Shown here: in pieces, positions 1 through 35,360 of the stretch
How positions within the stretch are numbered: the first letter of the stretch is position 1
How the letters are laid out: each line of letters starts with the position of its first letter
Assembly (NCBI GenBank): GCA_001874005.1
Contig: MNYJ01000154.1
Location: 1-35,360 of the forward strand
Source: Desulfobacteraceae bacterium CG2_30_51_40
GTDB lineage: Bacteria > Desulfobacterota > DSM-4660 > Desulfatiglandales > Desulfatiglandaceae
DNA: 35,360 nt
Reading direction: 5' to 3'
Notes under the pieces: generated by a model
The model's database searches: none
What the model was told of the DNA's origin: nothing
Seen by the model: only the letters and a program-made list of their open reading frames with translations
Position numbers and translations under genes: made by a program

Positions 1-585
1 TCAAGGATATCCTGCGATCTGGTTGTCCTGGCCGCAGGTTCAACCCCTGCCGTTCCTTCCATTAAAGAGGGCCGGATCCGGATGGGGCGTGGGATCCTTG
101 TGGACGATTTTCTGGAAACCGATGAGAAGGGTATCTACGCTGCAGGAGACGTGGCAGAGGCAATGGACGTTATATCCGGGCAAAAGAAAGTAAATGCCAT
201 ATGGCCGGTCGCCGCTGAACAGGGAGTCGTCTCCGGAATGAACATGGTCGGCAGAAATGTTCCCTACCAAGGTGCTATTGGCCGGAACGTAGTGCGTATC
301 GGAGATCTGGATATGCTGAGCGGCGGGCTGATCAACCCGCCGCCGGAAGGGTCTTATGAAATCCTGGAAAATGAAGACCTGCGCCGGAAGACCTATAGAA
401 AACTACTCTTTGAAGAAGATGTGCTCAAGGGCCTCGTGATGTTGAACCGAATCGAAAAGGCAGGGGTGCTTCTTTCGTTGATGAAACGGCGGATGCCGAT
501 AACCGTATCAAAGGAGAGACTCTTGGACCCGGGTTTTGACTTCTGCCAGCTCCTGCCCGGTATGCAGCCGTCTGCGACGGCTTGA
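1..585 (+). CDS. FAD-dependent NAD(P)-type oxidoreductase, C-terminal part (5' end outside window)
   Basis: The reading frame is open from the first base, so the gene starts upstream of the window; the internal ATG at 82 is not its start. The visible part has the FAD-binding motif of the pyridine nucleotide-disulphide oxidoreductase family: VVLAAGSTP near the start, then TDEKGIYAAGDVAE, where the Asp of the GD pair contacts the flavin ribityl chain. About 130 residues follow, resembling the C-terminal domain of nitrite-reductase/FNOR-type flavoproteins. The next gene, a CooF-like ferredoxin, starts 36 bp downstream and cooS follows. Gene trios of CO dehydrogenase, CooF and an FNOR-type flavoprotein are known in anaerobes, so I infer that this enzyme moves electrons between CooF and NAD(P)(H). 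Cofactor preference cannot be read because the N-terminal half is missing. Confidence 0.85.
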   Translation, partial: SRISCDLVVLAAGSTPAVPSIKEGRIRMGRGILVDDFLETDEKGIYAAGDVAEAMDVISGQKKVNAIWPVAAEQGVVSGMNMVGRNVPYQGAIGRNVVRIGDLDMLSGGLINPPPEGSYEILENEDLRRKTYRKLLFEEDVLKGLVMLNRIEKAGVLLSLMKRRMPITVSKERLLDPGFDFCQLLPGMQPSATA

Positions 586-621
586 GGATTGGAACATAAT
601 GAAACGAAAGGAGGAAAGCCC

Positions 622-1233
622 ATGAAACAAGTAGTGATTCACCCTGAAAGGTGCGTGGGGTGCATGCAGTGCATGGTGGCATGTGCGACCGCCCATTCCA
701 AGACCAAAAGCCTTCCTGGGGCCCTTGGGGAAAGCCCGCTTCCCAAGCCGAGGATACATCTGGGGACAGGGCTTTATCGGGAGGGTTTCCCTAACCGGTG
801 CCGACACTGTGACCCTGCACCTTGCATGATGGTCTGTCTCCCGGGGGCCATCTACAGGGAAGAGGTGGGGAACACAGTGCTCATCAACGGGGAGAAATGC
901 ATCAATTGCGCCACCTGTGCCATGGCCTGTCCCTTTGGCGTAATTAGATATCACGAGGATAGCCTGGGGCCTCCGGGCAAGGCCATAGCCGTGAAATGCG
1001 ACAATTGCATTGACCGCCGGGCCAGGGGGCAGGTGCCCGCCTGTGTGGAGGTCTGTAAATGCGGGGCACTCACCTTCGAAGAGCCTTCGTCTTCCTTTAA
1101 GAGAAAGACGGACGAGATGGCCAGGAGGGTGTCTGCCGGCGCCGAAGAGCGGGCGGAAGTGGCATCGCCTGGCTTTGTTCTTATGAATGTTCTTAAAAGA
1201 GCACAGGTTGAATTATCCGGGCGCGAAGCCTAG
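622..1233 (+). CDS. cooF: CooF-like 4Fe-4S ferredoxin (electron transfer partner of CO dehydrogenase)
   Basis: The protein has 203 residues from the ATG at 622, chosen because AAGGAGG lies at 608-614; an in-frame TTG at 589 is less likely. It has four cysteine groups typical of the DmsB/HycB/CooF ferredoxins: CVGCMQCMVAC near the N-terminus, CRHCDPAPCMMVC, CINCATCAMAC, and CDNC followed by PACVEVC. This fits four cubane clusters. There is no signal peptide, so it should be cytoplasmic. In known CO-oxidising systems CooF takes electrons from CooS and passes them to a hydrogenase or flavoprotein. Here it lies between an FAD oxidoreductase and cooS, which argues for electron delivery to NAD(P) rather than to a hydrogenase. 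It is 25 bp upstream of cooS and surely co-transcribed. The C-terminal 30 residues are charged and lack cysteine. Confidence 0.88.
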   Translation: MKQVVIHPERCVGCMQCMVACATAHSKTKSLPGALGESPLPKPRIHLGTGLYREGFPNRCRHCDPAPCMMVCLPGAIYREEVGNTVLINGEKCINCATCAMACPFGVIRYHEDSLGPPGKAIAVKCDNCIDRRARGQVPACVEVCKCGALTFEEPSSSFKRKTDEMARRVSAGAEERAEVASPGFVLMNVLKRAQVELSGREA

Positions 1234-1258
1234 CTGCCGGCAGGGAGGAGGAATAGCC

Positions 1259-3154
1259 ATGAGCGATAAGACAAAGAAATTTGAAAAATACACTATCACG
1301 CGTGACGGTCAACTGATGCTGGGAAAGGCGGAGCAGGAACAGATCGAGACCGTTTGGGATCGTTTTGAAGACCAGTTGCCCCAGTGCGGCTATTGCGAGA
1401 TGGGACTGAGCTGCAGAAACTGCGCCATGGGCCCCTGCCGCGTGGACCCCTTTGGTGAAGGGCCTCAGAAGGGCGTATGCGGCGCCGACGCTGATATCAT
1501 CGTGGCAAGGAATTTCGGACGGATGATCGCAGCCGGCGCTGCCTCACACTCGGATCATGGTCGCGACCTTGTGGAGGTATTGGAAAAGGTGAGCCAGGGC
1601 AAAGCGCCCGGATATAAGATCAATGATTCTGAAAAATTGATGCGAGTGGCGGCTGAATACGGCGTCGCTACGGAGGGTAAAGACGCCCTCACCGTGGCAG
1701 GTGAACTCTCTTACGCCATGCAGGAAGACTACGGAACACGCAAGAAAGGTATCCAACTCATTTCCAGGGTGCCGCCAAAACGCTTGAAGGTGTGGGAAAA
1801 GCTCGGGATCATACCCAGGGGAATAGACCGTGAGACCTCGGAGATGATGCACCGAACGCACATGGGTGTGGACAATGACTGGCTCAATCTGCTTCTCCAG
1901 GGCATGCGAAATGCGCTTTCCGACGGCTGGGGAGGTTCTCTCATCGCAACCGAGGTCTCGGATATCCTCTTCGGTACGCCTAAACCGGTAAGTTCCACCG
2001 TCAACATTGGAGTTCTCAAGGAAGATCATGTCAATATTCTCGTGCATGGCCACAACCCTGTGGTGTCAGAAATGATCTGCCGGGCCGCCGAAGACAATGA
2101 ACTCGTGCGGCTGGCCAGAGAAAAAGGCGCCAAGGGGATCAACCTTGCCGGTCTTTGCTGCACTGGCAATGAACTCCTGATGCGCCACGGGGTCCCCATG
2201 GCCGGCAATCATCTCATGACTGAGCTGGTTCTCATGACGGGCGCAGTGGAAATGATTCTCGTTGACTATCAGTGCATCATGCCTTCTCTGGGGCATGTGG
2301 CAAAATGCTTTCACACCCGTATGATCTCCACGAGCGACAAGGCCAAGTTCCCTGGGATGGACCACAGGGAATTTCATCCTGAAAATGCCGCTCAGCTTGC
2401 CAGGGAACTGGTGAAGGAGGCGGTTGAAAACTTTACAAACAGAAATCCCGACAGGGTCTATATTCCTGTGGACCCGGTCCAATGCATGGCGGGATTTTCG
2501 GTTGAGGCCATTCTCGGGGCGCTTGGAGGTAGTCCTGCTCCCCTGATAGATGCCCTTAAGGCCGGAAAGATCAGAGGAGCCGCAGGCATAGTCGGGTGCA
2601 ACAACCCCAAGATCAGGCAGGACTACGGGCACGTAACCCTTGCAAAGCGACTAATTGAAAATGACATCCTGGTCTTGGATACGGGATGCGCTTCAGTGGC
2701 CACGGCAAAGGCCGGTTTGAAGGTGCCGGAGGCCATTCGGCTTGCAGGGCCCGGGCTCAAGGAAGTGTGCGGAGCCTTGGGGATTCCACCGGTCCTCCAT
2801 GTGGGCAGTTGTGTGGACAATGTCCGGATCATGGTCCTTGCCGCCGCGCTTGCCAATACCCTTGGGACGGATATTAGCGATCTACCCCTGGCAGGTGCCG
2901 CTCCCGAGTGGTATTCGGAAAAGGCCGTTTCCATCGGGGTTTATGTGGTAGCCAGCGGAATCTTCACTGTGCTTGGGCCTACGCCGCCCATAACAGGAAG
3001 TGCCAAGGTGGTGAACATGGCCACTGCCGGTCTCAACGATGCAGTGGGGGCCTGTTTTGCCGTGGAACCGGATCCAGAAAAGGCAGCCGTTCTAATCAGA
3101 CGCCACATCGAAAAAAAACGAAAGGGGCTGGGGTTGTCCTCGATCGAGGTATGA
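1259..3154 (+). CDS. cooS: Anaerobic (Ni-Fe) carbon monoxide dehydrogenase catalytic subunit
   Basis: The protein has 631 residues from the ATG at 1259, preceded by GGAGGAGG. CooS interconverts CO and CO2 at a NiFeS C-cluster as a cytoplasmic homodimer. All C-cluster ligand positions of the family are present: His265 in HGHNP, Cys301 in LCCTGNE, Cys339 in DYQCIMP, Cys447 in VGCNNP, Cys477 in DTGCAS and Cys518 in HVGSCVDN. The histidine-rich proton path is seen in AASHSDHG. B-cluster cysteines are Cys52, 55, 60 and 74. The D-cluster region reads PQCGYC (Cys43, Cys46), and Ser51 occupies the place where CX7C enzymes have their second ligand. This CX2C pattern matches the Desulfovibrio-type [2Fe-2S] D-cluster. 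No cooC or cooJ nickel-insertion gene is visible. The gene ends an FNOR-cooF-cooS unit closed by a hairpin at 3168-3207. Confidence 0.96.
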   Translation: MSDKTKKFEKYTITRDGQLMLGKAEQEQIETVWDRFEDQLPQCGYCEMGLSCRNCAMGPCRVDPFGEGPQKGVCGADADIIVARNFGRMIAAGAASHSDHGRDLVEVLEKVSQGKAPGYKINDSEKLMRVAAEYGVATEGKDALTVAGELSYAMQEDYGTRKKGIQLISRVPPKRLKVWEKLGIIPRGIDRETSEMMHRTHMGVDNDWLNLLLQGMRNALSDGWGGSLIATEVSDILFGTPKPVSSTVNIGVLKEDHVNILVHGHNPVVSEMICRAAEDNELVRLAREKGAKGINLAGLCCTGNELLMRHGVPMAGNHLMTELVLMTGAVEMILVDYQCIMPSLGHVAKCFHTRMISTSDKAKFPGMDHREFHPENAAQLARELVKEAVENFTNRNPDRVYIPVDPVQCMAGFSVEAILGALGGSPAPLIDALKAGKIRGAAGIVGCNNPKIRQDYGHVTLAKRLIENDILVLDTGCASVATAKAGLKVPEAIRLAGPGLKEVCGALGIPPVLHVGSCVDNVRIMVLAAALANTLGTDISDLPLAGAAPEWYSEKAVSIGVYVVASGIFTVLGPTPPITGSAKVVNMATAGLNDAVGACFAVEPDPEKAAVLIRRHIEKKRKGLGLSSIEV

Positions 3155-3167
3155 AAACCGCAACTGG

Positions 3168-3207
3168 TGGGGAGGAACTTTAGCAGAAACTCCCTCCCCA
3201 TCGTTTT
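3168..3207 (+). terminator. Rho-independent terminator after cooS
   Basis: An 8-bp perfect stem, TGGGGAGG (3168-3175) with CCTCCCCA (3193-3200), is followed by TCGTTTT. It lies 14 bp after the cooS stop codon and before the MITE copy at 3222, so it should end the FNOR-cooF-cooS transcript. The loop can pair further through TTT and AAA. Confidence 0.7.
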
Positions 3208-3221
3208 CGAGAGTGTAACTA

Positions 3222-3363
3222 GTGCCCATCCGTAAATGGCTATTTTCACCGATTTCGGCGTTGGGCTCAAATTTTAATCCTCGAAATACGTCAATGTATT
3301 CCTGTGGTTAAAATTATCGCCCGCCTTGAACTCGACGAAACTATCTCATTTCCGGATGGACAC
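3222..3363. mobile_element. MITE-like 142-bp palindromic element, copy 1
   Basis: The element begins GTGCCCATCC and ends GGATGGACAC. The outer 17 bases are inverted repeats with two mismatches, and TA flanks both sides (3220-3221 and 3364-3365). The inner arms are also complementary: AATTTTAA (3270-3277) pairs with TTAAAATT (3308-3315), and AATAC (3285-3289) with GTATT (3296-3300), all centred on 3292.5. The whole unit can therefore fold into one long imperfect hairpin. It carries no plausible gene. It differs from the copy at 35188 by one base. The rest of the gene-free stretch 3155-3481 holds the cooS terminator and, from 3366 to 3481, nothing I recognise. Confidence 0.85.
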
Positions 3364-3481
3364 TAACTACACAGGTTCAAAGTTCAGGAGTTCACGCTTC
3401 AGGGCTGGAGGGCGATGAAGAATGAACTACTGAGTGAAGAGACAAATACAAGATGCTGCTGCGACCGGAAACGAACGCCAC

Positions 3482-3889
3482 TTATATGAGATGAAAGGTA
3501 AGCGACCTCTGGTTTTCCTGAACGGGGAGCTTAGTCTGTACCCGTCTGCTTCCGACCTTAACCTTCTTTCCGATAATATCCATATTGCTCTGATCCAACG
3601 GCAGACCCTCAAGGTTTCCCATGACCCACGGCCCCTCGTCTAGTTCCACCATGGCAACCACATAGGGAGGTGTCCTGCCTTCGGGAGCTACCCTCACCAC
3701 GGTGAAGGTTCGGAGAGTCCCCACTCCGCTCATCTCAGCCACCCTCAGTTCCTGCCCTCCGCAGGCCCTGCATACCCCCAGGGGAGGACACGTGGCCGCC
3801 CCGCATCCGTTGCAGACAAGACCGAGCAGTTTTTCCTGCTCAAGCCCCTGCATAAACTGATTATATGTGAGTTTATATTCCATGATCAT
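3482..3889 (-). CDS. DUF35 / OB-fold zinc-ribbon protein, partner of thiolase
   Basis: The protein has 135 residues from the ATG at 3889, whose A is the last base of the upstream thiolase stop codon (TGATG), so the two are translationally coupled. A GTG at 3892 and an ATG at 3883 are alternatives. A rubredoxin-like zinc ribbon is seen as Cys26-x2-Cys29 and Cys40-x2-Cys43, followed by a beta-rich OB-fold region typical of the DUF35 family. Members of this family (for example ChsH2 and the small subunits of benzylsuccinate- or steroid-pathway thiolases and aldolases) form a complex with a SCP2-type thiolase and hold the acyl-CoA near the active site. The adjacent thiolase makes the same role very likely here. 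It is the last gene of the long minus-strand operon; no clear terminator follows. Confidence 0.85.
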   Translation of the reverse strand: MIMEYKLTYNQFMQGLEQEKLLGLVCNGCGAATCPPLGVCRACGGQELRVAEMSGVGTLRTFTVVRVAPEGRTPPYVVAMVELDEGPWVMGNLEGLPLDQSNMDIIGKKVKVGSRRVQTKLPVQENQRSLTFHLI

Positions 3890-5055
3890 CACACCCTCAG
3901 GATGATATTGCAGACAGTACCGAAATCCCCGCCAAGGGTATCTACCATCCCCACCCTTGCTCCATTAACCTGCCGCTCACCGCATTCACCCCGTAACTGC
4001 TCAACTATCTCAGTCACCTGCGCCGCTCCGGTCGCGCCTATCGGATGACCTTTTGCCTTCAGGCCGCCGGATGGATTCACGACAAGCTTTCCTCCAAGAT
4101 AGGTCTCCCTGCTGCTTGCCGACTTGTAGGCCGATCCAAATCCGTAAAAGCCCATGGCTTCAAGGGCGAGGATCTCGGCTATGGTAAAGCAGTCGTGGAG
4201 TTCAACCACCTGCACATCTTGAGGCCCTATGCCGGCCTGAGAAAAGGCCTGACGGGATGCCTCCTCCCTTGCCTTTATCCGGGTCAGGTCCCTTTGAAGA
4301 TAAAGGGATCCGGCCGATGCCTGGCCTGTCCCGGCAATAAAAACCGGTTTTTCAACCAGTTCCCTGGCCTTGTTTGCCTCGGCTAACACAAGGGCCGCGG
4401 CCCCATCGGAGAATGGACAGCAATCGAAGAGCTGCAGGGGATCTGCAACCATCATGCTGTTTAGCACCGTATCCACGGTAATGGGTTTCCGGAAATGTGC
4501 CTTGGGATTGAGGGAGCCGTGATAATGATTCTTTACCGCTACCTCAGCCATGTGCCTTTTAAGCTCGCTCAGGGCTATACCGTATTTATGGGCGTACATG
4601 TGGGCAGCCATGGCAAATACCCCAGGGAATGTTATTCCCGCGGAAGATTCATGATGAGCCTGGCAGGCCATGGCAAAGGTGCGAGTCGCAAGAGGGGTCC
4701 CCATCCCGGCAGCCCTTTCGGTTCCTCCCGCCAATACGACATCATATATCCCGGCCCCTACCAGCAAGGCCGCGTGCCTGATAGCCACTGTAGCCGTAGC
4801 GCATGCGGATTCAAACCTTGTAGCCGGCGCCCCTGTTGGAAGTCCCAGTTCCGCGTGGGCAAAAGGGGCCATGTGGAGCTGCCCCTCTTCAAAATCACCC
4901 AGACAATTTCCGAAAAAAAGGGCCTGGATGTCTTTAGGATTCAGGCTGGACTTGGATATCGCTTCAAGACCCGCCTCGGCAAACATCTCAAGGTTGGTCT
5001 TGTCCGAGACCCCGAATTTGGTCATGGCCACACCTAAAACGGCAACCTCTCTCAT
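3889..5055 (-). CDS. SCP2/SCP-x-type thiolase (acyl-CoA acetyltransferase)
   Basis: The protein has 388 residues, with GGGAG just upstream of the ATG at 5055. The nucleophilic cysteine lies in FESACATATVA (Cys85). The catalytic histidine regions are VELHDCFTIAEI and GGLKAKGHPIGATGAAQ near the C-terminus, as in the lipid-transfer-protein/SCP-x thiolase group rather than FadA-type thiolases. The length is normal. Such enzymes cleave 3-oxoacyl-CoA with CoA, or run the reverse reaction, and members with a DUF35 partner act on bulky or branched substrates. Here the DUF35 gene overlaps it by one base and an acyl-CoA ligase ends 15 bp upstream, so these three probably act on one pathway. The actual substrate cannot be read from the sequence. 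Confidence 0.9.
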   Translation of the reverse strand: MREVAVLGVAMTKFGVSDKTNLEMFAEAGLEAISKSSLNPKDIQALFFGNCLGDFEEGQLHMAPFAHAELGLPTGAPATRFESACATATVAIRHAALLVGAGIYDVVLAGGTERAAGMGTPLATRTFAMACQAHHESSAGITFPGVFAMAAHMYAHKYGIALSELKRHMAEVAVKNHYHGSLNPKAHFRKPITVDTVLNSMMVADPLQLFDCCPFSDGAAALVLAEANKARELVEKPVFIAGTGQASAGSLYLQRDLTRIKAREEASRQAFSQAGIGPQDVQVVELHDCFTIAEILALEAMGFYGFGSAYKSASSRETYLGGKLVVNPSGGLKAKGHPIGATGAAQVTEIVEQLRGECGERQVNGARVGMVDTLGGDFGTVCNIILRV

Positions 5056-5070
5056 CGCAGCTCTCCCTTC

Positions 5071-6594
5071 CTAGCCCTTGACCCCATAAAGTTCCTTAAC
5101 CTTTGCCCTGTCAGGGTTGCCATCAGATCCCAGGGGCATATCAGCCACAAACTGGACATAGTGCGGCTTCTTGTAGCGCGCAAGTCTTTCAGCTACAAAT
5201 TCTATCAGCTCCTTTTCTCCCAGATTCATACCGCTCTTAAGCAGGCACACCGCCTTTATTCCCTCTTTCCACTTGGGATCAGGTACCCCGAAGACAACGG
5301 TCTTCTCAACCGCCGGATGCTGCAGGATGGCCTTTTCGACTTCGGCCGGATATACGTTTTCTCCTCCCGGTTTTATAAGCTCCTTTTCCGCCTTTCTTCC
5401 CGCGTACCACAGAAATCCATCCTCGTCAAAGCGGCCCATATCCCCGGTATGATGCCAGCTCTCTCTAAACGTATAGGCGTTTTCCTTTTCCAGATTCCAG
5501 TAACCCTTAAAGACCATTGGGCCCTTTACAACGATCTCTCCCACCATCCCGGTCGTAACAAACCTGTCGTATTCATCTACCAGCCTTACCTCCGCAAGCG
5601 GGAGTGGCCTCCCGGCAGAGCCAGGCCTGTCGTTATAAGGCCCGAAGGTCGCTATGCAGGATGTCTCGGTCTGACCGTAGAGGCAATAGAATGTTCCGCC
5701 GGTCATCTTCTGATATCTTTCTATAGTTTCAGGGGTCTCAAGGCCGCCTACGGCCCTCAGCGAGCTTATGTCACCGCCTTTCTTTTCCTTCAGATCAAGA
5801 AGGGTTGATAGGATCGGAGGAAACTCGACCATGAAACTTGCCTTTCGCTCCTCAATAAGCCTCAAGACCCTTTCAGGATCAAATTTTCTCACATTGAGAT
5901 TGAGCCCTCCGCCGTGGAACATCGCCGTTGCCGTAAAAAGGCCGCCCACGTGGAAGAGTGGGAGGATATTCATGTTTACATCCTCAGGTTTCAGGTCAAT
6001 ATAGTAAGCAAAGTGCATGTCGGCGCACAGAACGTTGCCGTGGCTTAGAAGGGCGCCCCTCGGTCTTCCCCCAACTGCAGCCGTGTGTATAATCACAAAG
6101 CCGTCATCCCATGACACCTCGGCCGGCGTCACCGGAGACTCGGAATTCATGAGTTCATCAAAGGGTCTGAAACTTCCGCCCGCAGACTCGAGGTTGAAAA
6201 AATGGGCGACGGAAGGAATGTCTTTCTTTATCTTCCCGATTGTGTCCTGGAATTCGTTGTCCGCAAAAAGAAGTGCCGGAGTGCAATCATTTATATTGTA
6301 TGCCACTTCGTCTGCCGACAGCCTCCAGTTGATGGGAAGTACTATGGCTCCCAGGACACTTGCCCCACCGTAGATAAGAAAGAACTCAAGGCTGTTTTTA
6401 CCTATGACCCCGATGCGGTCTCCCTTTGCCACGCCAAGTTTCTTGAGTCCGGAGGCAAGTCTTTCAACCATCTCCTTATACTGGGCGAAGGTGACACTGC
6501 GGCCGTCTTCTGCATCCACCCAGGCCTCCTTCTTTCCAAAACATCCGGCATTTCGGCAAATCACATCATAAAAGGTCAGATCATGTACCCCCAT
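5071..6594 (-). CDS. AMP-dependent acyl-CoA ligase (ANL superfamily, divergent core motifs)
   Basis: The protein has 507 residues; GGAGG lies about 9 bases before the ATG at 6594. It should activate a carboxylic acid to its CoA thioester through an acyl-adenylate. The A3 phosphate loop reads HTAAVGGRPRGALLSHGN (residues 170-187), which lacks the usual TSGTTGxPKG pattern. A5 is YGQTETS. A7/A8 are HTGDMGRFDEDGF, then AGRKAEKELIKPGGENVYP. The A10 loop near the C-terminus is GSDGNPDRAKVKE, with Asn where most ANL ligases carry the lysine that helps form the adenylate. I believe similar changes occur in a CaiC-like deltaproteobacterial subgroup, so this may be a family trait rather than decay. It lies upstream of the thiolase and is separated from livF by 171 bp holding a hairpin repeat. 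Confidence 0.88.
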   Translation of the reverse strand: MGVHDLTFYDVICRNAGCFGKKEAWVDAEDGRSVTFAQYKEMVERLASGLKKLGVAKGDRIGVIGKNSLEFFLIYGGASVLGAIVLPINWRLSADEVAYNINDCTPALLFADNEFQDTIGKIKKDIPSVAHFFNLESAGGSFRPFDELMNSESPVTPAEVSWDDGFVIIHTAAVGGRPRGALLSHGNVLCADMHFAYYIDLKPEDVNMNILPLFHVGGLFTATAMFHGGGLNLNVRKFDPERVLRLIEERKASFMVEFPPILSTLLDLKEKKGGDISSLRAVGGLETPETIERYQKMTGGTFYCLYGQTETSCIATFGPYNDRPGSAGRPLPLAEVRLVDEYDRFVTTGMVGEIVVKGPMVFKGYWNLEKENAYTFRESWHHTGDMGRFDEDGFLWYAGRKAEKELIKPGGENVYPAEVEKAILQHPAVEKTVVFGVPDPKWKEGIKAVCLLKSGMNLGEKELIEFVAERLARYKKPHYVQFVADMPLGSDGNPDRAKVKELYGVKG

Positions 6595-6627
6595 ATTCAG
6601 CTTCCTCCGTTGATTTTCATTATCTGC

Positions 6628-6736
6628 AACTAACCCTCATGCCCGCGCAGGGCACAACGAAACATGAAAATCACCCCCACCCATCCCTCCCCCATCGAGA
6701 CGGAGGCATAAATAGAAGGGGCTATTCTCATATAAA
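6628..6736. repeat. GC-rich palindromic (REP-like) repeat, copy A
   Basis: The intergenic gap between livF and the ligase gene holds a repeat whose core from GCACAACGAAAC (6652) to CATATAAA is closely matched at 30048-30131. Its ends form a hairpin: ATGAAAATCACCCCC near 6664 against GGGGCTATTCTCATAT near 6718, with CCCTCCCCC and a GGAGG-type stretch between. The flank ACTAACCCTCATGCCCG also reappears, with small changes, at the right edge of the window. It lies inside an operon and could stabilise or attenuate the mRNA. Confidence 0.7.
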
Positions 6737-6765
6737 CGGCCCTCGAAGATCTTTTTAAACCCAGA

Positions 6766-7560
6766 CTAGGCCAGCCATCTCTTTCTGCGCTTGTAGTGCT
6801 TTACCTCCCTGTAACTCTTCCTCTTTCCCACCTGGCTCAGCCCCAGATAGAATTCCTTGATATCCTCGTTTTCCCGTAATTTCTCCGATGGTCCGTCGAG
6901 CACGATCCTGCCGTTTTCCATTACATAGGCATATTCAGAAATGGACAGGGCCACAAAAGCGTTCTGCTCCACAAGGAGCATCGAGGTCTTCCTATCGTCG
7001 TTTATCAGTTTTATTATCCGGAAAATCTCTTTTACAAGCGCGGGGCTCAGACCCAACGACGGCTCATCGAGCAGCATTATCTTGGGTCTTGCCATCAGGC
7101 CCCTTCCCATCACCAGCATCTGTCTTTCGCCGCCCGAGAGGTAGCCGCTTATCCTGTTTCGCATCCTTGCAAGGGTTGGGAAGTAGGCGTAAACAGACTC
7201 CGCGTCCGCCTTTATCGCTCCCGAGTCGCTCCTGGTGTAGGCTCCCACCTTGATGTTTTCATCAACCGTGAGCTGTTCAAAAAGCGGCCTTCCCTCCATA
7301 ATCTGGACAATGCCCATGCGCACTATCTCTTCAGGACTCTTGCGCTCTATCCTGACGCCTTCGAACTGGATATTGCCGTCTGTGACTTCTCCCAGTTCCG
7401 TATGCAAAAGCCCTGAGATGCCCTTGAGTGTAGTGGATTTGCCTGCGCCGTTTCCCCCGAGGAGGGCTACTATAGCCCCCTCGGTGACATCAAGTGAGAC
7501 CCCTTTAAGCACAAGTATCACATCGCTGTATATGACCTCTATGTTATTGAGCCTCAGCAT
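6766..7560 (-). CDS. livF: LIV-type ABC transporter ATP-binding protein
   Basis: The protein has 264 residues, with AGGAG just before the ATG at 7560. It has Walker A GGNGAGKST, the Q-loop region IVQIMEGRPLFEQLT typical of LivF, the signature LSGGERQMLVMGR and Walker B IMLLDEPSLGL. It would form the cytoplasmic ATPase pair with the LivG homologue at 13305-14084 and power the LivHM permease. Relative to E. coli LivF it has an extra basic C-terminal tail of about 25 residues (GKRKSYREVKHYKRRKR), which I have the impression occurs in related proteins from operons with acyl-CoA ligases. It follows the lipoprotein gene by 7 bp. The ligand is unlikely to be an amino acid given the surrounding acyl-CoA genes. 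Confidence 0.92.
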   Translation of the reverse strand: MLRLNNIEVIYSDVILVLKGVSLDVTEGAIVALLGGNGAGKSTTLKGISGLLHTELGEVTDGNIQFEGVRIERKSPEEIVRMGIVQIMEGRPLFEQLTVDENIKVGAYTRSDSGAIKADAESVYAYFPTLARMRNRISGYLSGGERQMLVMGRGLMARPKIMLLDEPSLGLSPALVKEIFRIIKLINDDRKTSMLLVEQNAFVALSISEYAYVMENGRIVLDGPSEKLRENEDIKEFYLGLSQVGKRKSYREVKHYKRRKRWLA

Positions 7561-7567
7561 TGTGCTC

Positions 7568-8071
7568 CTATTTCTGTGGCTGCTTCGGCGGAGGAACGAT
7601 CTTCAGATTTGAAGAGCCGGCTATGCCTGAATCCATACCGGTCGCGTTTATTTGATAAATGCCGGGGGGAAGGGGCTTTGCCTGCTTGAAATCAGGTCTC
7701 AAGAGAGGGGTCCAACCCACCTGGAAGAACCAGTTGAGTGTCGCGGTAGGCTGCATGGCCGCGGAAAAATTGCCGTCCTTATCCGCTGTTCCAAAGGCCA
7801 ACCCGACAGCGTCCTCATCCTTCCCCACTCCCTTGATCTCCAATCCTTTGGGTACCACCATCTCCACACTCACCATCTCGTTGGGTTGAAAACCTGCTCC
7901 CTTGAAACTGACCGGACTCTTGATCAACGCTGGGGAAAGGAATATCTCCGCCGGGACTACCTCCAGAGTCGCCTTGGCTTTGGACACAGGTGACATGGTG
8001 CCAGAGCAGCCTGCGGTTACCACTGTAAATATGACAGCAAGAAACAGTATAGCCGTTCTGTATGATCTCAT
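7568..8071 (-). CDS. Small lipoprotein of the LIV-type transporter operon
   Basis: The protein has 167 residues, with AAGGAGG ahead of the ATG at 8071. The N-terminus is a lipoprotein signal: MRSYR, a hydrophobic stretch, then VTAGC with Cys21 as the likely lipidated residue. The mature part is about 145 residues, rich in beta-prone segments (VSFKGAGFQPNEMVSVEMV, GLAFGTADKDGNFSAA) and resembling an Ig-like or IPT/TIG-type sandwich. That is a fold guess from composition. It sits between the substrate-binding protein gene and livF with spacings of 17 and 7 bp, so it must be made together with the importer. It may be an outer-membrane or periplasmic accessory for substrate delivery. I do not recognise a named family. 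Confidence 0.8.
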   Translation of the reverse strand: MRSYRTAILFLAVIFTVVTAGCSGTMSPVSKAKATLEVVPAEIFLSPALIKSPVSFKGAGFQPNEMVSVEMVVPKGLEIKGVGKDEDAVGLAFGTADKDGNFSAAMQPTATLNWFFQVGWTPLLRPDFKQAKPLPPGIYQINATGMDSGIAGSSNLKIVPPPKQPQK

Positions 8072-8088
8072 GACTGCCTCCTTTGCAA

Positions 8089-9300
8089 TTAGAATTTGTG
8101 CAGGCTCACGGCGTCCGGAGCGGTTCTCCAGTCGCTTATGGGCAGGGCCTTGCCTTTGGTTATCCTGTATATCTTTACCTCAAGACTCCCTCTACGGGAT
8201 TTATCGCTGTAAGCGCAGGGCCCCTGGATTCCCTTCTTGTCAAGTCCCTTGAGCGTCTGATAGGCCTTGTACATATCGTCACCCTCAAGCTTTTCAAAAC
8301 CCGCCGCCTTGACGGAAGCCTTAAGGCCTTCAACAAAGGTTATCCCCCAGGATATCCCCATACCGTACACCTCATTGAATTTCTCCATGGAGCCCCTGTT
8401 TCTCTTCCACATATCGGTCACAAAGGAGTTTGCCTTGGCATCTTCTCCCCTCTGGAAAAAAGAGGTTATCACTATACCTTCAAGGACCTCTGCGTGTACC
8501 CCCAGACCCAGTTCCGTAGGCCCCCAGTAGTCGGTCGTAAATTGAATCTTCTTCGTAAGACCCAATGAATAGGCATCCCTTATTACGTTGGTGGGAGTAG
8601 GATCAACCCCGCCCGCATGGATGTAATTGGCTCCGCCCTTGGCAAGCCTTGTGAGATAGACGTCATGCTTAAGGGTCCCCGGCGGGAAAAATTCAGGAGG
8701 CAAGAGTTTTATGCCTATCTTTTGAGCGTATTCCTGGCCGCCTCTCAGATGCTCTCTTCCGTAAGGGTTATCCCAACTGAGATAACCTACCACGGGAGCG
8801 CCTGCGTTCCCCTTGGCCTTCCAGTCCTCCATGATCCAGTCAAACGTGGCGGCTAAGGCGTCCTGATACGCGGGCCCCCAGAGAAATGTCCTCTGCACAT
8901 GGGCCTGATATTCACCGTCCCCCGGAACGATCTGCGCCCTTTTATCTTTTTCGATGAGCCCGGCAACCGCCTTTCCGATCCCGGTGCTTATGGAGTTTAC
9001 CATAAGAAGTTTTTCCGTCCTTCTGTAACGCTTATACGCCGAAACCGCCCTTGCCACGTCATAGCGGGTATCAATTCCGATAAAGTTGATCTTTATCCCG
9101 TCAACACCTCCTTTTTCGTTAATCTCCTTGATAAAGTCCGAAAGCCCCATATCCGCAGGCACATTGAGCCCTGCTATAGGACCGGTGTAGTCAGCGAGGC
9201 TTAGATAAGATACCTCCTTGGCCGCCGTGACCCGGAAAAGCGCCAGCGTCAGGAACAGTCCCGCAAAGACCGAACAGATGTTTAAATATCTTGCTTTCAT
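8089..9300 (-). CDS. livK: LIV-type ABC transporter periplasmic substrate-binding protein
   Basis: The protein has 403 residues from the ATG at 9300, preceded directly by AAAGGAGGT; the frame is open 48 bases further upstream but without a better start. A Sec signal peptide is evident (MKARYLNICSVFAGLFLTLA, cleavage probably after VTAAK). The mature protein has the Peripla_BP_6 layout: an opening SYLSLADYTGPIAG, a loop with DTRYDVARAVSAY, and a second lobe with VGYLSWDNPYGREH. It should bind the substrate in the periplasm and pass it to LivHM. Orthologues next to CoA ligases are often linked to aromatic or fatty acids, and the operon context here says the same, but binding residues cannot be assigned from sequence alone. 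Confidence 0.92.
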   Translation of the reverse strand: MKARYLNICSVFAGLFLTLALFRVTAAKEVSYLSLADYTGPIAGLNVPADMGLSDFIKEINEKGGVDGIKINFIGIDTRYDVARAVSAYKRYRRTEKLLMVNSISTGIGKAVAGLIEKDKRAQIVPGDGEYQAHVQRTFLWGPAYQDALAATFDWIMEDWKAKGNAGAPVVGYLSWDNPYGREHLRGGQEYAQKIGIKLLPPEFFPPGTLKHDVYLTRLAKGGANYIHAGGVDPTPTNVIRDAYSLGLTKKIQFTTDYWGPTELGLGVHAEVLEGIVITSFFQRGEDAKANSFVTDMWKRNRGSMEKFNEVYGMGISWGITFVEGLKASVKAAGFEKLEGDDMYKAYQTLKGLDKKGIQGPCAYSDKSRRGSLEVKIYRITKGKALPISDWRTAPDAVSLHKF

Positions 9301-9367
9301 GCTACCTCCTTTCATTTCCCCCTGCCTAGTTTGAGATTCCTCCAACACCCTTTACCGCACCCTTTAC

Positions 9368-10414
9368 CTAATTGGCAAAGGGATACAATCTGTAAGAAGC
9401 CTTGAATATCTCCCAACGGTGCGCAAGGCCCCGCGGCTCAAATATCAGGAAGATACTCACGGCAAGACCGAATGCGATCAAGCCCATGGCTGCTGCCGGG
9501 GAAGACCCCAGCCACGGGAAAGCTCCGGCCAGAACAGGCGAGGTGAAAAGCACCAGTTCGTTTAGAATCTTTATGAAAAGCACTCCGAAAAACACTCCAG
9601 GGATACTTCCCATCCCCCCTATAATCAGCATCCCAACAAACTCCAGGGCGTGAAGAAGGGTGAACTGCTCAGCGTTCACCACCGTAATCAGGTGAGCCCA
9701 GAGGGAACCTGCGATGCCCGCGTAGAAGCAGGATATGAAAAAAGCAAGTAGTTTATAGTAGTAAAGGTTGATACCCATGACCTCTCCGGCCAGATCATTG
9801 TCTCTGATGGCCACAAAGGCCCTTCCGACCCTTGTCCTGACCAGGTTTCTGGCGCAATAGGTCATTATCAGCATTACGGATACGATAATGTAGAACATCT
9901 TTTCGTCGGTATCGAATTCAAAACCCCCCAGGGTCGGAGAGGGAGGATACAATCCCTTAAATGAGCCGGTTATTTCAAGATGCAGGACCAGCCAGATCAG
10001 AACAAAGTGTATCGCGATCGTAGCCATGGCCAGATACATGCCTTTTATTCTGAGAGAGGGTGCCCCCCCTATGGCGCCTACTGCTCCGGCCACAACTCCC
10101 GACAGCGGGAGTGCCAGCCAGAAAGAGACTCCGAAGTGAGTTGTAAGTACAGATGAGGTATATGCCCCTACGGCCATAAAGGCCGCCTGCCCGAAAGAAA
10201 TCTGCCCGCAATAACCGCTCACTATTTGAAGACCCAGGACTGCTATCACGCTTATTGCCGCAAGATTTATGAAGCTTACGAGATAATAGGATCCGAAAAG
10301 AGGAAAGAGATACAAGATGACGAGCGCTCCCAAAAGGCTAGCCCAGTGCTGCCATGTCCTTATTATCGCCATATCCTGGCCGTAGTTTCTGTCAAATATG
10401 CCGCAAGGCCTCAT
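9368..10414 (-). CDS. livM: LIV-type ABC transporter permease
   Basis: The protein has 348 residues with about ten hydrophobic segments. The family's inner-membrane signature is seen in GQISFGQAAFMAVGAYTSS and further on in AIRDNDLAGEVMGINLYYYK, the EAA-like loop that meets the ATPase. The ATG at 10414 lies 3 bases after the livH stop, so translation is coupled; a second ATG at 10372 (MAIIRTW) would remove 14 residues and is possible because the ribosome site at 10414 is weak. The product pairs with LivH to form the channel. A gap of 67 bp separates it from livK upstream on the map, which is the next gene in transcription. Confidence 0.93.
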   Translation of the reverse strand: MRPCGIFDRNYGQDMAIIRTWQHWASLLGALVILYLFPLFGSYYLVSFINLAAISVIAVLGLQIVSGYCGQISFGQAAFMAVGAYTSSVLTTHFGVSFWLALPLSGVVAGAVGAIGGAPSLRIKGMYLAMATIAIHFVLIWLVLHLEITGSFKGLYPPSPTLGGFEFDTDEKMFYIIVSVMLIMTYCARNLVRTRVGRAFVAIRDNDLAGEVMGINLYYYKLLAFFISCFYAGIAGSLWAHLITVVNAEQFTLLHALEFVGMLIIGGMGSIPGVFFGVLFIKILNELVLFTSPVLAGAFPWLGSSPAAAMGLIAFGLAVSIFLIFEPRGLAHRWEIFKASYRLYPFAN

Positions 10415-10417
10415 AGC

Positions 10418-11302
10418 TCATATCCTCTCTATCCTGGTCAGTCCGAAAAGTCCGTAGGGTCTAACGAGCAGTACCATCAAAAGCACTATATATGAGACCA
10501 CATCCTTGACCCCGCCGCCAACGAGAGGGTCCAAATAGCCGGCGCCGACATTTTCAACCACCCCCAGAAGAAGTCCTACCACAAAGGCCCCCGAAAGGGA
10601 ATCAAGTCCACCGCAGATCGCTACAATCAATCCGTTGATCCCTATATAGGGGAGCATGTAATAGATATCCATCACCCCGGCTATAGCTATTCCTGCAACG
10701 GTTGCAACAAGGCCTGAGAGGACCCACACATAGGAAAATATTTTTCTTACCGTTATCCCGGTTCCCTGCGCAAGCCTGTGATCTTCAGCGGTGGCCCTCA
10801 TACCAAGCCCGACCTTTGTGAACTTGAAGACCAGGGAAAGGGCTATGAAAAGCAGAACCGCAACCAGGAAGCTTACCATCTGGTTTACCGGGACCGACAG
10901 CCCCCCCAGGGCGATGTTTCCTTCAGGCAGGAAGGCGGGCAGGGCCCTAGTCTCGCCCTTGAGGTAAAGGACGAATATACCTTCAAGGGTTATGAAGACG
11001 GCAAATGTCATAAGGAACGCTGCAAAAAGAGGCTGGCCGATCAGGGGCCTCAGCGCGAGTCTTTCGATAAGAAGGCCTATCGCCGCGGTGAGAATAAAGG
11101 CAGGTATAAGGCTTGCCCAGAGAGGCCACCCAAAGGAGCCGAAAAAAAACCAGAAGAATAACGCCCCGAATGCGACAAGCTGGCCATGGGCAAGGCTCAC
11201 CACATGCGTGGACTTATAAACAAGCACTATGCCGGCGGCCACAAGGGAATACAGGCTCCCGATCATGAGCCCGGTTATTGCCTGCTGCAAAAACTCCAAC
11301 AT
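10418..11302 (-). CDS. livH: LIV-type ABC transporter permease
   Basis: The protein has 294 residues and about eight membrane segments. Typical LivH features are the opening GLMIGSLYSLVAAGIVLVYK, then VVSLAHGQLVAFGA, and the ATPase-contact loop ATAEDHRLAQGTGI. CGGAG lies 6 bases before the ATG at 11302. It begins 20 bp after the acyl-CoA ligase stop codon and ends 3 bp before livM. The ligase between livG and livH is an arrangement seen in several proteobacterial LIV-type operons tied to aromatic or fatty acid use, so the importer is likely specific for an organic acid rather than leucine. The symbol denotes family membership only. Confidence 0.93.
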   Translation of the reverse strand: MLEFLQQAITGLMIGSLYSLVAAGIVLVYKSTHVVSLAHGQLVAFGALFFWFFFGSFGWPLWASLIPAFILTAAIGLLIERLALRPLIGQPLFAAFLMTFAVFITLEGIFVLYLKGETRALPAFLPEGNIALGGLSVPVNQMVSFLVAVLLFIALSLVFKFTKVGLGMRATAEDHRLAQGTGITVRKIFSYVWVLSGLVATVAGIAIAGVMDIYYMLPYIGINGLIVAICGGLDSLSGAFVVGLLLGVVENVGAGYLDPLVGGGVKDVVSYIVLLMVLLVRPYGLFGLTRIERI

Positions 11303-11322
11303 GGATCACTCCGCTGAAATTC

Positions 11323-13212
11323 TCATATCTCGTTTACTGCTATGCTTGTCTCCATGACGCCTTTTCGACCGTCCCTATAAGTGACGGCGGCCTCTACCCT
11401 ATAGGCCCCCTTGTCTCCATAGAGCGCCTCTATAAGCCCGCTGTATTTATCCTCCACAAATGTGCGTCTAAGTTTCCTCGTTCTTGTAAGCTCATCTTCA
11501 TCGGCATCGAATTCCTTATGAAGATTCACAAACCTTCTTATTCTGGTCCAGTCCGGCAGGGTCTTATTGACCTTGCTTATCTCTCCTTTTATCAGTTCTA
11601 TAACCTCTTTTCTTTGAGAAAGGTCGGTAAAGGTCGTATAAGCGATGTGTCTTGCCTCAGCAAATCTTCCCACATTTTCAAGATCAATATTTATAAGGGC
11701 GGTGACAAAGCCTCTCTCGGCCCCGCCGACCACGAGCACATCCTTGATGTAAGGGCTGAATCTCAGCCTTATCTCCGTATATTGAGGAGAGAACTTCTTT
11801 CCGCCTGCAAGTTCCTTGAGATCGTCCATCCTGTCCATTACCACCAGGTGGCCGTCCTCATCCCTGTGGCCGAAATCTCCGGTGCGGTACCAGCCGTCAA
11901 CCATCTTGGCTTCGGTAGCCTCTTTATTCTTGTAGTAGCCGGCGTAAGGGTATTTACTCTTAACGAGTATCTCTCCTTCATCCGAAAGCTTTATCTCCAC
12001 CCACGGAACAGGCGGTCCTGAGGTCTCAGGCCTCATATCGCCTCTCCTCGGCATGGTTATAACGCCCTGTTCCGTGCTACCGTAAAAAAGGCGGATATCA
12101 ATCCCCAATGCCTTAAAATACTTTATTATATCCGGGCTTACAGCCGCTCCGGCCGAATAGACGATCTTTACATTGGAAAGCCCCAGCCTGTCTCTCAGTT
12201 GCCTGAAGACGGAGTAATAGGCAAGGAGGTATAGAAAACTCCGTAAAAATCCCGCCCTGCTGCCCCCTGACTCACAGTATCTCAATCCGACAGGCAAAGC
12301 CCTGTTATAAATGAAGCGCCTTATGAAGCTTGAATCCATCATCTTTGCCTGCACCATACGATTGAGGTTCTCCCACAGTCTGGCGCCGAAGAAGAGCACT
12401 CCCGGACCAATCTCCCTGATATTCTCTTGAACGGTTTCGGGCTCCTCGGGGAAATTGACCACCATGGGAGCTAGGATATTTCCCGCAATCCCGATGCCCT
12501 GTTCCGTGATCCAGGCGGGAGGAATGAATGACAGGTACTCATAGTCTTTTCCTACCCATCCATCCAGTCCGGCCCATTCGCCTACGGAAAGCATGAGCCA
12601 GTTCTGGGTGAGCATTGCTCCCTTGGGAAGACCTGTAGTCCCGCTGGTATAGCAAATCACTGCCACATCTTCTCCCTTTCCGGCATCAAGCATTTCATCA
12701 AAAAGCCCAGGCCGGCTCTTTTCATAGGCCCTGCCGATCTCAATCACTTCATCCAACTGCATCAGGAGATGGTCGTCATAACCCCAGAGCCCCTTTGGAT
12801 CCCAGAAAATCACCTTTTTGAGCCGGGGCAGTTGATCCTTTATCTCCAGAAGCTTATCCACCTGTTCCTGGTCATGCGCCACAACAAAGGTGGAATCCGA
12901 GTGTTCCACGTAATACCTGACCTCGGACGGAAGGCAGTCCGTAAATATTCCCACCGCGGCGCAACCGGCCGACTGGGCCGCAAGCTCTGCCCAGAACCAC
13001 TCGGGCTTGTTCTCGCCCAGTATGGATACCTTGTCCCCCTTATCGAGGCCCAGGCTCTTGAGTCCCAGGCACAGCCACTTCACCTTGAGAAAATAATCCT
13101 CCCAGGTATATTCCCTCCAGATGCCCCTGTCCTTCACCCTCATGGCTATGGAGCCGGAGCCCAATCTGCGGTAGTTATCCCTCAACGCCAGCGGAAGTGT
13201 TTCAAGAGCCAT
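11323..13212 (-). CDS. Long-chain-type acyl-CoA synthetase (AMP-forming)
   Basis: The protein has 629 residues from the ATG at 13212, which has GGGAGG about 10 bases upstream; the frame extends to 13263 but those residues look non-native. It is an ANL-superfamily enzyme of the FadD/FACL long form. A3 reads ICYTSGTTGLPKGAMLTQ, A5 is FYGSTEQG, A7 is WYRTGDFGHRDEDGH, and the C-terminal lysine loop is LTRTRKLRRTF with the catalytic lysine kept. The long insertion in the C-terminal domain is typical of long-chain or aryl ligases. It probably converts the imported acid to its CoA ester, trapping it in the cell. It lies inside the importer operon between livG and livH, unlike the second ligase at 5071-6594, which has altered motifs. 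Confidence 0.9.
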   Translation of the reverse strand: MALETLPLALRDNYRRLGSGSIAMRVKDRGIWREYTWEDYFLKVKWLCLGLKSLGLDKGDKVSILGENKPEWFWAELAAQSAGCAAVGIFTDCLPSEVRYYVEHSDSTFVVAHDQEQVDKLLEIKDQLPRLKKVIFWDPKGLWGYDDHLLMQLDEVIEIGRAYEKSRPGLFDEMLDAGKGEDVAVICYTSGTTGLPKGAMLTQNWLMLSVGEWAGLDGWVGKDYEYLSFIPPAWITEQGIGIAGNILAPMVVNFPEEPETVQENIREIGPGVLFFGARLWENLNRMVQAKMMDSSFIRRFIYNRALPVGLRYCESGGSRAGFLRSFLYLLAYYSVFRQLRDRLGLSNVKIVYSAGAAVSPDIIKYFKALGIDIRLFYGSTEQGVITMPRRGDMRPETSGPPVPWVEIKLSDEGEILVKSKYPYAGYYKNKEATEAKMVDGWYRTGDFGHRDEDGHLVVMDRMDDLKELAGGKKFSPQYTEIRLRFSPYIKDVLVVGGAERGFVTALINIDLENVGRFAEARHIAYTTFTDLSQRKEVIELIKGEISKVNKTLPDWTRIRRFVNLHKEFDADEDELTRTRKLRRTFVEDKYSGLIEALYGDKGAYRVEAAVTYRDGRKGVMETSIAVNEI

Positions 13213-13304
13213 AATAAAAGGCCTCCCGGGAAATCCGATTTTCGACCTCACGGCAAAAAGCACGGGACGCAGAACTCTGCCCCATGAAAGCGCAAATGTA
13301 CTTT

Positions 13305-14084
13305 CTAATCCTCTCCAAGATATGCCTTTATTACCCTTTTATCCGCCCTGATCTCGGAAGGCCGTCCTTCCGCTATTTTAATTCCGAAGTCGAGCACGGC
13401 CACCCTGCTGCATATATCCATAACCACGTCCATATCGTGCTCAACCAGGACTATGGGAATCTTCTTGAGTTCATGGATATCCAGTACAAACCGGGCCATG
13501 TCTTCCTTTTCTTCTACATTCATTCCCGCCATGGGCTCATCGAGCAGCAGCACGGAAGGCTCCATGCAGAGCGCCCTTGCAAGGTCAACTCGCTTCCTCT
13601 GACCGTAGGGAAGGGAGGCTACAACCTTTTTTCTTATGGATTCCATCTCAAGAAGATCAATGATCTCCTCAACTTGACCCCTGTGAGCGATCTCCTCGCT
13701 TTTTGCCGGTCCGAAGAAAAGAGACCCCGCCAGCGCTCCCCTGCGCATCAGGATGTGTCTAGCCGCCATGAGATTTTCCAGGGCAGTCAAACCTGAGAAT
13801 AGCTCAATATTTTGAAACGTCCTTGCTATTCCCATCTCTGCGATCTTGTGAGGTTTGAGCCTTGTAAGGTCTTTTCCTTCGTAAATGATCTCACCTTCAT
13901 AGGGATGATAGAAGCCGTTAATGCAGTTAAAAAGGCTTGTCTTGCCGGCGCCGTTGGGGCCTATTACTGCCAGTACCTCCTCTGCGTTTACATCCAGGTC
14001 TATTTCATGAAGCACCTGCAGCCCCCCAAAACGCAGGGAAAGCTTCCTTATTTCTATTATTGAATGCGGATCAATTCCAAGCAT
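13305..14084 (-). CDS. livG: LIV-type ABC transporter ATP-binding protein
   Basis: The protein has 259 residues, starting at an ATG 3 bases after the tetR stop codon. Walker A is GPNGAGKTSLFNCINGFY, the last part being the LivG-type hallmark. MGIARTFQNIELF is the Q-loop, SLPYGQRKRVDLARAL takes the place of the LSGGQ signature (LPYGxQR is the normal LivG form), and VLLLDEPMAGMN is Walker B. With LivF it forms the heterodimeric ATPase of the importer. It is the first transport gene after the regulator, and a gap of 92 bp to the ligase start at 13212 contains no clear promoter. Confidence 0.93.
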   Translation of the reverse strand: MLGIDPHSIIEIRKLSLRFGGLQVLHEIDLDVNAEEVLAVIGPNGAGKTSLFNCINGFYHPYEGEIIYEGKDLTRLKPHKIAEMGIARTFQNIELFSGLTALENLMAARHILMRRGALAGSLFFGPAKSEEIAHRGQVEEIIDLLEMESIRKKVVASLPYGQRKRVDLARALCMEPSVLLLDEPMAGMNVEEKEDMARFVLDIHELKKIPIVLVEHDMDVVMDICSRVAVLDFGIKIAEGRPSEIRADKRVIKAYLGED

Positions 14085-14087
14085 CGG

Positions 14088-14768
14088 CTATAGCCTTCCG
14101 TAAGCCGCGCCGGAGCCTGACAGGCCTCCGGCCTGAATGCCTTTTCTGAAAAGGTCTATGGCAAGACCGAGTGTATCCTTGAAAAAGTTCTTGTCCGGAT
14201 TGACCATCCGCTTGCTCTCCTCCCAGAGGACAGTCCCGGTGAAGGTGCTCCAGATTATGTCAGCAAGGGCTGTCGGATGATATCTGTCAAAAAGACCTTG
14301 ATTCATCCCTTGTTCAAGTATGGAACTCAGGGTCCTGATGCAGGACGCGGCTATCTCATTGAGCATGCGAGCCCGCTCGGCGGGAAGGTTTTGAAGTCCG
14401 TCGCTTGCCTGAAGATGAAAAAGATTTACCAGGATAAGATGATCAAAACAGAAGACATCATAGAAGAGATTTTTGAGCGCCTCGACCTTCTGATCGGCGT
14501 TGAGGTCTTTATCCTTGGCCAGCACCGAGAGTTTCTTATAGAGGTAGTTTAGAAGCTGCAGGTTGAGAGAAACATAAATATCGTCTTTGTTCTTAAAATA
14601 GATATAAAGGGCTGCGGGGCTTAGCTCCGCAGATGCAGCTATGTCATCAATAGTTGCGGCACTGTACCCCTTCTGATGGAATACCCTCTTTGCGGCCTCC
14701 AGGATCTGGGTCTGCCTCCTTTTCTGCTGGCTTTCCCTCTCCCTTTTCTTGCGCTCAGTAATGCCCAC
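14088..14768 (-). CDS. TetR/AcrR-family transcriptional regulator
   Basis: The protein has 226 residues from a GTG at 14768 with AGGAGA about 7 bases upstream; no ATG fits. The N-terminal helix-turn-helix is typical: ILEAAKRVFHQKGYSAATID, then DIAASAELSPAALYIYFKNK at roughly residues 22-70. The C-terminal ligand domain is alpha-helical and diverse. It heads the operon of importer, ligases and thiolase, and the gap to livG is 3 bp, so it probably represses its own operon and is released by an acyl-CoA or the free acid, as FadR/PsrA-type TetR proteins do. A sigma70-like promoter at 14819-14847 and a perfect palindrome at 14789-14805 lie in front of it. The effector is not known. Confidence 0.92.
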   Translation of the reverse strand: MGITERKKRERESQQKRRQTQILEAAKRVFHQKGYSAATIDDIAASAELSPAALYIYFKNKDDIYVSLNLQLLNYLYKKLSVLAKDKDLNADQKVEALKNLFYDVFCFDHLILVNLFHLQASDGLQNLPAERARMLNEIAASCIRTLSSILEQGMNQGLFDRYHPTALADIIWSTFTGTVLWEESKRMVNPDKNFFKDTLGLAIDLFRKGIQAGGLSGSGAAYGRL

Positions 14769-14788
14769 GGGAAGGTCTCCTGCGCTGC

Positions 14789-14805
14789 TAAATGCCGTTC
14801 ATTTA
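14789..14805. promoter_or_regulatory. Palindrome, candidate TetR operator
   Basis: TAAATG (14789-14794) and CATTTA (14800-14805) are perfect inverted arms around a 5-base centre. The site lies 21 bases upstream of the tetR start codon and about 14 bases downstream of the -10 box. That is the expected place for an operator bound by a TetR dimer. The AATG/CATT half-sites recall operators of acyl-CoA-responsive FadR-type TetR proteins. Binding by the neighbouring regulator is inferred. Confidence 0.5.
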
Positions 14806-14818
14806 ACTGACGGGTCTT

Positions 14819-14847
14819 CATATAGACTCTTAAAAGCCGGAAGTCAA
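14819..14847 (-). promoter_or_regulatory. Sigma70-like promoter of the tetR-liv-ligase operon
   Basis: Read on the minus strand, a -35 box TTGACT (14847-14842) is followed after exactly 17 bases by TATATG (14824-14819). It matches five of six and four of six consensus bases. Transcription would start near 14812, just upstream of the palindrome, and run through all eleven genes of the minus-strand operon. Confidence 0.55.
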
Positions 14848-14850
14848 GGC

Positions 14851-14873
14851 AAAAACCTGATCCTTTTTATCAG
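14851..14873 (-). terminator. Weak rho-independent terminator after the Cache sensor kinase
   Basis: On the minus strand CTGAT (14873-14869, overlapping the kinase stop codon) pairs with ATCAG (14861-14857), followed by GTTTTT. The stem is only 5 bp with a 7-base loop, so it is weak, but it sits exactly between the kinase gene and the promoter of the next operon. Confidence 0.35.
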
Positions 14874-17800
14874 CCAAGCACCTCCGCGACCTTCCTCCCA
14901 AGCTCGGTCAGATCAAAGGGCTTCTGGATAAAGCCGCAGCGGCCGCTGTCAAGCATTCTTCTTGCCTGCTCCTCAAGGCTGTAGCCGCTTGAAAGAAGAA
15001 CCCTGACTGCCGGATTGATCTTCTTCAGCCGCTCAAAGAGCGCAGCCCCACCCATTTCAGGCATAATCATGTCGAGGATTACCAGACCAATCTTAGCACT
15101 CTCCCTATTAAATATCTCGATGGCTTCCATCGCCCCCGAGGCTGTAAGAACTTCGTATCCCAAACGCTCAAGCATGGTGCGTCCGACATCCAGTATCATA
15201 TCCTCATCATCAACCAGGAGCAATCTCCCCGTCCCCTTTATGGAACCTTGTGATACGCCTGCCCTTTGAGTCTCACGCGGCACCTCTTTTTCCATTGCCG
15301 GGAGATATATGTGAAAGCTGCTGCCTTTTCCGGGCGCACTTTCCACAGCGATAAATCCTCCGTGGTTCTTCACGATCCCGTAAACAGAGGCAAGGCCAAG
15401 CCCAGTGCCCCTTCCCTTTTCCTTTGTGGTGAAAAAAGGCTCAAAAATCCTTTGCCTGGTCGCCTTATCCATGCCTGATCCCTTATCCGTTACCGAGAAC
15501 CTGACATATCTTCCGGGAAGCGCACTCAACGATTCGGCCTGCACCTTGCCTAAGGACACGTTTTCAGTCTTAACAAAAATTGCTCCACCGACCGCTGTCT
15601 CACCCTTTTCGTAATCAGTCATTGCCTGGGCGGCATTGACGTAGAGATTCATGAGCACCTGTTCCAGTTGCCCCTTGTCGGCTGCAACCGGCCAAAGGTC
15701 ACTTTGAAAATCCTCACGAATGACTATATCCTTTCTCGCGCGGCCAAAGATAACATTGTGTTCTTTAATGAGACTGCCGATGTCTGTGGGCCTTACCTCG
15801 TATTTTCCTCCCCTTGCAAATCCAAGCAACTGGCGGGTCAACTGCGCTCCCTGCCGAACATATTTTTCAATATCAGCCAACCCATGATAAAACGGGCTAT
15901 CCTTTTGAATGTCCATCAATATCAATGAAATGTTTCCCTGTATGGCCATAAGCAGATTATTGAAGTCATGTGCGATGCCGCCGGCAAGGGTGCCTATGGC
16001 CTCCATCTTCTGAATCTGCTGAAGGCCGGCTTCGATCCTTTTTCTCTCAGTCAGATCGGTGAGGCTTACCACCATTCCCCTGGGCTTACCTCCTGAGCCC
16101 TTTATCAAGGAAGCGCTTATCAAGACACCAAGCACCCTTCCGTCCTTGGTAAGCCTTCTGGTTTCGAGCGGACCTGCCTGGCTGTTTTCATAGAGTTCTT
16201 TTATCCTGGCCATGGTCTTTTCCACTTCATCTTCGGGAACAAACGGGATCTTTTTCCCTGCCAGCTCATCGGCACTCCAGCCGAATACCCCCGTAAAGGA
16301 ACGGTTGAGGAAAAGAAGCTTTCCTTCAGTATCATAGACCGCGATGGGATTAGGCGTCGCCTCGAGAATGGCACTGATCCTCTCCTCCCTCTCCCTGATC
16401 TGCCTATCGGCCATCACCCTGGCTGTGACATCTCGGCCTATGCCGCTTATGTATGGAAGACCTTTCTCGGGCTTTACGAGATTACTCAGATATTCGACAT
16501 AGAGTTTTCGACCGTCCTTGGTAAAATAAACGGAAGTTCCCTGAGACCGCCCGGTCTCCTTAATCTTGCCCACATACTCCGTGATGAAGAACGGCCTCAG
16601 TTCCGGCTTCATGAAATCCGATACAGGTCTGCCTATAAACTCCCCGGGTTCATAACCAAAGAGAGTGGTCATGGCCCGGTTTGCGCTCGTCAATCTTCCT
16701 TCGAGATCCTGGGTGTAAACAAGGTCCGAAACCGAGTCGAACAAGTCTCTAAACCTCTTTTCAGACGCCTTAAGCTCGTCCTCTGCCGTCCTGCGCTCAG
16801 TTATGTCCCTGGCGATGCAGTGCATGGTTTCAATATTACCGTCCTGCCCGGCTATAGGCCTGTTGATGACCGAATACCATCTGTAGATACCATCCTTTCT
16901 CTTCCCACGCATTTCAAAAGAGCATGACTCCCCATTAATAACCTTTTCATGGGCCTCTTTGGCCTTCTCAATGTCATCATTGTGGATAAACCCCGCTATC
17001 GAGTTACCGATCACCTCTTCTCGATTGTAGCCCATCTGAGTGATAACGGCCTCATTTACCACCAGAAATCGCCCCTCTGCATCAAGCGTATAGATGATGT
17101 CAACGGCATTTTCGAAAAGGTCTCTGTATTTTGCCTCGCTTTCCTTAAGCCTTGTCTCCCGCTGTTCTATTGCCTCGGCCATGGCATTGAGCCCCTCTGA
17201 TATCTGCCGTATCTCCTCGTAACGCGCAGGGGAGGTAGTCAGGCTGTAATTTCCCAGCGAAACCTTTCTTGTCGTATCGGCAAGAATAGACAGCGGAGCA
17301 ACCGCTCTTTTTATGAAAAAGCCAACCAGGATGAGGGCGGCAGCACATACCAGCACGGTCAAGCCAATGAGAATCCTCCTTACGTTAATGACCGCGGCAA
17401 AGGCCTCCCTCTCAGGCTGGATAACGACTGTAAGCCACCCTGTCTCAGGCACCAGTGCGACACTTCCTATATTCTTTTCCTTTCCGAATACGTAAGGGTA
17501 AGTACCTTCTTTTCCCTTGAGGCCTTCCCGAATCATTTCCAGATTAAGGAAGTTCACTCGCTCTCTTACAAAGGACGCGTCCGGATGGGCGATGGCAGTG
17601 CCTGTCCGATCTATAATGGCGGCATACCCACTTCCCGCGACCTTGATGACCCCCGTTATCTTCTGGAGTTCTTCAAGATTCAGATCAGCGGCCAGTATGC
17701 CTTTAGCATAAGGCGCGGCAATGCTTATGGCCGGATATCCCGACCTTGATGAGAGATATACCGCCGACCATGAGGGTCTGCCCGATGAGCCTGCTTTCTT

Positions 17801-18199
17801 AATAAAGGATAGCCCCGAATGATCGAGCCCTATTAGGTCCTTTCTGTAGGGGGCAACCGTTTTAATTACTCCAAGAGCGTCAAGGAGCCTGACGTTTGTT
17901 AGCATCTTGTATCTTCGCACCAGCAGTTCAAGATGCTCGTGTGGGCCAGGGCCGAGATACTCTTCCATCAAACCTATCTGCTCTCCGGTGTATTCGAGAA
18001 GAGACATATAATCGCTCAGATAGCGGCTGATTTCACCCGCAGCGGTTCTTGCGGTCAGAAGATTTCGCTCGAAAATCTCCTTTTCAAGGGACCTGGAAAA
18101 AAGCTGCAAGAACGCTATACCCAGTATTAAAATGGGGATACATGCGGCACAGAGGCCATAAGTAGTAACCGTCTTCTTAAGACTTGAGTGTCTAGGCAT
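14870..18199 (-). CDS. Cache-HAMP-PAS3-histidine kinase-receiver hybrid sensor
   Basis: The protein has 1109 residues. In order: a membrane helix (about 10-33), a periplasmic double-Cache-like region (about 35-270), a second helix (about 272-298), HAMP (about 298-350), three PAS domains starting near 355, 480 and 610 (each with a DLF or SAI opening and GY/GW plus F motifs), and a HisKA domain with phospho-acceptor His744 in GGIAHDFNNLL. The HATPase domain follows (N box LYVNAAQAM, G boxes DKGSGM and GRGTGLGLA). A C-terminal receiver domain has phospho-acceptor Asp1043 in VILDMIMPEMGG and a lysine in FIQKPF. No DNA-binding output is fused, so a separate phosphorelay partner is needed; none is in the window. 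The start is 3 bp after the stop of a periplasmic-binding lipoprotein, suggesting that this pair senses the same ligand. Confidence 0.93.
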   Translation of the reverse strand: MPRHSSLKKTVTTYGLCAACIPILILGIAFLQLFSRSLEKEIFERNLLTARTAAGEISRYLSDYMSLLEYTGEQIGLMEEYLGPGPHEHLELLVRRYKMLTNVRLLDALGVIKTVAPYRKDLIGLDHSGLSFIKKAGSSGRPSWSAVYLSSRSGYPAISIAAPYAKGILAADLNLEELQKITGVIKVAGSGYAAIIDRTGTAIAHPDASFVRERVNFLNLEMIREGLKGKEGTYPYVFGKEKNIGSVALVPETGWLTVVIQPEREAFAAVINVRRILIGLTVLVCAAALILVGFFIKRAVAPLSILADTTRKVSLGNYSLTTSPARYEEIRQISEGLNAMAEAIEQRETRLKESEAKYRDLFENAVDIIYTLDAEGRFLVVNEAVITQMGYNREEVIGNSIAGFIHNDDIEKAKEAHEKVINGESCSFEMRGKRKDGIYRWYSVINRPIAGQDGNIETMHCIARDITERRTAEDELKASEKRFRDLFDSVSDLVYTQDLEGRLTSANRAMTTLFGYEPGEFIGRPVSDFMKPELRPFFITEYVGKIKETGRSQGTSVYFTKDGRKLYVEYLSNLVKPEKGLPYISGIGRDVTARVMADRQIREREERISAILEATPNPIAVYDTEGKLLFLNRSFTGVFGWSADELAGKKIPFVPEDEVEKTMARIKELYENSQAGPLETRRLTKDGRVLGVLISASLIKGSGGKPRGMVVSLTDLTERKRIEAGLQQIQKMEAIGTLAGGIAHDFNNLLMAIQGNISLILMDIQKDSPFYHGLADIEKYVRQGAQLTRQLLGFARGGKYEVRPTDIGSLIKEHNVIFGRARKDIVIREDFQSDLWPVAADKGQLEQVLMNLYVNAAQAMTDYEKGETAVGGAIFVKTENVSLGKVQAESLSALPGRYVRFSVTDKGSGMDKATRQRIFEPFFTTKEKGRGTGLGLASVYGIVKNHGGFIAVESAPGKGSSFHIYLPAMEKEVPRETQRAGVSQGSIKGTGRLLLVDDEDMILDVGRTMLERLGYEVLTASGAMEAIEIFNRESAKIGLVILDMIMPEMGGAALFERLKKINPAVRVLLSSGYSLEEQARRMLDSGRCGFIQKPFDLTELGRKVAEVLG

Positions 18200-18202
18200 T
18201 TT

Positions 18203-19387
18203 TTACTCCAATGTCCTGAACTGCCCATCTGAGACCTTCGTCACGGAAAGTTTTCTCACCGCGTCCCCGAACGAATCTATCTCGAAGTCACCCTGAAGTC
18301 CCTTGAATCTCTTGATAGCAACTATTGTCTGCTTGAGCTTTAGCGGATCAGGTTCCCTTGATAATGCGGAAAACAAAACCATCGCAGCTTCGTAACCATA
18401 TCCCGCTGGAAAGCTTGGCTCGGCTCCGAATCTGTTCTTGAAACTCTCCTTGAAAGCTACATATTCTTCGCTCTCCGAACCTGTGATGAAAAACTCCGCA
18501 ATAACCACCCCCTCGACGGCCCTTCCTCCGTTCTGGATGAACTCATCGGTCATGGCCCATCCGCTTGAAAAAAATGGAAGGCTCTTTTCAATCTTTCTTA
18601 TCTGCTGGCAGATCATTGCCGCATCAATGGCCGAAGCAATGACAAGTACACCACTACAACCGGAGGAGACAAGCCGCATGGCAAGCATTTCAAAGGAGGC
18701 ATCATCACCTTTCGAGTAGGTGACCACTGAGGATAAAAGTCCTCCAAGCTCCTTGAACCTGGAGTTGAAGGCCTCCGCATAGCTTTCACAATAGGCCCTG
18801 TTTTCAAGATCGTATATGACGGCAATCCTGTCCGTGCCGGCCCTGCCAAATGCATAATCGGCAAGTCTTCGCGGTGTCTCAATGCTTGTTCCTACAACCC
18901 TCATAAACCAGTCATCCTTGCCGGTCAATTCTCCGGTGCTTGTGGTAGGGCTCAGCAGCAGTGTCTTTTTTTCATTAATGAGTGGCATTACAGCCGTACT
19001 CATGGCACTTGTCATGTGACCGATTATTGCAGCCACCCCTTCCTTGATCAGTTCGGAGTCAACCTCAAGTGCACGCGCAGGGTCCTGCCTGTCATCCTTG
19101 ATAAGCAATTCCAAAGGCCTTCCATTGATCCCTCCGGCCTTGTTTATCTCTTCCACAGCCAAAATCACCCCGTTTCTACCTGCCGTGCCTAGATCTGAAT
19201 AGCGGCCTGTCAGGCCTCCGGCAAAACCGATCTTGATTACGGGTTTTTCCTTTTGGCAAGATACGGTCATGGCAAGTGCGGCAACCAGGATGGCCGCACT
19301 CAGGCGGATTTGAAAAAAGAAGAGTGAACGGATTACATGCCGCAATCGGGCGTATTTGATGCAAGGAGCCTTGGCCAAATCATTCAT
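18203..19387 (-). CDS. Periplasmic-binding (Peripla_BP_6) lipoprotein paired with sensor kinase
   Basis: The protein has 394 residues from the ATG at 19387, which has GAGGGG a few bases upstream; an ATG at 19414 would add nine residues. A hydrophobic segment ends in AALAMTVSCQKEK, with Cys44 as the probable lipidated residue; the basic N-terminal region before it is unusually long, so the true start may be uncertain. The mature protein begins IKIGFAGGLTGRYSDLG and continues with INKAGGINGRPLELLIKDD and VAAIIGHMTSAMSTAVMP, the classic LIV-binding-protein fold. There are no permease or ATPase genes beside it. Instead the gene is followed after 3 bp by the Cache sensor kinase, so it more likely acts as a signal-binding protein for the kinase than in transport. 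Its promoter must lie in or beyond the MITE that begins 33 bp upstream. Confidence 0.9.
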   Translation of the reverse strand: MNDLAKAPCIKYARLRHVIRSLFFFQIRLSAAILVAALAMTVSCQKEKPVIKIGFAGGLTGRYSDLGTAGRNGVILAVEEINKAGGINGRPLELLIKDDRQDPARALEVDSELIKEGVAAIIGHMTSAMSTAVMPLINEKKTLLLSPTTSTGELTGKDDWFMRVVGTSIETPRRLADYAFGRAGTDRIAVIYDLENRAYCESYAEAFNSRFKELGGLLSSVVTYSKGDDASFEMLAMRLVSSGCSGVLVIASAIDAAMICQQIRKIEKSLPFFSSGWAMTDEFIQNGGRAVEGVVIAEFFITGSESEEYVAFKESFKNRFGAEPSFPAGYGYEAAMVLFSALSREPDPLKLKQTIVAIKRFKGLQGDFEIDSFGDAVRKLSVTKVSDGQFRTLE

Positions 19388-19420
19388 GTGAACCCCTCTG
19401 CATAAGTATGGCATTATTTA

Positions 19421-19562
19421 GTGTCCATCCGGAAATGGCTATTTTCACCGATTTAGGTGTTGGGCTCAAATTTTAATCCTCGAAATACGTCAATGTATTC
19501 CTTTGGTTAAAATTATCGCCCGCCTTGAACTCGACGAAACTATCTCATTTCCGGATGGACAC
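19421..19562. mobile_element. MITE-like 142-bp palindromic element, copy 2, with an extra terminus
   Basis: This is the same element as at 3222 and 35188, in the same orientation and of equal length, flanked by TA at 19419-19420 and 19563-19564. It differs from the 35188 copy at four positions. Its left terminus GTGTCCATCCGGAAATG is here a perfect 17-bp inverted repeat of the right terminus. Directly after it, 19565-19586 reads like a second, diverged right end (CATTTCCGAACGGACAC followed by TA), so the element may have landed in or beside an older relative. It lies between the promoter-less start of the binding-protein/kinase operon and the LOG gene. Confidence 0.85.
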
Positions 19563-19564
19563 TA

Positions 19565-19968
19565 TCTCATTTCCGAACGGACACTATCTATTTACCGTGA
19601 AAATACACCCCCCACCCCGACCCTCCCCCGCGCAGGGGGAAGGAAAATCCTTGGCCTCGTAAAGTGTAGAGCCGGGGGAGGATTTTCATTTGCGGGGGCG
19701 ACAAAATTCTTTTGTCATGAGCGTTTATACAATTTAAGACATTACCCAGCCTTAGGCTTTTTTTATTAAAGATTATGCCCAGATAGAAAAGCTGTCAAGC
19801 GATTAAATATCTCCTGAAAAGAGATTCCCCAAACTTCTTTAAGGTATAAATTATCTTTGCCATTGTCTGAAAGGCAATGTTAAAAGGAGGATATTTTTCT
19901 GCGAGGATGGGACTTTCCTCCACAAGAGACAGACAAAAACTCTTTATGAGATTCCCGGAGGAGCAATA
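19565..19968. other. Gene-free stretch with repeat remnants upstream of the LOG-family gene
   Basis: About 400 bp hold no credible gene. The first 22 bases are a diverged MITE end. From 19596 to 19692 a GC-rich region resembles the REP-like repeat (see separate entry). From 19740 the sequence becomes A+T-rich. CATTG (19861-19865) and CAATG (19875-19879) form a small hairpin just before AAAAGGAGG. A ribosome site GGAGGAG (19957-19963) precedes the ATG at 19969. I see no promoter here that I would defend. Confidence 0.5.
19596..19692. repeat. GC-rich palindromic repeat, divergent member
   Basis: TGAAAATACACCCCCC (from 19598) and GGGGGAGGATTTTCA (to 19688) form inverted ends around a run of CCCTCCCCC and its partner. 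The pattern matches the repeats at 6628 and 30048, but the middle is longer and different, so it is either a diverged member or an independent REP sequence. Confidence 0.45.
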
Positions 19969-20862
19969 ATGATTAAAATTGAGCGAAGCGAAGTTTTTCC
20001 CTCAGCTCACGAGGATGCGAAGGCAGCCGAGCTATGCCCGGTATCGCCCCAGACCCTCTCCGATGCATATCGCCTTGCATATACCGATTACGACTTCATG
20101 ATGCGCGATGAACTCCGTCCTGTACGTCTTCAACTTGAACTCATGAAGCCGGAACTCATTTTGAACAGCCATAAAATCCAGGGAACCGTTGTAATCTTCG
20201 GAAGCGCAAGGATACCTGAACCCGCAGAAGCCCTGAGGCAGTTCAAGGCAGCAGAAGAAGGAGTCAGGAAAAACCCGGAAAACGCATCCTATATCCGTGA
20301 ACTTGAAAAGGCCCGCAAGGCCCTGGAGAGATCCAGATATTATGAGGAGGCGCGCAAACTTGCCCGTCTTGTTTCCGAAGCCAACAAGGCATCTTCCGTC
20401 TTCAATCTCGTGGTGGTGACAGGAGGAGGGCCGGGGATAATGGAGGCGGCCAACAGAGGGGCAAGCGAGGCAGACTGCATAAGCGTTGCGCTGAACATAG
20501 TACTTCCCCATGAGCAGAGACCGAATCCTTACATAACACCCGAACTTTGTTTCCAGTTCCATTATTTTGCAATAAGAAAGATGCACTTTCTCATGCGTGC
20601 AAAGGCCCTTGTAGTATTTCCCGGCGGCTACGGCACCCTTGATGAACTCTTTGAGACCCTCACTCTGATCCAGACAGGAAAGATCAAACCTTTTCCAGTG
20701 CTGATATTCGGAAAGGCTTTCTGGGAAAGGATCATCAACTTTAATGTCCTGGTGGAGGAGGGAACAATATCGGAGGAGGATATCAAGATATTTCGGTACG
20801 TGGAAACGGCGGAAGAGGCGTTTGAAATAGTCTCAAAGACTTCTGAAATCCGGAGCTCATAA
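19969..20862 (+). CDS. LOG-family (TIGR00730-type) Rossmann-fold protein
   Basis: The protein has 297 residues, with CCCGGAGGAGC ahead of the ATG at 19969. The family motifs are GGGPGIMEAANRGA and PGGYGTLDELFE (about residues 217-228), which form the nucleotide-binding and catalytic pocket of LOG enzymes. These were once called lysine decarboxylases but act as phosphoribohydrolases on cytokinin-type or other nucleoside 5'-monophosphates. At 297 residues it is longer than the 180-200-residue LOG core; the surplus is an N-terminal extension and a charged helical insertion around residues 85-140. The next gene, an aldehyde ferredoxin oxidoreductase, begins 43 bp downstream and is probably co-transcribed. 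The real substrate, and any link to the oxidoreductase, is unknown. Confidence 0.88.
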   Translation: MIKIERSEVFPSAHEDAKAAELCPVSPQTLSDAYRLAYTDYDFMMRDELRPVRLQLELMKPELILNSHKIQGTVVIFGSARIPEPAEALRQFKAAEEGVRKNPENASYIRELEKARKALERSRYYEEARKLARLVSEANKASSVFNLVVVTGGGPGIMEAANRGASEADCISVALNIVLPHEQRPNPYITPELCFQFHYFAIRKMHFLMRAKALVVFPGGYGTLDELFETLTLIQTGKIKPFPVLIFGKAFWERIINFNVLVEEGTISEEDIKIFRYVETAEEAFEIVSKTSEIRSS

Positions 20863-20905
20863 ACCGCCCGTGGATTGTCTTTAATCGCTTTAGCGGAAAG
20901 ATGCC

Positions 20906-22792
20906 ATGAGTGAAAAGACTTATTTAATCAAGGTGCTGATGCTAGATGCATCGAGCGGCTTTTATAAGATCATGCGTTACCATGTCGGAGATTTTTTCGG
21001 ACCCGTTGATCTGGGCATTCACCTCTCCTACAAACACAACAGCCTTAATATCGGGGCCGGGCTCTTTGCCGGATCGGTATTTCCAGGCTCAAATCGTCTT
21101 ATATTCACGGGCATATCGCCTTGCTGGCATGGATTCTACATATCCTCCATGGGCGGGGCCGCCTTGGTCTTTGATAACCTCGGGATCAACATGCTTTCGA
21201 TCATCGGCAGGGCGCCTCATCCTTCCATCATCTACCTAAACAGGAACCACGGCGAAGAAATTGAGGTGGAATTAGCCGGGGCAGCACCCGATGTTGTATG
21301 GAATAAAGGGCGAAAGGGAGTTTACGCAGTTATGGAAGAGGCCCTCGATCTTTTCGGGGACAGATATGAGAGCGATCCAAGGGTGCTCTCCTGCGGTCCA
21401 GCATCTCTTTATAGCGATTTTGGTGCGATTTGTTCCCCTCCCATTCAAAAGCGTTCACTGTCATTTGCAGACACATGGGCCGGAAGAGGCGGTTTCGGGT
21501 CCAAGCTCATGCAAGAGCACGGGATACTTGGAATCATATACGGCGGAACACACATTGACGAAGATTTCTGTGACCGCTCGGTTGCCGATCAATGGTTCAA
21601 GGACAAATACCACCAGCGCATGGCGGCAAAGGATCTTGAGGCGACCACCAAATACAGATACGACCCAAAGTTCAACACTGGCGGCACCTTCGGGGTAAAC
21701 TATGCCTCTATGGAGGGAAACATCCTTGCATTCAACTACCGGAGCGTCTATTGGAGCGAAGAAGAGCGAAGGGACTTGCACAGGCGCTTCATAGCAGATC
21801 ATTATCTCAAGCAGTTCAATGAAGAAACAATTAAGCCTAAGAAGCAGAAGACCTGCGGAGAGCCTTGTGCAGCAGTATGCAAGAAGCTAAACGGCCCATA
21901 CAAAAAAGACTATGAGCCCTATCAGGCCATGGGACCTCTTTGCGGCATATTCGATCAGCGCGCAGCCGAGATGCTCAACCACCATTCCGACACTCTGGGC
22001 TTCGACGCCATAGCGGCGGGAGGGGTCCTTTCGTGGCTCATGGATTGTATGGATGAGGGGGTCATGGAGCCTCAAGAGCTGGGGGTTGTCCAAAGACCGC
22101 ACTGGGACATGAAGTCCTTTGACGTTGTCGAAGACTCCATGCACAACGCAAGCATTGGAAAGGCCCTCCTGGACGAGATGGTTAGGCCTGGGGGCAATAT
22201 CCCGCTAGGCCTCGGACCCAGGAAATTTGCCCGCCGTCTGGCAAGGAAGAAGGGAAAGAGAGTTATGGATCTTTTTGTCCATAACGCATTTGCCAGGCAG
22301 GGATGGATGGTTCCAAACCAGTACTGGACTCCGGGAGTATTCGCTCCCATGCCCATAGTTGGAAAATATTACATGCACTACGGCCAGGACTTCCTGCCTC
22401 CGAGGGAACTCGGCAGAGAGAATGCCCGCCGCATGCTTAAGGAACTCATGTTGGACAATCTGGGAATATGCCGTTTTCACAGGGCATGGGCAGAGGATCT
22501 GATGCCCGATATATTGGAGAAGATCTTCGGACTAAAAGACAGGTTCCTCGAATCGGTAAGGCTTACCGCGAGCCGCATAGCAAGCAGGAATGCATCGGTT
22601 TTCTGGGAATCGGAGCGCAATATTGACACGGTCTTTAGCTTTCTTAGAAGGAAGAAGGTGGACGAAGCGGAAAACCCTGACCTTGACCATTGGCTGGAGT
22701 TCTTCGCTCAGGACAAGCAGGCAGCAGCCTATGAATTCTGGTATGAGATCCACAAGGGCATACACGAGACGCTCAGGGAGTTCCCCGCCTGA
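20906..22792 (+). CDS. Aldehyde ferredoxin oxidoreductase family protein (tungstopterin-type)
   Basis: The protein has 628 residues. The N-terminal pterin-binding domain has the family pattern with GAGLFAGSVFPGSNRLIFTG, SSMGGAALVFDNLGI and ADTWAGRGGFGSKL. Cysteines 317, 321 and 325 (TCGEPCAAVC) and Cys522 (LGICRFH) probably hold the single 4Fe-4S cluster; the first spacing is three residues rather than the CX2C of the Pyrococcus enzyme. LGFDAIAAGGVLSW is the helix that normally follows the first cluster ligands. Family members oxidise aldehydes, or reduce acids, with ferredoxin as partner in the cytoplasm. Length and motifs are intact. It follows the LOG gene, and no ferredoxin or pterin gene lies beside it, so the physiological substrate is open. 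Confidence 0.9.
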   Translation: MSEKTYLIKVLMLDASSGFYKIMRYHVGDFFGPVDLGIHLSYKHNSLNIGAGLFAGSVFPGSNRLIFTGISPCWHGFYISSMGGAALVFDNLGINMLSIIGRAPHPSIIYLNRNHGEEIEVELAGAAPDVVWNKGRKGVYAVMEEALDLFGDRYESDPRVLSCGPASLYSDFGAICSPPIQKRSLSFADTWAGRGGFGSKLMQEHGILGIIYGGTHIDEDFCDRSVADQWFKDKYHQRMAAKDLEATTKYRYDPKFNTGGTFGVNYASMEGNILAFNYRSVYWSEEERRDLHRRFIADHYLKQFNEETIKPKKQKTCGEPCAAVCKKLNGPYKKDYEPYQAMGPLCGIFDQRAAEMLNHHSDTLGFDAIAAGGVLSWLMDCMDEGVMEPQELGVVQRPHWDMKSFDVVEDSMHNASIGKALLDEMVRPGGNIPLGLGPRKFARRLARKKGKRVMDLFVHNAFARQGWMVPNQYWTPGVFAPMPIVGKYYMHYGQDFLPPRELGRENARRMLKELMLDNLGICRFHRAWAEDLMPDILEKIFGLKDRFLESVRLTASRIASRNASVFWESERNIDTVFSFLRRKKVDEAENPDLDHWLEFFAQDKQAAAYEFWYEIHKGIHETLREFPA

Positions 22793-22883
22793 TCCGCATC
22801 CTCCGGGTGCAGCCGGCGCTGACAAGAGAATTGCTCTTCCCTGATCGCCCCGGGGTGATTCGGGGAAAATAAATCTGCAAAAG

Positions 22884-24362
22884 TTAAGGACGTCCCCTCT
22901 GATGAAGTCTCACTATGGTCTTGTTGAGTTCATAGCGGCCATCAGCGAATACACCGTAGTCGCCTCCGAAACCCATGGCTGAGGCAAAGCGAATGGTATT
23001 GGCATAAATAACCCACGAATCCGCCCATATTCTCTCAGGCTCCTCATCAAAGGGGCTTCCCCCTTCGGACGGTCCCTTGGCATAGCCTGCAGCCCATATT
23101 CCGCTAAGGATTTGCGTGGCTGTGAGAGTCTTTGCATTTGTCTCCTTTATTGAGCTTTCAAACCGCTCCCACTGCCCTGCTACTGTTGAGGATCCGTGGC
23201 AGGCTCGGCAAATCGTCTGGATGCCTTTTCGTCTCGAATCCATTTCTTTGACATCAATAAGGTAATCCGCCGCAAAGCCGCCGGCAAAATCTGATGGAAG
23301 AGGCGCTCCGTCCTTATTGCGGATGATGGTTGTGTCGGGATTCTTAGGATGGGGGTGGGCGTATATGAGGCCGAAGATACGCCAGGGAAGCCTGTCGTTC
23401 ATCCTGTGGGACCTCTTCGCAATTAGCTCTCCGCCGGAGCTTACCAGAAGGCTTACGTGGCAGGCTGCGCATGTGGGCGCGGAGAAGTCCTTACCCACTG
23501 TCCAGGGAACCTTACGAAACTCCCAGTCCCTGCCGTGACTGGAGAAGATATTTCCGTGCTTGCTTGCTTCATAGACCTTGAAGGCAGGCACATCAGGCCC
23601 TACATGACATTGTTTGCAGGTGTAAGGCTTGCGGGCCGTTTCAATGGAAAAGCGATGTCTGGTATGACACGCCGCGCACGAACCGATTGTCCCGTCGAGA
23701 TTTACACGGCCCGTTCCCTGGTTAGGCCAGCCTTCTATCCTGGGAAACTCCATATCTCCATAATCATCATAGGCCCTCTTTTCTTTGCCTGTGACCTTAA
23801 GTACTGTACCGTGGCAGTGATAGCAGGTTTCAGCTTTAGTAACCCGGCTTGCCGGAGCGTTTTCCATTTCAGCCTTATCCCTGCCTACCGCTCCCAGAAT
23901 GCTGTGCTCAAGGAGGCCATAGAGCTTGTTTTCGGCAAGGTTTCTGTAGGCATGCGACATGAGATTCATGGAATACTGTTCGGCCTCCTCCGAATGACAA
24001 ACACGGCAGTCGCCCGGACTGACCGCCGTATAGACCTTATGATCATTATGGTCAAAAGCGTCGGCATGCTCTTTCGGCCTCATGGTATGACATTCGGCGC
24101 ATCCGACGGCCTTTCCCTTTAACCCATCCGGGATGTCCCTGCTTGAGACCTTTAATCCAGGCCCTTTCACACCAAGTGCATCTGAAGGACTCATCTGTGA
24201 GTGGCGGCTTTTTTGCCAGTCCTCCACTATCCCCGGATGAATGATGGAATGACACTCAAGGCATGCTTTCGTAGCATCGCTCAAGGCAGCCCCTGAAACC
24301 ACACCGCCCAACCCACCAATCAGAACGGCGAAAACGACTATCCAAGCGAACACAATCTTCAT
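22884..24362 (-). CDS. Octaheme c-type cytochrome, hydroxylamine-oxidoreductase-like
   Basis: The protein has 492 residues from the ATG at 24362, with GAGAGGA about 7 bases upstream; the frame continues to 24437 without a credible start. A signal peptide (MKIVFAWIVVFAVLIGGLG) sends it to the periplasm. Eight CXXCH motifs are present: CLECH (Cys34), CAECH, CRVCH, CYHCH, CAACH, CKQCH, CAACH and CRACH. The spacing and the segment RLPWRIFGLIYAHPHPKNPD are typical of the HAO/octaheme nitrite- or hydroxylamine-active family. In aerobic ammonia oxidisers a C-terminal tyrosine crosslinks the P460 heme; in reductive HAO-like proteins it is absent. I could not decide with certainty which of the C-terminal tyrosines, if any, corresponds. 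It stands alone on the minus strand, divergent from a hybrid kinase gene. Confidence 0.9.
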   Translation of the reverse strand: MKIVFAWIVVFAVLIGGLGGVVSGAALSDATKACLECHSIIHPGIVEDWQKSRHSQMSPSDALGVKGPGLKVSSRDIPDGLKGKAVGCAECHTMRPKEHADAFDHNDHKVYTAVSPGDCRVCHSEEAEQYSMNLMSHAYRNLAENKLYGLLEHSILGAVGRDKAEMENAPASRVTKAETCYHCHGTVLKVTGKEKRAYDDYGDMEFPRIEGWPNQGTGRVNLDGTIGSCAACHTRHRFSIETARKPYTCKQCHVGPDVPAFKVYEASKHGNIFSSHGRDWEFRKVPWTVGKDFSAPTCAACHVSLLVSSGGELIAKRSHRMNDRLPWRIFGLIYAHPHPKNPDTTIIRNKDGAPLPSDFAGGFAADYLIDVKEMDSRRKGIQTICRACHGSSTVAGQWERFESSIKETNAKTLTATQILSGIWAAGYAKGPSEGGSPFDEEPERIWADSWVIYANTIRFASAMGFGGDYGVFADGRYELNKTIVRLHQRGRP

Positions 24363-24522
24363 AAACAAATCCTCTCCCAAGACCCGGCCCGAACGAAAAA
24401 CTCTATGGTTTACCTTACAATAAATAGTTGTTAACATACGCGGCCAATATGTGCAAGGTTAAGCGGAGCCGCCTGAATGAAAAAAGCTTTCAGGTGGAAT
24501 TCTTGTAACTACTTAGAGAAAG

Positions 24523-26454
24523 ATGATTATGATAAAGTTTGCATATCTACGGCTGGTTTTGTTCTCATTTCTGCTCCTGAGCCTTCCCCCGTCAATCAGC
24601 TCGGCAGGGCCGGAGTCCGCAACCTTATCTGAACCTGATCAAGGGAGTTCTCTGCACCGCAGTGAAGCCTCATTTCTATTTACACATCCAATGGAATCCA
24701 TTTTTATAGCGGTCTCATTAAGCGCCCTTATATTTTTTCTCGCTCTTCTCGCTATGAGAACACGCTATTTAAGGAAGGAAAGCAAATCGGTTTCGTCAGC
24801 AAGGGAGGCACTTGAAAGAGATACACTTGAGAGGACTGCTGAAATATCCTCTGCCAAGGAAAGGCTTGAAAGGGAGATCGAAGTTAGATCGCAGACTGCG
24901 GCTACCCTGAGGGCGGTAGTTGACACTATCACCGAAACACTCGTGGTTCTCGATCCGGACGGAAAGGCCATCATGGTGAACGAGGTTGCCGCAAGGAGGC
25001 TCGGGCGAACTCCTGGTGAAATCGAGGGAACAAACATATTTGAGCTTTTCCCCGAGGATATAAAGGCGAGAAGAAGGGCGGTTTTTGAAGAAGCCATCAA
25101 AACAGGAAGCCCTTTAAGGACGGTGGACACCAGAGACGGCAGGCAGTATGAAACCAACTGGTATCCCATATCGGATAAAGCAGGGCGATTCACTTACATG
25201 GCCGTCTTCGCGGTGGATATAACCAAAAGAGGCAGGGCCGAGGAAGAAAGAATAAGGACCGAAAAGATTGAATCCATAGGGCTTTTAGCCGGGGGGATAG
25301 CCCATGATTGTAATAATCTTCTGACAGGTATCATGGGTTTCGTGGATCTTTCAAAGACATTCTCCCAACCTGATAGTGGGCAGCACAAATATCTTTCCGA
25401 AGCCCTCGCCCTGTGCCACAGGGCCAAGGAACTTACGCGCCGCTTCACCACCTTTTCAAGGGGCGGAGATCCGGTCATGAGGGCTGTTAAAATATCATCG
25501 CTGATAAAGGACACGATCATGCTGGTTCTCTCAGGCTCAAACGTGGACAGCGAGATCTCCCTGCCAGAGCATATCTGGGAGGTGGATTGCGACGAAAGAC
25601 AGATGAGAGACGTTTTTACGAGCATCATCACCAACGCCAAAGAGGCAATGCCTTCCAGCGGAAGGATCGAGGTTTCGGTAGCGAACATAGATGAACTGCC
25701 TGCCGATCTTCCCGGCATTCCAGCCCAGATCCGCGACGGATGGGTGTATGTGGCCATAAGTGATACCGGGATAGGCATCCCGGCTGAAAACCTTCCAAAG
25801 CTTTTTCTTCCATACTTCTCAACCAAACAAAGGGGCGCGCAGAAGGGAATGGGCCTGAGTCTTCCGACCGCTTACTCCATCATAAAAAGACACGGCGGAA
25901 CCATACATGTGGAATCGGAGCTAGGCAGGGGAACCACGGTTCATATCTACCTGCCCAGGGCTGCCTCAGCATCCCGGCCAGGACTCGAGGACAGAGAAGA
26001 ACAAGCTGCCGGAACTGAGCGGATACTCATCATGGACGATGAGGATACTGTCCTCGATGTGGCAGCCTCCATCCTCGAAAGGGGGGGCTTCGAGGTAACA
26101 GCCTGCAGGGAAGGCAAAGAGGCCCTTGAGCTTTACCGCAAGGCAATGGAGGAGAAAAACCCCTTTACAGGAGTCATCCTCGATCTGACCATCCGTGGTG
26201 GCATCGGAGGAAGGGATGTTGTGAAAGAACTTCTCTTGATTGACCCGCATGTAAAGGCAATTGTATCAAGCGGCTATTCTGAAGACCCGGTCATGAGCAA
26301 TTACTCCGCATTCGGCTTTTGCGGAGCAGTGGCGAAGCCCTATGACATAAAACTTCTCTTGAGGGCTGCCAACCGAGCATTCAGGACCCGAAGCGCCAAA
26401 CCGGGAGATCGAGGAAGTTCCTGCGCCAATGCTGCATCGAAGGATAATCCTTGA
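24523..26454 (+). CDS. Membrane-bound PAS histidine kinase-receiver hybrid
   Basis: The protein has 643 residues. The ATG at 24523 is used here; a second ATG at 24529 is equally possible. A signal or first helix (about 8-27), a short periplasmic loop of about 30 residues and a second helix (about 62-84) precede a charged coiled coil and one PAS domain (about 125-240: RAVVDTITETLVVLDPDG). The histidine kinase part has His261 in GGIAHDCNNLLTGI, with Cys replacing the usual Phe after the Asp. N and G boxes are ITNAKEAMP, DTGIGIP and GAQKGMGLSL. The C-terminal receiver has DDED and phospho-acceptor Asp554 in VILDLTIRGG. The small periplasmic loop argues against a large external ligand. The stop codon overlaps the TTG start of the next small gene. 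Confidence 0.92.
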   Translation: MIMIKFAYLRLVLFSFLLLSLPPSISSAGPESATLSEPDQGSSLHRSEASFLFTHPMESIFIAVSLSALIFFLALLAMRTRYLRKESKSVSSAREALERDTLERTAEISSAKERLEREIEVRSQTAATLRAVVDTITETLVVLDPDGKAIMVNEVAARRLGRTPGEIEGTNIFELFPEDIKARRRAVFEEAIKTGSPLRTVDTRDGRQYETNWYPISDKAGRFTYMAVFAVDITKRGRAEEERIRTEKIESIGLLAGGIAHDCNNLLTGIMGFVDLSKTFSQPDSGQHKYLSEALALCHRAKELTRRFTTFSRGGDPVMRAVKISSLIKDTIMLVLSGSNVDSEISLPEHIWEVDCDERQMRDVFTSIITNAKEAMPSSGRIEVSVANIDELPADLPGIPAQIRDGWVYVAISDTGIGIPAENLPKLFLPYFSTKQRGAQKGMGLSLPTAYSIIKRHGGTIHVESELGRGTTVHIYLPRAASASRPGLEDREEQAAGTERILIMDDEDTVLDVAASILERGGFEVTACREGKEALELYRKAMEEKNPFTGVILDLTIRGGIGGRDVVKELLLIDPHVKAIVSSGYSEDPVMSNYSAFGFCGAVAKPYDIKLLLRAANRAFRTRSAKPGDRGSSCANAASKDNP

Positions 26455-26795
26455 ACGCGATCAGATTCGCCCACCCGGCCCTCAATGAGGAGGTAAAAAG
26501 CATTGCCGGCTGGTACTTGTTTTCCAAAGAAGGGACGATCCGGCTAGGAGGCTCAAATGTTCTGTTCCTTGTGGGCCATGGTGTCGTTGACTCCTCATGC
26601 TGCGGCTCTGGCGGCTGCAGCTTTGCCCTGGTTCCAGGGGCCGTTGTTGCATTGAAATATGCCCAAGACGATCAGGGAAGGCCTGTCTCTCTAGTCGCCC
26701 CTATAACCGATCCCGCAACAAGGGAAGAGATACGAGACCTCTTGATAAGGAGCGAAGGGGTCTCGCAGGTGAACTTCGAAACGGCCGGGCAGTGA
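26451..26795 (+). CDS. Small uncharacterised protein with a CCGSGGC motif
   Basis: The protein has 114 residues from a TTG at 26451 that overlaps the kinase stop codon by four bases (TTGA); AAGGAT lies ahead of it, fitting translational coupling. No ATG is available in the conserved-looking N-terminal part. It has no signal peptide and no membrane helix. The centre reads VVDSSCCGSGGCSFALVPG (about residues 46-64), with three cysteines in a glycine-rich turn that could bind a metal or cluster, or form a redox pair. The flanks are GTIRLGGSNVLFLVGHG and SLVAPITDPATREEIRDLL. I do not recognise a named family. A good reading frame and tight coupling to a hybrid kinase suggest a real gene, perhaps a redox or metal accessory of that kinase. 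Confidence 0.7.
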   Translation: MNAIRFAHPALNEEVKSIAGWYLFSKEGTIRLGGSNVLFLVGHGVVDSSCCGSGGCSFALVPGAVVALKYAQDDQGRPVSLVAPITDPATREEIRDLLIRSEGVSQVNFETAGQ

Positions 26796-26844
26796 AATCG
26801 GTGATCGTAACCTGCTTCGCTAAGACGATCGTGATTCTCCAGGA

Positions 26845-26872
26845 TTGCGAGAGTATCAATAAAAGGCATAAA
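26845..26872 (+). promoter_or_regulatory. Possible promoter of the exporter operon
   Basis: TTGCGA (26845-26850), a 16-base spacer and CATAAA (26867-26872) resemble a sigma70 promoter about 80 bases upstream of the HlyD-type gene. Each box matches four of six consensus bases. The gap of 156 bp between the small CCGSGGC gene and the adaptor gene makes a promoter here plausible, but the match is weak. Confidence 0.3.
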
Positions 26873-26951
26873 TATCAGCGCTTCCAGGAGTCGCGAAGGA
26901 TGCACAATATGCTTTGTAAGATTCAACCATGATTGGGAGAATTCAAGAATA

Positions 26952-28127
26952 ATGAAAAAGGCCGTTCCTGTTATTGTCCTCATTCTGGCCGCCGCTGCGG
27001 CTGTCTATTACTTCCTGATCCTTCCCTCCGACCGCTCAAAGACCGAGATAAAGACATCAGGCCACGTGGAGGCAACGGAGGTTGACATGAGCTTCAGGCT
27101 TCCGGGGCACGTGGGTCGGCTTTACGTTGACGAAGGGGCTAGAGTGAAGAAAGGCGAAATCGTAGCGGAGCTTGAACAAGATACACTTTCCGCAAGGCAT
27201 GCCCAGGCATCGGCACTTGTCAGGGAACTTGAGACCAGGCAGGCATCCCTTGCAATAGCAATTGATCTAAAAGAACGGCTTCTTGATGCAGATATCAGAA
27301 GAGCACAGGCCGGAAGATCAGCGGCAAGCGCCCGCTATCAGAGCCTCAAAAGCGGCTCCAGGGAACAGGAGATCGCCGAGGCAAAAGCCGCCATGGACAG
27401 AGCCAGATACGAGTGGGAGAACCGCAGTCGCGACGCAGAGCGATTAAAGGAGCCCTATCAATCGCGCATCATCTCACCGAGCCAGTACGACACTGCTGTT
27501 ACCGCGACAGATTCTGCAAAGGCAGCCTATCTTGCAGCATCCGAGCGCTACAAGCTCGTGAAGGCAGGTCCCAGAGAAGAGCTTGTAATGGAGGGTAAAG
27601 CCCAGCTTGAGGGAACGGACGCAGCCCTTGAGGCGGCTGAGGCCGGCCGAATGGAGATAGAGAAACTCAAACTGGATTTAAAGGCCCTAGAGGCCCAGAC
27701 AGACCAGGCACGGGCACAGCTTTCAATAGCATCGGATGACCTTGACAAGTCAAGGCTCCGCGCGCCCTTTGAAGCCTTTGTGACGGTAAAGGACGTGGAG
27801 GAGCACGAATATGTCCAGCCCGGGACACCGGTTGTTACACTGGCAAGGCTGGATGAGGTGTGGGTCAAAACCTATGTGCCTGAGACGCAGCTCGGCCTCG
27901 TAAAGCTCGGTCAGGAAGCGGAGGTGATATCAGACACATTTCCGGCAAAGAGATATCCGGGCCGAGTGACCTTTATCTCCCCTCAGGCGGAATTCACACC
28001 AAAAAACGTCCAGACCAAGGAAGAGAGGGTCAAGCTGGTATTCCGTATCAAGGTGACCCTCAAAAACCCTGATCAGGAACTTAAACCAGGTCTTCCGGTG
28101 GATGTGATCCTTAAGATAGCGCAATGA
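26952..28127 (+). CDS. HlyD/YbhG-type periplasmic adaptor (membrane fusion protein)
   Basis: The protein has 391 residues. It starts with an uncleaved signal anchor (MKKAVPVIVLILAAAAAVYYF) and then the biotinyl-lipoyl-like half LPGHVGRLYVDEGARVKKGE. A long alpha-helical hairpin rich in Ala, Glu and Arg (about residues 75-265) forms the coiled coil that reaches an outer-membrane channel. The second lipoyl half and beta-barrel follow (DLDKSRLRAPFEAFV, WVKTYVPETQLGLVKLGQ). The stop overlaps the start of the first ATPase gene by 4 bp. With two ATPases and two ABC-2 permeases downstream this is the adaptor of a YbhGFSR-like efflux system. No outer-membrane TolC homologue lies in the window. Confidence 0.92.
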   Translation: MKKAVPVIVLILAAAAAVYYFLILPSDRSKTEIKTSGHVEATEVDMSFRLPGHVGRLYVDEGARVKKGEIVAELEQDTLSARHAQASALVRELETRQASLAIAIDLKERLLDADIRRAQAGRSAASARYQSLKSGSREQEIAEAKAAMDRARYEWENRSRDAERLKEPYQSRIISPSQYDTAVTATDSAKAAYLAASERYKLVKAGPREELVMEGKAQLEGTDAALEAAEAGRMEIEKLKLDLKALEAQTDQARAQLSIASDDLDKSRLRAPFEAFVTVKDVEEHEYVQPGTPVVTLARLDEVWVKTYVPETQLGLVKLGQEAEVISDTFPAKRYPGRVTFISPQAEFTPKNVQTKEERVKLVFRIKVTLKNPDQELKPGLPVDVILKIAQ

Positions 28128-29038
28128 AGGCAGTTGAAGTGGAAAACCTCTGCCGCTCCTTCGGCGGGACAAAGGCCCTGGACGGCCTCACCTTCTCGGT
28201 GAAGGAAGGGGAAATATTTGGTCTGGTGGGTCCTGACGGATCGGGTAAAACGACCTGTCTGAGGATACTGTGCGGACTAATGGAACCGACCGGAGGACGG
28301 GCCATGGTGCTGGGCTCGGATGTGGTTTCCGATCCTGAGGCGATAAAAAACCATGTAGGCTACATGGCCCAGCCAGCAAGACTCTACGAGGATTTAACGG
28401 TAGAAGAAAATATTGAGTTCTATGCCGATCTCTATGAGGTGCCTAAGGATCGCTACAGAGACCGCATGAAACGCCTCATGGAGTTTTCAGGCCTTTCGCC
28501 CTTCAAGGACCGACTTTTCCGCAATCTCTCAGGCGGCATGAAACAGAAGGTGGGCTTGAGCTGCACCCTCATCCATACTCCCAGGATACTATTTCTGGAT
28601 GAGCCCACAAACGGCGTTGACCCGGTATCGCGAAGGGATTTCTGGAAAATCCTCTATGAACTGAGGAGAGAAAACGTAACGATTGTTGTGGCCTCAACCT
28701 ACTTGGATGAGGCGGACCGCTGCCACAGGGTGGCCTTCTTCGACAAGGGAAAGATCAGGATGGTGGAGGAACCTCTGGAGCTTAGAAAACTCCTCACAGA
28801 CAGGCTCTTCAACATAACCGTTGCCGACCGGAGGAAAGCCATGACGATATTGAGAGCCCTGCCGGAGGTATCAGACCATTACGTGTTCGGAGCAGGCATC
28901 CATCTTCTCTTAAAGGATAAGGCTGATCCGGCTTCTGTAGCGAGCGCCCTTGATATGGAAGGACTTAAAGGATTCAGGATGGAACCGGTTCATCCGAGCC
29001 TTGAGGATGTATATCTTTCCATCCTCAAGAAAGGTTAG
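28124..29038 (+). CDS. ABC-2 exporter ATP-binding protein 1
   Basis: The protein has 304 residues. Its start overlaps the adaptor stop by 4 bp (ATGA). Walker A is GPDGSGKTT (Asp in place of the usual Asn), the Q-loop region is VGYMAQPARLYEDLT, the signature is LSGGMKQKVGLSC and Walker B is ILFLDEPTNGVD. The C-terminal 90 residues are a regulatory tail as in DrrA/YbhF-type ATPases, ending in SLEDVYLSIL. In E. coli YbhF the two ATPase domains are fused in one chain; here they are two genes 5 bp apart. It should heterodimerise with the next ATPase and drive the two permeases. Confidence 0.93.
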   Translation: MKAVEVENLCRSFGGTKALDGLTFSVKEGEIFGLVGPDGSGKTTCLRILCGLMEPTGGRAMVLGSDVVSDPEAIKNHVGYMAQPARLYEDLTVEENIEFYADLYEVPKDRYRDRMKRLMEFSGLSPFKDRLFRNLSGGMKQKVGLSCTLIHTPRILFLDEPTNGVDPVSRRDFWKILYELRRENVTIVVASTYLDEADRCHRVAFFDKGKIRMVEEPLELRKLLTDRLFNITVADRRKAMTILRALPEVSDHYVFGAGIHLLLKDKADPASVASALDMEGLKGFRMEPVHPSLEDVYLSILKKG

Positions 29039-29043
29039 ATGCC

Positions 29044-30063
29044 ATGACCCCGGCAGTGGAACTAAGAGATGTGGTAAAGCGCTTCGGGGATTTTACGGCC
29101 GTTGACCACATAAGCCTGGATGTGGCCCACGGAGAAATATTCGGTTTTCTTGGGCCGAACGGCGCAGGCAAATCCACCACCATCCGAATGCTATGCGGAC
29201 TCCTGAGGCCGACTTCCGGGAGGGGTTTCGTAAACGGGCTCGACATGGCAACCCAGGCAGAGGTGATAAAGGCGAACCTCGGATACATGTCGCAGAAATT
29301 CTCCCTCTATGACGACCTCAAGGTTGAAGAGAACATGCGGCTTTTCGGAGGGATCTACGGGCTTGACACCCCTTTTCTCAAAAGAAGGATTGAGGAGGTC
29401 ATGACACTTATATCCCTTAAGGATAGAAGACAGTCCATTACCAAGGAACTGCCTACCGGCCTGAAACAGAGACTTGCCCTGGGATGCGCCCTTCTCCACG
29501 AACCGCCCATGGTCTTTCTGGATGAGCCCACTTCAGGGGTTGATCCCGCAACCAGGAGGGCCTTTTGGGACCTTATTTACCGCCTGGCCGAGGAAGGTGT
29601 CACCATCTTTGTCACCACCCACTACATGGAGGAGGCTGAGTACTGCAACCGGATCGGTCTCATAGACAAAGGAAGACTGATAGCCCTGGGATCTCCCGGA
29701 GAGCTGAAGGTAAGGCACCTCGCGGGAACCGTCTATGAGCTTATGGTCTCCGATGTCCTGGCTGCGGTTGAAGCCCTTTCAGGTAACCAAGGCGTTCTGG
29801 ATGCGGCCATATTCGGCCGCTCCATCCATGTGCGCTTAAGAAAGGATGCCGAGGCAGATAGGGCCATAAGGCACGTCCTTACCTCCGCAGGCATCGAGAT
29901 GAGGGAGATCAAGGCGATCGAGCCCACCCTCGAGGATGTCTTTGTGGCCCTGGTCGGGAAAAAGGAGACGGCCGAAGCACCCACTGGCCGAACTGGGCAC
30001 CAAGATATGCAGCAGATTGTTCGGGCTAACCGCAATGCACTGGTGGAGCACAACGAAATATGA
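29044..30063 (+). CDS. ABC-2 exporter ATP-binding protein 2
   Basis: The protein has 339 residues, starting 5 bp after the first ATPase. Walker A is GPNGAGKST and Walker B is MVFLDEPTSGVD. The ABC signature is LPTGLKQRLALG instead of LSGGQ, a form I associate with the second ATPase domain of YbhF-like proteins. THYMEEAEYCNRIGLID is the H-loop. The normal domain ends at LEDVFVALVGKK. The last 25 or so residues (GRTGHQDMQQIV, then ANRNALVEHNEI) look unlike the family, and the final part, including the stop codon, is read from the REP-like repeat that starts near 30048. The tail was probably added or altered by that insertion. Confidence 0.92.
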   Translation: MTPAVELRDVVKRFGDFTAVDHISLDVAHGEIFGFLGPNGAGKSTTIRMLCGLLRPTSGRGFVNGLDMATQAEVIKANLGYMSQKFSLYDDLKVEENMRLFGGIYGLDTPFLKRRIEEVMTLISLKDRRQSITKELPTGLKQRLALGCALLHEPPMVFLDEPTSGVDPATRRAFWDLIYRLAEEGVTIFVTTHYMEEAEYCNRIGLIDKGRLIALGSPGELKVRHLAGTVYELMVSDVLAAVEALSGNQGVLDAAIFGRSIHVRLRKDAEADRAIRHVLTSAGIEMREIKAIEPTLEDVFVALVGKKETAEAPTGRTGHQDMQQIVRANRNALVEHNEI

Positions 30064-30131
30064 AAATAACCCCCACCCCTCCCTCCCCCGTCGAGGTGGA
30101 GGGATAAAGGCAAGGGGCATTTTCATATAAA
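30048..30131. repeat. GC-rich palindromic (REP-like) repeat, copy B
   Basis: The core GCACAACGAAATATGAAAAT to CATATAAA is closely matched at 6652-6736. Its outer arms ATATGAAAATAACCCC and GGGGCATTTTCATAT are near-perfect inverted repeats, so the RNA would fold into a strong hairpin. Weaker similarity to copy A reaches upstream to about 30026. It begins inside the second ATPase gene, supplies its stop codon and fills the gap before the first permease, so it may lower or separate expression of the two halves of the operon. Confidence 0.75.
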
Positions 30132-30208
30132 TATAGTGGGATGAAGGAATAATGAACTTCCCTGATGAACACCAGTCTAAAAGGGACTCGCCTTGGGGAG
30201 AATGACTT

Positions 30209-31342
30209 TTGAGCATCAGAAGGATAAAGGCACTCGTAAAGAAGGAATTTATCCAGATGGGACGCGACTCACGAAGCCTTATGGGCGCACTCTTCATCCC
30301 TCTTCTTATGATCTTTCTCTTCGGTTACGCCCTAAGCCTTGATGTTGACAGGATACCAACCATAGCGCTCGACAGGGATGCCACCCCTGCCTCAAGGGAC
30401 CTTATCCATCGTCTGACCGATTCCCGTTACTTCAGCCTTGTGGGCCACATAAAGAAACAAGGGGAAATTGACGATGTGATGGAAAGGGGTACAGCCCTAA
30501 TGGCTCTTGTGATTCCTGAGGGTTTCGCATCCGCGATAAGAAACGGCAGACCCGTCTCCGTCCAGGTCATCTTTGACGGCTCAGACTCCAACACCGCGAT
30601 GATCGCCATGGGCTACCTAAAGGCAGTGATCGCCGGATTCGACATAGGGATACAGGAAAGCCGCATCAGAAGGGCCGGACTCAAGATGGTGGACATGCCC
30701 CTTGAGGGGAGGATCAGGGTATGGTTCAACGCGGAACTGAGGAGCAAGAACTTCATCATACCGGGTCTTACGGGCGTCATAATGATGGCGATATGCGCCC
30801 TCATGACGGCCTTGAGCGTATCAAAGGAAAAGGAGACCGGAACTCTTGAGCAGCTAATATCCACACCCATATCCAGTCTGGAACTCCTTCTGGGAAAGCT
30901 CCTTCCTTATGTGGTGGTAGGGCTTGTGGATCTCGCCCTTGTCGTAGGAGCGGGCGTCCTCATATTCCAGGTCCCCTTCAGGGGAAGCTATCTAGATCTC
31001 TTGGTCGTATCTCTAATTTTTCTTGCCGGAACCCTTTCATGGGGGCTTTTTGTCTCGGTCATCTCCAAGAGCCAGCTTCAGGCAAGCCAGATAGCTGTAT
31101 TGAGCGCGTTTCTTCCTTCCTTTCTTCTATCAGGATTTATCTACCCAATAGAAAACATGCCGATCGCCCTTCAGATAATCACCTACATAGTGCCGGCAAG
31201 GTATTTTGTCGAGATCCTAAAGGGGCTGTTCCTTCAGGGAGTGGGGCTGACAGTCCTCTGGCCCCAGGTAGCGGCGCTTGTGATCTACGCGATTGTAATC
31301 CTTAACCTTGCCAGGAAGCGCTTCAGAAAGAGGATCATCTGA
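30209..31342 (+). CDS. ABC-2 type permease 1 (YbhS/YbhR-like)
   Basis: The protein has 377 residues from a TTG at 30209, with TTGGGGAG about 8 bases upstream; the ATG at 30202 is out of frame. The N-terminal region RRIKALVKKEFIQMGRDSR and the first helix (GALFIPLLMIFLFGYAL) are followed by a large periplasmic loop with GSDSNTAMIAMGYL, then five helices in the C-terminal half, including FIIPGLTGVIMMAICALMTA and KEKETGTLEQL. This is the ABC2_membrane_3 architecture of drug or lipid exporters. It pairs with the next gene, which overlaps by one base. The REP-like hairpin lies just upstream. Confidence 0.92.
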   Translation: MSIRRIKALVKKEFIQMGRDSRSLMGALFIPLLMIFLFGYALSLDVDRIPTIALDRDATPASRDLIHRLTDSRYFSLVGHIKKQGEIDDVMERGTALMALVIPEGFASAIRNGRPVSVQVIFDGSDSNTAMIAMGYLKAVIAGFDIGIQESRIRRAGLKMVDMPLEGRIRVWFNAELRSKNFIIPGLTGVIMMAICALMTALSVSKEKETGTLEQLISTPISSLELLLGKLLPYVVVGLVDLALVVGAGVLIFQVPFRGSYLDLLVVSLIFLAGTLSWGLFVSVISKSQLQASQIAVLSAFLPSFLLSGFIYPIENMPIALQIITYIVPARYFVEILKGLFLQGVGLTVLWPQVAALVIYAIVILNLARKRFRKRII

Positions 31343-32496
31343 TGGATCTTTTCTTTCTCAGGGTCAAGGCACTTCTCTGGAAGGAGGTTCTTCAGGCGAT
31401 AAGGGACCCGCGTCTCAGGTTCCTCATAATACTTCCACCGCTTCTCCAGCTTGTGGCCTTCGGTTATGCGGCCAACCTGGATCTCAAGAACATCCCCATC
31501 GCCCTTTATGATGAGGATCGCTCAAGCGTTTCAAGGGAGCTTGCCTTTGCCTTTGCCTCCTCCGGCTATTTCAGGATCGTCAAGGTGGTGGAGAATAATT
31601 CCGAGATAACGGAACTTATAGACAGAGGAACTATTAAGGCAGCCCTCCACTTCGGGCCTGATCTCGCCTCGCGAATAAAGAGCAGGCGCACGGCACTCGT
31701 GCAGGTGATTGTAGCGGGAACCAACTCAAACACCGCGTCACTGGTCCAAAGCTACTCCCTCCAGATCTTTGAGAGGTTCAACAGGTCCAGGCTTAAACAG
31801 ATCATGAACGACAACCCCCGGATGAAGACCATATTGCCGGCGGGCCCGGACGGGATTGTAAGGCCTGAGATAAGGATATGGTACAACACCAATCTTGTAT
31901 CAAAGAACTTCTATGTGCCGGGAATCATCTCCCTGGTAATCATGGTATCCGTCCTGAACCTGACCGCCATGGCCGTCGTGCGGGAAAAGGAGATGGGCAC
32001 CATGGAGCAGATAATGGTAACACCTATAAGACCCCTTGAGTTCATATTGGGAAAGACCCTGCCCTTTGCGGCAATCGGCATCTTTCAGGTGGCCCTTGTG
32101 GGGTCGGCCGGCGTCTTCTGGTTCGGAGTCCCCATGCGTGGAAGCGTTCTTCTTCTCTTCTTGTGCCTTCTCATCTATCTGCTCTCGATTCTGTCGCTTG
32201 GGCTTTTTATCTCAACCATCAGTCGAAATCAGCAGCAGGCCCTTGTCACCACCTTCTTCTTCACATTCCCGATAATCCTTCTCTCCGGCTTCATCTTTCC
32301 CATCTCCAATATGCCAACGCCCGTCCAGGTCGTCACCTACGCCAATCCCCTGCGTTATTTTCTGATCATTATAAGAGACATATTTCTCAAGGGCTCCGGA
32401 ATAGAGATACTCTGGCCCCAGATGGCCGCGCTTCTAGGGGTGGGCCTTGCGCTCATGGCACTTGCCGTCACCAGGATCAGCAAGACCCTGGATTAG
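31342..32496 (+). CDS. ABC-2 type permease 2 (YbhR/YbhS-like)
   Basis: The protein has 384 residues; its ATG shares one base with the stop of permease 1 (TGATG), so they are co-translated. The layout is the same as its partner: a cytoplasmic start (FLRVKALLWKEVLQAIRDPR), a first helix, a periplasmic loop with GTNSNTASLVQSYSLQI, then FYVPGIISLVIMVSVLNLTA, KEMGTMEQIMVTPIRPLE and a YANPLRYF segment. The two permeases are clearly paralogous, and a heterodimer is expected. It ends the adaptor-ATPase-ATPase-permease-permease unit. No strong terminator follows; a promoter for the next gene lies at 32616. Confidence 0.92.
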   Translation: MDLFFLRVKALLWKEVLQAIRDPRLRFLIILPPLLQLVAFGYAANLDLKNIPIALYDEDRSSVSRELAFAFASSGYFRIVKVVENNSEITELIDRGTIKAALHFGPDLASRIKSRRTALVQVIVAGTNSNTASLVQSYSLQIFERFNRSRLKQIMNDNPRMKTILPAGPDGIVRPEIRIWYNTNLVSKNFYVPGIISLVIMVSVLNLTAMAVVREKEMGTMEQIMVTPIRPLEFILGKTLPFAAIGIFQVALVGSAGVFWFGVPMRGSVLLLFLCLLIYLLSILSLGLFISTISRNQQQALVTTFFFTFPIILLSGFIFPISNMPTPVQVVTYANPLRYFLIIIRDIFLKGSGIEILWPQMAALLGVGLALMALAVTRISKTLD

Positions 32497-32615
32497 GAAA
32501 AGAACAGCTTTTGACTGCACCGGCATCATATCTTGAAAAGACTATCAATAGCAGTAGCAACCATTTTTCACTTTTGCTGCCCTTGGCGCAAATTTTCAGC
32601 CCTTGCCGTGAAGGG

Positions 32616-32644
32616 TTGAAAAAGGTCATTGAAGTTGGTATGAT
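32616..32644 (+). promoter_or_regulatory. Sigma70-like promoter of the S74 surface protein gene
   Basis: TTGAAA (32616-32621), a 17-base spacer and TATGAT (32639-32644) are each one or two bases from consensus. Transcription would start near 32651, leaving a leader of about 56 bases with GGAGGGAGAGG just before the ATG at 32707. The rest of the 210-bp gap shows nothing further. Confidence 0.6.
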
Positions 32645-32706
32645 TGGAATCACTAAAGGCTTAAGGGGAGGTTAAGCACGACTGAGCATATAAGGAGGGA
32701 GAGGAA

Positions 32707-34227
32707 ATGAAGCGGTTGGTCTTGGTTTGTCTTTGTCTGCTGTGTGGTTGTTTTGCTGCTTTTAACTGCCTTGCTGCGGGGCCTCTTGGGGTATCTCCAG
32801 GCGGAGGAAACGGGGATGCCCTGGTGGGAAGTCTATCTCCCACCTTCAGTTGGTCGGAGGTGGAAGGGGCCGTGGGATACAGGCTGGAGGTGTTCAAGGA
32901 ACTAGAAGGAGCTTTGAGCCATGAGGAGATGAGCGAGCAGGGGGAGCTTGTGATAGGCATAGAGATCCCCGCCCCCGCCCTTTCCTGGACCCCGTCAGGG
33001 ACCGTGGGGCTTAAGACCGGCGAGAGTTATATCTGGTATGTGAAGGCCCTTTACCCGGAGGGGGATGGCAACTGGTCCTTTGGAAACCGCTTCAGGATAG
33101 ATGCCTCCATGGCCTTGACCGGCATGGAGGAGGCGGTGAGGGAGAAGGTCACTGAATATGCAAAGACCGATACGGAGTTCAGGGAAGCGATAAGGCGGAT
33201 AATTGAGCAGTCCCCTTCCAACTCTGACGGAGGCACAGCCGCGGCAGGGGATGGAGATCTTCCTGCGGCACGGAGGCTCGGGGGGATGGAAGGGGATAAT
33301 GTCACCTCTTACGGAAAAGAGGCCGGAACAGGAGGGTCAGTAAACACCTTTATAGGGAATGCAGCCGGCAAGGTTACCACCGGCGAAGCCAACACCTTCC
33401 TGGGATACGTCGCCGGCTACAGTAACACCACCGGCGAGAAAAACACCTTCCTGGGATACGTCGCCGGCTACAGCAACACCACCGGCGAAGACAACACCTT
33501 CCTGGGATACGGCGCCGGCTACAGCAATATCAGCGGCCACTACAACACATGCATGGGAAACCACGCAGGCTTCAGTAACACCACCGGCGAGAAAAACACC
33601 TTCCTGGGATACGGCGCCGGTGCCGCCAACACCACCGGCCACGGAAATGTCTTTCTCGGCTATTGGGCAGGCTATAACGAGACCGGCTCAGGCAGGCTCT
33701 ATATCCACAACTCCGGTTTCACAAGCCCCCTGATTTACGGAGACTTCAACCTGCGTACAATCCAGATCAACGGAAGCCTCAATATCGCCGACGCCTCGGC
33801 CGCATCGGATTTATCCTTTAAGAGGGACATAAAGCCCCTTGAGGGGTCCCTTGAAAAGGTCACAAGCCTCAAAGGAGTCTCCTTCGCCTGGAGAACGGAT
33901 CAATACCCGGATAAGGGCTTCAGGGACGGCAGACAGATAGGCCTCATCGCCCAGGATGTGGAAAAGGTCCTGCCGGAGCTTGTGAAAACGGACAAGGACG
34001 GCAAGAAGTCCCTCTCATACGGCAAGCTCACCGCGGTTCTCGTAGAGGCTATTAAGACACAGCATAAGGAGATAGAAAAACAGGAAGCAAGACTATCCGC
34101 ACAGAAAGCCGAGCTGCAAACCCAGAGGGCAAGGCTTGATGAACAGGCGGCCGAGATCGTAACCCAGAGGGCCGCAATCGAGGAACTTAAAAAACTTCTG
34201 CATCAGGTGATCTCGAAGAACATTTAA
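32707..34227 (+). CDS. Secreted repeat protein with C-terminal peptidase S74 (intramolecular chaperone) domain
   Basis: The protein has 506 residues. A signal peptide is present (MKRLVLVCLCLLCGCFAAFN); LLCGC might be a lipobox, otherwise cleavage is after CLAA. An Fn3-like domain follows (about 35-135: SPTFSWSEVEGAVGYRLEVF), then a helical and Gly-rich linker. About seven tandem units of 16-17 residues (213-335) have the consensus NTFLGYGAGYSNTTGE, as in trimeric beta-helix fibres. The S74 domain begins near Ser367 in ASDLSFKRDIKPL, where Ser367 and Lys372 fit the Ser-Lys dyad (SDxxxK) that cuts the chaperone off after trimerisation. A heptad-like coiled coil (about 440-500) ends the chain. 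Phage tail fibres share the domain, but a signal peptide and lack of phage genes point to a cell-surface fibre. Confidence 0.88.
   Translation: MKRLVLVCLCLLCGCFAAFNCLAAGPLGVSPGGGNGDALVGSLSPTFSWSEVEGAVGYRLEVFKELEGALSHEEMSEQGELVIGIEIPAPALSWTPSGTVGLKTGESYIWYVKALYPEGDGNWSFGNRFRIDASMALTGMEEAVREKVTEYAKTDTEFREAIRRIIEQSPSNSDGGTAAAGDGDLPAARRLGGMEGDNVTSYGKEAGTGGSVNTFIGNAAGKVTTGEANTFLGYVAGYSNTTGEKNTFLGYVAGYSNTTGEDNTFLGYGAGYSNISGHYNTCMGNHAGFSNTTGEKNTFLGYGAGAANTTGHGNVFLGYWAGYNETGSGRLYIHNSGFTSPLIYGDFNLRTIQINGSLNIADASAASDLSFKRDIKPLEGSLEKVTSLKGVSFAWRTDQYPDKGFRDGRQIGLIAQDVEKVLPELVKTDKDGKKSLSYGKLTAVLVEAIKTQHKEIEKQEARLSAQKAELQTQRARLDEQAAEIVTQRAAIEELKKLLHQVISKNI
33343..33700 (+). repeat. Tandem 51-bp coding repeats
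   Basis: Units starting with AACACC or a variant lie at 33343, 33391, 33442, 33493, 33544, 33595 and 33646. The first spacing is 48 bp and the rest are exactly 51 bp. The units at 33391, 33442, 33493 and 33595 are almost identical in DNA, including third codon positions, pointing to recent duplication or gene conversion. They encode the NTFLGYxAGYSNTTGE unit of the surface protein. Confidence 0.85.
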
Positions 34228-34243
34228 GCCTAAAATACACCTT

Positions 34244-34277
34244 GGGGCGCCTTTAACGGAAGAGGCGCCCCCTTTTT
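34244..34277 (+). terminator. Strong rho-independent terminator after the S74 protein gene
   Basis: GGGGCGCCT (34244-34252) and AGGCGCCCC (34263-34271) form a perfect 9-bp GC-rich stem around a 10-base loop, followed by CTTTTT. It begins 17 bases after the stop codon. Confidence 0.88.
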
Positions 34278-34386
34278 CCCGCCGCATAATGTGATTCGCT
34301 CAAGATAGTTACTTCGCAGAAATAATTCCAAGACAGCCGATGTATATGCAACTCCAAGGGGTTTCTGCAATCGTTCGGATTGTCCA

Positions 34387-34415
34387 TTGACAAACACATT
34401 ATCATAATGTAAAAT
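34387..34415 (+). promoter_or_regulatory. Consensus-like promoter of the IclR-family gene
   Basis: TTGACA (34387-34392), a 17-base spacer and TAAAAT (34410-34415) make the best sigma70 promoter in the window. The start point would be near 34422, only about 20 bases before the ATG at 34442. A weak dyad TCCA-TGGA (34421-34433) covers that start point and could be an operator for autoregulation, though the arms are short. Confidence 0.7.
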
Positions 34416-34441
34416 GCCATTCCATATTGTGGATCAAATCT

Positions 34442-35188
34442 ATGAAGTCACTGAACAAGGCACTAGACATAATTGAGATGATAGCCCAGAGGGGCAGCCT
34501 GGGGATAAGGGAGCTTTCCTCTTTTGTAGGTTTCCCCGTGGGCACCACGCACAGGATAGTGGCGACTCTGGCAAAGAGGCGCTTTCTTGTGCAAGATCCC
34601 GCTTCTAGAAATTATTCGCTCTCTCTTCGTTTCCTTGAACTGGGCACAAGGGTGCAGCAGCAGTTTAACCTCACCTCGATTGCCAGACCTTATCTTGAAA
34701 AGCTGATGCAGGAAACCGGCGAGAGCGCAAACCTTGCGGTACTTGACCGGGACGATGCCGTGTATCTGGATCATGTAAGGAGCAATCACATGCTCCAGCT
34801 CTTTACCCGCCTTGGGGCAAGGGTTCCCCTCTACGCGACAGGCGTGGGAAAGATGTTTCTGAGCAGGCTGAGCGAGCAGGAACTGAAGGATTACCTTGCC
34901 CGCACAGCCATGGCCGCCAGAACACCCCGCACAATAGTAAATGCCGACAATCTCGCAAAGGAGCTGGCTCAAATAAGAAAGGCAGGCTTTGCCGTGGACA
35001 ATGAAGAAATGGAGGAGGGGGTTCGTTGCGTTGCGGCGATGGTCTTCGATCACATGAAAAGACCGGTAGCTGCGCTTTCCCTTTCAGGGGCCGTAACCCG
35101 CATCACACCTGAACGAATTGAATATTTTGGAGAGATGGTAAAACAATACGCGATAAGGATATCAGAGTCGCTGGGATTTAATAGTTAG
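34442..35188 (+). CDS. IclR-family transcriptional regulator
   Basis: The protein has 248 residues from the ATG at 34442; a TTG at 34427 is also in frame but would fall at the edge of the expected transcript. The N-terminal winged helix-turn-helix is SLNKALDIIEMIAQRG, then IRELSSFVGFPVGTTHRIVA (about residues 3-50). The effector domain spans about 75-245, with SANLAVLDRDDAVYLDHV and the family hallmark VPLYATGVGKMFLS, then GVRCVAAMVFD. IclR proteins often control catabolism of organic acids, so a target outside the window to the right is possible; no regulated operon is visible next to it. The stop codon TAG is formed by the TA flank and the first base of a MITE copy, and an uninterrupted site would give the same stop. 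Confidence 0.92.
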   Translation: MKSLNKALDIIEMIAQRGSLGIRELSSFVGFPVGTTHRIVATLAKRRFLVQDPASRNYSLSLRFLELGTRVQQQFNLTSIARPYLEKLMQETGESANLAVLDRDDAVYLDHVRSNHMLQLFTRLGARVPLYATGVGKMFLSRLSEQELKDYLARTAMAARTPRTIVNADNLAKELAQIRKAGFAVDNEEMEEGVRCVAAMVFDHMKRPVAALSLSGAVTRITPERIEYFGEMVKQYAIRISESLGFNS

Positions 35189-35329
35189 TGCCCATCCGGA
35201 AATGGCTATTTTCACCGATTTCGGCGTTGGGCTCAAATTTTAATCCTCGAAATACGTCAATGTATTCCTGTGGTTAAAATTATCGCCCGCCTTGAACTCG
35301 ACGAAACTATCTCATTTCCGGATGGACAC
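35188..35329. mobile_element. MITE-like 142-bp palindromic element, copy 3
   Basis: Of the same length and orientation as the copies at 3222 and 19421, it differs from the first by one base. TA flanks it at 35186-35187 and 35330-35331. Its first base G completes the TAG stop codon of the IclR gene. Joining the flanks without the element gives AGTTAGTTGG, which keeps TAG in frame, so the insertion was neutral for the protein. Confidence 0.85.
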
Positions 35330-35334
35330 TAGTT

Positions 35335-35360
35335 GGTTACTAACCCCCATGCCCGAATGG
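35335..35360. repeat. Possible start of a further REP-like repeat, cut by the window edge
   Basis: ACTAACCCCCATGCCCG near 35339 closely resembles ACTAACCCTCATGCCCG at 6629, the left flank of repeat copy A. The window ends before the diagnostic hairpin, so this is only suggestive. Confidence 0.4.

Follow-up and report, generated by a model that had tools for sequence, protein, structure and literature searches.

The closest described enzyme is the CooS of Desulfovibrio vulgaris (Nitratidesulfovibrio; PDB 6b6v and 6b6w, structural group E-2), a CO dehydrogenase (CODH) with a [2Fe-2S] D-cluster in its crystal structure. The excerpts of PMC6168284 tie this cluster to a C-X2-C motif; in them, H266 and C302 bind Fe(u), C340 binds a cubane iron and C519 binds Ni; C301, also conserved, is an additional ligand when the cluster is oxidised, and K556 is proposed to act as the base. 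This CX2C D-cluster type is already classified in print, as the accessible parts of three reports show: PMC6344411 assigns a type III D-cluster to groups D-1, D-2, E-2 and G-1 and counts D. vulgaris among E-2, PMC13240472 reports D-cluster types II and III from marine genomes, spread over clades B-E, and PMC10979024 describes a 2Fe-2S CODH, DsCODH of Dethiosulfatarculus sandiegensis, with a Cys-X-Phe/Tyr-Cys motif. The D-cluster itself is nothing new. Another structurally known enzyme, the CODH of Thermococcus sp. AM4 (6t7j), was placed in clade E by PMC13056359.

The window analysed here is a whole stretch of 35,360 nucleotides from Desulfobacteraceae bacterium CG2_30_51_40, and corresponds to the entire contig C33 of the source genome (G000). 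The cooS frame is open from 1187, so the start at 1259, which the preliminary description had also used, is a reasoned choice; a GGGAGGAGG tract some 10 bases before it lends support. Translated from there, the gene is intact and encodes a 631-residue protein, MSDKTKK...PQCGYCEMGLSCRNCAMGPCR. The whole protein scored 704 bits with TIGR01702 against a curated cut-off of 478, which makes it a Ni-CODH (CooS), and also matched the Pfam domain Prismane. Its best sequence match in the PDB was 6b6v (814 bits), and the closest fold to its AlphaFold model was 6b6w (TM 0.97, 59% identity over 625 columns). The features of the locus are collected in Table 1.

Table 1. The cooS locus and related loci. Coordinates are those of the window unless a locus is named.
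Feature	Coordinates	Strand	Basis
FNOR (FAD/NAD(P) oxidoreductase), C-terminal part, 194 residues, cut by contig start	1..585	+	Pfam Pyr_redox_2, Rubredoxin_C
CooF-like ferredoxin (4Fe-4S dicluster domains), likely electron acceptor of CooS	622..1233	+	Pfam Fer4_11 and others
cooS, anaerobic Ni-CO dehydrogenase catalytic subunit, 631 aa	1259..3154	+	TIGR01702, Prismane, PDB 6b6v
D-cluster motif C43-G-Y-C46 (CX2C, type III)	1385..1396 (C43 1385-1387, C46 1394-1396)	+	Translation, mapping on D. vulgaris CODH, genome pattern search
Ser51, place of the second Cys of the CX7C form	1409..1411	+	Translation, mapping; Ser in 82/82 sequences checked
B-cluster ligands C52, C55, C60, C74	1412..1480 (codon starts 1412, 1421, 1436, 1478)	+	Translation, alignment, mapping
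C-cluster ligands H265, C301, C339, C447, C477, C518 (Ni), conserved C300, catalytic K555	2051..2923	+	Mapping on D. vulgaris
Second CooS locus of the source genome	L006:675-3742 and L005:16145-17983 (contigs C125 and C154)		
CODH/ACS operon without AcsA, source genome	L176:205-5431 (contig C172); counterparts L188, L189, L191, L192, L194, L195		
AcsA-class CODH with in-frame TGA	L106, L107, L112-L121, L145-L159; e.g. L116:1441-3498	- (L116)	

The N-terminal motif of the window CooS reads PQ-C43-GY-C46-EMGL-S51-C52-RN-C55-AMGP-C60, and alignment to the D. vulgaris CODH pairs C43 with C42, C46 with C45 and S51 with T50. The preliminary description had placed Cys43 and Cys46 in a CX2C motif, with Ser51 before the first B-cluster cysteine, Cys52, and translation bore this out; the alignment with structurally known CooS that it had proposed was run against the D. 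vulgaris chain and found no cysteine at the CX7C position. A second cysteine at this place is ruled out by S51, and against a misread or chance motif stand the translation and the absence of any backward-control match to the CX2C pattern in 395 genomes. The B-cluster ligands, the C-cluster ligands and the catalytic lysine are all present. Each C-cluster ligand, said earlier to be intact, does have its D. vulgaris counterpart (H265 = H266, C301 = C302, C339 = C340, C447 = C448, C477 = C478 and, for Ni, C518 = C519), as do the conserved C300 (C301) and K555 (K556). We take D. vulgaris C448 and C478 to be cubane ligands from the alignment and from what is generally known of the CODH family.

The resemblance to D. 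vulgaris lies in the fold, the sequence, the CX2C motif, a residue other than cysteine before the first B-cluster cysteine, all C-cluster ligands and the lysine, and the difference in a Thr where the window CooS has Ser51. The CX7C-like D. vulgaris variant C45G/T50C (6vwy) alters exactly the two positions at which the window CooS is D. vulgaris-like. DsCODH, in the passages of PMC10979024 available, has the same Cys-X-Phe/Tyr-Cys motif as the window CooS, and a protein of the same species (L027, possibly DsCODH itself) is 74% identical to it and is encoded behind CooF and FNOR; no difference between DsCODH/L027 and the window CooS was found in the features compared. The Thermococcus sp. AM4 CODH is also similar (788 bits, TM 0.97), but it carries CX7C, so a [4Fe-4S] D-cluster would be expected there. 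The motif signature of the PMC6168284 excerpts, together with the homology to D. vulgaris (59% identity, TM 0.97), supports the earlier proposal that CX2C denotes a Desulfovibrio-type [2Fe-2S] D-cluster.

CX2C was present in all 79 readable sequences of the 80 nearest relatives fetched (64-77% identity to the window CooS; L073 and L086 included, L075, which lacks the N-terminus, left out), with record titles naming Desulfobacterales, Syntrophobacteraceae, Actinomycetota, Chloroflexota, Nitrospirae, Acidobacteriota, Myxococcales and others. In all 82 sequences checked, Ser preceded the first B-cluster cysteine, and the second D-cluster cysteine was preceded by Tyr in 55 and by Phe in 27, which is the form given in the accessible part of PMC10979024. 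C43, C46, S51 and C52 were invariant in an alignment of 28 sequences reaching down to 65% identity. At the DNA level, the CX2C-X5-C-X2-C-X4-C pattern was found in 77 of the 395 genomes of the phylum, a count that takes in other clades (e.g. CPFC..G..CDLC, L141, L142), with a backward control of 0 in every genome; the CX7C pattern was found in 235 of them by a per-genome tally, the backward control giving one match each in 6/395. The wording 'less common' for the CX2C D-cluster fits these figures.

In a FastTree phylogeny of 132 sequences, 131 of them typed (one short row was untyped), a single branch with a support of 99 separated the CX2C rows (the window, its relatives and D. vulgaris) from the CX7C rows; the window CooS thus falls in clade E beside D. 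vulgaris, in a tree with few reference sequences and a long D. vulgaris branch. L054, L075, L085 (partial), L141 and L142 were left out, and CX2C forms of other clades are thus absent from this tree. The protein also has the attributes of group E-2 (Inoue et al. 2019), that is, a type III D-cluster Cys-X-X-Cys-(X)5-Cys and a complete active-site motif, and adds one more E-2 enzyme to an already mapped class. A [2Fe-2S] D-cluster in the window CooS is well supported by homology. With a probability of about 0.85, we read the window CooS as a complete Ni-CODH of structural group E-2, in which C43 and C46 of both dimer subunits would form a solvent-exposed D-cluster, most likely [2Fe-2S].

L141:2484-4382 and L142:4066-5994, from the order relatives G043 and G058, represent a CX2C CODH type of another clade (CPFC..G..CDLC) and gave the two best TIGR01702 scores among the CooS of the order genomes searched. 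CX2C is therefore not one clade across all CODHs, and the excerpts of PMC6344411 agree.

Genes for FNOR and CooF adjoin the window cooS; the contig starts inside the FNOR gene, so only a C-terminal fragment of FNOR is seen in this genome. The nearest relative, the CooS of G019 (81% identical), lies in a complete unit of FNOR (412 aa), CooF (203 aa) and CooS. The gene order is conserved: of the 73 relatives, among the 80, whose loci reach at least 700 nt upstream, 70 have CooF immediately before CooS, and FNOR was near CooS in 42 of 48 loci covering 2.3 kb on both sides (35 upstream, 7 downstream) and was not found within this distance in the remaining 6. No cooC adjoins the window cooS; a CooC homologue encoded elsewhere in the genome (contig C155) shares 68% identity with the CooC from the CODH/ACS operon of a relative. 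This arrangement differs from that of D. vulgaris, for which the part of PMC545781 at hand lists cooS and cooC as one operon and predicts a CooA site for it. Some E-2 genes adjoin FNOR according to the available sections of PMC6344411, where FNOR-CooF partners like those of the window also accompany CODHs of other structural groups (C-1, C-2, D-3, G-1 and E-1). Since the C-cluster and the catalytic residues are intact, activity of the window CooS is expected: CO would be oxidised at the C-cluster, and the likely job of the enzyme would be to couple this oxidation to NAD(P) reduction, the expected electron path running through CooF and then FNOR. In many Desulfobacterota-like genomes, the CX2C D-cluster is accompanied by this FNOR-CooF unit, which is NAD(P)-linked, rather than by oxidative-stress genes.

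The source genome encodes a second CooS, found by the TIGR01702 search, which is split over contigs C125 and C154 (their ends overlap by 164 bases at 96%) and has a CX7C motif (CPIGAESACC). On C125 it is preceded, in the same direction, by genes for a Fur-family regulator, rubrerythrin, desulfoferrodoxin and flavodoxin. The regulator is presumably PerR. A nitroreductase-like gene and a rhodanese/ferritin-like gene follow this CooS. The same or similar oxidative-stress surroundings were found for the CX7C-class CooS in 4/4 relatives looked at, all on unbroken contigs: it comes after a Fur-family regulator, rubrerythrin and flavodoxin in G001, after thiol-peroxidase-like and rubrerythrin genes in G004, and after a Fur-family regulator in G019 and G021 (names are Pfam-based for G000 and G019, and come from reading the sequences for G001, G004 and G021). 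Beside the window cooS no oxidative-stress gene was recognised.

These surroundings bear on the statement, made in the preliminary description, that CX2C and the [2Fe-2S] D-cluster are linked to a different oxygen behaviour. The statement holds for the D. vulgaris CODH, on which alone this behaviour was measured, but it does not transfer to the source genome, where the oxidative-stress neighbours are those of the CX7C CooS. It could be proposed that the CX2C enzyme is an oxygen-tolerant or oxygen-stress CODH, its [2Fe-2S] D-cluster being an adaptation to O2 exposure, since the D. vulgaris D-cluster is linked to O2 resistance in the portions of PMC13240472 available and the D. vulgaris enzyme recovers its full activity after O2 (PMC13056359). 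We consider this unlikely: it is the CX7C paralogue, not the CX2C enzyme, that sits behind the Fur-family regulator, rubrerythrin, desulfoferrodoxin and flavodoxin genes, so CX2C would mark no oxygen-stress role in this genome, and the gene company speaks against an oxygen role read from the motif. Moreover, the Thermococcus AM4 CODHs (one of them CX7C here) are slower with O2 than ChCODH-II (PMC13056359), and D-cluster type is thus not the sole determinant. As both enzymes occur in one organism, the link between D-cluster and oxygen resistance is testable within it.

The two CooS genes, in three pieces, are the only ones that the TIGR01702 search of the contigs found in the source genome, and its CODH/ACS operon has no AcsA: on C172 the AcsB frame, open from 1771, follows that of CdhD, which closes at 1767, and CdhE lies behind. 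A relative with the full operon (G008) has the order CooC, CdhD, AcsA, AcsB, CdhE. Ten genomes were examined for this adjacency; CdhD and AcsB were directly adjacent in 7/7 with both in view (G000, G001, G019, G449, G037, G051 and G040), and the contig ended first in G033, G053 and G012. Six of these AcsA-less genomes, all with CdhD and AcsB in view (G449 left out; G001 is 66% complete), were compared for CooS: every one keeps a CooS that matches the PerR-locus enzyme in TIGR01702 score class and coverage, and an E-2 CooS was found only in G000 and G019, which makes the CX7C enzyme, rather than the window CooS, the better candidate for the ACS partner. That the window CooS is itself the CODH half of a CODH/ACS whose operon lost acsA, as the few bases between CdhD and AcsB and the presence of just two CooS genes might suggest, is in our opinion very unlikely, because G037, G040 and G051 (and the less complete G001) keep the PerR-locus CooS with no E-2 CooS found, the PerR-locus class is nearer AcsA in the tree, and the partners of the window gene are CooF and FNOR. 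A broader scenario, in which acsA was lost from the operon and separate CODHs share its job, the CX2C FNOR-linked CooS feeding ACS or draining CO and reductant around it and the CX7C paralogue having taken on oxidative stress, also strikes us as quite unlikely; if true, it would put an oxidative-stress role on CX7C, the reverse of what the D. vulgaris D-cluster work would lead one to expect.

It is extremely improbable that the motif is vestigial, its two cysteines binding another cluster or none: the AlphaFold model, a metal-free monomer, has low confidence at residues 41-70 (pLDDT 48-60 in the D-cluster loop), but C43 and C46 are invariant in the 28 aligned sequences down to 65% identity and recur in D. 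vulgaris, where the [2Fe-2S] cluster was seen in the crystal (PMC6168284, in the excerpts cited).

Of more consequence than the E-2 enzyme of the window is a lead from its relatives. Many AcsA-class CooS genes retrieved with TIGR01702 from the order genomes contain exactly one in-frame TGA, and in each gene read it replaces the Cys of VG-C-NNAR, the C-cluster ligand equivalent to C447 of the window CooS and C448 of D. vulgaris. A DNA pattern for this VG-U-NNAR site matched 15 of the 85 genomes of the order, in 12 of 47 genera, with a backward control of 0; in G008, the gene with the TGA lies in the CODH/ACS operon. A six-pair hairpin with the loop UGGAU or UGGAC starts 13 bases past the TGA in 15/15 of these putative selenocysteine (Sec) forms, each with at least five of the six pairs, at a mean energy of -9.6 kcal/mol; the mean in the same region of 27 Cys homologues, with 0 to 5 pairs, is -1.9 kcal/mol. 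Pairing was seen in 98.9% of hairpin cells, against 40-66% with the partner slid, and one pair covaries, at a single position (G-C in 9, U-A in 6). In the 11 loci scanned, the hairpin had no Rfam match, even at E 10, so the SECIS reading comes from structure comparison only. Sequencing error, a pseudogene or a changed code were ruled out as sources of the TGA, which is the same codon at one position in 15 genomes, with a hairpin specific to it.

The search for the Sec machinery covered 12 of the 15 Sec genomes, the other three lying outside it: SelB was over its cut-off in 11/12 and tRNA-Sec over its gathering score in 11/12, each genome having at least one of them. The machinery is likewise present in most Cys genomes, with SelB above its cut-off in 49/61. 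The 15 Sec and 3 Cys AcsA genes group together in the tree (support 80), which requires three changes in all. The AcsA of G018 (L100) has Cys at VG-C-NNAR, is nested among Sec forms and keeps the hairpin loop letters CTGGAT, and looks like a Sec-to-Cys reversion. Judging from these genomic data, the AcsA of the Wood-Ljungdahl pathway with an in-frame TGA is probably a selenocysteine CODH. The selenoprotein reviews PMC13188914 and PMC9312934, in their accessible portions, give only the gamma-subunit-like HgcA/CdhE, and no Sec-containing CODH catalytic subunit was found in the portions of the literature searched. If true, a CODH with Sec as a C-cluster iron ligand would represent a NiFeS site of a new kind and, within the bounds of this literature search, would give the Wood-Ljungdahl pathway a new selenoprotein family.

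Some further observations concern the tRNAs. A SelB-like gene adjoins a tRNA with a TCA anticodon at four loci (L160:2412-4496, L161:1783-3901, L162:1805-3892 and L163:1050-3126), possibly a second selB-selC pair; in G004, G036 and G009, the tRNA by the SelB-like gene scores lower as tRNA-Sec than another copy located elsewhere in that genome. The source genome has two tRNAs with a TCA anticodon (L165:3-94 and L166:2016-2113). In the window itself, a gene with the aldehyde ferredoxin oxidoreductase domains AFOR_N and AFOR_C (20906-22792) is adjoined by a multihaem cytochrome gene (22884-24437, - strand).

Follow-up and report, generated by a model that had tools for sequence, protein, structure and literature searches.

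Three copies of a 142-bp palindromic repeat lie within the 35,360-nt stretch of Desulfobacteraceae bacterium CG2_30_51_40 analyzed here (the window), and they raise the question of what mobilizes such an element and whether its body does anything beyond separating its ends. A first-pass annotation had described a MITE family of full-length palindromes with TA on both sides, all intergenic and in one orientation, and had suggested that an IS630/Tc1-mariner-type transposase supplied from elsewhere moves them.

Copies in the window and their target duplications

We found three full 142-bp copies, at 3222, 19421, and 35188, with nested inner arms that share the element's midpoint (core at offsets 50-93 of 142), as the annotation had reported. 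The features of the window are as follows.

3222..3363, minus strand: MITE copy 1, 142 bp, class A ends; the better-folding strand (the F strand) is the minus strand
3216..3221, no strand: left 6-bp target duplication of copy 1, TAACTA
3364..3369, no strand: right 6-bp target duplication of copy 1, TAACTA
3222..3238, plus strand: left terminal inverted repeat of copy 1, GTGCCCATCCGTAAATG
3347..3363, minus strand: right terminal inverted repeat of copy 1, GTGTCCATCCGGAAATG
3271..3314, minus strand: central hairpin core of copy 1
19421..19562, minus strand: MITE copy 2
19415..19420, no strand: left target copy of copy 2, TATTTA; the right side, TATCTC, is joined to the remnant of another copy
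19470..19513, minus strand: central hairpin core of copy 2
19568..19584, minus strand: solitary right terminus of an older copy, directly adjoining copy 2
35188..35329, minus strand: MITE copy 3, located on the stop codon of a gene for an IclR-type regulator
35182..35187, no strand: left target copy of copy 3, TAGTTA
35330..35335, no strand: right target copy of copy 3, TAGTTG
35237..35280, minus strand: central hairpin core of copy 3

Copies 1 and 3 differ by one base at a distance of 32 kb, as had been noted, while copy 2 differs from both by 4-5 bases. The annotated 17-bp terminal inverted repeats are present on the copies; at a tolerance of 3 mismatches the window has seven occurrences of the terminus, compared to 0.15 expected from shuffled sequence. 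The hairpin is real, but the palindrome is imperfect, with 78-82 of 142 mirror positions complementary. All three window copies are intergenic and share one orientation; genome-wide, however, orientation is mixed (57 versus 55). The stop codon TAG of the IclR-type regulator is completed by the first G of copy 3, and the empty site would also give TAG (35182-35190). The solitary terminus abutting copy 2 indicates either two insertions or one recombination at 19568-19584. Another repeat between genes, rich in CCCCACCCC...GGGGCATTTTCAT, is present at 19598-19705 of the window and in the flanks of several other copies.

The 6-bp flanks (left/right) are TAACTA/TAACTA for copy 1, TATTTA/TATCTC for copy 2, and TAGTTA/TAGTTG for copy 3. 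The window's genome comprises 3.44 Mb in 229 contigs, and we sampled copies from 1.09 Mb of these contigs, where a loose 18-base seed gave 131 matches, 26 of them unlike the element and 105 of them good copies. All six flank bases are identical on the two sides in 62 sampled copies, and five of six are identical in 24 more. The 62 exact duplications follow the pattern TANNTA, with T in 57, A in 59, T in 60, and A in 56 at its four fixed positions. The TA seen by the annotation does adjoin most ends, but it is the inner edge of this longer duplication. For one copy (G000:C77:25382) we found an empty paralogous site to which the joined flanks align without gaps (89% identity over 127 bp), and a second paralogous place aligns with small gaps; each of the two places holds one copy of the 6-bp target. 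In the sole genome of the same genus, sequence is too diverged for empty sites to be recovered.

The 6-bp duplication and the single-target empty site exclude the IS630/Tc1-mariner family, and we give the reading of these repeats as mariner-type MITEs with a TA duplication next to no probability. The TA beside most ends speaks for it, as does one IS630 transposase fragment in the window's genome, although this sole trace is a 99-aa piece at a contig end, on a contig with no terminus, and an ISNCY element described below has the same ends as the MITE. The annotation had expected empty sites with a single TA and had named any that do not restore it as evidence against itself; the paralogous empty site carries one 6-bp target and so tells against a TA duplication by the annotation's own criterion.

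A genome-wide count of the terminus, which the annotation had proposed, gave 512 matches with up to 3 mismatches compared to 17 for a reversed-pattern control, indicating approximately 250 copies in the window's genome. The recent spread that had been suggested is borne out by the sample, in which 59 of 105 copies have three or fewer changes from the consensus and 10 are identical to it. Contigs often end within or beside a copy, which indicates that the assembly breaks at the element. Copies avoid genes: of 38 copies in a first sample for which both neighbors were available, none was placed within a large ORF. The larger sample had seven seed matches within ORFs, 26 of its 131 seed matches being unlike the element. 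Around position 947 of L133 (G000:C86) a copy has mirror-image flanks, which probably reflect a folding back of the assembly at the palindrome. In two places (L067:7251-7435 and L104:2693) a GC-rich hairpin of approximately 31 bp (e.g., CCTCCGGGGCGTAGGCCTTACGGGCCGGAGG) is inserted in one arm of a copy, perhaps a second small mobile hairpin nested in the MITE.

Transposase partners and exchangeable ends

We searched relatives for DDE_Tnp_1 (PF01609) genes and inspected their flanks for the ends of the MITE. A relative (G016) contains an element of 1,698 bp (L154) with ends GTGTCCATCCAGAAATG and GTGTGCATCCATGAAGG and a TAATTA duplication, and these ends are the class A ends of the window's copies. 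Its protein scores 449.6 bits against the NCBIfam model ISNCY_1 (NF033593 transpos_ISNCY_1; cut-off of 325), a family that we take to be ISDol1-like. More ISNCY genes with TANNTA-type flanks occur in further genomes, their ends being of class A, class A-like, or class C, and one of these genomes (G240) has both an ISNCY element with a class A end and class A MITEs. The L154 element thus shares with the window's copies the 17-bp ends and the TANNTA 6-bp duplication and differs from them in being 1.7 kb long, in encoding a transposase, and in having no MITE body. No NF033593 match was found in the window's genome, while the gene is present in G016 and G240; the gene of the window's genome was either lost or lies within an assembly gap. 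The annotation was right that the transposase comes from elsewhere and mistaken about its type.

The full element that it had sought between the same ends is L154 in the relative; in the parts of the window's genome scanned for end pairs we found no longer element with class A ends. Long candidates between termini in L100, L101, L104, and L105 proved to be ordinary genes with chance or degraded ends. A 508-aa DDE_Tnp_1 protein beside a 239-aa DruA-domain protein (L120/L064, on G000:C142) was considered as a partner and rejected, since the ends do not match and the pair is missing from most hosts of the MITE. In another genome an IS4-family element with its own ends (NF033592; L152:115-1612, G037:C62) has inserted within a class A MITE or next to it.

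The 142-bp length, 17-bp inverted ends, lack of space for a transposase gene, target duplications, empty site, and autonomous partner with the same ends agree in identifying the repeat as a MITE, as had been proposed. At the level of sequence, from which ends, target, and partner are known, we regard the vehicle and target of the window's copies as settled. The class A ends would be cut and joined in trans by a DDE transposase of the ISNCY family, presumably through a staggered 6-bp cut at TANNTA.

We found the same interior in relatives under other ends, with at least five end types in all.

Class B: ends GAGGCTGTCCGAGAATG, CTAG flanks, IS1182-linked
Class C: ends GTGYCTGAACGAAAAC, 6-bp duplications
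Class D: ends GAGACCTTTGAAAAATG, 5-bp duplications
Class E: ends GAGCCAGTTTCAAAAYG
Class F: ends GGGTGTCTTGAAAAATT or GGCAACCTCTAAAAATT, 4-bp duplications

An IS1182 element (L174; 398 bits against NF033551, cut-off of 270) has the class B ends and CTAG flanks, the window's own copies being class A. With both the ISNCY and the IS1182 elements, the MITE has its ends in common and its interior dissimilar. No enzyme for end classes D, E, or F was found among the PF01609 genes. Across families the alignment is 80% identical in the body and 56% in the ends, an inversion of the pattern usual in MITEs. With a covariance model derived from 35 elements we obtained matches in 72 of 297 genomes of the phylum, with an almost constant length and with full length among the matches listed. 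The named records that bear the core are MAGs labeled Desulfobacteraceae, Desulfobacterales, or Deltaproteobacteria; plasmids, phages, and IMG/VR viral contigs gave no match to the query sequences tried. On a tree of the body (105 columns, with one doubtful label, L232), end type changes at least 16 times, compared to 5 if each type arose once and 37.8 when labels are shuffled, and several of these changes are forced by well-supported branches of the body tree alone.

A related MITE beside an ISNCY element in another genome (L191:3049-3224, G048) has a similar outer body and a different central hairpin. Given this MITE, the core of the element may itself be exchangeable.

A predicted fold on one strand of the body

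MITEs are usually seen as decayed insertion sequences with no important part but the ends. In the present element it is the middle that is conserved, as a one-strand structure, and the ends are replaceable. For body-only pairs, 97.5-98.1% of cells are paired, and body covariation is 0.310, compared to 0.135 for shuffled and at most 0.089 for slid alignments. When the divergent elements of one single-contig genome of the phylum (G248) are added, covariation is 0.461 compared to 0.173; the stems of these elements have been replaced wholesale and yet still pair, with changes on both sides in 22 of 34 pairs. Between lineages, and on one strand only, G.U exceeds A.C at paired sites by 116 to 6 and by 61 to 1. 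These ratios are indicative and not probabilities, since the sequences in which they were counted also served to predict the paired columns (a choice that favors G.U over A.C) and are related to one another. That strand gives the more stable fold in 33 of 34 sequences (approximately -59 versus -45 kcal/mol), a comparison that is independent of the choice of columns and is made on sequences related by descent. A double-stranded palindrome would treat its strands alike, which argues that selection acts on one strand in single-stranded form, as RNA or DNA. Taken together, these comparisons of sequence strongly support a selected single-strand fold of the body.

These data bear on a rival account, in which the MITE is nothing more than an ISNCY deletion derivative, with neutral filler for a body and with covariation and phylum-wide spread that follow from inheritance and from a need for matching ends. 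Ends must match for transposition, so end columns are expected to covary, and copies within a genome do drift nearly neutrally. Body pairs taken without the ends nevertheless covary strongly, conservation is stronger in the body than in the ends, and the body is joined to the ends of unrelated transposases while resembling the interior of neither ISNCY nor IS1182; we consider this account improbable. The element is probably a MITE whose class A ends are mobilized by ISNCY and whose body, folding on one strand and found across the phylum, has been re-joined to the ends of various transposases. The body, of approximately 105 nt, would be an independent module selected to fold on one strand, as opposed to an ISNCY remnant, and would have been re-joined repeatedly to the ends of ISNCY, of IS1182, and of at least three further end types. 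If confirmed, this suggests that some short repeats are better seen as structured parasites of several transposases.

We asked whom the fold would serve. Resident copies in the window's genome decay nearly freely: changes at paired sites lead to G.U in 55 cases and to A.C in 41, and double changes number only 4. Orientation relative to neighboring genes is unbiased there (19:17), as it is in G248 (10:11), so orientation gave no sign of an mRNA function. Resident decay and gene-independent orientation fit a structure on which the spreading lineages depend and which the host does not need at each site. One alternative is a regulatory RNA of the host, or another non-mobile functional repeat at fixed positions. 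It would account for the conserved structure, the G.U pairs on one strand, and the intergenic placement; the target duplications, the empty site, near-identical copies at unrelated loci, the unbiased orientation, the decay of resident copies, and the lack of an Rfam match at gathering score make it very improbable. Whether the fold acts in replication, as RNA, or by stabilizing copies, we lean towards the element's own spread: most likely it would help the element, in single-stranded form (as RNA or as ssDNA during replication), to spread or persist, and would not serve the host at the insertion site.

A narrower form of this explanation holds that the fold is selected as RNA, with read-through transcripts of the F strand being processed or bound so that insertions are tolerable. 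Such processing or binding has been reported for Correia and ERIC elements. MITE transcripts with RNase sites are reviewed in PMC10969869. The strong tolerance of G.U on one strand is consistent with such a role, while copies are not co-directed with neighboring genes in either genome; we think this form unlikely, although well short of negligible.

Orientation, replication, and known elements

In G248 we found 122 elements. Before 1.43 Mb, 66 of 74 have the F strand on minus, and beyond that point 42 of 48 have it on plus, so that 108 of 122 are concordant. The switch in element orientation coincides with one in GC skew and in gene strand, and, judged by skew, the F strand is the leading-strand template. 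No replichore bias was found in the window's genome, where neighboring copies have the same orientation in 22 cases and different orientations in 29, or in the relatives sampled (13 of 24). The bias rests on one genome and is a property of that end class or of that host.

Palindromes that fold on the lagging-strand template tend to be lost. The bias in G248, and only that bias, might therefore have arisen passively, through loss of copies whose lagging-strand template carries the strand that folds well and survival of the others. The 108 of 122 elements with the F strand on the leading-strand template agree with passive loss; the lack of bias in the window's genome and in relatives does not, and loss leaves the conservation of a one-sided fold unexplained. 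We rate passive loss as rather unlikely. A further reading, put forward tentatively as short of an even chance, is that the element is a phylum-wide selfish nucleic-acid structure, with an inherited and selected one-strand fold, repeated changes of vehicle, and, in some hosts, a chromosomal orientation set by the fork. If confirmed, the one-strand fold and the replichore bias would form a testable link from DNA replication to the transposition of a non-autonomous element.

IS200/IS605-type elements and integron attC sites depend on the folding of one strand of an imperfect palindrome. The element studied here resembles them in its one-strand fold and, in G248, in its replication-tied orientation; unlike them, it has staggered-cut duplications and DDE-type partners, and its anatomy does not imply their enzymes. 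REP/REPIN sequences with RAYT (20-40-bp units, an IS200-like enzyme, no duplication) were rejected as a match for a 142-bp unit with a 6-bp duplication.

Literature searching, which covered openly readable main texts, returned no description of this element family. The main texts of two papers on Geobacter "multicopy sequences" (PMC2700814, PMC2996986) do not give the sequences, and single-genome members were possibly cataloged earlier. ERIC, Correia/NEMIS, and other long palindromic bacterial MITEs are alike in length range, full-length hairpin, intergenic location, high copy number, and non-autonomy, and ERIC is found across two bacterial families (PMC10969869). Compared to the descriptions of ERIC and Correia, whose flanks are of TA type, the present element is set apart by its 6-bp duplication, identified partner transposase, phylum-wide distribution, several unrelated end types joined to one body, and one-strand covariation. 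The Chunjie MITE belongs to Geobacter uraniireducens, an iron-reducing host formerly placed in the same broad group (Deltaproteobacteria); compared by description only, its full-length copy is 235 bp (PMC10969869) versus 142 bp here.
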